Assembly (NCBI GenBank): GCA_030684395.1
Contig: JAUXTT010000017.1
Location: 558,001 to 622,000, forward strand
Origin: Bacteroidota bacterium
GTDB lineage: Bacteria; Bacteroidota; Bacteroidia; B-17B0; Aurantibacillaceae
Length of the DNA stretch: 64,000 bases
Direction of reading: 5' to 3'
Positions 1 through 64,000 of this stretch are shown here, in pieces. The notes beneath the pieces are model-generated. The model had not been told where the DNA came from. It made no database searches and saw only the letters and a program-made list of their open reading frames with translations. How positions within the stretch are numbered: the first letter of the stretch is position 1; each line of letters starts with the position of its first letter. The position numbers and the translations under genes were made by a program.

Positions 1-1083
1 GTAATGAGTTATGGCATAGAGAAACTTTCTCCAACTAAAGACACCAGTACGTTTGAAGGTTGGGTAACCAATCGTTTTGGTAAAAAACTATACAGCATTT
101 TCTTTAAAACCTATACCGAAAAACTATGGGGAATTCCATGTAATGTACTAGATGCCGATTTTGCTGCTCAGCGTATTAAAAAATTTAGTTTAGGCGAAGC
201 GATGAAGTCTGCTTTGTTTGGTAATAGCGGTAAACACAAAACACTTGTTGATCAGTTTGCATATCCACATGAAGGAACCGGAATGGTATACGAACGCATG
301 GCTTCTTTTGTAAAAAAACAAGGCGGCAATGTGTTTTTAAATACTCCTATAAAACGTGTGCTAACAAAAAACAATAAGGCATACGCAATTGAGTTAGAAG
401 ACGGAACAATAAAAGAATACGATCACATCATTTCTTCCATGCCTTTGAGCTTAATGGTTACTCGATTACCGGAAGTTCCTGAAAATATTAAAACTGCTGC
501 GAGCAGTTTAAAATTCAGAAACACCATTATTGTTTATTTAAATGTTCAGGCAAAAGATTTGTTTCCAGATAACTGGCTTTATGTTCACTCCGCCGATTTA
601 AGAATGGGACGCCTGACCAATTTCCGTAACTGGGTACCTCAGGTAAACGGAACAGAACAAAGTACTATCTGTGCATTAGAATATTGGTGTTATGATGAAG
701 ATGATTTTTGGGCCTGGAGCGATGAAAAGTTAATTGAATTAGGTAAAGAAGAATTGCGGAAAACAGGTTTAATTGGAAATGCGGAAATCAGTGCGGGACA
801 CGTATATAAAATTCCCCGTTGTTACCCCGTTTACGGATCAGGATATAAAGACACGTTGGTTCCTGTAGAAAACTATTTAAAGACAATTGAAAATCTTCAT
901 GTTATTGGTCGTTATGGTTCGTTCAAATACAATAATCAGGATCATAGTATTTTGATGGGAATGTTAGCTGCCGAAAATATTCTGGAAAACAAAAACCACA
1001 ATCTTTGGAATATCAATACCGATTATGAAGATTATCAAGAGGCCAGTGTAATTACTAAGACCGGCTTGCAGAAAAAAAATTAA
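1..1083 (+). CDS. FAD-dependent amine-oxidase/UDP-galactopyranose-mutase-like oxidoreductase (5' partial)
   Basis: The frame is open to the first base, and the N-terminal GxGxxG dinucleotide-binding segment expected in this family is missing, so the gene starts before the window. The 360 visible residues hold the substrate half and the C-terminal FAD-contact segment, which reads IGRYGSFKYNNQDHSI then LMGMLAAENIL. That ending is typical of amine-oxidase-like proteins found in polysaccharide clusters. It heads a very tight operon (11 nt to the next gene) with membrane glycosyltransferases and a polyprenyl-phosphate transferase, so I infer a role in making or modifying a sugar donor or lipid-linked glycan. 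A carotenoid-desaturase-like role cannot be excluded from sequence alone. The family is fairly sure, the substrate unknown. Confidence 0.75.
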   Translation, partial: VMSYGIEKLSPTKDTSTFEGWVTNRFGKKLYSIFFKTYTEKLWGIPCNVLDADFAAQRIKKFSLGEAMKSALFGNSGKHKTLVDQFAYPHEGTGMVYERMASFVKKQGGNVFLNTPIKRVLTKNNKAYAIELEDGTIKEYDHIISSMPLSLMVTRLPEVPENIKTAASSLKFRNTIIVYLNVQAKDLFPDNWLYVHSADLRMGRLTNFRNWVPQVNGTEQSTICALEYWCYDEDDFWAWSDEKLIELGKEELRKTGLIGNAEISAGHVYKIPRCYPVYGSGYKDTLVPVENYLKTIENLHVIGRYGSFKYNNQDHSILMGMLAAENILENKNHNLWNINTDYEDYQEASVITKTGLQKKN

Positions 1084-1094
1084 GCTCTTAATTA

Positions 1095-3041
1095 ATGAAC
1101 TCTTATTTTGAAGATAGGCCATTTTATTTTCTAGTATCTTCAATGGTTCTTTATCTTTTAGCTTTAATTTTTTTTCAATTTTCAAAAAAAGCCGGTCTAT
1201 CTGTTATCCTTCTTATCGTAGCAGTTCTGTTTCTAAAGCTGTTCGATGTTTTTTTAGACCCTTTCCTGAATTTCTGGGATGAGCAAATGCATGCATTGGT
1301 TGCTAAAAATTTATCGAAAAACTTCCTGAAACCGCATCTTTATCCAAAAGAAGTTTTGCCTTATGATTTCAGGGGCTGGACCCAAAATTATATATGGGTA
1401 CACAAACAACCTTTCTTCTTGTGGCAAATGGCCTTGTCGATAAAAGTTTTTGGAGCCAACATTTTTGCAGTACGGCTCCCTTCCGCATTGTGTTTTACTT
1501 TTGCAACTTATTGTGTATATAAAATTGGTAAAAACATCGTAAATGCCCCTATAGGTTTTTATGCGGCCGTATTATTCAGCATGAGTTTTTATTTCGGTGA
1601 ATTGTGTACCGGCTCCTTGTCTACCGACCATAACGACATTGTTTTCATAAGTTATGTAACAGCATCAGTGTGGGCATTCTCAGAATATATTGTTAATCCC
1701 GGCAAACGGCGATGGGTAATTATGATTGGTATATTTTCCGGAATTGCAATTCTTAATAAATGGCTGGTTGGTTTGCTTATATTTTCCGGATGGTTTACTC
1801 ATATTCTGTTAACTACCGAAAAGGGGAAATTATTTAATATCAGAACCTATAAAGATATTTTTCTTGGGCTTATCGTTGCTATTATTGTTTTTGCCCCCTG
1901 GCAAATATTCTGCTTACTAAATTTTCCGGAAGAAACTAAGTACGAAATGACTTTCAATAGTAAGCATTTATTTGAACCAATTGAAGGTCATGGTGGTGAT
2001 GCATATTTTTATTTCAATAATTTATATTTAACCTATGGTAGGTTTTCACCTTTATTTATAGTGTTAGGGTTATCACTACTATACTCCTATTTTAAGGACA
2101 AAAGGCACTTTATTTCATGTATGACAATGTTTGTGGTTTGTTATACTTTTTATACCCTTGTTGCCACTAAAATGAATGGATTTACTATGATAGTATCCTT
2201 CTTTGTTTATTTGGGTTTTGGCGCGATTATTTACCGTGTTTATAGCCTTATAAAGAAAAAATTAATTGCGGATGTAGCCGTTGTTTTAATAGTTTTCACT
2301 TCAGGCATTTTAATTTTACGAATAGAAGAAAAACAAGCCTCACATTCGGATTGGAAAGCAAATTCGGTTGCATACTACAACAGAAAAAACCAAATATACT
2401 GGAAAGATCTTTGTTTAAATCTCAATAAGTTTTTACCCAACGAGAAGTATGTGCTTTTTAACTGCCCCGAAATGCAGGAACACAAACTTATGTTTCATAC
2501 AAATTATATAGGCTACTGGGGTGTTCCAAACGATCAGCAGGCGGCGACTGTTAGAAGCAAAGGGCTTGGTGTTGCCGTTTATAATGATGGCAACATAGAT
2601 GTGAGTGGCCTCAAAAGTAAGGGGTATATAATTGTTACCGATGCTGCCCATGAAATAATTAAAAGTGATACCTTTAAGATCATTAAATACGGTTTAAATC
2701 CTTTGTCGATTGAAGCCGACGGGAGGGTTACCTGCAATAATAACAATCCCGGGGTTAATTTTATTGTAAATCAATATAAAGATGGAACTTGTTCTATGAA
2801 AAGTGCTGAAAGGGGATATCTGACTTATGGAGTTAATTTATATGGGGAATTGTTCGGGTTCAAATCAAGACTGGATTATTCGGAACGGTTTTACCTTGAA
2901 AAAAACACTGGAGATTTCTATAAAATAAAGACACTGGATGGAGAGTACGTGAAAATAATTAATGGTGGAGTTAACATTATATCTAATAAGGACGAGAACA
3001 ATAAAGATGACTTATTTGAGTTCAAAAAGGTAACTATATAA
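1095..3041 (+). CDS. GT-C membrane glycosyltransferase (GT39/ArnT-like) with beta-trefoil-like C-terminal domain
   Basis: This 648-residue protein has about ten to twelve hydrophobic segments over residues 1-430. The first periplasmic loop carries the acidic pair of the family, FWDEQMHALVAKN around residue 59, followed by a HKQPFFLW stretch, as in dolichyl-/polyprenyl-phosphate-sugar transferases of the PMT/ArnT superfamily. It probably moves a sugar from a polyprenyl-phosphate carrier to an acceptor at the outer face of the inner membrane. From about residue 530 the chain turns soluble, with repeated short strands (GTCSMKSAERGYLTYG, DGEYVKIINGG) resembling a fascin/MIR-like beta-trefoil, which would bind carbohydrate. 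It lies 4 nt before a second GT-C protein in the same operon. The transferase call is firm, the trefoil call is inference. Confidence 0.8.
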   Translation: MNSYFEDRPFYFLVSSMVLYLLALIFFQFSKKAGLSVILLIVAVLFLKLFDVFLDPFLNFWDEQMHALVAKNLSKNFLKPHLYPKEVLPYDFRGWTQNYIWVHKQPFFLWQMALSIKVFGANIFAVRLPSALCFTFATYCVYKIGKNIVNAPIGFYAAVLFSMSFYFGELCTGSLSTDHNDIVFISYVTASVWAFSEYIVNPGKRRWVIMIGIFSGIAILNKWLVGLLIFSGWFTHILLTTEKGKLFNIRTYKDIFLGLIVAIIVFAPWQIFCLLNFPEETKYEMTFNSKHLFEPIEGHGGDAYFYFNNLYLTYGRFSPLFIVLGLSLLYSYFKDKRHFISCMTMFVVCYTFYTLVATKMNGFTMIVSFFVYLGFGAIIYRVYSLIKKKLIADVAVVLIVFTSGILILRIEEKQASHSDWKANSVAYYNRKNQIYWKDLCLNLNKFLPNEKYVLFNCPEMQEHKLMFHTNYIGYWGVPNDQQAATVRSKGLGVAVYNDGNIDVSGLKSKGYIIVTDAAHEIIKSDTFKIIKYGLNPLSIEADGRVTCNNNNPGVNFIVNQYKDGTCSMKSAERGYLTYGVNLYGELFGFKSRLDYSERFYLEKNTGDFYKIKTLDGEYVKIINGGVNIISNKDENNKDDLFEFKKVTI

Positions 3042-3045
3042 GAAG

Positions 3046-4794
3046 ATGCAAAAAGACACAAACACATTATCCAAAAAAAGAGAAACAATTATTAAGAGTA
3101 TAGCCTTACTTATAATTGGTGTTTTTTTATTGGCGAAATCTATAAATCATATTGAACCCTACGCAACCGGCGATGGTCCCGAATATGTTTTAACTACAGA
3201 AGCCATATACAATCACTTTACTCCTGACCTTAGGGACACTGACTCGAAAAGTTTCAAAACTGATTATAAAAAAGCACAAAACTGGGAAAAGAACTATAAA
3301 TATGAAACCTTTGATGATCTGGAGAGGTTTTTCGCAAACAAAGAATTAAAGTTTCTCGATCATTCGGGAGGAATTTATGCCGACAGATCCGGTAAAAAAT
3401 ATGGATACCACTTTTTCTTCTATTCCGCACTAAATGTTCCTGCAAGGTGGATCGCGCATCTTGTTGATGCAAACCCGTTAAGATGCTTTCAGGTAACAAA
3501 TGCAGTATTCATAATTATTACCTTGTTTTTTCTTTTGTTTTATACCCGTTTTTCGTTATGGAAATCGGTTTTAACAGCACTTATATTTACCTTTTCAACC
3601 GCCTATTGGCATTTGGGCTGGACTCATCCGGAAGTATATACCATTTGCCTTGTAACACTGGGTTTTTGGTTTTATTTTCAAGAAAGATTTTATGTTGCAA
3701 TATTGTTGATTGCAATTGCCTCGCTTCAAAACCAACCCCTGTTTGTAATGCTGGCGTTCATGTGTCTTCGTGTTGTGTATCTGAATGGATTTAAAATAAA
3801 AAATATTTTAAAAATCGCCTTGTATGGTTCCCCTTTCATTATCCCTCCTCTTTTTTATCTGATTCATTTTGGAACAACCAATCTCATTAAAGATGCTGGA
3901 TTTTTGAGTACAGACTTTATTACATTTACACGCATTTTTGGATTTTATTTTGATATAAACCAAGGGGTGATTCTTGCTATTCCATTTCTCCTTTTTGCTT
4001 ATATCTTTTTTGTTTTACGGAAGTTTATTCTGATCCCGTTTAAAAAGGAAAACTTTGAATACAACTATTTACTTCCACTTTTCATTATTGCCATGACCTT
4101 TATTGTTTGCACAATGGTAAACTGGAATCATGGGCAAGCCATTGTTAACAGATATGCTACCTGGTTTAGTGCTATTATAATTGTTCACCTATTATTTATT
4201 GCAGAAAAAACGGAAAGCGTTAGAAGTTTGGTGATTTTTAATTACTTCTTTTTAACTCAGGCTTTCACCATTCTGTATCACGAACAGTTTAATGTAAACG
4301 ATTGGAGTCAAGATGAACACAGACCAATAGCAAAATGGTTGCTTGAAACACATCCCGAACTATACAATCCTGATCCGCAAATATTTATTGTGAGAACCAC
4401 ACGTAATTACAATACCGGCCCCGATGTTTCTCCAGTGTTTTATATAAAAGATTTTTCTATTGTAACAAAAATAGCTGTATACAAAGACAAGGTTGATGGC
4501 CTGCTGCAGTATGGTTTTAGTAAGGATGAGCTTGAAAGAATAAAGCCAAAACTAAAATTTGTAAATGGCTGGGCATATTTAAATAAAGGAGAGTTTAAAA
4601 CAAGCATGACCGGCGGCGAAATTTATGTGGGCATCAGAAACAATAAGCTTAAAATAATTGAAACCAGAATTAGAACAAGTAGTGCATGGATGAAACAAAT
4701 TGAAGAAAAAGCCAAAGGTTGGGGTAAAACGGTTGAAGAGGTTATATACATGGATGCCGAATATATAATGAAAGAAGAGGAAAAACAACGTTAG
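3046..4794 (+). CDS. GT-C-like polytopic membrane protein with conserved C-terminal tail motif
   Basis: This 582-residue protein has a short cytoplasmic N-terminus, a first membrane segment at about residues 15-35, then a loop starting ATGDGPEYVLTTEA. The acidic DGPEY fits the catalytic acidic motif of GT-C transferases. About ten further hydrophobic segments follow to residue 410. The last 45 residues are soluble, with the pattern I+xxxxWxxxIxxKAxxxxxTxEExxxxDAxY, which also appears at 9558-9728 and inside the lipoprotein at 11330-13354. Gaps to both neighbours are 1-4 nt, so it is co-translated with the GT39 protein and the UbiA-family protein. It probably acts in surface glycan assembly; donor and acceptor are unknown. 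Confidence 0.7.
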   Translation: MQKDTNTLSKKRETIIKSIALLIIGVFLLAKSINHIEPYATGDGPEYVLTTEAIYNHFTPDLRDTDSKSFKTDYKKAQNWEKNYKYETFDDLERFFANKELKFLDHSGGIYADRSGKKYGYHFFFYSALNVPARWIAHLVDANPLRCFQVTNAVFIIITLFFLLFYTRFSLWKSVLTALIFTFSTAYWHLGWTHPEVYTICLVTLGFWFYFQERFYVAILLIAIASLQNQPLFVMLAFMCLRVVYLNGFKIKNILKIALYGSPFIIPPLFYLIHFGTTNLIKDAGFLSTDFITFTRIFGFYFDINQGVILAIPFLLFAYIFFVLRKFILIPFKKENFEYNYLLPLFIIAMTFIVCTMVNWNHGQAIVNRYATWFSAIIIVHLLFIAEKTESVRSLVIFNYFFLTQAFTILYHEQFNVNDWSQDEHRPIAKWLLETHPELYNPDPQIFIVRTTRNYNTGPDVSPVFYIKDFSIVTKIAVYKDKVDGLLQYGFSKDELERIKPKLKFVNGWAYLNKGEFKTSMTGGEIYVGIRNNKLKIIETRIRTSSAWMKQIEEKAKGWGKTVEEVIYMDAEYIMKEEEKQR

Positions 4795-4795
4795 T

Positions 4796-5662
4796 ATGTC
4801 TATATTAAAACTAATACGGGTACATCAATGGACAAAAAATCTTTTTGTTTTTGCTCCGCTTTTCTTTTCGGGTCAATTCCTTGATAAAGAAAAGCTGGTG
4901 CTTTCAGCTTTGGGTTTTTTATGTTTTTGTCTGGCAGCAAGCAGTATTTACATTATAAACGATTTGTTTGACGCAGAAAAAGATAAGTTGCACCCAACCA
5001 AAAAAAACAGACCAATCGCTTCCGGCAAAATCTCAAAATCATTTGCAATAATCTTGTTCCTTTTATTTATCACTTCTGCTTTATCTGTTTCGTTTTTTAT
5101 AAATAAAGGCTTGTTTGTTGTTATACTCATCTATTTTGTTTTAAATCTGCTTTACTCTTTCGGATTAAAGCAAATTAGCCTGATAGATATATTTATTGTG
5201 TCGCTCGGGTTTGTTTTACGTGTAGCTGCAGGCGGAACTTTAACCGAAATTCCGGTTTCTCATTGGTTGTATATTATGACGTTTTTACTTGCCCTGTTTA
5301 TTGCCATGGCCAAAAGACGCGATGATGTACTGATTTTAAATGAAACCGGATCAGAAATGCGCAAATCAGTTAAAGGGTACAATCTCGAATTTATTTCGAG
5401 CGCAATAAGTATACTCTGTGCTGTTTTGGTTGTTTCTTATTTGCTATACATTACTTCTCCGGAAGTTGTGGCGCGTTTCGAAGGTAAGCACCCATATATC
5501 TCTACCTTATTTGTTATTTTGGGAGTGTTTCGTTATTTACAAATAACACTAGTGCAATCAAATAGCGGATCACCATCTAAAATTCTTTTAAAAGATCTTT
5601 TTATACAGTCGGTACTTGTTTTATGGGTACTCTTCTTTATCACAATTATATATTTTATTTAA
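4796..5662 (+). CDS. UbiA-family prenyltransferase, decaprenyl-phosphate phosphoribosyltransferase-like
   Basis: The 288 residues form about eight or nine membrane helices with the two aspartate motifs of the UbiA superfamily: NDLFDAEKDKLHPTKKNRP near residue 60 and AKRRDD near residue 165. The N-terminus (LIRVHQWTKNLFVFAPLFFSGQ) is the signature of the branch that transfers 5-phosphoribose to a polyprenyl phosphate (Rv3806c-like), not of quinone or haem prenyltransferases. The HAD phosphatase two genes downstream would suit removal of the 5-phosphate from such a product, giving a polyprenyl-phosphoryl pentose donor for the GT-C enzymes upstream. The family is clear; the exact substrate is inference from relatives and neighbours. 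Confidence 0.85.
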   Translation: MSILKLIRVHQWTKNLFVFAPLFFSGQFLDKEKLVLSALGFLCFCLAASSIYIINDLFDAEKDKLHPTKKNRPIASGKISKSFAIILFLLFITSALSVSFFINKGLFVVILIYFVLNLLYSFGLKQISLIDIFIVSLGFVLRVAAGGTLTEIPVSHWLYIMTFLLALFIAMAKRRDDVLILNETGSEMRKSVKGYNLEFISSAISILCAVLVVSYLLYITSPEVVARFEGKHPYISTLFVILGVFRYLQITLVQSNSGSPSKILLKDLFIQSVLVLWVLFFITIIYFI

Positions 5663-5666
5663 AGCC

Positions 5667-6311
5667 ATGGTTTCCAACAAAGAAATTATTCAATACCTCA
5701 CCTCACGAACAACAAATGCGGGTTTTATAGATAAACTAAAAATAAAATACCGCCCTGTTATTTGCCCCTTCGATAAACTGTTATCCTACATAGGTGATAA
5801 AAAATCGGTTTTCGATATCGGCTGTGGATCAGGTCAGTTCTGCTCTTTGGCAGCTAATTTCACCTCAGCAACTAAATTTAAAGGTGTAGAGATAAATGAG
5901 CGCCTGGTAAACAATGCCAACGAAATTAATGCTGATTTTAAAGGCAAAAAAGAATTGGTGTTTTCTGTATTCGACGGAAAAACACTGCCCGATGATATGA
6001 AGAATTTTGATGTAATCTATTTAATTGATGTGATCCATCATGTGCCTCCAAAACAACAAATAGATTTTATAAAAGAGATCTATAATAAAATGGGGAAAGG
6101 CGCAACACTTGTATTTAAAGATATTAACGCTTCGCATCCTTTTGTATTGTTTAATAAAATGCACGATTTGGTTTTTGCAGGAGAAATTGGCAAAGAAATG
6201 AAACCTGCGATGGTAAAAGACCTTTTGACCTCTTTGGGTTTTACTATAAAGGAAGAGCTTAAACAAACCATTTTTGTTTACCCGCATTATTTCTTTATTT
6301 GCACTAAGTAA
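5667..6311 (+). CDS. Class I SAM-dependent methyltransferase
   Basis: The protein has 214 residues if read from the ATG at 5667. An upstream in-frame ATG at 5616 would overlap the UbiA gene by 47 nt and adds a non-conserved leader, so 5667 is preferred. The glycine-rich SAM site is VFDIGCGSGQFCSLA (about residues 50-64), followed by the acidic end of strand 2 (FKGVEINE) and the motif YLIDVIHHVPPKQQIDFI. The C-terminal part is typical of methyltransferase type 11/12 proteins acting on small molecules, lipids or sugars. It sits 4 nt after the UbiA-like gene, and its stop directly abuts the next start. A role in capping or decorating the glycan or its lipid carrier is likely but unproven. Confidence 0.8.
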   Translation: MVSNKEIIQYLTSRTTNAGFIDKLKIKYRPVICPFDKLLSYIGDKKSVFDIGCGSGQFCSLAANFTSATKFKGVEINERLVNNANEINADFKGKKELVFSVFDGKTLPDDMKNFDVIYLIDVIHHVPPKQQIDFIKEIYNKMGKGATLVFKDINASHPFVLFNKMHDLVFAGEIGKEMKPAMVKDLLTSLGFTIKEELKQTIFVYPHYFFICTK

Positions 6312-6899
6312 ATGAAAACACTTGCTTTGTTTGATTTTGATGGTACCATTACAACAAAGGACACCTTTCCTTTGTTTTTTAAGTTTGCATTCGGTCCTTC
6401 CCGCTTCTACCTGGGTTTTTCGCTTTTTCTGCCTTACTTCATTCTTCACAAGTTAAGTTTGTTCGATGGAGAAGCGTTTAAAATAAAATTACTTTCGTTT
6501 TATTTAAAAGGCAAACAAAAACAGTGGATAGAAAAAGTAGGGAGCGATTTTATAAATCAGCTACACGCGAAGAATATTATAAAAACCGATTTCTTAAGCA
6601 AAATAAATACATTTAAAGCGGCCGGAGCCGATGTGGTGGTGGTATCAGCTTCTCCTGATGCCTGGGTAAAAGCATTTTGTGAAAAACACGGAGTACAATT
6701 CCTCTGTACACAATTAGCATACAACAACGATGTGTATACAGGTAAGCTCATTGGAAACAACTGTAACGGACCCGAAAAGAAAAACCGCATACTAAAAGCT
6801 TTTGATCTCAGCTCCTATTCACACATTATTGTTTTTGGTGATTCTAAAGTGGGCGATAAAGAAATGATGGAACTGGCTACTGAAAAAAATTGGGTGTAA
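6312..6899 (+). CDS. HAD-IB family phosphatase
   Basis: This 195-residue haloacid-dehalogenase-type phosphohydrolase has the nucleophile motif FDFDGTITT (residues 7-15), motif II VVVVSASPDAW (about residues 110-120), and motif IV FGDSKVGDKEMM near the end. The cap region between motifs I and II resembles the HAD-IB group. In relatives, UbiA-type polyprenyl-phosphate phosphoribosyltransferases often occur beside, or fused to, HAD domains, so the substrate here is plausibly a polyprenyl-phosphoryl 5-phosphoribose. The start codon follows the methyltransferase stop with no gap, making this the last gene of the operon. The C-terminus ends about ten residues earlier than in many relatives; whether this matters cannot be told. 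Confidence 0.78.
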   Translation: MKTLALFDFDGTITTKDTFPLFFKFAFGPSRFYLGFSLFLPYFILHKLSLFDGEAFKIKLLSFYLKGKQKQWIEKVGSDFINQLHAKNIIKTDFLSKINTFKAAGADVVVVSASPDAWVKAFCEKHGVQFLCTQLAYNNDVYTGKLIGNNCNGPEKKNRILKAFDLSSYSHIIVFGDSKVGDKEMMELATEKNWV

Positions 6900-6975
6900 T
6901 GTGGTTTTGCAAAAGTCGTCTATCCTTTCACATCAGGTGAGCTGATTTAAGTCATGGCGTATGATCTTATTTTTG

Positions 6976-6983
6976 TAAATTTG
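6976..6983 (+). promoter_or_regulatory. Bacteroidota -7 promoter element (TAAATTTG)
   Basis: TAAATTTG matches the TAnnTTTG consensus and lies 6 nt before the ATG at 6990. It supports 6990, not the upstream ATG at 6954, as the true start of the secreted-protein gene. No convincing -33 TTTG is visible. Confidence 0.5.
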
Positions 6984-6989
6984 ATTGTA

Positions 6990-7853
6990 ATGAAAAAGGT
7001 CTTATTGTCTTTGTCATTGGCACAGCTTCTTTTCTTTACCATAAAGGGGCAAAGCCGGTATGCTATTGCCGGGGTTCCAGGGCAGGTTTATGTGGATATC
7101 GTTCCGGATACATTGATCAATTATAATTTATCTTATCATGTTTTACTAACTGAAAGTTACTTTTTCGACATTAATAACGATGCACAAAATGACATCGAGA
7201 TAAACGCAACCTCCATTAACGCGCTTGGAGGGGGAAATAATTATATAGAAGTAAGACCATTGAATCAATCCACTTATATTCGATTCGGTAGATTTGATTC
7301 GGTCTATAGCGCCTATAACGGATATTGGTGGGTACTCAAAGTTGCAAAACCCCTGCTGCCTGGTGACACAATCAATTCCCTGTTTTCCGTTTGGAACAAC
7401 ACAACCCTTTCCATAACTGACAATAGTACTATGACCGGTGCCGGTCATAGTATATATGATTGGTTATCAACAAACGATAAATATATAGGAATTAATTATG
7501 CTTCTGGTTCTTTTAATATCTATGGTTGAATAAGAATAAATTGTCCCTCATCTAATAAGTGTACCATAAAAGATTTTTCCCTATCCACAATGCCTACTGG
7601 TATTAAACCGAACAAATCGTCTGAATTTTTGCTTTATCCCAACCCCGCAAGCGATAAAGTTCATATTCAACAAAACACTTCAAGCCAAAAGATCAATGAA
7701 GTTGTTTTAATAAATACTTATGGATCGGAATACAAACTAAACTTGAATGATAAAAACGAAGTAGATGTAAGCCAGCTTGCCGAAGGGGTTTATATTGTAA
7801 AGATTAAAACCAATGCTGGAATTATAACAAAGAAAATTGTCATTCACCATTAA
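6990..7853 (+). pseudogene. T9SS type A cargo protein broken by one in-frame TGA
   Basis: Reading from the ATG at 6990 gives a signal peptide (MKKVLLSLSLAQLLFFTIKG) and about 179 residues of a secreted protein, ending at a TGA at 7527-7529. The same frame then stays open to 7853 and encodes a normal type A T9SS sorting domain (FLLYPNPASDKVHI, then LAEGVYIVKIKT). The residues around the stop read NIYG-stop-IRINCPSSN then CTIKDFSLS. Related secreted Bacteroidota proteins have 'YGWIRL...ITIKDYAY' here, so the TGA most likely replaces a TGG tryptophan. As it stands, the product would lose its sorting domain and would not be exported by T9SS. The function of the mature part is unknown. A sequencing error is the main alternative. 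Confidence 0.75.
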
Positions 7854-7902
7854 GTCGTTTTTATCTTCCCAAATTGGGCCAATATTTTAAAAAATTAAAT
7901 CG

Positions 7903-7910
7903 TATTTTAG
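7903..7910 (+). promoter_or_regulatory. Possible variant -7 element (TATTTTAG)
   Basis: TATTTTAG resembles the TAnnTTTG consensus with A in the seventh position, a variant also seen before the genes at 45421, 48791 and 51384. It lies 23 nt before the ATG at 7934 and downstream of the TTG at 7874, so it favours the 7934 start. Confidence 0.3.
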
Positions 7911-7933
7911 AGCCCTTAAATAAAATCAGGATA

Positions 7934-8989
7934 ATGGGTTATTTACGGTTAATGCTTGCTCTTTATGTTGTCTTCTCGCACGCGGGAGGCATCTTCATAC
8001 CCTTCTTTAATCACAGTGTTTTGCCCGTGTTTAATTTTGGAGGAAGAAACGCAGTAGGTCTGTTTTTTATGATTAGTGGTTTTTACATGTCGCTCATCCT
8101 TACTGACAAATACAAAAATTCCCTCAAAACATTTTATACCAATCGTGCCCTGCGTATTTTTCCTACCTATTGGTTAGTACTCATACTGGGTGTCTTTTTT
8201 ATTGGAAGCGATTATACCAACATCATCAACATTTTGAAAACCACCACCACTGGCGCTAATTTCTACTACCTCTTCTCTAACATTTTTATTTTTGGTTCCG
8301 ATGCTGCTTATCTTGTTTCTGCACATGGCGATATGGGGCTTCATTGGGATCCTTTTGGCGTAAGTCCATCCCATAATGGTTTTTCCTTTCTTGCTATTCC
8401 AACTGTTTTTACAATTGCGATAGAGTTGATGTTTTATGCTGTTGCACCGTTTTTAGTGCGTAATATCAAATTAACCATTGGTGTTTTGTTTGGAGCTATC
8501 ATTTATCACATGGTTATTATTTCTACAAACAATGTAAACATAGCTTTTCAATATCATTTGCTACCAGCCTCTTTCCTTTATTTTACCTTGGGTATACTGG
8601 CACATAAAATGTATCTCAATAAGGATTTTAAACTGACCAAAACCTTCTATTTACTTTTTGCTATCATTGCCACTTCCTTTATGCTTATACAACCTTTATT
8701 GCCAAATTTATTTGTTTTTCTTTTCCCTTTTGTGCTTCCTTATTTATTCGAAATTACAAAACACAATAAGGTTGACCGATTTATTGGTGATTTATCTTAT
8801 CCTTTATACATTGTTCATTATTCTGTGGTAAAATACTGTTGGGCACATCAGGTTCCTCTGGAAAAACTTGGACTCATTGTTACTGGGGTTTCCTTAGCTA
8901 TATCTATTTTGATTCTTGTGGCGTTTGAACGACCGATAGAGCGTTTCCGGGCAAAACGTGCTCTTCGAATTAAACCTATTGTCCCTTAA
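7934..8989 (+). CDS. Acyltransferase family 3 membrane protein
   Basis: Read from the ATG at 7934 the protein has 351 residues; a TTG at 7874 would add 20 more, but a possible promoter lies between the two. It has about ten hydrophobic helices. The N-terminal signature LRLMLALYVVFSHAGG carries the active-site histidine of acyltransferase_3 proteins, followed by GLFFMISGFYMSLIL and a TNRALRIFPTYWLVL loop. Such inner-membrane enzymes add acetyl or other acyl groups to extracytoplasmic sugars. The next sequence is a broken MBOAT gene, so two O-acylation enzymes once stood together here. The substrate is unknown, probably the glycan made by the neighbouring loci. Confidence 0.85.
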   Translation: MGYLRLMLALYVVFSHAGGIFIPFFNHSVLPVFNFGGRNAVGLFFMISGFYMSLILTDKYKNSLKTFYTNRALRIFPTYWLVLILGVFFIGSDYTNIINILKTTTTGANFYYLFSNIFIFGSDAAYLVSAHGDMGLHWDPFGVSPSHNGFSFLAIPTVFTIAIELMFYAVAPFLVRNIKLTIGVLFGAIIYHMVIISTNNVNIAFQYHLLPASFLYFTLGILAHKMYLNKDFKLTKTFYLLFAIIATSFMLIQPLLPNLFVFLFPFVLPYLFEITKHNKVDRFIGDLSYPLYIVHYSVVKYCWAHQVPLEKLGLIVTGVSLAISILILVAFERPIERFRAKRALRIKPIVP

Positions 8990-8993
8990 CTGA

Positions 8994-9556
8994 ATGGTTT
9001 TTAGTTCTACCATATTTTTACTTGTTTTTCTTCCAATCGTTTTTTGTCGATCTATTGTCTTGTTGACAAAAGATACAAGAACTGGGTCTTGCTTTTATCC
9101 AGCATTTTCTTTTACAGTTGGGGTGCCCCAAAATTTATATTCGTAATTCTCGGCACTACTTTCATAGATTTTTTTCTGGTAAAGTTGATGTATAATTCTA
9201 CCGGAAAAGTTTGGCGCAGATTGCTTTTAATTCTTTCTTTATCTGTAAACGTCGGGCTCTTATTCTATTTCAAGTATTCCAATTTTTTTATTGATAACAT
9301 TAATGTGTTGTTGGGTAGTATTGGAGTTAAAGAGATCATTTGGGTTAAATTAATTCTTCCAATAGGAATTTCTCTTTACACCTTTGAGTCCCTTACCTGC
9401 GTTATTGATGTTTACAGAAAAGTTCACGCACCATTAAAAAATTTCTGGGAGTACTGGGAGTATCAGCTCTACATTATTTTGTTCCAAAGCTCATTGCGGG
9501 TCCTATCATTCGGTATCATGAGATCTCCGATCAGATAAGTGACCGAAGTACAAGAA
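8994..9556 (+). pseudogene. MBOAT (AlgI-like) O-acyltransferase, N-terminal remnant with two frameshifts
   Basis: The start at 8994 reads MVFSSTIFLLVFLPIVF, the usual AlgI/MBOAT N-terminus. The frame then breaks inside a run of six T at 9040-9045; adding one T restores the reading into SIYCLVDKRYKNWVLLLSS, FFYSWGAPKF and later LPIGISLYTFESLTCVIDVY. A second break near 9475-9482 is also repaired by one base, giving PKLIAGPIIRYHEISDQIS. Family members continue for about 300 more residues with the catalytic histidine, but here the homology stops at about 9555 and unrelated coding sequence follows. The gene is thus frameshifted twice and truncated at its 3' end. Confidence 0.8.
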
Positions 9557-9557
9557 T

Positions 9558-9728
9558 GCTTACGATAATTTCTTTAATTCGAAAAACCTGGAGTTTTACA
9601 AACAAAAAATTAAAAGCGATGTTGTTTGGTATGCTTCGGTTGTACAGAAAACTAAAGAAAAAAACATCAGCATAGAAGAACAGCTAAATAGCGACGCTGC
9701 TTATGCAATGGGGTTAGATAAGAAGTAA
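9558..9728 (+). pseudogene. 3' end of a lost gene (tail motif like that of GT-C and glycan-locus proteins)
   Basis: The third frame from 9558 to the TAA at 9726-9728 encodes about 56 residues: NAYDNFFNSKNLEFYKQK, then IKSDVVWYASVVQKTKEK and ISIEEQLNSDAAYAMGLDKK. This has no relation to MBOAT proteins but matches the C-terminal tail of the GT-C-like protein ending at 4794, and an internal segment of the lipoprotein at 11330-13354. I read it as the stranded end of a second gene, joined to the MBOAT remnant by a deletion near 9555. There is no start codon of its own. Confidence 0.6.
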
Positions 9729-9734
9729 ATTGTT

Positions 9735-11330
9735 TTACTTAGCTTGCTTCTTAATCTTATATAAAACAACCTTTTCATTCGAATAGGTTATCTCTCCTTC
9801 TTTATTTAACAGCTCCCTTGTCTTCTCAAAACATTCGTCGCCGATTTTAGACCCTATCATTACTACATAATCAACCGGTTTTGTTTCAGGGTTATATGGG
9901 TTGGTTTTCCAATAGATGCATGTTTGAAACATGTCGGTTTTTCCTATGGTTAAATTTGGAATATAATCGTCTTTCCAAACCAAAGGAAAATACTCTTTAG
10001 ATGCCTCGTAATTATCTAAAACAACTATTGGTTTGTTGGCACCAATGTAATTAGATAAGTGGTGGCCCAACCAGTTTCCATCATCGCTAAAAACCTGAAC
10101 TACTGTTGAGTTCGGTTCAATTAATTTTTCAATTTTTTCTATATATCTAAAGTTAGATGCGGTCCATTTTATTCCGTTTGAACGCTTCATCAACAAAGGA
10201 AATTGCAAAGCCAAAACACCTAAAACCAATACATATTGAAATATCCTGTTCATGTTTTGAACCGCAAACCAAAACATAAAGAAATACCAGATAAAAAGAA
10301 CAATCCTTAACGAAATAAACCCTCCGTATCCATCATCGTCGGGAACCAGAAACAATAGACCGGTAAGGACAAGTGCTAAAAACAAAAAGTTATGCTTAAG
10401 AAATTCCGCACGAAAGGAAACCCTCTTTTTTAAATAACTAATAAGAACGGTGATTCCCACAACAACTGCCATTAAACCTATCCACAAAAATATATATTTA
10501 GTGTATTTTAATTCGCTATCATCATAAACCTGTAATGGTTTTATTTTGTAAAACATTTTGGTTAACTCCATTGGCTCCAAAAACACTTCCTTGCCGTGTG
10601 TGGGCCTGTTTGCAAAATAATTTTTTAGCAGATATAAAATAGGCAAGAGGAGAATCACAAATACGGTTAAGGGTTTAAGAAAATAAGACCAAAGCTTAAT
10701 TAATAAACTTTTGAATGAACTCCCGTGCTCTTTGATATAGCTACAAAACAAACTGCTCATACAATACATCACCAAAACAACGAAAGGAAAAATGTGTGAA
10801 AAATAAGTAGCCACACAAATGGCAAACATTATTGCCCATTTCTTCAAATTAAATTCTCCAAAGTTCTTAGTCCAAAAATAAATTCCAATAAATGAAAACA
10901 TTATTCCGTAACAAAAATTGAAAAAGCCCAAATAAAGCATCAGGAAATGAGTGAAAGGAAAAATGAGATAACTTAAAACACGGTTGTTTGGATTTATAAG
11001 AAGTATTGTTTTGCGAAAGAAGAGCGGTGTTAATACAAAATAGATCAACACAACCAGTTTTTCTGCAAGAAAATAAGGCATGACCGATTTAAAAACAACC
11101 AGAAGTATATGGGTAAACCAGTTTGGAACAGGTTCCGGATTAAATTCATAATAATTATGATAAATACTTTTACTATCAAAAAGCAATTGAGATATAATAT
11201 TGGTATTGTACGCGTGAGCACCTCCATCCAGTGTTATAAAGTTTGAAGACATGAACAACGGAAGCGCGTTTAAAAGCAACAAGCCAAAAAACAGGTAATT
11301 TTCCCAGGTGTATTTTTTTAAAAATGCCAT
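9735..11330 (-). CDS. Polytopic membrane protein, GT-C glycosyltransferase-like
   Basis: This 531-residue protein has about twelve hydrophobic segments up to residue 400 and a soluble C-terminal domain of about 130 residues (VVQVFSDDGNWLGHHLSNY, DYVVMIGS). The first loop after helix 1 reads NFITLDGGAHAYNTNII, where the aspartate could be the acidic residue of GT-C enzymes. Its ATG overlaps the TAA of the upstream lipoprotein gene by one base, so the two are translationally coupled. It ends 6 nt from the converging remnant at 9728. The context suggests glycan assembly; no specific family was recognised. Confidence 0.6.
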   Translation of the reverse strand: MAFLKKYTWENYLFFGLLLLNALPLFMSSNFITLDGGAHAYNTNIISQLLFDSKSIYHNYYEFNPEPVPNWFTHILLVVFKSVMPYFLAEKLVVLIYFVLTPLFFRKTILLINPNNRVLSYLIFPFTHFLMLYLGFFNFCYGIMFSFIGIYFWTKNFGEFNLKKWAIMFAICVATYFSHIFPFVVLVMYCMSSLFCSYIKEHGSSFKSLLIKLWSYFLKPLTVFVILLLPILYLLKNYFANRPTHGKEVFLEPMELTKMFYKIKPLQVYDDSELKYTKYIFLWIGLMAVVVGITVLISYLKKRVSFRAEFLKHNFLFLALVLTGLLFLVPDDDGYGGFISLRIVLFIWYFFMFWFAVQNMNRIFQYVLVLGVLALQFPLLMKRSNGIKWTASNFRYIEKIEKLIEPNSTVVQVFSDDGNWLGHHLSNYIGANKPIVVLDNYEASKEYFPLVWKDDYIPNLTIGKTDMFQTCIYWKTNPYNPETKPVDYVVMIGSKIGDECFEKTRELLNKEGEITYSNEKVVLYKIKKQAK

Positions 11331-13354
11331 TATTCGACTTCTATTTCTAATATTTTACCTATGATGTCCTTCTTAGGAAAAGGAACAAAGTTTTGCTTAA
11401 AAGGCGCTGTGGGCCACCATTCCTGACTATGCCATTCCTGTGTTACCAATGCAACCATTTGATTATTTGGGATGGCCGACACTGTTTCATCCATGATGCA
11501 AACAATACGCATGTTATCTTTTGAAGGCCCTATTCGCCAAACGATTTTTTTTGGTTGCCAATCAATTTCAAAATAATAATACTCTCCTCCAAACACTTCT
11601 TTATGTTTTGCGGGAACCTTTGTTGTTAATGCTTTATACCATTGATCCCATCGGTGGTGAGTAAACTCCATTTCCTCAATAATGTTTTTTCTTGCGCCAA
11701 TATCAAATTTCTCAGGTTCATGACATGCTAAATCCCAATTCGTACAAGTTACCGTTATATCATCCGAAGCCGATGCGTCTTCTTTTGGTCCGTTCTTTTT
11801 TCCGGGATACGATGTCATTGGCCAATACTGAGACTCTTTTAAAATTTCAAAATCAATCTCCGAATAACCATCCCGTTTTTTACTGTGTTGAAGTGCAGTT
11901 TCGTTGTCGGGTTCCGTTTTGGGAATATACCCTATTTTGGCCCTGCATTCTCTTCTCTGATTCCATTGAGAACCGGTTTCCTGAGCCAATAACCAAAAAG
12001 CATTGGTTAAGCCGTTCCAAACATTGTGTTTGTTAATGAGTTCCGGGAATTTTATTTTTGCCCTCCATTTTCCATAGGTAAATCCTATTCTACCCGCAAC
12101 ACCCACATGTTCTTTTTTATAATCTCCTTCTTTATTTCCGGGGTTCACTAGCGTTATTGTTTTTTCAACAGAATCTGATTTAACCGTTTTACATGGGCAG
12201 TCCGAACTATTCACATACGTGTCAACAAACTTATTTGATGCTTCATATTGTTTTTTATAGGCCTCATACTGTTCCCTGGTGAAAGTGGGATCCATAACAT
12301 CTTTAACCTCAGAAATGTTTTTTAATGGAAAATCTTTATTGATATAATGAAAATATTGCTGAAAGTGTGCGTAGCGATAAAGATGAAATGACTCACCACA
12401 AGTATTAGAGTAACTATCCTTATTGAAGTTTTCCCTTCCAACAAGTTTGTTATCTACAAACAACCCTGCTCCTAAGTCAAATTTTGCTTTGGTCTTTACT
12501 TTCTTGTTCCCCATTACACACAAAATATCATCGGGTTTAGAGCCTTTCCCAAGTTTATAATAGGCAAAAGGATTAACAAAACGACCATTAATATCAGGGT
12601 AATTAATCTGCTTGGTGTAATAAGGGAGTTCTTTCAGTTTGCTTTCAGAAACAACTACAAGCATAAATTCATATTTACCCATTCGTGGATTGCGCCACAT
12701 TCTGTTATTTACGCTACCTTCCTTTTTTCGTTTATCATCAATAGACCATAGGGCGTCCATTCTTAATTGTTCCTCTATTGTCCTTTTTTCCAACCGGGCT
12801 TTCTTTTGTATATCTGCAAACCAAACAGGGTCGCTTTTAATATAGTTCATAGTGTTATACAACAATTCATTGTCCACTATTTTATTTGCAGGACTAAGTC
12901 CAAAATATATTTGCTCATTTCTGGGATTACCAATAATAACTAAACTGTCGGTAATAGATATCTCATTATCAAAGTCAGGAACGGGTTTAAAAGTATTAGA
13001 ATGGTCTTCCCAGCTTCCATAAAAATTTTCACCGCTATATTCGTGAGACTCATCAAATTTGTATGTCTCGTTTTGGTAAAACAAACGATAATACAGCTTT
13101 TCCCTTTTAGCGTCGGTTCTTTTTATTTTAAAGTCAAAAGAGAGTTTACCTCCATCACATTGTTTTGCGTTAGGTATACGAATGCCGTATAATGGAGCAT
13201 CACTTAAATCTGCTTCAATAAAAACGATGCTGTCATTAGCCTGGAATTCTTTATTTGTAACCGAGTTAAATGAAACTACTTCAAATGAGGTTTCTTTTTT
13301 CTTACAAGAAAACAGGAAAACACTTATTATTATAAGATAAAATGATTTTCTCAT
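11330..13354 (-). CDS. GH16-like lipoprotein (concanavalin-fold glycoside hydrolase)
   Basis: Starting at the ATG at 13354 gives 674 residues with a lipoprotein signal (MRKSFYLIIISVFLFSCKKK); an ATG four codons upstream is less suitable. A C-terminal half with FTYGKWRAKIKFPE, NGLTNAFWLL, GYSEIDFEILKES and YYYFEIDWQPKKIVWRIG has the layout of GH16 beta-glucanases, and EIDFE fits their ExDxE catalytic motif. The N-terminal 160 residues look like a separate beta domain. Residues about 165-215 carry the WFADIQKKA...TIEEQLRMDA motif shared with two other loci in the window. It lies between an O-antigen ligase-like gene and a GT-C-like gene, so it may trim or remodel a surface glycan. Activity is inferred from the motif only. 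Confidence 0.7.
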   Translation of the reverse strand: MRKSFYLIIISVFLFSCKKKETSFEVVSFNSVTNKEFQANDSIVFIEADLSDAPLYGIRIPNAKQCDGGKLSFDFKIKRTDAKREKLYYRLFYQNETYKFDESHEYSGENFYGSWEDHSNTFKPVPDFDNEISITDSLVIIGNPRNEQIYFGLSPANKIVDNELLYNTMNYIKSDPVWFADIQKKARLEKRTIEEQLRMDALWSIDDKRKKEGSVNNRMWRNPRMGKYEFMLVVVSESKLKELPYYTKQINYPDINGRFVNPFAYYKLGKGSKPDDILCVMGNKKVKTKAKFDLGAGLFVDNKLVGRENFNKDSYSNTCGESFHLYRYAHFQQYFHYINKDFPLKNISEVKDVMDPTFTREQYEAYKKQYEASNKFVDTYVNSSDCPCKTVKSDSVEKTITLVNPGNKEGDYKKEHVGVAGRIGFTYGKWRAKIKFPELINKHNVWNGLTNAFWLLAQETGSQWNQRRECRAKIGYIPKTEPDNETALQHSKKRDGYSEIDFEILKESQYWPMTSYPGKKNGPKEDASASDDITVTCTNWDLACHEPEKFDIGARKNIIEEMEFTHHRWDQWYKALTTKVPAKHKEVFGGEYYYFEIDWQPKKIVWRIGPSKDNMRIVCIMDETVSAIPNNQMVALVTQEWHSQEWWPTAPFKQNFVPFPKKDIIGKILEIEVE

Positions 13355-13378
13355 TGTACTAAACATACTCGCACAATA

Positions 13379-14965
13379 TTAACTATTATTTTTTGAATCA
13401 TACGTGTCGCTTTTTTCCGTCCCGAAAAAAATAAGGAAACAATAGAAAAATCCAAAAAATGTTGCCCCGGCCTGTGTTTCCAATGTATCCTCATTAAGCA
13501 TTGAAAACAAGGAAATTAATATAAAGGCACCAAACAAGAAATGTTTTTGCTTTATCATATAAATCGGGTAAAACAAATACATAAGAAAAACAATCAACCC
13601 AATAATTCCAAAGCTTATAGTAATTGCCATAAACTGATTGTGGCTCCTCAGTCTCCATTTTTCATTGAGTTTTGTGTTTGAATATACATACTGGTATGTA
13701 TATGCCCTTTGTACATCTCCTGTACCAACCCCGCACAACCACTTTCGTTTTATAATTTCCATTCCTACCCTCCAAAACTCTAAACGCATCATAAATGAAT
13801 GGCCTGTTGGATCCTTGCCTTGTTTATATGAATCATACTCATAAATAACTTCGTGGATTCTTTTTTCTATCCCTGATTTATTGGTGTATAAATAGTTTGT
13901 TGTACCCTTTTCAATAAGTGCAATATCTTCTTTTGATAACATACTTATTCCTGTAGAATCCTTATTCAATCCTTTGGATGAAAGATATCTTATTATTGTA
14001 AACCCAATCTCGTTTCCTTTTTTATCCTTTTCCAAAAACTTTATTGAACTACGCTTGTTCCACTGAGCCTCTATCTCATCAGCACAAACGTTTGCCCAAA
14101 TCAAATTCCCGTTCTCTGCTTCTGTACTTTTTGGGTTGTTGTAATATTTATTTCCGTTTATGGTTTTCTCTTGGCGAACGATGGGCTTAACCGGAACCTG
14201 TTGCTCTTTTATTTCTTTTATAACAAGGTGCGCTACAAAAGCAGCAAACAAACCAATAATTAAAAAGGCGCCTACCTTCACTACCGGTCTTTTTAGGCTT
14301 TTAAGAAACAGTGCGCTGTAATAAACTATCACCACACCAAGGATAACAATACCTGTAAAGGACTGCATGATTCCCAGAAAAACAACAAACCAGGCAATAA
14401 GTACTGCTTTTATCAAGAACCAAAACCATTTGCCGGATTTAAAATACCCGTGTATCAAAAAACAAATCACCAAAACTATCATCAAAGCAAAACGTATGTG
14501 CGAATTGAAAATAGAAATGTCGCGGATATCAACTACCTTATGTTTTGTTAGACCCAACCACACAAGAGTAGAAACAATAGTTGCAATAAAAACTGCTGAT
14601 ACAAACAGCCATAACAAACCTTCTACTTCCTTCTTCGTTGGTTTTTGTTTTGAAGTAATAAACAACAAAGGAAACCACAACAAAGGCAGCTTTATACGAA
14701 GGTCATTCGATGCATAAGCAAAATCAGATGTCCACAACAGTCCGATTAAATGTAATAAGTAGAAACTGCTCATCACCCAAAGAACTTTGGATGTTCTCAT
14801 TACATTCCACTTACGTTTAAAATCACCTTCAATGATCCAGTTTCCCAACAACACAAACTGTCCCACACTCATAAGAAAACTTGAGAGAGGCATGCCCACA
14901 ATAATCAAAAATATTCCAAAAAGGAAGAGGTTTTTATTAGAAAGAAGGCTTTTAATTGTAGGCAT
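13379..14965 (-). CDS. O-antigen ligase/polymerase-like membrane protein (Wzy/WaaL family)
   Basis: The 528 residues form about eleven or twelve membrane helices. Between about residues 260 and 375 there is a large hydrophilic periplasmic loop, followed by RLEFWRVGMEIIKRKWL, GVGTGDVQRAY and RLRSHNQFMAITISFG. The loop and the downstream (R/H)SHNQF motif are typical of the Wzy_C family, whose members polymerise or ligate lipid-linked glycans at the periplasmic face. It is encoded 24 nt upstream of the GH16-like lipoprotein and 44 nt downstream of trmB on the same strand. Whether it acts as ligase or polymerase cannot be told from sequence. Confidence 0.8.
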   Translation of the reverse strand: MPTIKSLLSNKNLFLFGIFLIIVGMPLSSFLMSVGQFVLLGNWIIEGDFKRKWNVMRTSKVLWVMSSFYLLHLIGLLWTSDFAYASNDLRIKLPLLWFPLLFITSKQKPTKKEVEGLLWLFVSAVFIATIVSTLVWLGLTKHKVVDIRDISIFNSHIRFALMIVLVICFLIHGYFKSGKWFWFLIKAVLIAWFVVFLGIMQSFTGIVILGVVIVYYSALFLKSLKRPVVKVGAFLIIGLFAAFVAHLVIKEIKEQQVPVKPIVRQEKTINGNKYYNNPKSTEAENGNLIWANVCADEIEAQWNKRSSIKFLEKDKKGNEIGFTIIRYLSSKGLNKDSTGISMLSKEDIALIEKGTTNYLYTNKSGIEKRIHEVIYEYDSYKQGKDPTGHSFMMRLEFWRVGMEIIKRKWLCGVGTGDVQRAYTYQYVYSNTKLNEKWRLRSHNQFMAITISFGIIGLIVFLMYLFYPIYMIKQKHFLFGAFILISLFSMLNEDTLETQAGATFFGFFYCFLIFFGTEKSDTYDSKNNS

Positions 14966-15009
14966 CGCTAAATGAAACGGTAAAAAAATCGAATTAGTGT
15001 GTCCCTTAC

Positions 15010-15678
15010 TTATTTCTTTTCAAAACACAAGTATTTTATTTTCTCTCCTTTTGCCGAGAAAAGATTTTCATAATACGTTTGGATCTCTGTTAATTCTTTT
15101 TGTCCTGATGGGTTGTGGTGGTAAAGATCAGCCGTTGACCAGATGAGTTTATGTTTTTCTTCTGCTACTACTTCGAGTGTGTATTCATAAAAACCAGTGT
15201 TATCTGTTTTTAAATGGATTCTTCCTCCCGGTTTTAAAAACTTAAAATACCTATTCAGAAACATTGGATTTGTAAGGCGCTTACGTGTACTTGGCTTGTT
15301 GGGTTGAGGATCAGGGAATGTTATCCAGATCTCGTCCACTTCATTCTCTGCAAAACAATGTTCTATAAAGTCAATCCGTGTGCGTATAAAAGCAACGTTG
15401 TTCATCTTCGTATCTATTGCCTCTTTCGCTCCGGTCCAAATACGATTGCCTTTTATATCAACTCCAATAAAGTTTTTTTCAGGATGATTTTTTGCCAGGC
15501 CAATGGTGTATTCGCCTCTTCCGCAGCCCAGTTCCAATACAATCGGGTTATTATTTTTAAACTGATTGGTTTTCCATTTACCTTTTAAAGGATGCCCTTC
15601 GTTGATCTTTTCGAACGGCAAAAACGAACAGTTGGCAAATGAATTAAAGGCTTCGAATTTTTCTATTTTACTTGGCAC
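15010..15678 (-). CDS. trmB: tRNA (guanine-N7-)-methyltransferase
   Basis: This 222-residue protein makes m7G46 in the variable loop of tRNAs. The SAM site is VLELGCGRGEYTIGLAKNHP (about residues 48-67), followed by FIGVDIKGNRIW, and the tRNA-binding and catalytic segment WITFPDPQPNKPSTRKRLTN near residue 120 is diagnostic for TrmB. The start is a GTG at 15676-15678, 21 nt downstream of a TATTTTTG promoter element. Length fits the family. The unrelated O-antigen ligase-like gene follows on the same strand, probably by chance position. Confidence 0.93.
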   Translation of the reverse strand: MPSKIEKFEAFNSFANCSFLPFEKINEGHPLKGKWKTNQFKNNNPIVLELGCGRGEYTIGLAKNHPEKNFIGVDIKGNRIWTGAKEAIDTKMNNVAFIRTRIDFIEHCFAENEVDEIWITFPDPQPNKPSTRKRLTNPMFLNRYFKFLKPGGRIHLKTDNTGFYEYTLEVVAEEKHKLIWSTADLYHHNPSGQKELTEIQTYYENLFSAKGEKIKYLCFEKK

Positions 15679-15698
15679 AGGCTATAATTTTGAAGCGG

Positions 15699-15706
15699 CA
15701 AAAATA
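15699..15706 (-). promoter_or_regulatory. -7 promoter element for trmB (TATTTTTG on minus strand)
   Basis: The minus strand reads TATTTTTG, matching TAnnTTTG, about 20 nt upstream of the GTG start. It supports the GTG start and a short leader. Confidence 0.45.
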
Positions 15707-15854
15707 CATAAATCTCCTGAGTGCAGCCGCAGATTAAAATGATTTGGTCTTTTTAACACAGTGAATGCAAAAAAACCGGGTTTCCCCAAGGCTCTGTATC
15801 GAAAACGTTTTTCAACTAGCTACAATCTATAGCAATGTAGACTGTTTTAATTTT

Positions 15855-15862
15855 TACCTTTG
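15855..15862 (+). promoter_or_regulatory. -7 promoter element for radA (TACCTTTG)
   Basis: TACCTTTG matches TAnnTTTG and lies only 4 nt upstream of the ATG at 15867. The mRNA would be nearly leaderless, and the longer reading from 15765 would begin upstream of the promoter. Confidence 0.55.
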
Positions 15863-15866
15863 CTTC

Positions 15867-17249
15867 ATGTCTAAAACAAAAACTACTTTCTTCTGTCAAA
15901 ACTGTGGGAGCCAATCTGCCAAGTGGGTTGGTAAATGCCCGAGTTGTAATGAGTGGAATACATTTGTAGAAGAAGTTATTCAAAAAGACACAAAAAACAA
16001 CCGGCTTCAGGTGTTTTCTGGCAACAAGAATGGTAAAGGAGAAACCAACAAGTCGGTTCTATTACAGGATATTGGAACTGCAGAATATCCGCGCATTGCG
16101 GTACCCGGAAAAGAGTTAACCCGTGTACTGGGTGGTGGCATTGTTCCGGGAAGCCTGGTATTATTTGGTGGCGAACCCGGTATTGGAAAATCAACACTAA
16201 TGCTCCAACTCGCTCTTCGTTTAAAAAATTTAAAAGTTCTTTATGTAAGCGGTGAAGAAAGCGAACAACAAATTAAAATGCGTGCTGATAGAATTGGTGT
16301 TACAACGGATAATTGTTTTATTCTTCAGGAAACAAACACACAAAACATATTTCAACAAATCACTGAGATTGAGCCTCAACTGGTAATTATAGATTCCATA
16401 CAAACCCTTCACACTTCTTATGTAGAAAGCAGTCCGGGCAGCGTGAGTCAGGTGCGTGAATGCGCAGCAGAGTTCTTACGTTTCGCAAAAGAAACCAACA
16501 CTCCGGTTTTTATGATCGGTCACATCACCAAAGAAGGAAGCCTGGCCGGGCCAAAAGTGTTGGAGCACATGGTGGATACCGTATTACAATTTGAGGGAGA
16601 CAGAAACCATGTTTATCGTTTATTACGTACAACAAAAAATCGCTTTGGCAGCACAAACGAATTGGGTATTTATGAAATGCAGGGAGAAGGATTAAAAGAG
16701 GTCACCAACCCTTCTGAAATATTAATTACCAACAGAGATAATCCAACGAGTGGTGTTGCAATTGCCGCAAGCCTTGAGGGAAACAGACCGCTACTAATTG
16801 AAACACAGGCATTAGTTAGTAGCGCCGCTTATGGAACACCTCAACGTTCTTCAACCGGCTTTGATCTGCGACGATTATCCATGTTGTTGGCAGTATTAGA
16901 AAAACGTTGTGGTTTTAGGTTGGGAATAAAAGATGTATTTTTAAATATTGCAGGCGGAATAAAAATTGAAGATCCGGGTGTTGATCTTGCATTGGTTTGT
17001 GCCATTCTTTCGTCCAACGAGGACCTTGCTATTCCACAAAACTTTTGCTTTGCCGGCGAAGTTGGTTTAACAGGTGAAATTCGCCCAGTAAACCGCATTG
17101 AACAACGTATTTCCGAAGCAGACAAATTAGGTTTTTCCAAAATATTTATTTCCGGCTATAACCTAAAAGGTGTTGAGCGACTTAAAACAAAAATTGAAAT
17201 TGTAAGCGTAAATAAAATGGAAGAAGTATTTAGTGCTATTTTCGCTTAA
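15867..17249 (+). CDS. radA: DNA repair protein RadA (Sms)
   Basis: This 460-residue RecA-like ATPase promotes branch migration in recombination repair. It has an N-terminal C4 zinc finger (FCQNCGSQSAKWVGKCPSC), a Walker A loop GGEPGIGKSTL (about residues 100-110), the RadA-specific KNRFG motif (about residue 255) and a C-terminal Lon-protease-like domain ending in the GEVGLTGEIRPV region. An in-frame ATG at 15765 exists, but the promoter TACCTTTG lies just before 15867, and the zinc finger begins at once after MSKTKTT, so 15867 is chosen. It is monocistronic here. Confidence 0.95.
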   Translation: MSKTKTTFFCQNCGSQSAKWVGKCPSCNEWNTFVEEVIQKDTKNNRLQVFSGNKNGKGETNKSVLLQDIGTAEYPRIAVPGKELTRVLGGGIVPGSLVLFGGEPGIGKSTLMLQLALRLKNLKVLYVSGEESEQQIKMRADRIGVTTDNCFILQETNTQNIFQQITEIEPQLVIIDSIQTLHTSYVESSPGSVSQVRECAAEFLRFAKETNTPVFMIGHITKEGSLAGPKVLEHMVDTVLQFEGDRNHVYRLLRTTKNRFGSTNELGIYEMQGEGLKEVTNPSEILITNRDNPTSGVAIAASLEGNRPLLIETQALVSSAAYGTPQRSSTGFDLRRLSMLLAVLEKRCGFRLGIKDVFLNIAGGIKIEDPGVDLALVCAILSSNEDLAIPQNFCFAGEVGLTGEIRPVNRIEQRISEADKLGFSKIFISGYNLKGVERLKTKIEIVSVNKMEEVFSAIFA

Positions 17250-17271
17250 CGCAGGTGCTTTTCTAAATCAT

Positions 17272-17297
17272 CTGAAAACCCTATTAAAACAAGTGTC
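17272..17297 (+). repeat. Intergenic motif copy A (TGAAAACCCT...GTGT)
   Basis: TGAAAACCCTATTAAAACAA followed by GTGT lies between radA and the PD40 protein gene. Similar elements occur at 35890 (same strand) and 36750-36779 (opposite strand). It could be a regulator site for the gene starting at 17416. Confidence 0.35.
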
Positions 17298-17415
17298 TCA
17301 GCGGCCTTAAGAGTTTGCGTGTTGCGGTTATTAACATTGCTATGTAAAAAAGTTAACAAACACCTCTTTAATGTGCTTTAAATAATTGCCACTTTAGCAT
17401 ATCCAAAAAAGGCTC

Positions 17416-19596
17416 ATGTTGAAAAGAATTATCATACTTTTAATTGTGTTGTTTACTACAACATTAATTAAAGCACAGCCTAAAACCGAAAATGTTACCC
17501 GTTTAAATGAAGACGCAGAGGTCTTTATGGAGGATGAGGATTGGGACATGGCTTATGCTTGTTATGATAAATTAACCAAATTAGAACCAACAAATTATTT
17601 TTTCAAATTTCAGAAAGGGCGTTGTGGACTTCATTTACCCGATAAAAAACTAGAGACTATTACCCTTTTCGAAGAAGTAAGAAAAGAAAGTCCTCAGGAT
17701 GATGTAGTGCTCTATTTTTTAGGAAGAGCATATCACTCTAATTACAAGTTTGAAGAAGCAATAAAATATTTTGATGACTATCTTGCTACAGATCCAAAGG
17801 ACGCGGACTTAAAGGACGAAGCAATGCACTTTAAAGACAATTCCATTTTTGGTCAAAACCTTACAAAAACTATGGTGGAAGCTGATATAAAAAATCTTGG
17901 CGCACCTGTTAATACCTCAGAAAACGAATACGTTCCCGTTATCTCTACAGATGAGTCTGTTTTGATTTATACATATAAAGGTAAAAGAAGTGTTGGTGGT
18001 TTACAAAATGAAAAATTCAAACCGGATTTAGATGGGGTTTATTATGAAGATGTTTTTATGTCGAAGAAACAAGCCGATTCAACCTGGGGAGAACCAGAAG
18101 GGATCAGTGAATTTATTAATACAAATCACAATGATGCCTCCATTGCACTCTCTCCGGATGGCCAGGAGCTTTATACTTTTTATAGTGACAAAAAAAACGG
18201 AGGAGACATTTACATCTGCCACTTATTAGGTGATACCTGGAGCAAGCCTGAAGCATTAAGCAGTAATATTAATACTGAATACTGGGAAGGAAGCTGTTCT
18301 ATCACAGCCGATGGAAAAAACTTGTTTTTTGCAAGTGAACGCCCGGGAGGTGTTGGTAAGAGAGATTTGTATGTTTCACAAAAACAAGCAGATGGAAGTT
18401 GGGGTCCCGCAGAAAACTTAGGGCCAATAATCAACACTAAATACAACGATGACGACCCTTTCATTCATCCGGATGGAATTACTTTGTTCTTCAGTTCTCA
18501 AGGCCATAAAAGTATTGGTGGTTTTGACATTATGTATTCGATTAAAAAAGATGGCAAATGGATAGAGCCAACCAATATGGGTTATCCTTTAAACACTACG
18601 GATGATGATCGTTATTATGTAATTACCGCAAAAGGAGACAGGGGTTATTTTTCATCCAACAGAAACAGTATTGGCGGAACGGGAAATCAGGATATTTATA
18701 CAGTTACACCCGGTATTATTGGCGAAAGACCTATTTTAGCAATGGTATTAGGTAATGTATACGGCAACGATGAGCCCATTGAAGCTAAACTGGAAGTAAT
18801 TAAAAAAAGTACCGGTGAAGTAATAGGCCCTTTCTCTTCAAATAAAAAAACCGGAAAATACCTTGTTGCTCTTAGCCCGGGAGAAAACTACACCTTTAAA
18901 ATTAAAGCCGAAAGCTTTCCTGATTATCAAGAAGATCTTGATATAGCAAAGCTTACAAAATTTATTGAAATACATAAAGATTTTCACTTAGCTAAAGATG
19001 GATTCGTTGATCCACATTTGGATACTGCCAAAAAATTAAATGACTTCCTGAGTAATCTTTTGGATACAATAACAAGTTACACCAATCTTGAAGAGGTGAT
19101 CAAAAATCATCCCATTGATACAAATCATGTAACCACAGTAACTAATCCAACTGATCCATGTGCTGCATTCAAAACACTGGATTTTTCGGCTTTAAAAAAT
19201 AAAAGTTTGAATGATCCTAAAGTATACGGAATGTTGATGGCAATTGCCGACAAAATAAACTGCTCTAAAATACAGTTCAAAGTTCAGATTGCAGCATACA
19301 GAAAACCACAAAACTATAAATGGGATCATTTAAAAGAGTTTGGTACGCCTGAAGAAAAGCCTTATCCGGATGGTATTACCCGCTTCACACAAGGTAGTTT
19401 TACTGATATAATGAGTGCCGAAGCACAAAGACGTCAGGCAATTGCCAAGGGCCAGAAAGATGCGTGGATAGTAGGTTTTATTGATGGGAAACGCTACACA
19501 CTGGAAGAGTTAATTATGGTTGACTTTTTCAATAAAAACCTCACTCAATTCAATGAAAATCTCCAATTGCTACAGGAATACCTTGTTTTAGAGTAG
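17416..19596 (+). CDS. Secreted PD40 beta-propeller protein with TPR and SPOR-like ends
   Basis: This 726-residue protein has a signal peptide (MLKRIIILLIVLFTTTLIKA). TPR-like helices span residues 30-150, then PD40 (WD40-like) repeats span about 165-430, each with patterns such as SPDGQELYTFYSDK, TADGKNLFFASERPGG and HPDGITLFFSSQG. A carboxypeptidase-regulatory-like beta domain (about 440-520) follows. Unlike PorE-type relatives it has no OmpA peptidoglycan-binding domain; instead residues 620-690 begin KIQFKVQIAAYRKPQNYKW, resembling a SPOR-like fold. It is probably periplasmic or outer-membrane associated and linked to type IX secretion or the cell wall. It precedes the giant adhesin module by 118 nt. 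Confidence 0.7.
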   Translation: MLKRIIILLIVLFTTTLIKAQPKTENVTRLNEDAEVFMEDEDWDMAYACYDKLTKLEPTNYFFKFQKGRCGLHLPDKKLETITLFEEVRKESPQDDVVLYFLGRAYHSNYKFEEAIKYFDDYLATDPKDADLKDEAMHFKDNSIFGQNLTKTMVEADIKNLGAPVNTSENEYVPVISTDESVLIYTYKGKRSVGGLQNEKFKPDLDGVYYEDVFMSKKQADSTWGEPEGISEFINTNHNDASIALSPDGQELYTFYSDKKNGGDIYICHLLGDTWSKPEALSSNINTEYWEGSCSITADGKNLFFASERPGGVGKRDLYVSQKQADGSWGPAENLGPIINTKYNDDDPFIHPDGITLFFSSQGHKSIGGFDIMYSIKKDGKWIEPTNMGYPLNTTDDDRYYVITAKGDRGYFSSNRNSIGGTGNQDIYTVTPGIIGERPILAMVLGNVYGNDEPIEAKLEVIKKSTGEVIGPFSSNKKTGKYLVALSPGENYTFKIKAESFPDYQEDLDIAKLTKFIEIHKDFHLAKDGFVDPHLDTAKKLNDFLSNLLDTITSYTNLEEVIKNHPIDTNHVTTVTNPTDPCAAFKTLDFSALKNKSLNDPKVYGMLMAIADKINCSKIQFKVQIAAYRKPQNYKWDHLKEFGTPEEKPYPDGITRFTQGSFTDIMSAEAQRRQAIAKGQKDAWIVGFIDGKRYTLEELIMVDFFNKNLTQFNENLQLLQEYLVLE

Positions 19597-19714
19597 AAAA
19601 ACTCAAGTCCAACAATCTTTATTTAGTGCCGTTATTCCTTATATTTTACCTATTATTTTGCTTTTTTGTCAGGATGTTTTATTATATTTATACTGATATT
19701 TAATACATTCCTGC

Positions 19715-22700
19715 ATGAATAAGAACAATTTTATTTTCTACCTAAGGTTTTTTTCTGTCTTTTTTTTCTGTCTGTCCTCCCTTAAAATTTTTGCTGTTGT
19801 GCCAGGTCCTGCCGCAACAAGTGGAGCCGCATCCATTCATAACATTGCTACTTCTGCCGGACACCAAAGCTTGGTGTTTCAGGCCGACGGGAGACTGTTT
19901 AAGGTAATTTTAAGAATCAATAACACAGGGGGCACTTCCAGTAATGTTACAATCAGAGCATTCGATGGATTTGGTCCTCCGGGTGGAACTTTGATTGAAA
20001 CGGCTGTAGCCAGCGTTCCCGCAGGAACACAAAATGTTACTTTTTATTTCAATAATAATGGTTTTGACGTATATAATGGTCAACAGTTGTATTTTGAAGT
20101 TACTGCTCCTGCAGGCCCTTCTGTATTTTGGTTAGATGGTGGAAACATATACGCCGGTGGAACCGCTTATTATAACCTTGCTAATCAAGCGGCAAGGGAT
20201 TTTTATTTTGAAACCTTTTATTCTCCTTATCCTACCTGCCTTAATCCAAATCCCGGTAGCACTTATTTTGGAATAGATCCCCTGACCGCAACCCCTCCTT
20301 TAGGCGCCAGTGCTCAGGGTGAAGAGGGTTATTGGGAGTTTTTCACAGCCGGAACAGGAACCTTTTCAGATATTCGCGATCCCAATGCCACTTACACTCC
20401 CTCTTGTGCTGATGCTGAATTACCGGGTGGTGAAGTTCGGTTTTGGTGGAAATCAACTTGCCATAATAACGTGGCTGCTTTGCAGTCTGTTTTTGTTTCT
20501 CCTATTCCCTTAAATGTTGGTCCTATTAACCCAACCATTTGTCAGGGAGCTAATATAACCTTAACCGCTGGTGGTGCCCCCGCCTATCTATGGAGTACGG
20601 GATCAACAGCATCTGCTATTAACGTTACTCCTCCCGCAACCACAACGTATACGGTAACGGGCTCAGGGATTTTTGGAGGTTGTTCTTATGAAAAAACAAC
20701 AATCGTAAATGTAACTAACCCACCTGTTCCTGATGCAGGAAGCGATCAATCCATTTGTGATAATACTTCAGCCACATTAATAGGAAATGCCGTTGGTGGT
20801 ACTCCTTCTTATACTTATGCCTGGTTCAATGTTGCCAGTGGAGGTACCGCTCTTTCTGCTTCACAAAATTATGTCACTCCGGTTTTGAGCCCCGGAACAT
20901 ATAATTTTTATCTTGAAGTAGTTGATGCAAACAGTTGTTCCGGTCCCCGAGATCTTGTTGTTGTTACCGTTAATCCTTTGCCGGTTATGACAAGTGCAAC
21001 AGGGATAGGAATTTGCTCAGGACAAACACTTGCTTTTCCATTTACAAGCAGCATTGCCCCGGCATCGTTTAGCTGGATTGCGGCAGACAATACCAATATA
21101 ACAGGTGAAAGTTTAACCAGTCAAACTTCATCAACTTTAAATAACACTTTAGCATCTTCTTCAACGGTGCCCCAAAACGTTTCTTATACAGTAAGTCCAA
21201 CGGCTTCCACAACCGGTTGCGTTGGCTCTGGTCAGGTTGTTATTGTTTCGGTAAACCCTGTTCCGGTTATGTCAAACGTGAATAGTTCCACTATCTGTTC
21301 CGGTTCGTCTGTTGTTATTCCATTAACGAGTGCTGTTCCGGCAACGTATTCCTGGATTGCAACTGATAATATTAATACTAATGGCGAAAGTTTAACTTCA
21401 CAAACGACCTCTACCCTTAATAATACAATTAACAACCTTACTGGTACCGACCAATTGGTTAATTATTCGGTTACCCCAACTGCTTCCACGGGTGGTTGTG
21501 TTGGATCAATTCAAACCATCACTGTTACTGTTAAAGCTTTGCCTTCTTTGTCCTTAAGTTCTACAAATGTTAGTTGCTTTGGTATGACAGACGGCTCTAT
21601 ATCAGCCGCAGGTGTAGGAGGTACATCGCCATACTTGTTCTCACTAAATGGCGGTGCATATTCGGGCTCATCTAATTTTACCGGGCTGTCTTCCGGTAGC
21701 TACACGGTCTCTGTTCAAGACGCTCTAGGTTGTGTTGGGTCTCCGCAAATTGTGAGCATTACTCAGCCTGCCGCTCTTTCTTTTGTTATAGGTGGAAACT
21801 CAACAATTTGTAGTGGGAATGCACTTGGCATTACTATCACACCAAGTGGCGGAACAGGAGCTTATACTTCAGGTTGGTTAACTTCTCCTAATGCAAATAC
21901 GGGCGGAGAGAGTACGACAAGCGTTTTCTCAACTCTTATAAATAATGTAATAACTAATACAACTGTTAACATAGAATCATTAACATACACAGTAACGGTT
22001 ACAGATATAAACGCTTGTGTTGCTTCTAATACCGTAATTGCAACAGTATTCCCCGCTCCTTCACTTACCAATGTTTTGGCAGGATCTACTTGTTCGGGAA
22101 TCAGTTTTTCACAGATCTTATCAAGTAACATAAGCCCTGCAACTTTTACATGGGTTGCAACACCTAATCCAAACACTACGGGTGAATCTACAGCTATTCA
22201 AAACACGGGTACCTTAACCGAAGTTGTTACCAATTCTACCGGTGGGTCTGAAAATGTTTTATATACCATAATTCCAACTGTAACTGCTACTAGTTGTTCG
22301 GGTGCACCGGAAACATTTACTTTAACCGTTAGGCCATTACCTATTATTTCCGCTCCAAACATGAATACTTGTTCCGGTGGCTCTGTTGCTATACCTTCTG
22401 TTCCGTCAAGCGGAACGGCTCCATACGTAACTTATGGCTGGTATACTGCTTCAAGCGGAGGTGTGCTTTTATCATCCTTACAAAATTACTCTACCGGAGC
22501 ACTTGTAGCTGGTACTTACCAATATTTCCCTGAAGTAACAGACAACGCGGGTTGTGTTAGTACAAGGCCTTTGGTAACAGTTACCTCGTATCCAAACCCG
22601 TCTGCTAATGCTGGTCCCGATCAAACGGTTTGTGCAGGAAGCCCTGCAACACTAACGGCTGGTGCAATTGGCGGAACTCCTTCATATACATATGCCTGGT

Positions 22701-25700
22701 ACGATGCTATTACAGGTGGTACTCTCCTTGCTTCAACTCAAGTGTTTAGCCCAACCTTGCCAACCGGCACTTACTCTCATTTTGCTCAGATAACCGATGC
22801 TAATGGTTGTGTGAGCCCCCGCGATCAAATGGTTTTAACTGTTCCAAACCCTTTAAGCGGTGTAACCGGCTCTACCAACATTACTTGTTTTGGCGCAAAC
22901 AATGGAAGTATTAACGTTACTCCTTCGGGCGGTACAGGTCCCTACCAATTCTCTTTAAATGGTGGGGCTTTTGGAATACCAGCTTCATTTACAGGTTTAC
23001 CTGCAGGAACGCACACGGTTACAATAAAAGACAATATCAATTGTACTTTACCGCTTATTGTTTCGATAACAGAGCCTCCTTTATTAACCGGTTCATTATT
23101 GAGTTCAAGCCCTGCAACTTGTAATGGTACAACAGATGGTAGCGCCACTATCACTCAAGTAGGCGGGGTTAGTGCTTACCAATATTCTTTGAATGGAGGG
23201 CCATACCTTGGTACAAACACTTTCAACTCACTTGCAGCCGGCTCTTATACTGCAACTGTTCAGGATGCAAATGCTTGTATTAGTAACAACGTCATTTTTA
23301 CAATAACCCAGCCACCCGTGCTTTCAATAGGAAATTCAGGTTCAACAACGGTTTGTGACAATGTTCCATTAAACATCTCATTAAACGGCGTTGGCGGAAC
23401 ACCAGGTTATAGTTTTTCCTGGATTTCAAATGACAATCTTAATACGACAGGAGAAAGCCTTGGAGCGGTTTCTACTGCATTAATAAACAATACAATATTA
23501 AGTTCTTCTACAGCTCCTGAAGCTTTGTCTTACACGGTTACGTTAACGGATGCAAACTCTTGTGTCGCGAATCAAATAATAAATGTAAGTGTTAATCCTT
23601 CACCTACAATGGTAAGTTCTTCAAGCTTTTCTGTTTGTAGTGGCACGCCTATGTCATTTGGTTTGAATGCAAATGTTGCTTCTACATTTTCCTGGTTAGC
23701 AAATGATAATGCAAATACAACGGGAGAAAGCACTGCTTCACAATCAACGGCAAATATTACAGATTTGGTATTGAACCCTACAATTGCCGCAGAAATAATT
23801 AATTATACCGTTACACCAACCTCAACTGCTGGTGGATGTATTGGGGCAACACAAATAGTTGTTGCCAACGTAAATCCTTTGCCAAACGTTTCAATAAGCC
23901 CGTCTGCAAACCCTATTTGTTCAGGTGGTTCCAGTGTATTAACAGCTTCCGGTGCTGATACGTATACCTGGGCCGGCAGCAATTTAAGCAGTACAAATGG
24001 TACTCCGGTAACCGCTACTCCATCGACAAACACAACATACACCGTTGTTGGAACAAACACATCAACAACTTGTTTCAGTAACTTCACGCTTTTGATAAAC
24101 GTCAATCTTCCTCCTACCGCATCAGCTGCAGGTCCTGATCAGCAATTGTGTGCTACAAACACAGCAATTTTAGCTGCAAACACTCCGGTTTCAGGTACAG
24201 GAATATGGACAATAATATCAGGAGCAGGCGGTGGTATTGTTAGTCCCGGTAATCCAACCTCTAATTTTAATGGTATAGCTGGTGTATCTTATATACTGCG
24301 CTGGACAATAAGCAATCCTTCTTGCACAGATTCACAGGACGATGTAAGTATTAATTTTAATCCAAGCCCGGGCTTCACTATTATTGCTCCAACAACTATT
24401 TGCTCAGGAGACAACCTAAATCTTGGTGTTGGTTCTTTAATTGGCGGAACAACATTTAATTATAACTGGAGTGGTCCCGGAGGATTTAATTCTATTCTTG
24501 CAAATCCAATTCGCCCTAATATTTTAGGGGCAGATGGCGGAACTTATTCTTTAAATATTACAAATGAATTTGGCTGTTCAGCGTCAAACAATACCAATAT
24601 AACTGTTCTTTCTTCTCCAATCGCTATAATAAGCGGAGGAGGGGGATCGAGTGTTTGTGCTAACGAAATGGCAACGCTTGACGGGTCAACATCAAGTGCA
24701 AACGGTGATGTGATTTCCGGATATCAATGGTTCCATGCGGGCACCGCAATGGCGGGGGCAACACTAAGCACTCATGTAAACAATTTATCCGGTGTTTATA
24801 ATTTAGAAGTAACAAACACTAATGGTTGTAAGGACACTTCCCTTGGTCATATACTTACTGTAGAAACTATACCTACTCCGGTAATTGCTGGCAACGCTTC
24901 TTTTTGTAGCGGATCAAGCAGCTTGCTTAACGCATTTTCTTCAGGTGCGGGTGGTGCATCTGTAATTGATAATTACGAGTGGTTATTTAATGGAGCCTCT
25001 GTTAGTTCAGGGCCGGCCAATGATACTTATCTTGTTACCGCTGGTGGCAATTATCAATTAATTATTCTTAATTCTAACGGTTGCAGAGATACCTCTGCCG
25101 CATTGTTTTTAAACGAAATGCTTCCACCTGTTGCGCCGGTGCTTTCAAGTACCGGAACTTCTTATTGTTTAAATGATTCTCTTTTAATTGCTGTACAAAC
25201 GCCAACTGCAGGCCACACTTATTCCTGGACAGTTAATCCTGCTGTTATTTCTATTAGTTCAACTTCGGGCACGTCTAATTATTTGGGTGGACAAGTAACG
25301 GGTTCATATACTGTAGATGTTATTGAAACGGATCTAAATGGTTGCTCAAGCAGTTCAGGTAGTACAATTGTCACCATTAACACCCGCCCAACAGCCATTG
25401 CTTCCTCCACAAATACCGACACGCTTTGTTATGGAGGCTCTGTTGTTTTAAATCTGGCACCAAACTCTATGAGTTCTTATTCCTGGACAAGTAGTTTTGG
25501 GGCTACAGGTTCTGCACAAAACGATCTCCTATCTACAGGTACACAAACGGGTCCGATTATGTTTTATGGCTCAGCAACTAACATTTTTGGCTGCCAAAGT
25601 GCCAATGATACTTTGCGCTTTTTTGTTGCTAATCCAATTATTATAAACACGGCTTCGGCTATTGTGATTGATGCTACTTGCGGACAAGCCGACGGTTCTG

Positions 25701-27661
25701 TTTCCGGTATATCTATTTCTGCCGACGGACCATTAACTTATGCCTGGCAAAATGCCGGAGGCTCTCTTGGTGTAACAACGGATTTTATTAATTCAGTTGT
25801 TGCCGACACCTATACTTTAACTGTTACAAATCGTTTTGGTTGTTCAGATTCTGCAGTGTTTACTATAAACTCCGGACCTGCTCCTACTGCTCCAACTTTA
25901 CAAAGTGCTCCAACTATTTGTGAAAATCAATCATTTGCATTATCTGTTGTTTCTCCTATTGCGGGCGCAACTTATAACTGGTCGGGACCTTCCGGCTTTA
26001 CACAAAGTGGAGTAGATTTAAATAGCATAACCATTACTAATGCTTCTGCCTTAAACGCCGGTCCATACTCAGTTACAATTACTCAAGCCGGTTGTACCAG
26101 TGTAGGAAGTGCTCCAATTAGTGCTATACTAAATCAGGCCCCGGTTGTTTCTATTAGTGGCAGCACATCTTTCTGTGTTGGCGGCTCTACTCTCTTAAAC
26201 GCAGCCACAACAGTAGGATCCGCTTCAACCTATCAATGGTATTTGAATGGTGGAGTAATCAGTGGGGCAACATCCGCCACTTATGCAACAAACTCTGCGG
26301 GTAATTACAATGTTGAAATTGTTCTATTAAACGGGTGTTCTGATTCCGCTTTTGCACCAACAAACGTAATTGTAAATCCATTACCAACGGTATTAATAAG
26401 CCCGGCGTCGAATACTATTTGTGAAGGAAGCCAATTAACTTTAACCGGCTCCGGAGCTAACACATACAACTGGAGCAACGGAAGTTCCACAAACGTTATT
26501 ACTTTTTCACCTACAAGCTCTGTTAGTTTTAATGTTCAAGGAACAGATGCAAACGGTTGTATTAATGCGGATACGGTTTTTATAACTGTAAACCCTAAAC
26601 CTGCTATTCCGGTAGCGTCTTCCAGCTCTGGTGTTGAATGTACCGGAACAAACGTAACCATGAGCTCGAGTTCTTCTCTTACAAACTCATGGTATAACGT
26701 AGCGAGCAACACAAATATTAGCACCCTTCAGTCCTTCTCTCATACAGAAACAGTTTCGGGTGTCTACACTTATGGTGTTTATGTAACCGATGCTAATTCT
26801 TGTAACAGCGACACCGCTTATGCAAATGTTCAATTTAATAATTGTATCAGCAATTTAAATAATGAGATTGAATTTCTTCAAGCGAACGGATTTGTTAATA
26901 ATAATATTTTTACCAACGATGGAAACCCTGTTGGGTATACTGTAAACACGGTTCCTGTATTGAATCCTTTTAATGGTAGTTTTACCATTAATTCATCGGG
27001 CTCGTATACTTATACTCCTAATGCGGGTTTCAGTGGTTATGATGTTATAGTCGTTTCCGCATGTAATACTATTCCTGTTTGTTTAAACGATACTATCTTT
27101 ATTTCGGTAGGACCTTATGCAGGAATCGATATTGGAACAGTAAGTAACCTTATTCCTAACGCCCAGTTAACAGGAAATGTATTGGTAAATGATATTGGAG
27201 CCGGCATTTTAGGTAGTGTTACATTAATCACCAATGTTAGTCATGGAACCCTAAGCCTTTCTACTTCAGGAGACTTTGTTTATACTCCTACAGTCAATTA
27301 TTGTGGCGCAGACTCATTTATGTATCAGATTAGTGATGTAAACTCTTTTGTTACTTATGCCTACTGTATAATAGATGTTTCCTGTACTGTACAGATTATT
27401 ACCCATACCGGTTTTAGTCCGAATAATGATGGTGTTAATGATGTGTGGGTGATTTCAGGAATTGATGCAAGTCCAAATAAAGTTACCATATACGATCGTT
27501 GGGGAAATGAAATTTGGGATGGTGAAAACTATGACAACACATCCGTTGTTTGGAGTGGCAAAAATAAGAACAACGAAGAACTAACCGCGGGCACCTATTT
27601 TTATATGATCAAAGTTAAGGATCAAAAAGCGGTAAGAGGCTGGGTAGAAATTACTAAATAA
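19715..27661 (+). CDS. Giant adhesin-like T9SS cargo with SprB repeats and gliding-type C-terminal domain
   Basis: This 2648-residue protein has a signal peptide at residues 1-28. Residues 30-270 form a unique N-terminal beta region. Long arrays of Ig/PKD-like modules rich in Ser, Thr, Asn and Gly follow (typical start: ICSGSSVVIPLTS; typical end: NYSVTPTAS). At least three are SprB-type repeats, near residues 612-690, 1048-1120 and 1125-1205, with patterns such as GGTGPYQFSLNGG then TVTIKDNINC. Residues 2395-2540 hold cadherin/tandem-95-like domains. The last 85 residues (TGFSPNNDGVNDVW, VTIYDRWGNEIWDG, TAGTYFYMIKVKD) are the gliding-motility-associated, type B sorting domain. It should be exported by T9SS with the PorP/SprF partner directly downstream, and is probably a surface adhesin. 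Ligand unknown. Confidence 0.9.
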   Translation: MNKNNFIFYLRFFSVFFFCLSSLKIFAVVPGPAATSGAASIHNIATSAGHQSLVFQADGRLFKVILRINNTGGTSSNVTIRAFDGFGPPGGTLIETAVASVPAGTQNVTFYFNNNGFDVYNGQQLYFEVTAPAGPSVFWLDGGNIYAGGTAYYNLANQAARDFYFETFYSPYPTCLNPNPGSTYFGIDPLTATPPLGASAQGEEGYWEFFTAGTGTFSDIRDPNATYTPSCADAELPGGEVRFWWKSTCHNNVAALQSVFVSPIPLNVGPINPTICQGANITLTAGGAPAYLWSTGSTASAINVTPPATTTYTVTGSGIFGGCSYEKTTIVNVTNPPVPDAGSDQSICDNTSATLIGNAVGGTPSYTYAWFNVASGGTALSASQNYVTPVLSPGTYNFYLEVVDANSCSGPRDLVVVTVNPLPVMTSATGIGICSGQTLAFPFTSSIAPASFSWIAADNTNITGESLTSQTSSTLNNTLASSSTVPQNVSYTVSPTASTTGCVGSGQVVIVSVNPVPVMSNVNSSTICSGSSVVIPLTSAVPATYSWIATDNINTNGESLTSQTTSTLNNTINNLTGTDQLVNYSVTPTASTGGCVGSIQTITVTVKALPSLSLSSTNVSCFGMTDGSISAAGVGGTSPYLFSLNGGAYSGSSNFTGLSSGSYTVSVQDALGCVGSPQIVSITQPAALSFVIGGNSTICSGNALGITITPSGGTGAYTSGWLTSPNANTGGESTTSVFSTLINNVITNTTVNIESLTYTVTVTDINACVASNTVIATVFPAPSLTNVLAGSTCSGISFSQILSSNISPATFTWVATPNPNTTGESTAIQNTGTLTEVVTNSTGGSENVLYTIIPTVTATSCSGAPETFTLTVRPLPIISAPNMNTCSGGSVAIPSVPSSGTAPYVTYGWYTASSGGVLLSSLQNYSTGALVAGTYQYFPEVTDNAGCVSTRPLVTVTSYPNPSANAGPDQTVCAGSPATLTAGAIGGTPSYTYAWYDAITGGTLLASTQVFSPTLPTGTYSHFAQITDANGCVSPRDQMVLTVPNPLSGVTGSTNITCFGANNGSINVTPSGGTGPYQFSLNGGAFGIPASFTGLPAGTHTVTIKDNINCTLPLIVSITEPPLLTGSLLSSSPATCNGTTDGSATITQVGGVSAYQYSLNGGPYLGTNTFNSLAAGSYTATVQDANACISNNVIFTITQPPVLSIGNSGSTTVCDNVPLNISLNGVGGTPGYSFSWISNDNLNTTGESLGAVSTALINNTILSSSTAPEALSYTVTLTDANSCVANQIINVSVNPSPTMVSSSSFSVCSGTPMSFGLNANVASTFSWLANDNANTTGESTASQSTANITDLVLNPTIAAEIINYTVTPTSTAGGCIGATQIVVANVNPLPNVSISPSANPICSGGSSVLTASGADTYTWAGSNLSSTNGTPVTATPSTNTTYTVVGTNTSTTCFSNFTLLINVNLPPTASAAGPDQQLCATNTAILAANTPVSGTGIWTIISGAGGGIVSPGNPTSNFNGIAGVSYILRWTISNPSCTDSQDDVSINFNPSPGFTIIAPTTICSGDNLNLGVGSLIGGTTFNYNWSGPGGFNSILANPIRPNILGADGGTYSLNITNEFGCSASNNTNITVLSSPIAIISGGGGSSVCANEMATLDGSTSSANGDVISGYQWFHAGTAMAGATLSTHVNNLSGVYNLEVTNTNGCKDTSLGHILTVETIPTPVIAGNASFCSGSSSLLNAFSSGAGGASVIDNYEWLFNGASVSSGPANDTYLVTAGGNYQLIILNSNGCRDTSAALFLNEMLPPVAPVLSSTGTSYCLNDSLLIAVQTPTAGHTYSWTVNPAVISISSTSGTSNYLGGQVTGSYTVDVIETDLNGCSSSSGSTIVTINTRPTAIASSTNTDTLCYGGSVVLNLAPNSMSSYSWTSSFGATGSAQNDLLSTGTQTGPIMFYGSATNIFGCQSANDTLRFFVANPIIINTASAIVIDATCGQADGSVSGISISADGPLTYAWQNAGGSLGVTTDFINSVVADTYTLTVTNRFGCSDSAVFTINSGPAPTAPTLQSAPTICENQSFALSVVSPIAGATYNWSGPSGFTQSGVDLNSITITNASALNAGPYSVTITQAGCTSVGSAPISAILNQAPVVSISGSTSFCVGGSTLLNAATTVGSASTYQWYLNGGVISGATSATYATNSAGNYNVEIVLLNGCSDSAFAPTNVIVNPLPTVLISPASNTICEGSQLTLTGSGANTYNWSNGSSTNVITFSPTSSVSFNVQGTDANGCINADTVFITVNPKPAIPVASSSSGVECTGTNVTMSSSSSLTNSWYNVASNTNISTLQSFSHTETVSGVYTYGVYVTDANSCNSDTAYANVQFNNCISNLNNEIEFLQANGFVNNNIFTNDGNPVGYTVNTVPVLNPFNGSFTINSSGSYTYTPNAGFSGYDVIVVSACNTIPVCLNDTIFISVGPYAGIDIGTVSNLIPNAQLTGNVLVNDIGAGILGSVTLITNVSHGTLSLSTSGDFVYTPTVNYCGADSFMYQISDVNSFVTYAYCIIDVSCTVQIITHTGFSPNNDGVNDVWVISGIDASPNKVTIYDRWGNEIWDGENYDNTSVVWSGKNKNNEELTAGTYFYMIKVKDQKAVRGWVEITK

Positions 27662-27672
27662 GAACTTATAAC

Positions 27673-28608
27673 ATGAAGAATATAATTATCATATTACTTT
27701 TGGCGATCCCGGTGTTTGTAAAGGCACAACAAGATCCTCAGTATAGTCAGTACATGTTTAATCATGTGGTTATTAACCCGGCATATGCCGGAAGCAAAAA
27801 CATGTTGAACGCCACCTTGCTTGTAAGAAAGCAATGGGTTGGTGTTGATGGTTCACCGCAAACTAACAGCGCAAGTGTTCACGGACCAATTAAGAGTAAA
27901 AAAATAGGCCTTGGTGCCCATATTATTGCTGAGCAGATTGGCCCAAAAAAATGGGGGGCAGCCTACGGTGATTTTTCTTACAGGATCAAGTTAGGGAACG
28001 CTCACCTCTCTTTTGGTGCAAGCGCCGGTATGATTAGTTACCAATACGATTTTAATAAAATTAATTATGCAGATGCTTCAGAAATAACCGTAAATGTAAA
28101 TGAGTTAAATAAAAACCGAACCCGTTTTGATGCTAATGTTGGTGTTTATTATTATTCAAATGCTATGTTTGCAGGTTATAGTATGACACACCTGAATGAA
28201 CCAAATTTATATGACATTGTTGCTTCAAGCAATGCCTCCGCTTCTGCTCTTGTTTTTAACCTAAAAAGGCATCATTTTTTTACTTTAGGAAGAGGGTTTC
28301 AGCTATCCGAAAAATTAATTTTCAGCCCGTCGCTTATAGTAAAAAGTACCGGCATGAAAAGCGGTAACACAGTTGACCTGAACTTGAATTTTTTATTGAA
28401 CCAAAAACTTTGGCTTGGCACCTCTCTGCGTTCCAGTAAAACAGTTGTAGTATTAGCGCAATACTCTATAAGTAATTATTTTAAAGCAGGCTATGCATTT
28501 GACTTTGGGTTTAACAGGTTTTCACGAAACGGCGGCTCTCATGAAGTAATGTTAAACTATAGTTTTGGTAAATTAAACTCGCATATTATCTCGCCTCGCT
28601 ATCTGTAA
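27673..28608 (+). CDS. PorP/SprF-family type IX secretion outer-membrane protein
   Basis: This 311-residue protein has a signal peptide (residues 1-19). The family hallmark follows cleavage: QQDPQYSQYMFNHVVINPAYAGS. The rest is a beta-barrel with alternating strands, such as SFGASAGMISYQYDF and YYYSNAMFAGYSMTHL. Members are encoded beside large type B cargo proteins and are needed for secretion and anchoring of that cargo. The gene starts 11 nt after the giant adhesin and is followed 6 nt later by an OmpA/PD40 gene, which is the usual order of this module. Confidence 0.92.
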   Translation: MKNIIIILLLAIPVFVKAQQDPQYSQYMFNHVVINPAYAGSKNMLNATLLVRKQWVGVDGSPQTNSASVHGPIKSKKIGLGAHIIAEQIGPKKWGAAYGDFSYRIKLGNAHLSFGASAGMISYQYDFNKINYADASEITVNVNELNKNRTRFDANVGVYYYSNAMFAGYSMTHLNEPNLYDIVASSNASASALVFNLKRHHFFTLGRGFQLSEKLIFSPSLIVKSTGMKSGNTVDLNLNFLLNQKLWLGTSLRSSKTVVVLAQYSISNYFKAGYAFDFGFNRFSRNGGSHEVMLNYSFGKLNSHIISPRYL

Positions 28609-28614
28609 TCGTTT

Positions 28615-31023
28615 ATGAAAAGAATTTTTTACGTCAGTTTGTTTTTGTTGTTCTCGGGTTTTTTGTGTGTTGGACAAAGTCCGGTTGTTACCGTTATTAA
28701 AGGCTCCACGGTTGAAGAATATAAATTAGAACCATTAAATAAAATAAATACCCTAAAATCCGAATTTGGCGCTGTACCCTACTATAAGGGTATTGCTTTT
28801 GTTTCTGAACAAAAACAGGATCTTGTAAACTTTGAAACCATTGACGTAGACGGTCATCCTTACCTTGATATTTTTTATGTGGATTTAACGAATAGCAAGA
28901 ACTCTTCGAAAAAATCGTTTTCGAAAAAACACAACAGTGATTTTCATGATGGCCCAATTGCTTTTAACGCTGATTATACTATTGCCTACTTAACCAGAAG
29001 CTCTTACGTTAGGCGTAAGAATTCTGCATTTGTTAATCAATCTAAACTTTTTACATTAGAAAAAAAGGGGAATAGCTGGAGCAAACCAAAACCCTTTGTT
29101 TATGACAGCGACGAGTACTCTCTTGGTCACGCATGTTTATCTCCCGATGGTAAGTATTTGTTTTTTTCTTCTGATATGAAAGGAGGGTTTGGTGGCACAG
29201 ACTTATATGTTTGCGAACAAAAAAATAATGAGTGGACTAAGCCTGTAAACTTAGGACCAAAAATAAACAGTCAAAAAAATGAGTTGTTTCCCTGCTTCCG
29301 AAAAGACGGCACCTTGTTTTTTGCTTCTGATAGTTATACCGGTTTCGGTGGGCTTGATATATACAGTGGATACAACTCAGGAAACGAATGGGTTTTAATA
29401 AGAAATGAGGGAGCCGGAATCAATGGTCCGGGAGATGATTTTGCTATTTGTTTTATAGACTCTGCGAGCGGTTATGTTTCAAGCAACAGGAACGGGAGTG
29501 ATGATTTATTCAAATTTGTTTTCACAAAAAAATTAATGGATTTTGAAGGTTATATATTGAACAGTAAGGATGTTTTTGATCCTTCTCAGGAGATAATGCT
29601 TGAGCTCTTAGATAGCTTGGGCAATGTTTTAAACAGAACGCGCACCGACAAAGAAGGTTACTTTAAGTTTGCTAATTTAAATGCTGACTCAACCTATTAC
29701 GTAAGAGTTGACGAAAACGATCCTTCGTTTGCACTTAACAACAAAATGAAACTCAACAAGCTCAACCCTGACTCTAATGGAATTAACGGCGCAAACGAAA
29801 ACGATACTTATTTTAACCGTAAAAACCATTATTATTATGCCGATAAATACAATACTCTTTTAAGAGTAACCAATAAAAAAGGGGAGTCTAATTTTGTTTT
29901 TAAAAACTTGCCAAAAGATAAAAACGCGTTTCCGGAATTGGACATTGAAGACGACCTGATGATTTCAGGAAATTTGTTTTCTGGTCAGGATCCTATTAAA
30001 AATGCAAAAGTTGTAATGAAAGATAAAGACGGGAACGTACTGGATGAAGCAATTACAAATAGTTTTGGGGCATTTGTGTTTAGTCATATTCCGCCTGATG
30101 AAGCTGTGTTTTTAGAAGTAATTGAAACAGACGGATCGATCCCTCCCGGTAGTAAAATTACTATTACCAATAGAAGTGGTAAAACAATTGAGTCCATTAC
30201 TACCAATGAAAATGGGAAGTTCGTTATTCGTTTCCTGACTAAGGACTCAAATGAGTTGAAAGAGATGGTAGTGGAAGACTCAGAAGTCCGCATGGATTTT
30301 AAAGCCCTGGTTTATGATGAAAACGATAAACCAATCCCAAACCTTGTAGTGATTTTAAAGGATGATAAAGGCAAGATTCAGGATAAAGATACCACTGATG
30401 CAGAAGGTAAGTTAAGCTTCCGTAAATTACTTACCGATAAAAATTATATAGTGGAATTAGACGAGAGCGACGCAAGGCTTTCGGGATTCAAAAAGATTGT
30501 GATTAAAACAATTAAAGGTAAAGTGATCAAAGAAATAATCAGAAGCAAAGAAGGTTTTTCTTATCATATTTTAAAAGGGGATCACAGCGAATTAAACGAT
30601 CTTTATATCGACGATCCCTGGTTATCCGTTTTGACATTTAAAAACGTAACCGAAAAGAAAGAAATCAATATAGAAGAAAAGGTTTACTATGCTTATGGTG
30701 CTTATGCTGTAGACGAAGCGGGAAAAAAAATATTAGGTAAAGTGGTTCAAATTATGAAAGAAAATCCAAACATTTCGATTGAACTTATTTCCCATACCGA
30801 CTCAAGAGGAAATGATGATTTTAACCTTAGGCTTTCTGAAAAAAGAGCAAAAGCTTCCGTTGATTTTATGGTTTCAAAAGGGATTAACAAATCGCGCTTG
30901 CTTGGAATTGGAAAAGGAGAAACAAACCTGAAAAACAAATGCTCGAACGATATAGCTTGCAGTGAAGAGGAGCATGCCGAAAACAGACGAACAGAGTTTA
31001 AGGTAGTCAGCGAAAAAAAATAG
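28615..31023 (+). CDS. OmpA-family PD40 protein, third member of the adhesin secretion module
   Basis: This 802-residue protein has a signal peptide ending near residue 21 (FSGFLCVGQS). PD40 repeats span about residues 55-300 (SPDGKYLFFSSDMKGGFGG, RKDGTLFFASDSYTGFGG), three to four carboxypeptidase-regulatory/CNA-B-like beta domains span 310-670, and an OmpA C-terminal domain spans 690-800 (ISIELISHTDSRGNDDFN, RLSEKRAKASVDFM). The OmpA domain should bind peptidoglycan, anchoring the PorP/SprF complex to the cell wall. It ends one base before the converging type A cargo gene. Role inferred from the conserved gene order. Confidence 0.85.
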   Translation: MKRIFYVSLFLLFSGFLCVGQSPVVTVIKGSTVEEYKLEPLNKINTLKSEFGAVPYYKGIAFVSEQKQDLVNFETIDVDGHPYLDIFYVDLTNSKNSSKKSFSKKHNSDFHDGPIAFNADYTIAYLTRSSYVRRKNSAFVNQSKLFTLEKKGNSWSKPKPFVYDSDEYSLGHACLSPDGKYLFFSSDMKGGFGGTDLYVCEQKNNEWTKPVNLGPKINSQKNELFPCFRKDGTLFFASDSYTGFGGLDIYSGYNSGNEWVLIRNEGAGINGPGDDFAICFIDSASGYVSSNRNGSDDLFKFVFTKKLMDFEGYILNSKDVFDPSQEIMLELLDSLGNVLNRTRTDKEGYFKFANLNADSTYYVRVDENDPSFALNNKMKLNKLNPDSNGINGANENDTYFNRKNHYYYADKYNTLLRVTNKKGESNFVFKNLPKDKNAFPELDIEDDLMISGNLFSGQDPIKNAKVVMKDKDGNVLDEAITNSFGAFVFSHIPPDEAVFLEVIETDGSIPPGSKITITNRSGKTIESITTNENGKFVIRFLTKDSNELKEMVVEDSEVRMDFKALVYDENDKPIPNLVVILKDDKGKIQDKDTTDAEGKLSFRKLLTDKNYIVELDESDARLSGFKKIVIKTIKGKVIKEIIRSKEGFSYHILKGDHSELNDLYIDDPWLSVLTFKNVTEKKEINIEEKVYYAYGAYAVDEAGKKILGKVVQIMKENPNISIELISHTDSRGNDDFNLRLSEKRAKASVDFMVSKGINKSRLLGIGKGETNLKNKCSNDIACSEEEHAENRRTEFKVVSEKK

Positions 31024-31024
31024 A

Positions 31025-34000
31025 TTACTGCTTTACAAGCTTAATTGTTTCTATTTCCTTATCCTTACTTAGTTTAAGATAATAAACGCCACTTTCAAAA
31101 GCCGACAAATCAATATTTAAGTTAACGGTGTTTGTTGTGCTTGTTCCAAAATGGTATAATTCCTTTCCTAAAGCGTCAACTAATGTTGCCGAAATTTGTT
31201 GTGGCACAGGCAGTTTTTGTTGCACCAAATAAACGTTTTCTGACAATGTTTTAATGGTTATATCTTCACTTGAATTTGGTTTGATACCCAGGATGTCGTT
31301 CACAATAACAACCTGATGTGTTGCCGTATCTAAACAACCGGTACTGCTTTCTGTTATTAAAGTGATTGAGTAAATACCTCCCACCAGGTATTGGTATGTG
31401 GGTTGGTAATCGTTAGATACACCAAAACCATCGCCAAAATTCCAACTGTTAACCACCGCATTAACAGAGGTATTTGTAATATTAGTGTTTGCACCTAAAC
31501 CCAGATATAGCGTGTCCATTGAGCTAAACGAAGCTATTGTAACATCAACACTGTTTAGTCCAAATTGAGTTACGTTGTTATCACAGTTTCCAACCGTGTT
31601 TATTTCCAATACATACACGCCGCCTGATAAAGTTTCTAATGTATCAGGATCCGATTTGTTTAGTGATGTTTTTATTGGCAATCCATTAACATCTTTCCAA
31701 TAATAATTCCATGGTCCTGAATTATTTCCTACCGCAATAATTTGTCCTGAATTTGGTAAATTACACGTAGGGTCGTTTGTGATTGTGTTTACCTGCAGGG
31801 GATTAATTGTAATATTTAATGTAAATCGTGCTGCTTGTGTTGTGTCGCTTAAACTAAAAGAATAAGCGTTATTTCGTAAATCTGTTGTAATTCCTGTGTA
31901 ATTATCATACAAAGAAATACAAGCTCCTGAAGGAAAAGAAGAAACGTTGTCTGCCGTTATTGTATAGGTTCCGGCATAACCCGTTATTGCTCTTACGGGC
32001 ATGGAAAAATTACTTGTAATAGGTGCAACTCCGTTTATTTGAAAAAGATCAGTATCGTTTTGTAAAGCAATACTTGGGGCTAAAGGATCACTTCCGGCCA
32101 GTTTATATGAATCATATTCAGGGTCAAAAGTATTGTTTGCGTTATTCTGGAGATATAAAACTGTTTCATCGTGATAAGTGGCGGGTCCATCCAGATATAA
32201 GCGAATCAATTCAGGAGCCTGCGTATTTATTGTGTTAGTATTATATGGGTTTTGTCTCAAAAACGTTGGATTACCGCTCACCTTATTAGATTCCTGTGCG
32301 TTCAAAGCTGTTGCTCCTGTTGAATGAACATAAAACCCCTGACATATTGGTATATTATTATCAACTCCTCCTGAACCAATGGCCGGGCTACTTATCCCAT
32401 TCACAAAGGTTGCATAAGACCCTGCTCCTCCACTAAGATCGGCATTATATACATATATTGCATTATCAATTCCGGCAGTAGCGCCTCTTAATGCTGTCCA
32501 TAAAATAGGAGACGGGTATGGATTTGAAATCAAATTCCAACCATCTTCTGTTGGCGCACCGGTGTTAGTATAATTCAAAGGAATTGTATAATTAAATTTT
32601 CTCGGTGTTCCTGTTACATCTAAAGTTATATTATTTGTTGTCGTGTATCCATCACCAAAATAAACCCAGTATCCTGTACCATTAGTAATAGGATCATTAA
32701 TGGTGCTTATAGGTATATAAGAAGCCGGGTCATCATAAAGCCCTGAAGCTGTTTCGTCATAAGTATAAATAGATAAAAAACCTGCCGCTGATCCATCCGG
32801 ACAAGTATTACAGCTAATAGGCATATCGTCGTCCCACGCAGTATATGTTAAAGCTGAAGTAAGTGGAGCACCTAAAAATGCCCATCCGGTAAAACCACCC
32901 GGAGCATATCTTTGCACAATCACGTTTCCCGAAATATCACCTGTACCTGTAATTTGTGCTATTCTACCGGATCCCGTTGCTGTTGATACAAGTGTAAAAT
33001 TCCTCGCGTTTACATTAAAAACGCCCCCATTAAGAACAAGTGAGTTCACAATGTTTTCGTCCTGCAATAAAGACGCTCCTGCCGCATTGTTAAGAGTAAG
33101 ATCATAAAAATCTGTTATGGTTGTTCCACCAATGTTTTGAGCTGTTGTTCCGTTTAAAAAAATGTTTCCGTTACGTACTGTGAGTGTTCCGTTATTAGAA
33201 AAATCTCCCTTAATGGTTACTAAATGGTTAGCCACATCAACATCAAAGTTGGCCGCTGCGTTTATAGTAAAACTTCCATTCGCAGTAACCGGGCTGTTTA
33301 ATGTTTTTACACCTGCATTAGAAAAAAACATATTATTAAATGTTTCCCCTCCTGTTTTAAATATAGTTTGCGCTGTTGTTCCGTTAAATGTTACCGTTCC
33401 CGTTCCGGGTGTAAATGTTCCGCCGTTGTTTGCCCAGTTTCCACCTAATGTTATGTTCAGGTTGTTAGCGGTTAAGATTCCAGTCGTTAATGTTACATCA
33501 TTAATAACGTTTAACGAATTAGTTAATAACCCGGCCGTTACATTTGCACTGCTAACGGTTAAATTTCCTACAGGATAAGTAGAATTAATCTGAATAATTT
33601 GAGCCGCAGGAGAGCTTGCATTTCCTATTTGCAGGGTTCCTCCTGTTACAGTTCCTCCTGTAGCTCCGGTATTAATAAAACCCAAATTTTGGGCACCCGT
33701 TCCGCCTTCTCTTGGAATAATCAATGTTCCACCTGTCATATTAAACTGAGAACCGGCACCAGTAATTTGAAAAGGGGCAGTAGTAGTATTGGTTGAGCTA
33801 ACAGAGGGTACAACAACGGTTCCTGAGTTAATAGTAAATTTAGAAAGGTTATTTATTCCGGTTGCGTAATATTTACTTGCAATATTTAATGTTCCACCTG
33901 TAGTTGTAAGCAAGCCACCATTTGATATAAGGTCTTCATCTGCGGCATTTCCAATATTCATGATTCCGTTCGAAACCGTAATGTTTCCGTACATAGTAAC

Positions 34001-35692
34001 TGTTGCACCAAAATTAATCGTGGACGCTGAAGAGTTCAGCCAAATTGCTCCTTTTTGAGGAATAGTGACTGCTGCGGTATAGGGCGTAATCACTGATGCT
34101 CCTGTGGTTGATAATTTAAATGTACCTGTAGTAAGTGTAAGAAAATTATTAGGTGCAACAAAAGTTGGTGTTGTAATATCTAATGTGTTGTTAATAGATG
34201 TTCCCTGATTCAGTACAATATTATTGAAGGTGGTGGTTGCTCCGGTACCACTTATTGTTTGGCTTCCGTTTTTATTAAATGTAGCATTACATAAACTAGC
34301 GGCGTCTGTTGCAAAATTCAGGGTACCGTTATTTATTATATTTCCTTTAAAAGTTGCGGTGTGTGTGGCGTTTGAGGCAGCGTTTACATTAAATGTAGCA
34401 TTACCGGTAACAGTAACATCATTATTAACAGTAACAGTTCGCACAGTTGTGTTATTCCCAATTTGCAACACGGCAGCTTGACCTTGTCCAACAGTCAGGT
34501 TGTTACAAATTGCCGCTGAACGTATCGTTACCGTGTGAGTTGAAGTAACAGTAACATTATCTGACGCTGTAGGCGCAGCTCCTGAACTCCATGTTGTTCC
34601 TACATCCCAAAATCCTGTTGCAATAGAAATCACATTACCTGCAGGCAGTGTTGCTTGTGTTCCGCTTAATGAGCCACTCAAACACCCCTCTGTCACAGCA
34701 TATAGTCGCCAAAAATAGGTTGTTCCGGGTAACAAACCGGTTACAGCCGTGCTTGTTGCGTTGGCAGCTGCTTGTGAAACAAAAGAATAATTTACACCAT
34801 CTGTAGAATTATATATAACGTACCCTCTTTCGTTTGTTGCCCAGTTTGGCCAGTTTAATGTCATTCCTGTAGAGGTAACTCCTGAAAAAGTTAATGTTCC
34901 GGCAGCAACCGTTGGGGTTGGTGGCGTAAAGGTATATCTGGAGCCTGCCGTAGGCATGGTACTCAAATTATTTCGAACAGTATTACTAAATGTATTTGTA
35001 TTAACTGTTTGCAAAACCTTCATTTGTAAGGCGGTTGGAGGATTGCTAATTGTAGGCCCGTTTATTCCCATGGTATACGTGAATCCTGCGGTTCCCTGAG
35101 TCATGGTGCCATAGTTAATTTCAATTACTCCTGTGGTTTCGTATACCTTAACTTGATAATTTAAACTGGGTGATGTGTTTCCATAAACGGCCATGTTTAT
35201 CCATTCTACCGTTAATATTCTGTTTGGTGCAGAGCCGGTAACCAGGTATTTTATACTATTTCCTAATGCTCCGGTTCCTCCTTGTGCGGTTAAATCATCA
35301 TAAAAAGGTGCAATGGCCAAATAGGTTCCACTAGCTACAGTTGCATTAGAAAAGGCTGTGTTTTGATAACCGTAATCATCGGCTGTTGGCCCTCCGTCAT
35401 CTGTAGATGCCGAAAAATCCATATAACCATTTGTAGAAACTGAAAATTGCGTGTATCGAATGCCGTTATACCAAAAATCAAATCCTATATCTGTAAAATC
35501 TGAGCGGTTGTCGTCCTGAGGTAAAGCCCCTGTGTTTCTCCAGCTATCAAAAGCATTACCCGAAGCCGTTATGGAATTGTATGTGTTACCGGTTGTTCTG
35601 GCCGTAGTGTAGTTTGCAATAGACGACTGTGCAGAACAAATAGATATCCACGAAAAAAAGAGTATCAGAAAAAGGTTCCTCATGCGCATCAT
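31025..35692 (-). CDS. Large T9SS type A cargo protein with fibronectin III, beta-helix and PKD regions
   Basis: This 1555-residue protein has a signal peptide (residues about 3-22). Residues 25-260 form a beta-sandwich typical of secreted Bacteroidota proteins (FDFWYNGIRYTQFSVSTNGY). A fibronectin type III domain follows (about 262-345). Residues 350-900 are a long run of short Thr/Asn/Gly-rich strands (for example GNATFNVNAASNATHTATFK), suggesting a beta-helix or autotransporter-like stalk. A PKD domain lies near 1380-1465, and the last 80 residues (LVDALGKELYHFGTS, FESGVYYLKLSKD) are a type A sorting domain. It is probably attached to the cell surface or released. Function unknown. Its end faces the OmpA gene with one base between. 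Confidence 0.85.
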   Translation of the reverse strand: MMRMRNLFLILFFSWISICSAQSSIANYTTARTTGNTYNSITASGNAFDSWRNTGALPQDDNRSDFTDIGFDFWYNGIRYTQFSVSTNGYMDFSASTDDGGPTADDYGYQNTAFSNATVASGTYLAIAPFYDDLTAQGGTGALGNSIKYLVTGSAPNRILTVEWINMAVYGNTSPSLNYQVKVYETTGVIEINYGTMTQGTAGFTYTMGINGPTISNPPTALQMKVLQTVNTNTFSNTVRNNLSTMPTAGSRYTFTPPTPTVAAGTLTFSGVTSTGMTLNWPNWATNERGYVIYNSTDGVNYSFVSQAAANATSTAVTGLLPGTTYFWRLYAVTEGCLSGSLSGTQATLPAGNVISIATGFWDVGTTWSSGAAPTASDNVTVTSTHTVTIRSAAICNNLTVGQGQAAVLQIGNNTTVRTVTVNNDVTVTGNATFNVNAASNATHTATFKGNIINNGTLNFATDAASLCNATFNKNGSQTISGTGATTTFNNIVLNQGTSINNTLDITTPTFVAPNNFLTLTTGTFKLSTTGASVITPYTAAVTIPQKGAIWLNSSASTINFGATVTMYGNITVSNGIMNIGNAADEDLISNGGLLTTTGGTLNIASKYYATGINNLSKFTINSGTVVVPSVSSTNTTTAPFQITGAGSQFNMTGGTLIIPREGGTGAQNLGFINTGATGGTVTGGTLQIGNASSPAAQIIQINSTYPVGNLTVSSANVTAGLLTNSLNVINDVTLTTGILTANNLNITLGGNWANNGGTFTPGTGTVTFNGTTAQTIFKTGGETFNNMFFSNAGVKTLNSPVTANGSFTINAAANFDVDVANHLVTIKGDFSNNGTLTVRNGNIFLNGTTAQNIGGTTITDFYDLTLNNAAGASLLQDENIVNSLVLNGGVFNVNARNFTLVSTATGSGRIAQITGTGDISGNVIVQRYAPGGFTGWAFLGAPLTSALTYTAWDDDMPISCNTCPDGSAAGFLSIYTYDETASGLYDDPASYIPISTINDPITNGTGYWVYFGDGYTTTNNITLDVTGTPRKFNYTIPLNYTNTGAPTEDGWNLISNPYPSPILWTALRGATAGIDNAIYVYNADLSGGAGSYATFVNGISSPAIGSGGVDNNIPICQGFYVHSTGATALNAQESNKVSGNPTFLRQNPYNTNTINTQAPELIRLYLDGPATYHDETVLYLQNNANNTFDPEYDSYKLAGSDPLAPSIALQNDTDLFQINGVAPITSNFSMPVRAITGYAGTYTITADNVSSFPSGACISLYDNYTGITTDLRNNAYSFSLSDTTQAARFTLNITINPLQVNTITNDPTCNLPNSGQIIAVGNNSGPWNYYWKDVNGLPIKTSLNKSDPDTLETLSGGVYVLEINTVGNCDNNVTQFGLNSVDVTIASFSSMDTLYLGLGANTNITNTSVNAVVNSWNFGDGFGVSNDYQPTYQYLVGGIYSITLITESSTGCLDTATHQVVIVNDILGIKPNSSEDITIKTLSENVYLVQQKLPVPQQISATLVDALGKELYHFGTSTTNTVNLNIDLSAFESGVYYLKLSKDKEIETIKLVKQ

Positions 35693-36045
35693 TGCTTATC
35701 TTACTAAATCAATTTAACGATAAATGTAGTGATAGGTGAACTAAAGATACGATAAATTTAGATAAACATCGAAATTTAATAGGTATAATTTGCTTTACCA
35801 CCTGCTTATATCATTACATCATTACCATCAGAGCTGTTTACGTTTTTACAGCATTTTTGTTTCCATGATATTAATTAGTTTTGAGGAGTCCTGAAAACCC
35901 TATAAATACTGGTGTTACCGGCGTAGTAAATAAATCGTAATGAAATAATTGATTTTTACCTGATAAAAATCATTCTTTTCGGAGTTTATTATAAAAATCC
36001 TGCTGTAAGAAAAAGTTAGAATATCAAATACCGCTCCCGCTTAGG
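35693..36045. other. Intergenic region (353 nt), one repeated motif
   Basis: This AT-rich stretch lies upstream of the type A cargo gene and downstream of rpiB, both on the minus strand. It contains copy B of the TGAAAACCCT motif at 35890-35915. No ORF, tRNA or clear terminator was found. Confidence 0.5.
35890..35915 (+). repeat. Intergenic motif copy B (TGAAAACCCT...GGTGT)
   Basis: TGAAAACCCTATAAATACTG then GTGT matches copy A over most positions and copy C on the other strand. It lies about 200 nt upstream of the type A cargo start. Confidence 0.35.
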
Positions 36046-36474
36046 TTAGCAATCAATTTTTTTTAGTCTATCCGCATGTCTTCCTCCTTCAAAAACGGAA
36101 TACAAAAAAGCGTCTGCACACTTTAGGGCTGTTTCTTTACTGATAAAACGTGCCGGTAAAGCCATAATGTTTGCATCGTTATGCTGACGGGCTAATGCTG
36201 CTATTTCTTCGTTCCAGCACAAAGCACTCCTTATTCCTTTATGTTTGTTGGCCGACATGTTAATCCCGTTTCCGCTTCCACATAATATAATTCCTAAATC
36301 AACTTCTTTTGTCTCAACAGCCACGGCAACCGCATGGCCAAAATCGGGATAATCAGCTCTTTCTTCAGAATAAGTTCCTTTATCAATTACATCAAATCCT
36401 TTTTCAAGTAAATACTTTCTTACCTCTTCTTTTCGTTCAAATCCTGCGTGATCACTCCCAATAGCTAATTTCAT
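36046..36474 (-). CDS. rpiB: Ribose 5-phosphate isomerase B
   Basis: This 142-residue cytosolic enzyme interconverts ribose 5-phosphate and ribulose 5-phosphate in the pentose phosphate pathway. It has the RpiB N-terminus KLAIGSDHAGFERKEEV with the substrate-binding Asp and His, the catalytic-cysteine loop GIILCGSGNGINMSANKHKG (about residues 62-81) and RSALCWNEEIAALARQHNDA. Length is normal for the family. It is transcribed alone, away from nadA, with a 680-nt AT-rich gap upstream. Confidence 0.94.
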   Translation of the reverse strand: MKLAIGSDHAGFERKEEVRKYLLEKGFDVIDKGTYSEERADYPDFGHAVAVAVETKEVDLGIILCGSGNGINMSANKHKGIRSALCWNEEIAALARQHNDANIMALPARFISKETALKCADAFLYSVFEGGRHADRLKKIDC

Positions 36475-36749
36475 ATGTAGATTTTATGTTTTGTTACTTA
36501 CTTTCTCTATGGTTCAAACAACCTGTCTTTACTATACAATATTGTTCTTTCTATATATACTTTTCTACACATCAATTTCAAGTATATATTTTTTCCAAAA
36601 CTATATATATATATTGAACTGATAAAACTATTTAAAGCGGTTTGCATAATTTTATTCATAAAATAGCATTTGTTCTTTTTATTCTCCTGCAAATTAGTTT
36701 AAACACATTTTACTATAAAGAATTAACGCTCATAAGTTTTAGTCCTGAT

Positions 36750-36779
36750 AATCAGCCCTAATATATCAGGGTTTTCAAC
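36750..36779 (-). repeat. Intergenic motif copy C (TGAAAACCCTGATATATTAG)
   Basis: On the minus strand, TGAAAACCCT at 36768-36777 is followed by GATATATT and AGGGCT, so the core forms an inverted repeat CCCT-N8-AGGG. This suggests that the motif is a dimeric regulator site. Confidence 0.35.
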
Positions 36780-36993
36780 AGTTTCTTCGTGTATAAATTC
36801 TTTTATCGTTAATAAATATTTTTCTAAAAGTTACCGCATTGTTAAGTTCTTTTTTTAAGCAAACTTGTTTTGTTAGCAGCAATAGAAAAGTTTAAAAATT
36901 AACTCACTTTTTTTAACATCTTATACAATCTCATTTCGTTCTATTAATTGTATTTTTATTAAAATAATACTTTACGAGAGTCTTGTTAATTAG

Positions 36994-37001
36994 TACATTT
37001 G
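36994..37001 (+). promoter_or_regulatory. Possible -7 promoter element for nadA (TACATTTG)
   Basis: TACATTTG matches TAnnTTTG in the AT-rich gap. It would leave a leader of about 145 nt before nadA. Confidence 0.35.
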
Positions 37002-37155
37002 TACTTGTATTTCAGGCACTTGATATATTTAACCATGTTCACTAATTGTTAGTTCATTCTTAATAACCTATTTACCTAACAAATGCTCATTTTTTATTCA
37101 ACCATATTAACACCCTATATAAATAATAATAATTTTATTTTAAAAAAGAATATAT

Positions 37156-38133
37156 ATGTTACTAAGTAAAGGATATTTAGAAAAAGATATTGATCCTACT
37201 CTTGATTTGTTCGAAGAAATTAACCATCTTAAGAAAGAAAAGAATGCTGTGATACTTGCTCACTACTATCAAGATGCAGATATTCAGGACATTGCGGACT
37301 ATATTGGAGACAGTTTAGGGCTCGCTCAAAATGCGGAAAAAACAAGTGCTGATATTATTTTATTTGCCGGAGTTCATTTTATGGCAGAAACGGCAAAAAT
37401 TTTAAACCCTTCAAAAAAAGTACTGATCCCTGATCTTAAAGCAGGCTGCTCGCTTGCAGATTCTTGTCCTCCCGATACTTTTGCAGCTTTTAAGGCTCAA
37501 CATCCCGGTCATATTGTTTTAACCTATATAAACTGTACTGCAGATATTAAGGCTCTTTCGGATGTGATTGTTACCAGTACAAATGCGGTTCAGATAGTGG
37601 AATCATTTCCAAAAGACCAAAAGATAATTTTTGCGCCGGATAAAAATTTAGGAGCTTACATCAATAAACTTACCGGAAGAAATATGGTATTATGGGATGG
37701 GAGCTGCATGGTGCATGAGATTTTTTCATTAGAGAAAATTGTAAAATTAAAAGCACAACATCCTAAAGCCTTGTTATTAGCGCACCCTGAGTGTGAAGCT
37801 GCTTTATTAGATATAGCTGATTTTATTGGAAGTACAACGGCTTTATTAAATTATTCGAAAAAATCAGATGCATCCGAATTCATTGTAGCCACTGAAACCG
37901 GTATCATTCATCAGATGCAGAAATTTTCTCCTGCTAAAACATTTATTCCGGCACCTCCAAATAATACTTGTGCCTGTAATGATTGTCCTCATATGAAGCT
38001 TAACACATTAGAAAAAATTTACGTAGCTTTAAAATATGAGCAACCTGAAATTTTAATGGATGTACAATTAATTGAAAAAGCAAAGAAGCCAATTAGTAAA
38101 ATGTTGGAATTATCTGCTAAATTTGGGTTATAG
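37156..38133 (+). CDS. nadA: Quinolinate synthase A
   Basis: This 325-residue enzyme condenses iminoaspartate with dihydroxyacetone phosphate to quinolinate in NAD biosynthesis and carries a 4Fe-4S cluster. The three cluster cysteines are visible in the expected contexts: [15 protein letters not shown] (about residues 95-109), the region of [12 protein letters not shown] before WDGSCMVHE, and [14 protein letters not shown] near residue 275. The [20 protein letters not shown] segment near residue 30 is also typical. nadB and nadC are not in the window. A MORN-repeat gene starts 4 nt later, probably in the same transcript. Confidence 0.95.
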
Positions 38134-38137
38134 GTTT

Positions 38138-39835
38138 ATGAAGGCTTTTTTTAATAAAATATATATTTTCTTTTTTGCCTTGCCATTATTGGTAATTGCA
38201 CAACCAAAAAACGAAATAAATCCAAACGGTTATAATACATTTTATTATGATAATGGTAAAATATCCAGTGAAGGTACTATGAGAGAAGGAAAGCCAGATG
38301 GATACTGGAAAAATTTTTATCAAAACGGGAATATAAAAAATGAAGGAAACCGTTTGAATTATGAATTAGACAGTGCCTGGAAATTTTATGATGAAAAAGG
38401 TAGAATAAACAAAAGCTTAAATTACAGTACCGGAAAAAAAAATGGATTTACCATAAGTTATGATACTACAGGAAAAATACTCCAAAAAGAAAATTTTGTA
38501 GATAATATTAAATCAGGTAATAGTTTTACTTATTATAAATCACAAAAGCTAAAACAAATTATTCCATACAAAAAAGGAAAGGCAGAAGGCATTGCGTATG
38601 AGTTTGATGAAGATTCTATCATCATTACTATTACCGTTTATAAAATGGGATTTGTAGAAAGAAGTGAAAAAGTTAACCGTAAGGATGCTAACGGAAATAA
38701 ACAAGGAATGTGGAAAGAATATTATCCTGATGGTAGGGTAAAAACTGAAACAAGATTTAAGAACAATGCAATAGATGGTTATAAAAAGGAATACAATGAA
38801 AAAGGTGACCTTAAAAACATTGAGAAATTTGATAACGGGAGAAAGGTTGAAAATCCACCGGAACTTGCTAAATTGGATGTACTGAAAGCTTATTATGATA
38901 ATGGAAAAGTGAAATACGAAGGTGGTTACACAAATGGTTTACCTGTTGGAACACACTATCATTATAAACTATCAAAAGAAATTTGCGACTCAATTTTAGT
39001 TTATGATGATACAATTGCAAAAAGAATATTTCATTGTGAAACGTACAGTATTCCTGATTCAGCAATTGTTTATGAAGAAGGATATTTAGTAGAAAAAGGT
39101 GCTGTAGATTCGGTAAGAAAAAAACAGGGAGTTTGGACGGAATATCACTTAACAGGAGAATTTAGAGCTAAAGGAACATTTAAGGATGATTTGAGAACCG
39201 GAGAATGGATTTTTTATTACCCAAATGGAAATATTGAGCAAAAGGGAAAATACAGTAAAACAGGTAAAGCAACCGGTGAGTGGAAATGGTATTACGAAAG
39301 CGGAAAATTATTAAGGGAAGAAAATTACAAAGGAGGTAAACGCGAAGGTATAATGAAAGAATACAGGGAAGATGGAAGTGTGATTACCAAAGGCGAATAC
39401 ATGGATGATATGAAAGAAGGATCCTGGTATTATGAAATTGAAAATTACAAAGAAATAGGAAACTATCGTGCCGGAATGCCCGACAGTATTTGGAAGGCAT
39501 ACTATGTGAAAGAAAATAGATTATTATTCTCAGGTAATTTTATTGCCGGCGATCCGGAAGGAAAACACACCATGTATTATGCAAATGGAAAAATAATGTC
39601 GGTAGGAAATTACCAGGGTGGTATGAAACAAGGAAACTGGAAGTATTTTGAAGAAAATGGCATGCAAATAATAAGTATAGATTATGACAGCGATAACGAG
39701 ATTAAATGGAATAATCAATTAGTACTACCTACATACGAAGAATCATTAAGAGCATACGAAGAAATAAAAAGAAAATTGGGTCCTGATAAGGACAGAACTA
39801 TAAAAGATAAAGCAGTTAATGAGCCTGAAGAATAA
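38138..39835 (+). CDS. Secreted MORN-repeat (YwqK-like) protein
   Basis: Read from the ATG at 38138, the protein has 565 residues with a signal peptide (MKAFFNKIYIFFFALPLLVIA). An upstream in-frame start at 38072 lies inside nadA and is rejected. Nearly the whole chain consists of MORN_2-type repeats of about 22 residues, such as YYDNGKISSEGTMREGKPDG, YHLTGEFRAKGTFKDDLRTG and YYANGKIMSVGNYQGGMKQG, at least twelve in number. Such proteins are common and poorly understood in Bacteroidota; a periplasmic or outer-membrane scaffold role is possible. Its last 17 bases overlap the start of the PAS kinase gene, so the two are probably co-translated. Confidence 0.8.
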   Translation: MKAFFNKIYIFFFALPLLVIAQPKNEINPNGYNTFYYDNGKISSEGTMREGKPDGYWKNFYQNGNIKNEGNRLNYELDSAWKFYDEKGRINKSLNYSTGKKNGFTISYDTTGKILQKENFVDNIKSGNSFTYYKSQKLKQIIPYKKGKAEGIAYEFDEDSIIITITVYKMGFVERSEKVNRKDANGNKQGMWKEYYPDGRVKTETRFKNNAIDGYKKEYNEKGDLKNIEKFDNGRKVENPPELAKLDVLKAYYDNGKVKYEGGYTNGLPVGTHYHYKLSKEICDSILVYDDTIAKRIFHCETYSIPDSAIVYEEGYLVEKGAVDSVRKKQGVWTEYHLTGEFRAKGTFKDDLRTGEWIFYYPNGNIEQKGKYSKTGKATGEWKWYYESGKLLREENYKGGKREGIMKEYREDGSVITKGEYMDDMKEGSWYYEIENYKEIGNYRAGMPDSIWKAYYVKENRLLFSGNFIAGDPEGKHTMYYANGKIMSVGNYQGGMKQGNWKYFEENGMQIISIDYDSDNEIKWNNQLVLPTYEESLRAYEEIKRKLGPDKDRTIKDKAVNEPEE

Positions 39836-42800
39836 AACAAAACAAGAGCTTATTAATGAGATAAACGAACTGAAAAAACAGCTCCGTTTCAAAAATACAT
39901 TACCTAAAAATAAGGGAAAAGAAATAGACCCAGAAACATTTGAAACTGTACCATTTGGTTATGTTTTATTTGATGAGAAAAAAATATATTACATCAATAA
40001 AACAGCTAAAGATCTATTTAAATTACCCGCCAATCTTATAAAAGACCCATCCAAATTAAGTATTTACCAGTTTATTGAAAAGGAATTTCATTCGCAGATC
40101 CGTAAAATGAATAAGGAAGTAATGAAAGGTAAATTTTTTAATGGAGTTGAAAGTGTTTGCAGAGATTATAAAGGAAAAAAATTAAACATAGAGTCTTTTG
40201 CTAAGACCGTACAGTATCAGGGGAAAAAAATATTACAGGGATTTTTCAGAGACATAAGCGATAAAAAAAATATTCAAACCGAATTAATCAAAACTAAAGA
40301 TAACTTTAAGGATATTGTTTCTAAAATTGATGAAGTAGTTTTTTATTATAATAAGGAAACTAAAAATATAGAATACATTTCTAATCAATTATATCAACTA
40401 ATAGGTGTAAAAGCGGCAGATTATATTAAAAATCCACAGCTAACAGTTGATCTTGCGCATCCGGATGATCTGCCTTTATTGATGGAGGCAAATAAAAAGC
40501 TAAACGAAAAAAAAGAACCTCAGAGTTTTATTTACAGGGTTTATCACAAAAAGAAAAAAGCTTATGTGTGGATTGAGGAAAAAATATTTCCTGAATTTGA
40601 CAAATCGGGTAAACATATTGCAAATCTTGGTATTTCAAGAGATGTAACTGAGCAGATAAACAGAAAAGAACAATTAAAACAAAGCGAAGAAAAATACAGA
40701 TTACTAGCAGAGAATGCCAGCGATGTTATTTTTACCTTTGCTTTTAAACCATATCCACACTATACATACATTAGCCCTTCAATGGAAAAAATCACAGGTT
40801 ATCCTGTTGAAAGTTTTTATAAAGATCCCTACTTCGGTTTTAAAATAACCCACCCCGACGACAAACAAAAAACCGCAGTTAAGGAAACTTTAAAAACCTT
40901 AGAAGAAGGACTTGATAAGTTTGAAGAAATTCATCGCCCGCAAGTTGTGAGGTTTATTAGAAAGGATGGTAAAACAATTTGGCTGGAAACAAGGTATACT
41001 CAAATAATTGTTAACGGCGAGCATGTGGGCCAGGAAGGTATTTCTCGTGATATAACAGCACAAAAGGAAGCGGAAATTATATTAGAAGAAAAAGAACAAA
41101 CTATACGAAATCTTTTTAATAACCTTCCCGGAATGGCTTACCGTTGTTTAAATGATAAACACTGGACCATGCAGTTTTTAAGTGATGGATGCTATGAACT
41201 TACCGGATATAAACCATCAGACCTTATTAACAATAAAAACAAAACCTATTCGGATATTGTTCATCCCGAAGACAAACTAATAGGGAAAGAAGACATTTAT
41301 TTTGCCATAAAAAACAAAACCGTTTTTGAAATTGAATACCGAATTGTTTCTAAACACGCTCAGGTTATTTGGGTTTGGGAAAAAGGAGAAGGAGTTTATG
41401 ATAAAAACGGTAAGCTGTTATATATAGAAGGCTTTATAACGGATATTAATGAAAGAAAAAAATATGAAGCAGAGCTCAACCAAAAATGGCTGGATTATAA
41501 AAATTTGGTAGACAGCTTATCGATAGGAGTTGTTATTCATGATCAGGGAAAAGTGTTACTTGCTAATTCATTTGCCCTGAAAATGGGTGGTATTAGCGAA
41601 AACAACAACAAACCACTTGATCTCTTTCAGTTTTTAAATCCCGAGGAAAAGTCAATTGCCGATGATAGAATAAAAAAAGTGTTATCAGGTCAGGAAACAA
41701 AGCCCGTTGTTTATACAATTACAAATGCACAAAATAAAAAACTATTTGTTCGTGTGTCTGCCACATCGGTTTACTTTAATGGAAAACAAGTAATTCAGAT
41801 AAGCGCAGAAGACCTTACACAGGAAATATTACTGGAAAAAGAAAGACAAAGAGCTCAAAAGGCAGAAACAACAAACGAGCAGTTACAATATGAAATCCAG
41901 CAACGAATTATTACCGAGAAGCAGTTAGAACAAACAAAAAACTACCTTCAGTTGCTTATCAATTCGTCTTTAGATATGATATCAGCTAACGACAGAAATG
42001 GTTTGATAACCGAAATTAATGAAGCAGGGTTAAAAACATTTGGATACACCGCATCCGAAATTATTGGAAAGCCGGCAAATGTTTTGTTTTCTGAAAAGAA
42101 CCCACAGTACGAAGCCAACAGATTTTTAATAAAACATGGTTATTACAGAGGAGAAGTAATAAACAGAAGGAAAAACGGCGAAGAGTTTATTAGCTTCCTT
42201 TCAGCTTCTATATTAAAAAATGATAAAGGCGAAACCATAGGAACAATGGGTATTTCGCGAGACATCACCGAACAAAAGGAACAACAACGCTTACTGGAAG
42301 AAAAGCAAGAACAGATAGTAAAACAATCAGCACGGTTAAATGCCATTTTCGAAAGTTCGTCACACCTTGTATGGACAGTTGATAAAAATCAGAATATCAC
42401 CTCTTTTAATTCAAACTTTGCAGGAGTGGTTAAGGAAAAGTATCAGGTAGATGTTTTACCCAATGAACCTATCCACACAAAAATAAAAGATAGAAAAAAC
42501 AGAGAAGCATATATTGATTTTTGGAAACCGCTTTATGAAAGAGTTTTTAATGGACAAACAGTAAAAACCGAGAGGCATGATTTAATGGACGGAGGAAACG
42601 ATACCTATAGGATGATATACTTAAATCCTATTTATTCAGATGGTGAAGTAGTGGAAATCTCTTGCCTGGCAAATGATATAACGGATATTAAAAAGTACGA
42701 GAGACAAATAATAGAGCAATCGTCTAAACTAAAAGCAATTTTTGAAAACGGAAATCAGTTGTTTTGGACCGTTAATAAAGATAGGGAGTTGGTCACTTTT

Positions 42801-44519
42801 AATAATAAATATTCTCAGGCAATTTACGATATATATGGATTTTATCCGGTACAAGGAGAGCAATTAAATATAGCCGGAAAAGATAAAGTAGAACATCATT
42901 ATTACGACTTTTGGGGAGAAAAATATAGGGAAGTTTTTGAGAACAAAAGAACAATCCACTTCGTTACAGAACGAACAACCTTGCAAAACAGAAAAATATA
43001 TAGACAAATATTCCTGTACCCCATTTTTGATGAAAAAAGTGCAATAAGTGAAGTGGGCGGAATGGGTATGGACATTACCGACCTTAAATATTATCAGGAA
43101 AAAACAATTGATCAGGCAGCTAAATTAAAAGCCATTATTGATAACTCACATCACCAGATATGGTCGTTGAATGAAAACTTTGAGCTAACTTCCTTAAACA
43201 AAAACTACGAAATGTTTATTGAAGATATTTTTGGGGTCAAACCAAAAGTAGGTGATTGCACAGTGTGTGAGCCATTTATTTCCAGTAACGAGAAAAACGA
43301 AGAGTTTAAGAATGAGTTAAAAAGAGTTTTTGAAGGAAAAAATGCACAGTTCATTTATACAACCAAAAACAAAAAGGGAGAGGTAATTTGGAGAGAAACA
43401 TTTTTGTCGCCAATTTTTAATAACGATGGAAGAGTAGTAGAGATCTCAGGTATTGCTAACGATATCACTTTGCGTAAAACTATTGAGGACGAAAAAAACA
43501 GGCAAGCAGCACTAATCAAAGCTATTTTCGATAGCTCGTCGCATTTGATATTTACTATCAATAAAAACTACGAAATAACCTCCTTCAATAAAAACTACTA
43601 CAATCACATTAAGCAAAATCATAATTCTGAAACCTTTGTTGGTAAATCATTATTAAAAGGTGGTTTGCAAAAGGACGCTCCACAAGAGTTTGTTGAATGG
43701 AAAGAAAGACATGATTCGGTTATTGCCGGAAAACCATCTTATTACAAAAATATGGCAGTGAAACCCGACGGAGAGGTTATTTATTTTGAAACATTCCTGG
43801 ATCCGGTTTATTTGCCAAGTGGAGAAATAGAAGAAGTTTCTTATATTTCATTAGATATTACTGATAAATACAAAGCAGAAAAAGAACTCACAAACTCATT
43901 AAAGGAAAAAGACATCCTTCTGAAAGAAGTACATCACAGGGTTAAAAATAACCTTCAGGTAATCTCAAGCATCCTTAACCTGCAGTCAACCTATGTAAGA
44001 GATGAAAAAACACTTTATATCCTTCGCGAATGCCAAAACAGAATAAAATCAATGGCCTTTATCCATGAGGCATTGTACCAAAACAAGAACTTTTCAGAAA
44101 TTCCATTTAATGAGTACCTGTCTATGCTCGTTAAAAACCTTTTTCATTCCTATAACATCGATAATACCAATGTAAAACTGAATTTTGATATAGATGAAGT
44201 CTTCCTAAACCTAGATACATCAATACCTTGCGGGCTAATTGTGAACGAATTAGTATCAAATTCATTTAAATATGCATTTCCTGATAAAAAACAAGGATTT
44301 ATTTTTATATCTTTGAAACAGAAAAATAACGACGTAACACTAATAATCAAAGATAACGGCGTTGGTTTGCCAAACGAAGTTGATTTTAGAAATACAGAAA
44401 GCCTTGGACTTCAACTAGTAGTAACACTGGTTGAACAAATAGGAGGAGTTATAAAGCTTGATAACACGAACGGGACAAAATTTGAAATAACCTTTAAACA
44501 AATAGAGAAAAATGTCTAA
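39819..44519 (+). CDS. Multi-PAS sensor histidine kinase (HisKA_2 type)
   Basis: This 1566-residue kinase has no obvious membrane segment, so it is probably cytosolic. It has about ten PAS domains, many followed by PAC motifs (for example GISRDVTEQINRKEQLKQSE). Four consecutive units from about residue 835 to 1340 look like one another, each starting like LKAIFENGNQLFWTVNKDRE. The catalytic part begins near residue 1360 with KDILLKEVHHRVKNNLQVIS, the HisKA_2 phosphoacceptor motif, and the ATPase domain has the N box NELVSNSFKYAF and DNGVGLP. Its stop overlaps the LytTR response regulator start by 8 nt, so the two almost surely form a pair. The signal is unknown. Confidence 0.9.
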   Translation: MSLKNKTKQELINEINELKKQLRFKNTLPKNKGKEIDPETFETVPFGYVLFDEKKIYYINKTAKDLFKLPANLIKDPSKLSIYQFIEKEFHSQIRKMNKEVMKGKFFNGVESVCRDYKGKKLNIESFAKTVQYQGKKILQGFFRDISDKKNIQTELIKTKDNFKDIVSKIDEVVFYYNKETKNIEYISNQLYQLIGVKAADYIKNPQLTVDLAHPDDLPLLMEANKKLNEKKEPQSFIYRVYHKKKKAYVWIEEKIFPEFDKSGKHIANLGISRDVTEQINRKEQLKQSEEKYRLLAENASDVIFTFAFKPYPHYTYISPSMEKITGYPVESFYKDPYFGFKITHPDDKQKTAVKETLKTLEEGLDKFEEIHRPQVVRFIRKDGKTIWLETRYTQIIVNGEHVGQEGISRDITAQKEAEIILEEKEQTIRNLFNNLPGMAYRCLNDKHWTMQFLSDGCYELTGYKPSDLINNKNKTYSDIVHPEDKLIGKEDIYFAIKNKTVFEIEYRIVSKHAQVIWVWEKGEGVYDKNGKLLYIEGFITDINERKKYEAELNQKWLDYKNLVDSLSIGVVIHDQGKVLLANSFALKMGGISENNNKPLDLFQFLNPEEKSIADDRIKKVLSGQETKPVVYTITNAQNKKLFVRVSATSVYFNGKQVIQISAEDLTQEILLEKERQRAQKAETTNEQLQYEIQQRIITEKQLEQTKNYLQLLINSSLDMISANDRNGLITEINEAGLKTFGYTASEIIGKPANVLFSEKNPQYEANRFLIKHGYYRGEVINRRKNGEEFISFLSASILKNDKGETIGTMGISRDITEQKEQQRLLEEKQEQIVKQSARLNAIFESSSHLVWTVDKNQNITSFNSNFAGVVKEKYQVDVLPNEPIHTKIKDRKNREAYIDFWKPLYERVFNGQTVKTERHDLMDGGNDTYRMIYLNPIYSDGEVVEISCLANDITDIKKYERQIIEQSSKLKAIFENGNQLFWTVNKDRELVTFNNKYSQAIYDIYGFYPVQGEQLNIAGKDKVEHHYYDFWGEKYREVFENKRTIHFVTERTTLQNRKIYRQIFLYPIFDEKSAISEVGGMGMDITDLKYYQEKTIDQAAKLKAIIDNSHHQIWSLNENFELTSLNKNYEMFIEDIFGVKPKVGDCTVCEPFISSNEKNEEFKNELKRVFEGKNAQFIYTTKNKKGEVIWRETFLSPIFNNDGRVVEISGIANDITLRKTIEDEKNRQAALIKAIFDSSSHLIFTINKNYEITSFNKNYYNHIKQNHNSETFVGKSLLKGGLQKDAPQEFVEWKERHDSVIAGKPSYYKNMAVKPDGEVIYFETFLDPVYLPSGEIEEVSYISLDITDKYKAEKELTNSLKEKDILLKEVHHRVKNNLQVISSILNLQSTYVRDEKTLYILRECQNRIKSMAFIHEALYQNKNFSEIPFNEYLSMLVKNLFHSYNIDNTNVKLNFDIDEVFLNLDTSIPCGLIVNELVSNSFKYAFPDKKQGFIFISLKQKNNDVTLIIKDNGVGLPNEVDFRNTESLGLQLVVTLVEQIGGVIKLDNTNGTKFEITFKQIEKNV

Positions 44520-45267
44520 GACAAACATTTTAGTTGTAGAGGACGAAAGCATCGTTTCTAAAGATATTCAGAACAGTTTAAAAAAACTGGGATATAATGT
44601 TGTTGGCGCTGCTAACAACGGAGAAGACGCTATTGCTTTGGCGCGCGAACACCATCCTGATCTGGTTTTAATGGATATCATGCTTAAAGGCGACATGAGT
44701 GGTATTGATGCTGCCGATGTGGTTCGTAAAGAAATTAATATCCCCGTGATTTTTCTTACAGCTTATGCTGATGAAAGTACTTTAGCAAAAGCAAAAATTA
44801 CAGAACCTTATGGGTATATTTTGAAACCATTCAAAGAGATCGATCTTCACTCATCTATTGAAATGGCAATCTATAAACATAAAAAAGTAAGCGAAATTAA
44901 AAAGGAGCGCGACTTTTTATATTCATTAGTAGAGAACAAAGAAGGATCAAAAGATATTTTGTTCGTGAAATCAAACAGCCGCTTGGTTAAAGTAAACACC
45001 AACGATATTTTCTATATCGAAGCTTTGAAAGATTACGTAGTGATTAACACCGAACTTACACGTTACACTATTCACAGTACAATGAAAGATATCGAGAAAC
45101 GCCTTGCTCCAAATGAGTTCATGCGTGTTCACCGTTCATTCATTGTTCGTGTAGATAAAATTGTAGCTATCGAAAACCATAACCTGGTTTTAGAAAAAGA
45201 TAAAAAATCAGTTCCAATCGGGGGTTCATATAAAGATGAATTACTTCAGAGATTGAACATGGTTTAG
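44512..45267 (+). CDS. LytTR-family response regulator
   Basis: This 251-residue protein has a CheY-like receiver (residues 4-120) with the acidic pair ED near residue 11, the phospho-acceptor Asp in PDLVLMDIML (about residue 54), the conserved Thr/Ala in FLTAYAD and the Lys in YILKPFK. A LytTR DNA-binding domain (about 155-250) follows, with IFYIEALKDYVVINT and FMRVHRSFIVRVDKI. It overlaps the PAS kinase gene by 8 nt and should be its output. LytTR proteins bind paired short direct repeats. Targets cannot be named from the window. A terminator follows at 45289. Confidence 0.93.
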   Translation: MSKTNILVVEDESIVSKDIQNSLKKLGYNVVGAANNGEDAIALAREHHPDLVLMDIMLKGDMSGIDAADVVRKEINIPVIFLTAYADESTLAKAKITEPYGYILKPFKEIDLHSSIEMAIYKHKKVSEIKKERDFLYSLVENKEGSKDILFVKSNSRLVKVNTNDIFYIEALKDYVVINTELTRYTIHSTMKDIEKRLAPNEFMRVHRSFIVRVDKIVAIENHNLVLEKDKKSVPIGGSYKDELLQRLNMV

Positions 45268-45288
45268 TCTTTAAAAAAGATAAAGAAG

Positions 45289-45320
45289 AAGGATCGGGAA
45301 ACCGGTCCTTTTCTGTTTTA
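45289..45320 (+). terminator. Rho-independent terminator after the LytTR regulator
   Basis: AAGGATCGG, a GAAA loop, then CCGGTCCTT (one G-T wobble) is followed by TTCTGTTTTAATTT. It ends the kinase-regulator transcript. Confidence 0.8.
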
Positions 45321-45375
45321 ATTTGTTTTGTCCTTTCTAATTTAGCAAGTGGCACGTATCACTTGGTAAGTGGTA

Positions 45376-45406
45376 GTTGTTTTTGATCAACAATGATCTA
45401 ATTTAG
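45376..45406 (+). promoter_or_regulatory. Probable promoter for the lipoprotein at 45421 (TTG...TAATTTAG)
   Basis: A TTG at 45376-45378 and the -7-like TAATTTAG at 45399-45406 are about 20 nt apart. The box ends 14 nt before the ATG. Confidence 0.4.
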
Positions 45407-45420
45407 CAAAAACGGAAACT

Positions 45421-45948
45421 ATGAAAAACTCCATATTTAAAACAATAGCTTTTGTGGCAATAATAAGTTTTTTTGTGGCTTGCGAAAAACAACCTTCACC
45501 AACTCCAACGAACCCGGGCGGTGTAGCAGCGCCACCCGTTCCGGCCGCGTTATGTACTATACAAGTGAATGCAGATAGTGTTATCACATGCGACTCCGTG
45601 TATTGGAAATATGCTAGTAGTGGTTGCGCAACAGTATATGGATTTGCTGCAGGCAATAGAACTATAGAGGTTTTTCTCGCAGCATGTGGATCCGAGCCTA
45701 TCACTACCGGGAGTTATCCAATGGATGAAATCGGTGGTTCACCAAGATATTGGCACGGGCAGAACCTTTATGGAATTAACGGTTCGCAATCTATGAATAT
45801 ACAGGCCTTGCCCGGTAACATGGTTAGTGGAAACTTTGAGTATGATATGCGGGGGTCTTCTGTGGTTTTTGGATCCCCCAATGTTTATACACCAATCGCT
45901 AACATTCGATTGAAGGTAAACTACGAAAATGTTCCTTTTCATTCATAA
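45421..45948 (+). CDS. Small hypothetical lipoprotein
   Basis: This 175-residue protein has a clear lipoprotein signal: a charged start, a hydrophobic core and the lipobox FFVAC at residues 18-22. A Pro/Thr-rich linker (QPSPTPTNPGGVAAPPVPAA) comes next. The mature domain of about 125 residues appears beta-rich and has several cysteines (LCTIQV, ITCDSVYWKY, SGCATVYG, LAACGSEP) that could form disulfides. No family was recognised. It stands alone between the LytTR terminator and mnmG, with its own promoter-like sequence. Confidence 0.7.
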   Translation: MKNSIFKTIAFVAIISFFVACEKQPSPTPTNPGGVAAPPVPAALCTIQVNADSVITCDSVYWKYASSGCATVYGFAAGNRTIEVFLAACGSEPITTGSYPMDEIGGSPRYWHGQNLYGINGSQSMNIQALPGNMVSGNFEYDMRGSSVVFGSPNVYTPIANIRLKVNYENVPFHS

Positions 45949-46040
45949 GGACATGTTTTGGAAGGTTTGATAAGTTTTTTGCGGATTCAGAGTGCGTAAA
46001 AGGATCGCCTTCAAACTATAACAAATGAAATAGATTCTAT

Positions 46041-46078
46041 TTTGTTTGTTATACATCTATTCAACTTTTGTATCTTTG
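46041..46078 (+). promoter_or_regulatory. mnmG promoter (TTTG ... TATCTTTG)
   Basis: TTTG at 46045-46048 and TATCTTTG at 46071-46078 are spaced about 22 nt apart, close to the Bacteroidota -33/-7 arrangement. The leader before the GTG at 46111 would be about 25 nt. Confidence 0.65.
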
Positions 46079-46110
46079 CACCTTCAATTACCTAATATTC
46101 AGAATTTCAG

Positions 46111-48006
46111 GTGCAATCTTCTTATGATGTAATAGTTGTTGGTGCCGGGCACGCAGGTTGTGAGGCCGCAGCCGCAGCCGCAAATATGGGATCCAAAGTT
46201 TTATTGGTTACCATGAACATGCAAACCATTGCACAAATGAGTTGCAATCCTGCTATGGGAGGAATAGCTAAAGGTCAGATAGTCAGAGAGATAGATGCTT
46301 TAGGCGGTTATTCAGGTATTATTTCGGATAAATCTGCTATTCAATTCAGAATGTTGAACCGTAGTAAAGGACCCGCAATGTGGAGCCCTCGTACACAAAA
46401 CGATCGGATGATGTTTGCTGCCGAATGGCGTTATATGCTGGAGCAAACACCAAATGTTGATTTTTGGCAAGACATGGTGAAAGGCTTACTTGTTTCTCAG
46501 GATGGAAAACGCATCGAAGGTGTGGTTACCGGAATGGGCCTTGAGTTTAAAGCAAAAGCAGTTGTACTTACAAACGGAACTTTCTTAAACGGAGTTATAC
46601 ATATAGGCGAAAAGCAATTTGGTGGAGGAAGAACAGGAGAAAGTGCCGCTTATGGTATTACTGAGCAATTAGTAAAACTTGGCTTCGAAAGCGGTCGTAT
46701 GAAAACTGGAACGCCACCTCGTATTGATGGTCGTTCTCTGAATTACGATAAAATGGAAATTCAGGGCGGAGATGAAGTGGTAGATAAGTTTTCTTACTTA
46801 GATCACACATCGCCATTTATTCCTAACGAAAAGGGTGAAGTAAAAAAGCAGGTTCCTTGTCACGTTACTTACACTAATCAGGAAGTTCATGATATATTAA
46901 AAACAGGATTCGAAAAGTCACCGATGTTTGCCGGACGTATTCAGGGTTTAGGTCCTCGTTACTGTCCAAGTATTGAAGATAAGATCACACGTTTCTCCGA
47001 GAGAGAACGTCACCAATTGTTTGTTGAACCTGAAGGATGGAATACCTGCGAAATCTATGTAAATGGATTCTCAACTTCTTTACCTGAAGACGTTCAACAA
47101 AAGGCATTGGAGTTAATTCCCGGGTTTGAGAAAGTAAAAATGTTCCGACCTGGTTATGCTATCGAATACGATTACTTTCCGCCTACTCAATTAAAATCGA
47201 CTTTAGAAACACATCTTGTCGATAACCTGTATTTTGCAGGTCAAATTAACGGGACTACCGGATATGAGGAAGCTGCTTGTCAGGGATTAATGGCCGGGAT
47301 AAATGCTCATTTAAAGATCAGTGAAAAAGAACCTTTAGTTCTCAATCGTTACGATGCATATATTGGAGTTTTGATCGACGACTTGGTTACTAAAGGAACA
47401 GAAGAACCATATCGTATGTTTACTTCGCGTGCCGAATACCGGTTGTTATTAAGACAAGATAATGCTGATGTTCGTCTTACTCCTCTTTCAAATAAATTAG
47501 GTTTAGCTTCTGAGGAAAGATTAAATGCAGTTGAAATTAAAAAGAAGGCCGCAAAAGAGATTATTCATTTCTTTAAAAACACAAGCGTTGATCCATTAGA
47601 TATAAATCCATTCCTTGAGAAAATTGGCTCTGCCCCTATCAATCAGAAGCTTCGTTATTTTAATGTGCTTTCTCGCCCCTTTGTTTCAATTGCACAGATG
47701 GCAGAATACAGTAAAGACCTTGCAGATTTTCTTTCTAATAAGAGACCGGATGCAATTGAAGAGGCAGAGAACCTTATCAAGTATGAAGGTTACATTGAAA
47801 AGGAAAGCGAGAATGCTGATAAGATGAGAAGATTGGACGATTATATTATCCGCGAAGATTTTGATTACTCCACTATCTCCAGTTTAGGGGCTGAGGCAAG
47901 AGATAAATTCAAAAAACTTCGTCCGCGCACTATCGGACAAGCGAGTAGAATTAGCGGAGTTAACCCATCAGATATTTCCATTCTTTTAGTCCACCTCGGA
48001 AAATGA
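46111..48006 (+). CDS. mnmG: tRNA uridine-5-carboxymethylaminomethyl modification enzyme MnmG (GidA)
   Basis: This 631-residue FAD protein works with MnmE to make the cmnm5 modification of wobble uridine in certain tRNAs. The FAD-binding N-terminus is YDVIVVGAGHAGCEAAAAAA, followed by NPAMGGIAKGQIVREIDALGG, GGGRTGESAAYGI and KTGTPPRIDGRSL, all diagnostic. The C-terminal tRNA/MnmE-binding region (SRISGVNPSDISILLVHL) is complete. The start is GTG, the only start near the family's usual N-terminus. In many bacteria the gene lies near the replication origin, consistent with the parS cluster directly downstream. Confidence 0.96.
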   Translation: MQSSYDVIVVGAGHAGCEAAAAAANMGSKVLLVTMNMQTIAQMSCNPAMGGIAKGQIVREIDALGGYSGIISDKSAIQFRMLNRSKGPAMWSPRTQNDRMMFAAEWRYMLEQTPNVDFWQDMVKGLLVSQDGKRIEGVVTGMGLEFKAKAVVLTNGTFLNGVIHIGEKQFGGGRTGESAAYGITEQLVKLGFESGRMKTGTPPRIDGRSLNYDKMEIQGGDEVVDKFSYLDHTSPFIPNEKGEVKKQVPCHVTYTNQEVHDILKTGFEKSPMFAGRIQGLGPRYCPSIEDKITRFSERERHQLFVEPEGWNTCEIYVNGFSTSLPEDVQQKALELIPGFEKVKMFRPGYAIEYDYFPPTQLKSTLETHLVDNLYFAGQINGTTGYEEAACQGLMAGINAHLKISEKEPLVLNRYDAYIGVLIDDLVTKGTEEPYRMFTSRAEYRLLLRQDNADVRLTPLSNKLGLASEERLNAVEIKKKAAKEIIHFFKNTSVDPLDINPFLEKIGSAPINQKLRYFNVLSRPFVSIAQMAEYSKDLADFLSNKRPDAIEEAENLIKYEGYIEKESENADKMRRLDDYIIREDFDYSTISSLGAEARDKFKKLRPRTIGQASRISGVNPSDISILLVHLGK

Positions 48007-48013
48007 GAGCCAT

Positions 48014-48029
48014 TGTTCCACGTGAAACA
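48014..48029. promoter_or_regulatory. parS-like site 1 (TGTTCCACGTGAAACA)
   Basis: This 16-bp sequence fits the ParB-binding consensus TGTTnCACGTGnAACA exactly. It lies 8 bp after the mnmG stop. Confidence 0.85.
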
Positions 48030-48070
48030 CTCAATACAAAATATTTCTATTAATTAATCGAACCACCGGT

Positions 48071-48086
48071 TGTTCCACGTGAAACA
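48071..48086. promoter_or_regulatory. parS-like site 2 (TGTTCCACGTGAAACA)
   Basis: It is identical to site 1 and ends 3 bp before the ATG of the CHAP-domain gene. Confidence 0.85.
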
Positions 48087-48089
48087 TAA

Positions 48090-48722
48090 ATGAAACTCAC
48101 TAAAAGAAATAAAATACTACTCGTTGTTGTTTTACTTTTAGGACTCTCCTACCCTGTTTATCGTTTTGTAAAGAAGATCAATCCTAACACAAAGTTTGTG
48201 GTTGGACAAAAACTAGATTCATTAAACGGAGTTTACGTTTATTATAATGGCGGAATAGATAATGTAGAAGAAAGAAACACCTCCCCCGACGGTTACAATA
48301 TTGGTTTGAAGTATCAATGCGTGGAGTTTGTTAAGAGATACTATTACGAGTTCTATAAACATAAAATGCCAGACTCTTATGGTAATGCAAAGGACTTTTT
48401 TAACGCATCAGTGAAGGATGGTCAATTAAACAAACAAAGAGAACTGTTACAGTATAAAAATCCAAGCTTAAGTAAACCAGAGATTGGGGACTTAATTGTT
48501 CTGGATGGTCATGCAGGAAATCGTTATGGACATGTTGCAATTGTTTCAATGGTATACCAGGATGCAATCGAAATAATTCAACAAAATCCTGGACCATTTG
48601 CCGACTCGAGAGCGCTTTATAGTTTTGAGAAAAGTGACTTAGGGTATAAGATTAAGAACGAAAGGGTTTTAGGTTGGTTAAGGATGATGGAGAATTGGAA
48701 TAGTGATCCTGATAAATTTTAA
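48090..48722 (+). CDS. CHAP-domain amidase
   Basis: This 210-residue protein has an N-terminal membrane anchor or signal (residues 8-25) and a CHAP (NlpC/P60-like) cysteine hydrolase domain. The catalytic Cys is in KYQCVEFVKRYYYEF (about residue 74), and the catalytic His is in NRYGHVAIVSMV, followed by an IIQQNPG segment typical of the glutathionylspermidine/trypanothione amidase-like branch. It probably cleaves an amide bond in peptidoglycan or a related substrate on the outer side of the membrane. parS-like sites lie immediately before and after the gene; they probably reflect chromosome position. Confidence 0.82.
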   Translation: MKLTKRNKILLVVVLLLGLSYPVYRFVKKINPNTKFVVGQKLDSLNGVYVYYNGGIDNVEERNTSPDGYNIGLKYQCVEFVKRYYYEFYKHKMPDSYGNAKDFFNASVKDGQLNKQRELLQYKNPSLSKPEIGDLIVLDGHAGNRYGHVAIVSMVYQDAIEIIQQNPGPFADSRALYSFEKSDLGYKIKNERVLGWLRMMENWNSDPDKF

Positions 48723-48726
48723 CTAG

Positions 48727-48742
48727 TGTTTCACGTGGAACT
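48727..48742. promoter_or_regulatory. parS-like site 3 (TGTTTCACGTGGAACT)
   Basis: It matches the 16-bp consensus except for the last base. It lies 4 bp after the CHAP gene stop. Confidence 0.75.
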
Positions 48743-48743
48743 A

Positions 48744-48777
48744 TTTGGTCTAATCATTTATTAATAGAATAACTTAG
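48744..48777 (+). promoter_or_regulatory. Probable promoter of the methyltransferase at 48791
   Basis: TTTG at 48744-48747 and TAACTTAG at 48770-48777 are 22 nt apart, resembling the -33/-7 pair with a TTAG variant. The ATG is 13 nt downstream. Confidence 0.4.
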
Positions 48778-48790
48778 CTTGTATTTAAAT

Positions 48791-49684
48791 ATGGAAGTAG
48801 TAGAAAAATGTATTGTATGTGGTTCATCTAAATTTGAACCTTTTATTCAGTGTAAGGACTTCACTGTTTCACGTGAAACATTCGCCATACAATCTTGTAC
48901 TGGGTGTGGATTTAAATTTACCTCTCCTCGTCCCTCGGCAGAAAAGATTGGCCCGTATTATAAATCGGAAGAATACATCTCTCACTCTAACACAAAAACG
49001 GGATTGATCCATAAACTCTATCATTGGGTTCGTTCTTATACCTTGATTAAGAAACTCCAGCTAGTTATGCACCATTCTGTTCGCCAAGGAACCATTTTAG
49101 ATTTTGGTTGCGGTACGGGTGCTTTCCTTTCTGTGTGCAAACAAAACAAATGGAATGTGTTTGGGATGGAACCCGATCCGGATGCAAGGAAGATTGCTAT
49201 GGATACAAATGGTATTTCTTCAGCAAGCTCTATTCAGGATTTCGATACGCAGTTTCCTAACGAACAATTCGACGCCATTACTATGTGGCACGTATTAGAG
49301 CACGTACACGACTTAGATTCGTTCTTTACTTTCATCAACCAAAGATTAAAAGAGAAAGGTGCGCTTATAATTGCCGTACCAAACTGCTCTTCTTACGATG
49401 CTAAAAAGTATAAGGAGTTTTGGGCAGCCTATGACCTGCCCCGTCACCTTTACCACTTCACCCCAAAGGATATGAAGACCTTGTTCGAAGGAAAAGGGTA
49501 TAAACAAGTTAAGGTTCTGCCAATGGTATTCGATTCGTTTTATGTATCAATGCTAAGTGAAAAATATAGACACGGGAAGATCTCTTATGTAAAAGCGTTT
49601 TTTACGGGATTAAGATCCAATATAAAAGCAAACAAAACCGGTTTGGAATTCTCTTCCCAGATCTACATCTTCAAAAGGAAGTAA
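48791..49684 (+). CDS. Zinc-ribbon class I SAM methyltransferase
   Basis: Read from the ATG at 48791, the protein has 297 residues. A TTG four codons upstream is less likely, given the promoter-like sequence before it. The N-terminus has a zinc ribbon (KCIVCGSSKF and QSCTGCGFKFTSPRP), followed by a methyltransferase type 11/12 domain with LDFGCGTGAFLSVCKQ (about residues 99-114), FGMEPDP and ITMWHVLEHVHDLDSF. Similar proteins methylate sugars or lipids in glycan pathways. Residues about 25-30 (TVSRET) are encoded by a parS-like site, so the centromere element is read as protein here. A terminator follows. Confidence 0.85.
   Translation: MEVVEKCIVCGSSKFEPFIQCKDFTVSRETFAIQSCTGCGFKFTSPRPSAEKIGPYYKSEEYISHSNTKTGLIHKLYHWVRSYTLIKKLQLVMHHSVRQGTILDFGCGTGAFLSVCKQNKWNVFGMEPDPDARKIAMDTNGISSASSIQDFDTQFPNEQFDAITMWHVLEHVHDLDSFFTFINQRLKEKGALIIAVPNCSSYDAKKYKEFWAAYDLPRHLYHFTPKDMKTLFEGKGYKQVKVLPMVFDSFYVSMLSEKYRHGKISYVKAFFTGLRSNIKANKTGLEFSSQIYIFKRK
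48865..48880. promoter_or_regulatory. parS-like site 4 (TGTTTCACGTGAAACA), inside a CDS
   Basis: This is a perfect 16-bp palindrome of the parS consensus within codons 25-30 of the methyltransferase gene. Confidence 0.85.
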
Positions 49685-49685
49685 A

Positions 49686-49701
49686 TGTTTCACGTGAAAC
49701 C
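49686..49701. promoter_or_regulatory. parS-like site 5 (TGTTTCACGTGAAACC)
   Basis: It matches the consensus except for the final base. It lies directly after the methyltransferase stop codon. Confidence 0.8.
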
Positions 49702-49713
49702 TCATTAAGTTTT

Positions 49714-49746
49714 GCCCGACCATTATTTGGTTGGGCTTTTCTTTTG
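49714..49746 (+). terminator. Rho-independent terminator after the methyltransferase
   Basis: GCCCGACCA, loop TTATT, then TGGTTGGGC (one wobble pair), followed by TTTTCTTTT. Confidence 0.8.
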
Positions 49747-50176
49747 GTGTCCTGTAATATTTCTCACAGCCGGGGAAATGGAAAGTAGAGAACCTTCATA
49801 ATGTAGTTTATTTTCCCTCAGCAAGGAATTGTTGTAAAGACACTAACACTGTTTTGTTTGTTCCAAAAGGCACGCCTAATTATAGAACCTATTATATATT
49901 CTCCGGAAGAGTTATTGGTGTTTCCTGGCACAGCTTAAATTTTGACTAGACACGAACTATACAAATGAGCTAACACCTGAAACTTGAATTATCTTGTAGC
50001 TTCATACTCTTAAATCCAAAAGGGCTTTCTTTATCGTATCAAAAGAAATAGCTTCGCACCACCCATCCAGAACATGAGATGTCTTTTATATTAATGATAC
50101 CTACTAGGCTCGAAACGATACTCAGATTTTCATAACATCCTAGTTTCTCGCCTCCCTTTATCTTTACTTTTTTATA

Positions 50177-50192
50177 GGTTTCACGTGAAACG
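50177..50192. promoter_or_regulatory. parS-like site 6 (GGTTTCACGTGAAACG)
   Basis: The 14-bp core GTTTCACGTGAAAC is perfect; both outer bases differ from the consensus. It lies in the gene-free region. Confidence 0.75.
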
Positions 50193-51370
50193 TTTCCTTA
50201 AACGCTCTTTCTTACGATATAGGTTTTGAGTTGTAACATTCAGTCAACTGAAATATCAAAAGTTACCTATTGATCGTATTAAATGGGGAGAGGAGCAAAG
50301 AAAGACCATTTGTAACTCTCGGTTGAAAGCCTGTCATATTGTAATGCGTTTTGTTTAAGCGCGGCAGAATCTTAAATCTCTGCGCGAAGTATTTCGGTAC
50401 TTTCTAAGTCGGAATTAATGCGTAGATTTTTATTCTTTTTCCTACATGCATACTTCTCGAGCACAACAATTTTTTCTATATCAACTCATCGTCTATCCGC
50501 ATCAGAAAATGATTAATGGTGTCCAAATGGTTTCTTAAGAACTGTTTCTTCGTTGCTCTTTTAACTTGAACTTTTTATTTAGGAAAACAACCTACGCCAT
50601 CTAAAGAACTTTTTTAATCTCTAAACCTGTCTTTCTTATCAGAGTTCTTATTGTTTTTTAATAAACGATAAGTATCATTGCTACTGTTACCTCTGAATCA
50701 GAGGAGAAAAAAGCTGATAAGTTATATTTTAAAATGAGATTCGTTTTAGAAGGAAGCCAGAAGCAAAGGGGATGAATTCTTATAAGAGCATCATTGAACC
50801 CGGAAAAGGGGACTCTTAATTTTTCTGCGTTTAGTAAGCCTTAACCATTAGAAAATAGAAAGGGAGGGCTTAGAGACCTACCTGTTGAGCCAAGAATGCT
50901 ATTAAACGAGAATCTAAAAAGGGAAGAGGATGGATCTTTCTCTAAATGAGTTTTAAAAGTCCGGTTTCCAGGTGTAGTGAAATGTTATAACTCCTACTGG
51001 TATAAAATAAGCTTTGGATAGCACTGGTTTAGCTTCGCAGAAGATCGGATCATAAATAGTACTGGTGAAATTTGAAATCATTGTGATCCCCTTTGTCGGC
51101 TGGTTCATAATTCACGATTATCTGCATTTTGCGGAAATACCACTCCTGTCAATTCTTCAAGCGAAAAAGTTTCACATTGCGCAGCCGATAGTCTCCTATC
51201 CAACTTTCTCCTGCAACTCGCAAAACCAACTAATTTTCCATACACCCTGACGTTTTTGAGAATTATTTATTTAAGGAAAAAGTAATATTAAATAATTAGA
51301 TAAGACTAACAAATATATTAGCTTATAGTAATAATCTAATTCAAGATTTTTATCTTTTCAATATTCACAC

Positions 51371-51378
51371 TACCTTAG
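51371..51378 (+). promoter_or_regulatory. Possible -7 element (TACCTTAG) for the DtxR-family gene
   Basis: TACCTTAG resembles TAnnTTTG and ends 5 nt before the ATG at 51384, the same short-leader arrangement as radA. Confidence 0.35.
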
Positions 51379-51383
51379 CAATC

Positions 51384-52040
51384 ATGAATTCTCTCACCGA
51401 AGAAAACTATTTAAAGGCACTGTTTAATCTTTCGCAAGAAAATGGCGAGGTAAGCGTGAATGAGTTGAGTAAACATCTGCAGATAAAAATGCCGACGGTT
51501 ACCAGTATGATGAAAAAGCTCTCGGACAAAAAACTGGTAAACTATGAAAGCTACAAACCCTTAAAACTTACCGAAAAGGGAAGGAGGGAGGCGGGTTTGG
51601 TAATTCGCAAACATCGGCTTACCGAAATGTTTTTGGTAGACAAAATGGGTTTTGGTTGGGAACAAGTGCATGAAATAGCTGAACAAATAGAGCACATACA
51701 TTCCCCTGAGTTTTTCGAGAAAATGGACGAGTTGTTGGGTTATCCTAAGTTCGATCCGCATGGTTCGCCTATTCCGGATAAAACCGGGAAGGTGGAGTGG
51801 ATTCATTATTCCAAATTAAGCGATTGCAAGGCTGGAGACGCGGTAAAACTTTCTGCCGTAACACATTCTTCGGATGAATTTCTAAAGTTCTTAAATACGA
51901 GAGAATTAAAGCTGGGCACTAAGATCAGAATTAAATCCATTGAAGCCTTCGACGGAAGCATGACCATTTCTTACGGTAAACATCTTTCAGAGCACGTGAG
52001 CTGTTTGGTTTGCGAACGTTTATTGGTTGAAAAGGAATAA
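51384..52040 (+). CDS. DtxR/MntR-family metal-dependent transcriptional regulator
   Basis: This 218-residue repressor has three parts: an N-terminal winged helix (residues 1-65: LTEENYLKALFNLSQENGEV, VNELSKHLQIKMPTVTSMMK), a metal-binding dimerisation domain (about 66-140) with RKHRLTEMFLVDKMGF, EQIEHIHSPEFFEKMDELLG and HGSPIP, and a C-terminal FeoA/SH3-like domain (about 150-218) with KLGTKIRIKSIEAFDGSMTI. The His/Glu residues of EIAEQIEHIHS are the expected Fe/Mn ligands. It would repress metal-uptake genes when Fe2+ or Mn2+ is sufficient. No transporter lies next to it, and its targets are unknown. Confidence 0.9.
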   Translation: MNSLTEENYLKALFNLSQENGEVSVNELSKHLQIKMPTVTSMMKKLSDKKLVNYESYKPLKLTEKGRREAGLVIRKHRLTEMFLVDKMGFGWEQVHEIAEQIEHIHSPEFFEKMDELLGYPKFDPHGSPIPDKTGKVEWIHYSKLSDCKAGDAVKLSAVTHSSDEFLKFLNTRELKLGTKIRIKSIEAFDGSMTISYGKHLSEHVSCLVCERLLVEKE

Positions 52041-52074
52041 GGAAAAAAACGTATAAGAATGAGAAAGAAATAGC

Positions 52075-52584
52075 ATGAAAAAAACACTATTGATAATTTC
52101 AGCTCTGGTGGTTTCATTTGGTTTGGGGTATGCGTTCAACTCTTTAACCAAACCTACAGATAAACCCTATATCAAAAAAGTTACCGGCATTGGCGGGATC
52201 TTCTTTAAATGTAAAGATCCAATTAAACTGAAATCCTGGTATCAAAAACATTTGGGTTTAAAAACGGATGATTACGGAACCGTGTTCGAATGGAGGCAAG
52301 GAGCAGATACCACCAAAAAAGGCTTTACACAATGGAGCCCGTTTAAAGAAACTACTAAGTACTTTCTTCCTTCCAAAAAGGAGTTTATGATCAACTACAG
52401 GGTAGAAAACCTTGATTGGTTAGTGAAACAACTTAAAATGGATAGTGTTGTATTTACTGATACGATAGAAACGTTTGAATATGGAAAATTTGTTCACATT
52501 CTTGATCTGGAAGGAAACAAAGTTGAACTGTGGGAACCGAACGACATTGAATACGCTAAAATTTTAGGAGGAGTAACGAAGTAA
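52075..52584 (+). CDS. VOC-superfamily (glyoxalase-like) protein with N-terminal anchor
   Basis: This 169-residue protein has a hydrophobic N-terminus (LLIISALVVSFGLGYAF, residues 4-20) that is a signal or membrane anchor. It is followed by one VOC domain: GIGGIFFKCKDPIKLKSWYQ, KHLGLKTDDYG and the closing strand FVHILDLEGNKVELWEP, with the typical metal-ligand Glu at the end. Members include dioxygenases, glyoxalases and resistance proteins, and many are uncharacterised. The gene follows the DtxR-family gene by 34 nt and may share its transcript. Function cannot be assigned. Confidence 0.8.
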   Translation: MKKTLLIISALVVSFGLGYAFNSLTKPTDKPYIKKVTGIGGIFFKCKDPIKLKSWYQKHLGLKTDDYGTVFEWRQGADTTKKGFTQWSPFKETTKYFLPSKKEFMINYRVENLDWLVKQLKMDSVVFTDTIETFEYGKFVHILDLEGNKVELWEPNDIEYAKILGGVTK

Positions 52585-52625
52585 GCCCTGAACAGTTTCT
52601 TTTTCTTTGTGCTTGTAACAAAAAT

Positions 52626-52665
52626 AAAAAGTGCGCTTCCGATAATCCGAAGCGCACTTTTTATT
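52626..52665. terminator. Bidirectional terminator between converging genes
   Basis: A perfect 14-bp stem (AAAAAGTGCGCTTC / GAAGCGCACTTTTT) with a 9-base loop has A runs on one side and T runs on the other. It can stop transcription from both the VOC gene and the LipL32-like gene. Confidence 0.9.
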
Positions 52666-52685
52666 AGTAACGAAAAAACAAGATT

Positions 52686-53399
52686 TTATTTTTTTGTCAT
52701 TTGTGTTGAAAGCTCATCAATAGTTTTAGCCATACCAACTCCGGGTAATTTTACAGGTGCTCCAACCTGTGCTATGAAGCTTCCCTGCACTTCTCCTGTT
52801 TTGTAAGTAGTGAATCCAACTCGGTATAAACCTACAACCAATGATTTCGTTGGGTTGCTTGTTTCACTGGTGATACGCATTAATGAATTGTATTTGCTTC
52901 CTGATGGTTGTGCAGGCATTTCTCCTGAATCGTCGTTTGAACCATAAGAATTCCATTTTGCCGTTTTTCCTTTTGTTGCAATATCAGCTATACTGGTAAC
53001 ACCATCAGCTCTTTCAAGCGTGATCCATGTATCAAAATAATTTTTGGTGTCGGTGCTGTTAGCGGTATAATCAGGAGAAACGAAATCAGCCTTATCGGGC
53101 GACATTTTAGAAGGAACCGGTGATGCCATTCGGATTCCTAATTCAGGGGCTACTGCAGGAACCCAAATATATAAATAATAATATTTTTTCCCGTCTCTTG
53201 TTTCATCAGGTGTTGCTCCGGGTTTTACATAGCCATAATAACTAAGTACATCTGTGTAAGGAACTCTTACTTCTTTACCCATTACAGATTTTTTACCCAT
53301 GTCAGCTTTAAATTTGTCCAACGTATCATCCCCACCTACAAATGCGGTTAGAGAAAGGAAAGCGGTAGTAATTACCAGAGAACTTAATAGTTTTTTCAT
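52686..53399 (-). CDS. LipL32-like secreted protein
   Basis: This 237-residue protein has a signal peptide (MKKLLSSLVITTAFLSLTAF), but the lipobox cysteine is absent (TAFVGG at the cleavage region). The mature part follows the sequence pattern of LipL32, the major surface lipoprotein of pathogenic Leptospira: YYGYVKPGATPDETRDGKKY, YLYIWVPAVAPELGIRMASP, FDTWITLERADG, KYNSLMRI, KSLVVGLYRVGFTTYK and GEVQGSFIAQVG occur in the same order and spacing as I recall for that family. In Leptospira the protein is an abundant outer-membrane, Ca2+-binding protein; its role in other bacteria is not established. The gene is monocistronic, with a strong shared terminator. Confidence 0.85.
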   Translation of the reverse strand: MKKLLSSLVITTAFLSLTAFVGGDDTLDKFKADMGKKSVMGKEVRVPYTDVLSYYGYVKPGATPDETRDGKKYYYLYIWVPAVAPELGIRMASPVPSKMSPDKADFVSPDYTANSTDTKNYFDTWITLERADGVTSIADIATKGKTAKWNSYGSNDDSGEMPAQPSGSKYNSLMRITSETSNPTKSLVVGLYRVGFTTYKTGEVQGSFIAQVGAPVKLPGVGMAKTIDELSTQMTKK

Positions 53400-53620
53400 G
53401 ATTAAGATAGATTATATTTTGCCTACTCTTGGATTATAGTTTTCGGCTACCCTATAACAAAACACTAAAATTTGTTAGTTTAAATATATAAAAATTTTGA
53501 AACCCACCTACCCGCGAATAAAAAATCACCTAAAAAATTGATCTTACATTTACAAATGGTGGATAATTTGCCCGTAACTGATTTTCTGGTTGGTTTGTCA
53601 ATTACCCGGGAAGCAATACG
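53400..53620. other. Intergenic region (upstream of the LipL32-like gene)
   Basis: This AT-rich 221-nt stretch should hold the promoter of the LipL32-like gene, but I see no clear TAnnTTTG element on the minus strand. Nothing else was recognised. Confidence 0.4.
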
Positions 53621-53842
53621 TTAATAATATTCCCAATGAAAGTTTGGATTTTCTATTGAAAAAGATAAACCAGACGACCTAGAGAGAACTTGATATGGAA
53701 TAACCCCAAAACGAATGTATTTTGATGTATCCTGCGCTTTCACACAAAACACCATCAAAAGAAAAGCTCCAATAAAAAAAGCTGTTTTAGTTTTTCTTAT
53801 TGGAGCTAATGTAGGAAGAAATTTTATTTTACTTGGTTGCAC
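53621..53842 (-). pseudogene. Possible truncated outer-membrane protein gene (N-terminal fragment)
   Basis: This 73-residue frame begins 14 nt inside the 3' end of the OmpA/PD40 gene on the same strand. It encodes a good signal peptide (TAFFIGAFLLMVFCVKAQ), then DTSKYIRFGVIPYQVLSRSS and GLSFSIENPNFHWEYY, which looks like the first strands of an outer-membrane beta-barrel. The chain then stops, and no continuation was found in the other frames. I read it as the surviving start of a truncated gene. Against this, an inverted repeat with a T tract at its start could serve as a terminator for the OmpA gene and would cut this transcript. Confidence 0.4.
53754..53807 (-). terminator. Possible terminator after the OmpA/PD40 lipoprotein gene
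   Basis: On the minus strand, an 11-bp perfect inverted repeat (AGCTCCAATAA / TTATTGGAGCT, arms 53765-53775 and 53797-53807) is followed by TTTCTTTT. It begins about 20 nt after the OmpA gene stop and lies within the 73-residue frame. Confidence 0.45.
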
Positions 53843-56351
53843 TGATAATTTTAAACTCTGTTCTACGATTCAATTGTTTGTTTTCGTCAGTATCATTTGG
53901 CGCTACCGGCATGCTATCACCATAACCTTTTGCTGTTAGGCGGGCAGCAACCGTTCCCTTGGTTACCAATGCCTTCACAACAACTGCAGCACGCTCCTGA
54001 GACAGTCTTGTGTTGTCTGCTTTGTTTCCAACATTATCAGTATGTCCTGAGATCTCAACTTTAATCTCCGGATTTTGAACTAACAGATTATATAAGTTCT
54101 CAATTTCAACTATCGAAGTTTCCGTTAATTCGGCTTTTCCTGTTTGGAAGAAAATATTATTCAATACAATTTTCTTCCCTTCTTTAATAGCCTGAAGAGG
54201 AATGTCTTTTTTTACTTCAGTAAACTCATGATCGGCAGGAATGTTAAAGTTTTCTGAATAAAACAAATAGCCATTTTTGCTAACCGTTAAAGAGTAGTTG
54301 TGTCCCGGAGTTAAGATCACAACACATTTACCGGTTGCCGAGTTTGAAACATATTCACCAACCAATTTAGCACTGTCAAGATCCTCGATTCGGATATTTG
54401 CTTCGAGTGGAATTTTGGTTTCATCATCCATTACATTACCAATAAAAGTAGTAAGGGATGATTTCTTTTCCTGAGGGTAAATAATTTCATAAAGGTCATT
54501 TTTACCTTGCCCGCCTGCGCGATCAGAAGCAAAATATCCTTTTAAACCTGATGGAGTTAAAACAAAATACAAATCGTTTTTTGTAGTGTTAATTGGGTAT
54601 CCAACGTTTTCAGGTTTAGTGCAAGAACCATCTGCATTAATGGTAGTTTTGAAAATATCGAAACCACCAAGGCGAGGGGCCAAATTATTAGAACTGAAAT
54701 AAAGAGTTTTTCCATCAGGATGTAAGAAAGGAGAATACTCATTTCCACTTGTGTTTACCATTGAGCCTAAATTTTTAGGTGTTGTCCACTCATCCTTATC
54801 ATTTTTTCTCGAGATCCAAAGATCTTCTTCTCCTAAACCACCCGGTCGGCTTGATGACCAAACAAGTGTTTTACCATCAGCTGAAATAGAAACCTGTGCA
54901 TCCCATTCTTTAGAGTTGATCACACTACCTAAATTTTTTGGAGTGCCCCAGGTGTTTCCCGTTAAAGTAGTTCCATATAAGTCACAACTTCCAACTCCGT
55001 CTGATTCGTTACAACGTGCACAAACCACGTACTGACCATCACCAGTAAAAGACGCAATACCATTGTTGTTTGCAATGTTTACCGGAGAGCCGAAATTTTT
55101 CGGAGTATCCCAGGTTCCGTCAGTTTTTTTAAGACAATACCAAAGGTCTTCATCGTATTCACCTTCCGAATTTAAACCACCTGTACTACCTGCTCTGCGC
55201 GAAGTAAAAAGGAGCATAGACTCATCAGCAGTTACTGATGGAAAATAATCACCTTCTTTACCATTGATCTCAGGACCCAGGTTATTGATTGTAACTTTTT
55301 CAGGTTTGTCTTTTAAATAAGTACCCGCAGTAATTTGTGCTTCATCCCTTACTAATATTGATTTCCACTCGTTTATCAAATCTTTTTGCTTTTGATTCAA
55401 TGAAAAATTGTCAAGAACATTATCTAAACTTTTCTTCGCGTTCGTAAAATCCTGTATGCTTTCATATGCAACATAAAGACTAACGGGTACCATAAAATCT
55501 AATTTTGGATCAAGTTCCATGGATTTTTTCAGGTACTTAATGGATGCTACAATAGAAGCACTGTCTGATGAGTTCTTCTGGTAGCTTAGCCCAAGCTGAG
55601 AAACGAATTTTGCGTGTTGTTTTTTTAAAGGATCCAACATACTCAATGCTGTTTCGTAATTCTGAATAGAGGATGCATAATCTTTGGCATCAAACCTTTT
55701 GTTACCATCCGCAATAAACTTATTTGCTTTTTGTTCAGCCTCGCTTAACATACCGGGCGGCAGTTTAGAGTTCAGGAAATCAGCATCAGCATCCATCTGA
55801 TTTTTAATTTTTGTCATTGCTTTTGCAAATGCTTTGTCTTTGGACTTGTCTTTTGCATCGTCTCTTGTTTTGTAACCCCAATAACAAGCCATAAAAGAAG
55901 AGTGCGAACCTTTTGCTTTGTAGGTTTTTATAACTGCTCCGTTATTGTCTTTTACATCAAGCTCCAGTTTCACAATACCTCTGGCGTGTCCCCAGGGTAA
56001 TCCAACAAGCGCGGGTATTCTAAATGTAAGTGCGGTTGGAAAACACAACAAAGTATATAGCGATTTTCCGTTTTTACTTTTTACAATTCTTAGTTCCGAA
56101 GAGCCCATTCCTTCCTTATCAAGAGCAACCGTATCCTGGCTAGCAATCTGGCAAATGTTATTCCTCATTTCATGATGATATAACAAAACCTGACCTAATT
56201 CATAAGAGGCGATATTACTCTTTGCATTGAGCGGCCTGATTTTTTTGGAAGTTTTAGCATCGGAATAGTTGATGTCTAAAAAAGAATACGATCTGCAACC
56301 GGAAACTAAGACAAGAACAATCAGGATAAGTGGGGTAAATTTCTTTTTCAT
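53829..56351 (-). CDS. OmpA/PD40/TPR outer-membrane lipoprotein (PorE-like architecture)
   Basis: This 840-residue protein has a lipoprotein signal (LVLVSGCRSYS, Cys near residue 19). Residues 30-190 form a unique domain, and TPR helices span about 195-325. PD40 repeats follow from about 350 to 620 (TADESMLLFTSRRAGSTGG, SADGKTLVWSSSRPGG, HPDGKTLYFSSNN). A carboxypeptidase-regulatory-like beta domain lies at about 635-715, and a C-terminal OmpA domain at about 725-840 (VEISGHTDNVGNKADNTRLS, LNRRTEF). The order lipoprotein-TPR-PD40-regulatory domain-OmpA is that of PorE, which ties the T9SS outer-membrane complex to peptidoglycan. Many paralogues exist, so the exact partner is uncertain. Confidence 0.82.
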   Translation of the reverse strand: MKKKFTPLILIVLVLVSGCRSYSFLDINYSDAKTSKKIRPLNAKSNIASYELGQVLLYHHEMRNNICQIASQDTVALDKEGMGSSELRIVKSKNGKSLYTLLCFPTALTFRIPALVGLPWGHARGIVKLELDVKDNNGAVIKTYKAKGSHSSFMACYWGYKTRDDAKDKSKDKAFAKAMTKIKNQMDADADFLNSKLPPGMLSEAEQKANKFIADGNKRFDAKDYASSIQNYETALSMLDPLKKQHAKFVSQLGLSYQKNSSDSASIVASIKYLKKSMELDPKLDFMVPVSLYVAYESIQDFTNAKKSLDNVLDNFSLNQKQKDLINEWKSILVRDEAQITAGTYLKDKPEKVTINNLGPEINGKEGDYFPSVTADESMLLFTSRRAGSTGGLNSEGEYDEDLWYCLKKTDGTWDTPKNFGSPVNIANNNGIASFTGDGQYVVCARCNESDGVGSCDLYGTTLTGNTWGTPKNLGSVINSKEWDAQVSISADGKTLVWSSSRPGGLGEEDLWISRKNDKDEWTTPKNLGSMVNTSGNEYSPFLHPDGKTLYFSSNNLAPRLGGFDIFKTTINADGSCTKPENVGYPINTTKNDLYFVLTPSGLKGYFASDRAGGQGKNDLYEIIYPQEKKSSLTTFIGNVMDDETKIPLEANIRIEDLDSAKLVGEYVSNSATGKCVVILTPGHNYSLTVSKNGYLFYSENFNIPADHEFTEVKKDIPLQAIKEGKKIVLNNIFFQTGKAELTETSIVEIENLYNLLVQNPEIKVEISGHTDNVGNKADNTRLSQERAAVVVKALVTKGTVAARLTAKGYGDSMPVAPNDTDENKQLNRRTEFKIISATK

Positions 56352-56595
56352 AAAACGTTTTTTGTAACTACAAGAATATATAAGGCTAAATTAACGATAA
56401 CGTTGAAGAGCGCTTAATAGAAGCTTTATTTGTTTCGTTTTTTAGTAAGAAATTTGATTTTTAGTTTAATTAGTAAGAAGTTTCTTGCCTAAAGCTAAAA
56501 AAGCTAGTATTAAAAAACACGGCAATGAACGTTGATAATATGCATTGCTTAAATTGAGCGTTAATTTATTTTAGCCTATTAGATGTTTTTCCTTG

Positions 56596-56603
56596 TACAT
56601 TTG
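56596..56603 (+). promoter_or_regulatory. -7 promoter element (TACATTTG) before the sigma-54 regulator
   Basis: TACATTTG matches TAnnTTTG and lies downstream of the ATG at 56583 but 9 nt upstream of the TTG at 56613. This argues that translation starts at the TTG. Confidence 0.5.
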
Positions 56604-56612
56604 CGGAGTAAT

Positions 56613-57965
56613 TTGTCAACAAGCAAAACCATATTGATCATTGATGACGAAGAAAAACTTCGCCAACTCCTTTCCAGAATTATAGGTTTGGAAGGCTTTA
56701 CTGTTTTTCAGGCAGCTGATTTGAAAACTGCCCTGAAAACACTGGAGCAGGAAAAGAGTATTGACATCATTCTTACAGATGTGAAATTACCTGATGGAAA
56801 CGGAATAGAGCAATTGGAAAAACTGCGAACTATCTCTCCAATGAGTGAGGTAATTGTAATGACTGCATTCGGAACCATTCACGATGGCGTGTTGGCAATG
56901 AAACACGGGGCCTTCGATTATTTTACGAAAGGCGATGATAACGAACAAATAGTACCGGCCATAAACAGGGCTTTCGAAAAGGTAAAACTTCAAAAAAGAA
57001 TTTTAGACCTTGAAAAGAAGCTGGAAGAAAAACACGGCTTCGAAACCATTTTAGGAAATTCGGAAGCAATAAAGAATGCTATTCACCTTGCAAAAAAAGT
57101 AGCGCCAACAGATTCAAGCGTTTTGTTGGAGGGCGAAACAGGAGTTGGAAAGGAATTGTTTGCTCAGGCTTTGCATTATGGTGGTTCCAGAAAAAACAAA
57201 CCGTTTGTTGCAGTTAATTGCAGCGCTTTTGCAAAGGATCTTTTAGAAAGCGAACTGTTCGGGCATAAAAAGGGAGCTTTTACAGGAGCGGTTTCCGATA
57301 AGAAGGGTTTATTTGAAGAAGCAAACGAAGGAACTATCTTTTTGGATGAAATGGGAGAGATGAACCTCGACCTTCAGGCAAAATTGCTTCGTGTATTGGA
57401 GTCTCAAAGCTTTATTAAAGTTGGCGACACTAAACCAACAAAAGTAAATGTTCGTGTGATTGCAGCAACAAACCGCGATCTCAAGAAAGAAACAGAAAAG
57501 GAACATTTTCGTTTAGATCTGTATTATCGTTTGGCCACGTTTAAAATTAAGATCCCATCACTCAGAGAGCGGAAAGAAGATATTGAGGAATTGGCAAAAC
57601 ATTTTGTAAGTGTTTATTCAGCCAAGCTAAAAAAACGCATTACCCATATCGATAAAGACTTTTTGAAACAACTCCGCAAAAACGAATGGAAAGGAAACAT
57701 TCGTGAACTAAAGAATTGTATTGAAAGATCTGTGATATTAGCAGATGGAAACGAGCTTACATCTGATCTCTTGCCGATAGAAATTCTGAATAACGAATCT
57801 GTAGGAGTCGATAATTCTATTACCAGTTTAGCAAACATGGAAAAGATCCACATTCAAAAAATATTGAGTTTTGCTAAAGGGAACAAAACTAAAGCAGCAG
57901 ATTTACTAGGAATTGGCCTTACCACTTTATACCGTAAGATGGAAGAGTACGGTATAGGGAAATAA
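56613..57965 (+). CDS. Sigma-54-dependent response regulator (NtrC family), likely regulator of the kdp operon
   Basis: It has 450 residues from the TTG at 56613; an ATG at 56583 would add ten non-conserved residues and lies upstream of the promoter-like TACATTTG. A receiver domain (about 1-120) has IDDEEKLRQLL, the phospho-acceptor in DIILTDVKLPDGNG and VMTAFGT. The AAA+ domain (about 135-370) has Walker A GETGVGKELFAQ, the sigma-54 contact loop GAFTGA and Walker B GTIFLDEMGEM. A C-terminal Fis-type helix-turn-helix ends GNKTKAADLLGIGLTTLYRK. Its terminator is followed by the Kdp operon in the same direction; a cognate kinase would be expected downstream, beyond the window. Confidence 0.9.
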   Translation: MSTSKTILIIDDEEKLRQLLSRIIGLEGFTVFQAADLKTALKTLEQEKSIDIILTDVKLPDGNGIEQLEKLRTISPMSEVIVMTAFGTIHDGVLAMKHGAFDYFTKGDDNEQIVPAINRAFEKVKLQKRILDLEKKLEEKHGFETILGNSEAIKNAIHLAKKVAPTDSSVLLEGETGVGKELFAQALHYGGSRKNKPFVAVNCSAFAKDLLESELFGHKKGAFTGAVSDKKGLFEEANEGTIFLDEMGEMNLDLQAKLLRVLESQSFIKVGDTKPTKVNVRVIAATNRDLKKETEKEHFRLDLYYRLATFKIKIPSLRERKEDIEELAKHFVSVYSAKLKKRITHIDKDFLKQLRKNEWKGNIRELKNCIERSVILADGNELTSDLLPIEILNNESVGVDNSITSLANMEKIHIQKILSFAKGNKTKAADLLGIGLTTLYRKMEEYGIGK

Positions 57966-57984
57966 TATCACTTTTTCATTTTGG

Positions 57985-58018
57985 AAAACCCTTTCATTTT
58001 GGAAGGGTTTTGTTTTTT
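57985..58018 (+). terminator. Rho-independent terminator after the sigma-54 regulator
   Basis: AAAACCCTT, loop TCATTTTGG, then AAGGGTTTT (9-bp perfect stem), followed by GTTTTTT. The left arm also resembles the intergenic GAAAACCCT motif. Confidence 0.8.
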
Positions 58019-58131
58019 GCACAAACCACAGAAAACTTCTGAAACGCCTGATAATCGTAGTAATCTGTAATGAAGATGAAAGCCTTTCCTAAAGGAATAA
58101 GATTTGGTATGCCCGAAGAAAAATACAGGTC

Positions 58132-58698
58132 ATGAAAAAGCTAATTGCAATCATCTCTATTCTCTTTTTTTCGGGAATTACAGTTATTAAAGCTCAGGAA
58201 CACCATAGAGGAATTTACCGGAGTGCAGAAGACTTTGTTTCGAGAAAACTCAGTCATGGGTCTAAGCACACACATATAAAACTTCACGAGGTTTTTAAAA
58301 AGGATATTATCGAAGTAAAACACAACGATAGTAATTACGTTTATAAAAAACAAGAGGTTTTTGGTTATAAGGAAAACACCGGAGAAGAGTTTAGAATTCA
58401 TGATTATAAATTTTATCAAATTCTAAATCCCACTGAAAAAATTCTGATTTATAAAATACCACATGGTATACCTCAAAAAGGACAAGCTCAGGCCTACTCT
58501 TATTTTTTCAGTAAAAGTGCCTCGTCTTCAATTCTGCCACTTACACTTAAGGAGATAGAGAATCAATTTGCCGGTAACGTAAAATTTGATGAGTTTATAG
58601 AAACACATTTTAAAAGTGATGGCGATCTCTTAGAATATGATAACATTCATAAAATGTACAAACTAAATCGCCTGTATGAACTAAGTATAATGGACTAA
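58132..58698 (+). CDS. Hypothetical secreted protein at the head of the kdp operon
   Basis: This 188-residue protein has a signal peptide (LIAIISILFFSGITVIKAQ, residues 3-21). The mature part is basic and mostly alpha/beta, without membrane segments or known motifs; it includes HHRGIYRSAEDFVSRKLSH, VFGYKENTGEEFRIHDYKFY and NPTEKILIYKIPHGIPQ. No family was recognised with confidence. It is 10 nt upstream of the small membrane ORF that precedes kdpF, so it is probably co-transcribed with kdpFABC and may act in the periplasm when K+ is low. That role is inference from position. Confidence 0.65.
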   Translation: MKKLIAIISILFFSGITVIKAQEHHRGIYRSAEDFVSRKLSHGSKHTHIKLHEVFKKDIIEVKHNDSNYVYKKQEVFGYKENTGEEFRIHDYKFYQILNPTEKILIYKIPHGIPQKGQAQAYSYFFSKSASSSILPLTLKEIENQFAGNVKFDEFIETHFKSDGDLLEYDNIHKMYKLNRLYELSIMD

Positions 58699-58708
58699 AA
58701 CAAGCATC

Positions 58709-58801
58709 ATGGAAACTTTAATGATAATAGTATTAGCAACAGCAACAATTAGTTGTTTCTGGTTGATGAGAAAGAGTATAGATTTTTTCGAAAACATTTA
58801 A
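58709..58801 (+). CDS. Very small membrane protein before KdpF
   Basis: A 30-residue frame starts at ATG 58709 and ends at TAA 58799-58801. It encodes METLMIIVLATATISCFWLM and then RKSIDFFENI: one membrane helix followed by a short amphipathic, charged tail. It sits 10 nt after the preceding gene and 12 nt before kdpF, in operon spacing and with a size like KdpF. I believe similar short ORFs occur before kdpF in other Bacteroidota kdp operons, but I could not check this here. It could be an additional small subunit of the Kdp complex. Confidence 0.5.
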   Translation: METLMIIVLATATISCFWLMRKSIDFFENI

Positions 58802-58813
58802 ACACGTAAGATC

Positions 58814-58891
58814 ATGATAGCATTATTGATATTGGCAATTGTGGTATTTGTTTACCTCGTTTACGTACTCTTAAAACCTGAAAAATTTTGA
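58814..58891 (+). CDS. kdpF: KdpF, small stabilising subunit of the K+-transporting ATPase
   Basis: A 25-residue frame starts at ATG 58814 and ends at TGA 58889-58891. It encodes MIALLILAIVVFVYLVYVLL followed by KPEKF. A single helix ending in YxLxxPEKF is the signature of KdpF, which helps hold the KdpABC complex together in the inner membrane. It is 37 nt upstream of kdpA, in the normal F-A-B-C order. Confidence 0.9.
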   Translation: MIALLILAIVVFVYLVYVLLKPEKF

Positions 58892-58928
58892 GCTGTAAAA
58901 AAATTCAAACTGAAATAAAACAGAAACC

Positions 58929-60626
58929 ATGAACACAGAATTAGCAGGAGTTATCGCCACCTTTTTACTAACCGTGGTTTTAGCCATCCCACTCGGGAAA
59001 TACATAGCTAAAGTTTTTAGCGGAGAAAAAACTTTATTGGATTTTTTGGCTCCGGTAGAACGATTTATTTTTCGCATATGTGGCATTGATGTCAATAAGC
59101 AAATGACCTGGAAACAACATTTACTGGCTTTGCTTGCAATTAACATGCTTTGGTTTGTATATGCATTTGTAATGCTCCTTACACAGGGAAGTTTGTTTTT
59201 AAACCCGGATGGAAATCCATCCATGTCGCCTGATCTTAGTTTTAACACAGCAATTAGTTTTTTGGTGAACTGCAACCTGCAGCATTACTCAGGTGAAACA
59301 GGTTTAACATACTTAACTCAACTGGGTGTTATTACTTTTTTACAATTTGTATCTGCAGCAACAGGTATTGCCGCTTTAGTAGTGGTGTTTAATACCATGC
59401 GCGAACAAAGTAAAGACGGACTTGGAAATTTTTTCGACATTTTTCTCAAATCCCTCACCCGGATCTTAATTCCTATAAGTATTGTTATTGCAACATTATT
59501 GGTAATTAGCGGAACACCCTCATCATTTGATGGGAAAGACATTGTTAGAACACTGGAAGGAGAGACTGTTCAGGTATCGCGTGGACCAGCTGCCGGAATG
59601 ATTGCTATTAAACATTTAGGAACAAACGGAGGTGGTTGGTTTGGGGTTAACTCCGCACATCCACTTGAGAATCCGAACTACTTTACCAATGTGGTTGAAA
59701 TGATTTCACAGGTGTTACTTCCAATTGCCTTGATTTTTGCAATGGGTTATTATATTAAACGTAAAAAGTTAGCATATGTAATTTTTGGTGTGATGACTTT
59801 TGGTATGTTGATGTTTTTAATTCCAACCATGATAGCAGAAACAAATGGAAATCCGGCCATTGCAAAAATGGGCATTGATCAAAGTCTGGGAAGCATGGAA
59901 GGGAAAGAGGTTCGTTTTGGTTCACAAGCTTCTGCGTATTGGAGTATAGTAACCACTGTTATTTCAACGGGCTCGGTAAATTCTATGCACGACAGTTCCA
60001 TGCCAGTTTCAAACACCATGCAGTTATTAGGAATGATGACCAATGCTTTTTACGGAGGCTGTGGAGTAGGAATATTAAACTACTACATCTTTATGATCAT
60101 AGCTGTTTTTATTTCGGGTTTAATGGTAGGAAGAACACCTGAATTTTTGGGAAGAAAAATAGAAGCGCGTGAAATGAAAATTGCAACCATCATTGCATTA
60201 CTACATCCCTTTCTGATTTTAGTTGGAACAGCGTTTTCATCTTATGTATTTACAAAAGATACTTCAGTAGGATGGTTGAATAACCCCGGTTATCACGGGT
60301 ATTCGGAAATGTTATATGAATACACATCGGCGGCTGCAAACAACGGCAGCGGTATGGAAGGTCTTGGAGATAACAATTGGTTTTGGAACATAAGTACAGG
60401 ATTTGTTCTGATACTCGGAAGATTTCTTCCAATTATTGGCCCGGTAGCCATTGCAGGAATTTTAGCAAACAAAAAAATTATTCCCGAATCAGCAGGAACG
60501 CTTCGTACCGACACAGGAATATTTGGTGTAATGACTTATGCAGTAATAATGATATTGGCAGCTTTGGCATTTTTTCCGGCACTGGTTCTCGGACCATTGT
60601 CAGAGTATTTCACATTATACAATTAA
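58929..60626 (+). CDS. kdpA: Potassium-transporting ATPase subunit A (K+ channel-like subunit)
   Basis: This 565-residue inner-membrane protein has about ten helices. It binds and conducts K+ into the KdpFABC complex. The selectivity-filter-like loops are visible: [20 protein letters not shown] (about residue 117), [20 protein letters not shown] (about 234), [16 protein letters not shown] (about 375) and [20 protein letters not shown] (about 470). Length and order are normal. kdpB follows after 13 nt. Confidence 0.96.
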
Positions 60627-60639
60627 GAGATTAGAAATT

Positions 60640-62745
60640 ATGAGCAGTAAAGAAAACAAATCCTTGTTTCAGAAAGACCTTATCGTAGAGGCTTTGAAAC
60701 AAGCATTCATTAAGCTTCACCCGAAGACAATGATTAAAAACCCGGTGATGTTTACTGTGGAAATAGGAACATTTGTAATGTTGATTGTGTGTGCAAGTGT
60801 TATGTTTAATAACGATGGCACACAGGGAAGTCTTGTGTATAATTTGTTTGTATTCGCTGTATTATTTCTTACGCTGCTCTTCGCCAATTTTGCAGAAGCT
60901 ATTGCAGAAGCAAGAGGGAAAGCACAGGCAGAGTCATTAAGAAAAACACGCGAAGAAACTCCGGCTAAATTGATAGCACCGGTAGGAGAATTATATGTAA
61001 ACGAAGTACAGATGATAAGCTCATCACAACTGAAAAAGGGCGATGTGTTTTTGTGCGAAACCGGCGACATTATTCCTACCGATGGTGAAATTATTGAAGG
61101 TCTTGCAACTATTGATGAATCGGCCATCACAGGAGAGTCAGCTCCCGTAATTCGTGAATCAGGTGGAGATAAATCAAGCGTTACCGGCGGAACAAAAGTA
61201 CTGAGCGATAAAATTAAAGTACGGGTAACTTCAGAACCCGGCGAATCTTTTTTGGATAAAATGATTGCTTTGGTGGAAGGAGCGAGCAGGCAAAAAACAC
61301 CAAACGAAATTGCTTTAACCATTTTGTTGGCAGGATTTACATTGGTCTTCATCATTGTTTGTGTAACGTTAAAACCATTTGCAGACTACGCTAAAGCACC
61401 GATTACAATCGCAGCATTGATCTCTTTGTTTGTGTGTTTGATCCCAACAACAATAGGAGGCCTGCTTTCTGCAATTGGTATTGCCGGAATGGACAGAGCA
61501 TTAAGAGCAAACGTTATTACCAAATCGGGTAAAGCCGTTGAAACAGCAGGCGACATTGATGTATTGTTGTTGGATAAAACAGGCACTATCACTATTGGAA
61601 ACCGTAAGGCAACAAAGTTTTATCCTGCTACTGGAATAAGCGAAGAACAATTAATTGAAGTAAGTATTCTTAGTGCAATTTCTGATGAAACACCCGAAGG
61701 GAAATCTATTGTTGAGCTGGGAGAGCAAAGGTTTTCAGATAAGGAAGAAAAATTTAAAAGTCCGAAATGGATCAAAGATCTGAAAGGAAATCTTAAGGAA
61801 CAAAGTGAAACGTTTCATGTGTTTCGTTTTACTGCCGAAACAAGATGCAGTGGAATAGATATTGGAGATAATAAACGTATTCGCAAAGGAGCTACCGATT
61901 CCATCAGAAAAATTGTTGAAACTGCAGGTAACAGTTTTCCTCGCGAACTCGAAATGGTTGTAAAACAAATCTCTTCTGCGGGCGGAACACCTTTGGTTGT
62001 TTGCGAAAATGAAAAAGCCATTGGTGTAATTGAATTGCAGGATATTATCAAGCCCGGGATAAAAGAACGTTTCGACCGCCTTCGTAAGATGGGTGTAAAA
62101 ACAGTAATGGTTACCGGAGATAATCCCTTAACAGCAAAATACATTGCAGAGAAAGCCGGTGTAGATGATTATATAGCTGAGGCCAAGCCCGAGGATAAAA
62201 TGAACTATATCAAAAAGGAACAGCAGAGCGGAAAGCTGGTGGCGATGATGGGCGACGGAACCAACGATGCGCCGGCACTTGCTCAAGCCGACGTTGGCGT
62301 GGCCATGAACAGTGGAACACAAGCGGCAAAAGAGGCAGGTAACATGGTTGATCTGGATAACGATCCAACAAAACTAATTGAGATTGTTGAAATTGGAAAA
62401 CAACTTTTAATTACAAGAGGAACACTTACTACATTCTCTATTGCAAACGATGTGGCAAAATACTTTGCAATTGTACCTGCTTTATTTATTACATCTATTC
62501 CTGCTCTTCAGGGATTGAACATAATGAATTTAAAAAGTCCGGAGAGCGCCGTTTTATCGGCAGTTATTTTTAACGCGATCATTATTCCGATACTCATTCC
62601 TTTGGCGCTTCGCGGGGTAGAGTATAAACCAATTGGTGCAAGCGCATTGCTAAGAAGAAATTTATTGATCTATGGATTGGGAGGAGTAATTGTTCCCTTC
62701 ATAGGAATCAAATTAATAGACATGTTAGTAGGATTATTTTTTTAA
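60640..62745 (+). CDS. kdpB: Potassium-transporting ATPase ATP-binding subunit B
   Basis: This 701-residue P-type ATPase powers high-affinity K+ uptake. It has the actuator motif [20 protein letters not shown] (about residue 160), the membrane motif [20 protein letters not shown] (about residue 270), the phosphorylated Asp in [15 protein letters not shown] (about residue 310), and the hinge [20 protein letters not shown] (about residue 535). All are intact, so the pump should be active. It lies between kdpA and kdpC in the usual order; 62 nt separate it from kdpC. Confidence 0.97.
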
Positions 62746-62807
62746 AACACCACGAGGTAGCATTGATACAATTAAGAAATAATTAATCATCAAATCAATA
62801 AACTGAA

Positions 62808-63368
62808 ATGAGAACATATATTTTACCATCGTTAAAATTGACACTTGTGTTAATCATAGTTTGTTCAGTTTTGTATCCGTTGCTTATATCAGCAATAGGG
62901 AAATTTACCCATGATGATGGAGCAGGAGTGAAGGCTTATGAACACGGTTTAGTTGTTGGCTATGAAAACGTAGGGCAGAAATTTATAGCTGATACTTATT
63001 TTCAAGGAAGACCATCTGCTGTTGATTATAACGCAGCGGGTTCTGCAGGCTCCAATAAAGGACCATCCAATCCTGACTACTTAAAAATTGTTCAGGAAAG
63101 AATAGATACTTTTTTGATTCACAATCCGGGAATAAAAAAATCAGAGATTCCTAGTGATTTAGTTACAGCAAGTGGAAGTGGTTTAGATCCTCACATTTCT
63201 ATTCAAGCTGCAAAAGTACAGGTTCCGCGTATTGCTAAGTTGAGAAACAGAACCGAGAAAGAAATATATCAACTTATTGATAAAGTAAAAGAAGAACCAA
63301 TGCTGAGTGTTTTTGGCCCGGAAAGAATTAATGTGTTGAAATTAAACATTGCATTGAATACACTTTAA
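62808..63368 (+). CDS. kdpC: Potassium-transporting ATPase subunit C
   Basis: This 186-residue protein has one N-terminal membrane helix (LKLTLVLIIVCSVLYPLLIS) and an extracytoplasmic domain that helps K+ entry and complex assembly. Family motifs are FIADTYFQGRPSAVDYNAAG, SAGSNKGPSNPDYLKIVQER, LVTASGSGLDPHISIQAAKV and QVPRIAKLRN. It is complete. A weak hairpin (CTTCC-ATTTC-GGAAG, 63390-63404) lies just after the stop. A porin-like gene follows after 154 nt and is probably part of the same regulon. Confidence 0.95.
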   Translation: MRTYILPSLKLTLVLIIVCSVLYPLLISAIGKFTHDDGAGVKAYEHGLVVGYENVGQKFIADTYFQGRPSAVDYNAAGSAGSNKGPSNPDYLKIVQERIDTFLIHNPGIKKSEIPSDLVTASGSGLDPHISIQAAKVQVPRIAKLRNRTEKEIYQLIDKVKEEPMLSVFGPERINVLKLNIALNTL

Positions 63369-63522
63369 GTTTCCGTTTTGAAAAAGCCTTCCATTTCGGA
63401 AGACCAATAAAAATAGTATTTGGAAACAGAAAATCATATCACACTGAATAACAATAAATAATAAAAACAATAATAAATGGCATCAGTATAGTATATGCTA
63501 TGCCGAGAAAAAAAATAAGATT

Positions 63523-64000
63523 ATGAAAACAAAATTACTAAGCGCAGCTCTTCTTGTTTATGCATCGACAGCATTTGCACAAACCGATTCTATCGTTTCA
63601 CAAAGGGATTCCACGGAATATGAAAAAAAATCGGAGGGGAGTGTTCCTTTTGCCTGGGGTGATTTTACCTGGCTACAAGGAGGAGAAAGAATGAAAAAAC
63701 AAGCTCTGGATTCTAAGTACTTCACAGGTGATGTAACCCTTGATGTGGATTATAATTATCATTTCGCCGATCCGATTGATCACACACAAACGGGTTCAAC
63801 CGCTTCCTTCCGAACAAATGAGTTAGCCCTTACCTACGTTGAAGCAGGTGGTGATTTTCATGATCCCGCAACTGGTGCACGTGGTCGTTTGATGTTACAG
63901 TTTGGGACCAGGGCAGTAGGTGTTCCGCGTAATGATAATACCGGTCTTCGTGGACAGTTCGATTTGTATAATTCACTTCGTTATGTAACGGAAGGTTATG
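63523..64000 (+). CDS. Outer-membrane beta-barrel porin-like protein (3' partial)
   Basis: The frame starts at ATG 63523 and runs off the window. It has a signal peptide (MKTKLLSAALLVYASTAFAQ), an acidic linker (QTDSIVSQRDSTEYEKKSEG) and then FAWGDFTWLQGGERMKKQAL, TLDVDYNYHFADPIDHTQ, NELALTYVEAGGDF and GRLMLQFGTRAVGVPRND. These are alternating strands typical of the Bacteroidota beta-barrel porins often found with kdp genes. It may let K+ cross the outer membrane. The spacing to kdpC (154 nt) suggests either the same transcript or its own promoter. The last residues seen are RYVTEGY. Confidence 0.75.
   Translation, partial: MKTKLLSAALLVYASTAFAQTDSIVSQRDSTEYEKKSEGSVPFAWGDFTWLQGGERMKKQALDSKYFTGDVTLDVDYNYHFADPIDHTQTGSTASFRTNELALTYVEAGGDFHDPATGARGRLMLQFGTRAVGVPRNDNTGLRGQFDLYNSLRYVTEGY

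Follow-up and report, generated by a model that had tools for sequence, protein, structure and literature searches.

In disease-causing Leptospira, LipL32 is more abundant than any other lipoprotein. Its Ca2+ ligands are given as Asp132, Thr133, Asp164, Asp165 and Tyr178 in passages of PMC5566480 and PMC8951592, and the protein is reported in sections of PMC3544172 to lie mostly below the cell surface. Relatives outside Leptospira have been described as well: PMC4080168, published in 2014, reports relatives of the Pseudoalteromonas tunicata protein PtlL32 in eleven other non-Leptospira species, with four Bacteroidetes listed in Table 2, and already describes Bacteroidetes homologues with a patchy distribution and proposes their transfer. 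The view that LipL32 has few homologues outside Leptospira, which was taken in an earlier note on the DNA studied here, is therefore outdated. In the searched literature, PMC4080168 is the one paper that we found on LipL32 homologues in Bacteroidota.

The RNA families DUF805 (RF03081) and DUF805b (RF02914) represent the second described system of relevance. Both are classed as cis-regulatory by Rfam and were reportedly first described by Weinberg et al. 2017. Among the matches listed, the searched literature, outside which the original description of these RNAs falls, contains no mention of DUF805b, "DUF805 motif" or "DUF805 RNA", and we found no published report in it that links lipL32 to a DUF805 or DUF805b leader.

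Here, we describe a locus at which both systems meet. The window, i.e. the whole stretch of 64,000 nucleotides that was analysed, derives from a Bacteroidota genome and contains a gene for a LipL32-family protein that is preceded by a DUF805b-like leader (Table 1). We consider it fairly probable that this gene encodes a soluble, Ca2+-binding LipL32 of the cell envelope, the translation of which is tuned by the orphan leader RNA.

Table 1. Features of the lipL32 locus in window coordinates.
Feature	Position	Strand	Details
Terminator-like hairpin separating lipL32 from the VOC-like gene that converges on it	52625..52663	.	-23.6 kcal/mol, z -8.8
LipL32-family protein, 237 aa	52686..53399	-	Sec-type signal, lipobox absent; PF12103 at residues 42-223
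Spacer from the end of the GAGUAGG core to the start codon, 22 nt	53400..53421	-	core pattern; 18-29 nt in 16 lipL32 leaders
Leader RNA, DUF805b-like, Rfam clan CL00115	53420..53456	-	cmscan RF02914, 30.4 bits, E 6.5e-7 (321 bases)
Stem P1, UUAUAG/CUAUAA	53457-53452/53439-53434	-	6 pairs in the window copy
Pseudoknot P2, GCC/GGC	53447-53445/53423-53421	-	our own reading; the Rfam structure line has P1 only

The predicted protein matches the Pfam family PF12103 (Lipl32) over profile positions 1-179 of 179 with 259.2 bits and an E-value of 2.2e-77 (cut-off 25 bits), and PF12103 is the sole Pfam family found up to E 1. A sequence search of the PDB with the ORF 52686-53399 yielded three distinct sequences, all of them LipL32, at E-values of about 1e-36. 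Compared to LipL32 of L. interrogans, 84 of 175 aligned residues (48%) are identical. The earlier note had taken the protein for a LipL32 homologue and had named a profile search against PF12103 and structural modelling as checks; the significant profile match and the degree of identity bear out the assignment. Hereby, the score against the NCBIfam LipL32 equivalog NF038394 (148.6 bits) stays below the cut-off of 300, so that the window protein is to be regarded as a member of the PF12103 family and not as LipL32 sensu stricto. The open frame around the 237-aa ORF comprises 241 aa, which limits any upstream extension to at most four codons.

To obtain a structural model we used AlphaFold2 with a 27-row alignment, which resulted in a mean pLDDT of 79.4 and a pTM of 0.76. 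In a Foldseek search of the PDB with this model, LipL32 chains are the only clear matches (E 1e-21), and alignment to 2zz8_A with VIA-align gives a Z of 18.6 and an rmsd of 3.4 for 191 aligned residues. Other folds, including the calpain C2-like domain, capsids and CBMs, were rejected with Z values under 9, the next unrelated chain reaching 8.9 compared to 18.6 for LipL32. Judged by this model, the window protein is predicted to adopt the LipL32 jelly-roll fold. The equivalents of the five Ca2+ ligands are D123, T124, D156, D157 and Y170; they are identical in all 27 Bacteroidota sequences (the window protein and 26 further loci), which suggests Ca2+ binding. The motif NDDSGE, which replaces the acidic run of the Leptospira protein, is invariant or nearly so among the Bacteroidota set. 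The modelling named as a check has thus returned the LipL32 fold, and the set of ligand residues is complete.

The leader, which the earlier note had overlooked, was spotted by listing the 110 nt before lipL32 start codons. It carries the conserved blocks CCGAAAA and GAGUAGG, and the corresponding DNA pattern (CCGAAAA, a variable stretch, GAGTAGG) occurs once in the window, compared to no occurrence in 100 shuffles. With 30.4 bits the window leader lies about 5 bits below the RF02914 gathering score of 35.6 bits and is not listed in a whole-window Rfam scan at gathering level, while the leader of the same-genus ortholog (L005) scores 35.6 bits and was counted as over. Of 26 lipL32 genes (L012 was not scorable, and L010 offered just 109 nt upstream), 16 show the core pattern within 200 nt upstream, 18-29 nt before the start codon. 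The cmscan analysis, for which L005, L006 and L014 were represented by their copies L003, L002 and L031, finds the leader in the identical 16 genes and not in the identical 10. L031, the copy of L014, belongs to Flavobacterium aciduliphilum DSM 25663. Eight of the 16 leaders reach an Rfam gathering score and the other eight, including that of the window, fall under it. Hereby, the leaders of L007, L008, L017 and L030 score 69.6-80.6 bits against DUF805 (gathering score 51.1), and besides L005 those of L009 (40.9), L014 (41.7) and L016 (39.2) exceed the DUF805b score. In 14 control genomes no leader match was obtained at E 0.001, and at E 10 all 14 showed weak matches, none of them over the cut-off. 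Leader presence changes five times on a 25-row tree which is unrooted, so that gain and loss are not separable in this count. At another locus, a near-threshold match to the Rfam Whalefall-1 RNA lies about 0.8 kb away from lipL32 (L023:5129-5163(-), 33.4 compared to 37 bits).

To evaluate the structure of the leader, 41 copies were compared, 21 from upstream of lipL32 and 20 from upstream of other genes (six genomes); L059 (20.6 bits) and L100 (24.2 bits) were excluded since the core pattern is missing. Stem P1 shows at least three contiguous pairs in 40 of the 41 leaders, with 12 pairing types, and in the exception, L043, it pairs only with one extra A in the loop. In shuffle statistics that ignore the kinship of the rows, the total paired run of P1 amounts to 151, whereas 5000 shuffles average 82 and peak at 115 (0 of 5000 reach 151); for the 16 lipL32 leaders alone it is 65 compared to a mean of 39 (1 of 5000 reaches 65), and for ten spread rows 44 compared to 23 (0 of 5000). 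When the arms of the 16 lipL32 leaders are slid by 1-3 positions, the run drops to 31, 23 and 23. For P2, the pairs are CC/GG in 33 leaders, CU/AG in 4 and CU/GG in 4, and the broken combination CC/AG does not occur. Covariation of the P1 arms in 12 pairing types along with fixed loop blocks indicates an RNA fold.

The window genome contains six copies of the leader (E 0.001), each located 17-22 nt before an ATG. Besides the LipL32-family protein, the respective products are a T9SS-sorted protein, an OmpA protein, two further proteins of 214 and 279 aa, and a protein of 375 aa with a match to HBL, a family of helical pore-formers (33.8 bits; the cut-off is 29.1). The five genes other than lipL32 are located on L053-L055, L057 and L058, for instance at L055:361-1485(-). 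Within the window's family, 69 of 87 genomes carry the leader RNA compared to 3 with lipL32, and within the Flavobacterium genus the numbers are 169 and 12 of 199 genomes. The leader is hence a resident element which lipL32 shares and is not specific to LipL32; as it is present in many genomes without lipL32, it tells little about the task of the protein. Elsewhere, leader-bearing genes encode DUF805 proteins (L092, L116, L129), a TM2 protein (L128) and many proteins without a family, with a PKD protein also among the exported products, and the downstream genes show no single theme. An exported-protein regulon was considered and rejected, since signal peptides, scored by a home-made rule, were found in 10 of 29 cases compared to 71 of 171 background ORFs. 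In Flavobacterium-genus genomes, DUF805b leaders are also seen before genes for PixA-type inclusion body proteins (L112, L114). Others precede genes for small GG-stretch peptides resembling secreted peptide precursors (L120, L125, L126, L131, L104), of which L120 gave no Pfam or NCBIfam match and L126 no NCBIfam match.

In principle, the upstream motif could act without sensing any signal, be it as a constitutive leader that enhances translation or is protective, or as a DNA element. The constant distance to the start codon would be in line with such a role, as would the diversity of the downstream genes, PixA-type proteins and GG-stretch peptides included. The covarying P1 arms around fixed loop blocks argue for a folded RNA instead, and Rfam types both families as cis-regulatory. 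We therefore regard this explanation as a serious but rather unlikely one, and favor a leader RNA that tunes translation.

Turning to the protein, the lack of a lipobox cysteine asserted in the earlier note holds, as the 237 residues do not include a single cysteine. The trait is not peculiar to the window genome: 25 of the 27 sequences show no lipobox string (pattern [LVI][ASTVI][GAS]C, first 35 residues), so that the soluble form is the rule within this set. The string I-V-A-C is present in the remaining two, L012 and L025. In L012 the start is missing from the contig and further hydrophobic residues follow the string, while L025 could be a lipoprotein. By eye, AQ directly precedes the conserved LDKF-type start in 24 of 27 sequences (the exceptions being the window protein, L005 and L015), an ending that resembles a signal peptidase I site. 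In L019 the start codon that would give a full signal is not clear, which leaves the N-terminus uncertain. Export of the window protein by the T9SS was rejected because a sorting domain was not found in it, Pfam giving PF12103 alone.

Another possibility is that the protein is secreted or retained at the surface as an adhesin for host or algal matrix, as PtlL32 of P. tunicata, with the leader merely timing its production. According to PMC4080168, deletion of ptlL32 lowers Matrigel attachment 10-fold and reduces algal colonisation, a phenotype with which an adhesion role fits; furthermore, exported proteins (T9SS-sorted, OmpA, PKD) are among the products of genes that bear the leader. The window protein, however, possesses neither a lipid anchor nor a sorting domain, and several lipL32 loci stem, by their titles, from groundwater, pond or lake MAGs. 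Moreover, the missing anchor fits a periplasmic role, as does the mostly subsurface location reported for Leptospira LipL32 itself in PMC3544172. Thus, we consider adhesion an improbable explanation and prefer a soluble envelope protein.

A contig scan with six peptide patterns, aimed at close relatives, yielded 26 loci, all of them from Bacteroidota by their titles, with proteins that are 61-86% identical to that of the window. Within the Bacteroidota sampled, the window's family has PF12103 in 3 of its 87 genomes (in the sample the same 87 constitute its whole order), a draw of 395 genomes over the phylum has it in 1, which is the window's own, and the Flavobacterium genus (to which F. aciduliphilum belongs) has it in 12 of 199. 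Two of these 12, G554 and G646 (L045, L046, L048-L050), hold lipL32 in split pieces only, possibly due to decay or sequencing errors, and another genome of the genus, G651, holds two copies on separate contigs, L044 with a leader and L047 at a contig end that cuts off its upstream region. No lipL32 relatives were found in limited collections of plasmids, phages and viral contigs, and transfer by phage or plasmid was rejected on these grounds. A tree of 26 Bacteroidota rows, from which the long branch L025 was left out, places the window together with the same-genus L005 (100/99) and the same-family L006 elsewhere; a constraint that joins all three is mildly rejected (AU p 0.037), the group having been picked after the first tree. 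A recent arrival of lipL32 from Leptospira or another pathogen, to which the patchy spread and this mild rejection could be taken to point, is nevertheless very improbable given that the Bacteroidota sequences are much more similar to the window protein than LipL32 is with its 48%, that the GC content is 0.389 for the gene compared to 0.367 for the window, and that the limited collections of plasmids, phages and viral contigs contributed no relatives.

With respect to the genomic setting, the earlier note had described lipL32 as standing alone and followed by a strong terminator. None of 200 shuffles reaches the folding energy of the hairpin at 52625..52663, and the hairpin is real by this measure, though a consensus terminator scan omits it. 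The gene does stand alone in that, by eye, no neighbour recurs over 24 loci except within the Flavobacterium group, and inferring a function from neighbours was rejected for this reason. Several Flavobacterium-group loci share a gene order that we take to be dnaN, lipL32, mnmE. In the sister species (L051:4155-12103), lipL32 has a Kup-BBP2 porin block on one side and an NtrC-type regulator on the other, with a HAMP kinase also present. The window contains, within 10 kb (56583-63368), an NtrC-type regulator that is 73% identical to that of the sister species along with a block of KdpA, a P-type ATPase and KdpC; the gene order around lipL32 differs between the window and L051. As it comes from two genomes of a single genus, we keep a link between lipL32 and K+ uptake as a lead.

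Taken together, we favor a soluble LipL32 under leader RNA control. Hereby, the LipL32-family protein would be made with a Sec signal peptide that is cleaved by signal peptidase I, and the mature protein would be released to the periplasm, possibly beyond, as a lipid-free Ca2+-binding jelly-roll. In the mRNA leader, an H-type pseudoknot of the DUF805/DUF805b clan would end some 20 nt short of the start codon, within the ribosome-loading region, and its folding, triggered by some ligand or protein, would raise or lower translation of lipL32 and of the other leader-bearing genes. The assignment to PF12103, the modelled fold, the Ca2+-site residues, the missing lipobox and the leader itself with its covarying stem are established by the analysis, while transcription of the leader, processing and location of the protein, Ca2+ binding as well as direction and trigger of the control are what we infer here. 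More tentatively, the LipL32 family as a whole may have originated as soluble Ca2+-binding envelope proteins of environmental bacteria, which many Bacteroidota wired into a riboswitch-like DUF805-clan regulon and which acquired lipidation and their extreme abundance in Leptospira later. If so, the signal of the leader RNA would reveal the condition that requires LipL32-type proteins. As the fold and the Ca2+ residues are kept without an anchor, and the gene lies behind a defined RNA, the basic function of LipL32 becomes testable in cultured Flavobacterium. Conversely, the orphan DUF805/DUF805b RNAs gain a target from a family with solved structures.

Compared to LipL32 of pathogenic Leptospira (PDB 2ZZ8, 3FRL, 2WFK), the window protein is alike in its predicted fold, 48% identity, the five Ca2+ ligand residues and a C-terminal helix that is likewise present in the model. 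Unlike the Leptospira protein, which is lipidated at Cys20 according to a passage of PMC5566480, it has no cysteine, and it carries NDDSGE instead of the acidic run DDDDDGDD. PtlL32 and its Bacteroidetes orthologs in PMC4080168 (Cellulophaga, Formosa, Ulvibacter) are also non-Leptospira relatives with patchy distribution; the words signal peptide, lipobox, cysteine and lipidat are absent from the main text of that paper. While such homologues and their spread have thus been known since 2014, the DUF805-clan leader before lipL32 is apparently the unpublished part. The class I preQ1 riboswitch, with about 34 nt, a stem-loop and a tail pseudoknot (PMC7266159), is similar to the leader in size and shape only, and cmscan does not report its Rfam family at the window leader. 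Finally, the DUF805b and DUF805 RNAs, both named after DUF805 genes, have the P1 stem, the CCGAAAA and GAGUAGG blocks and the place before the start codon in common with the lipL32 leaders, with the window copy 5 bits under the DUF805b gathering score.
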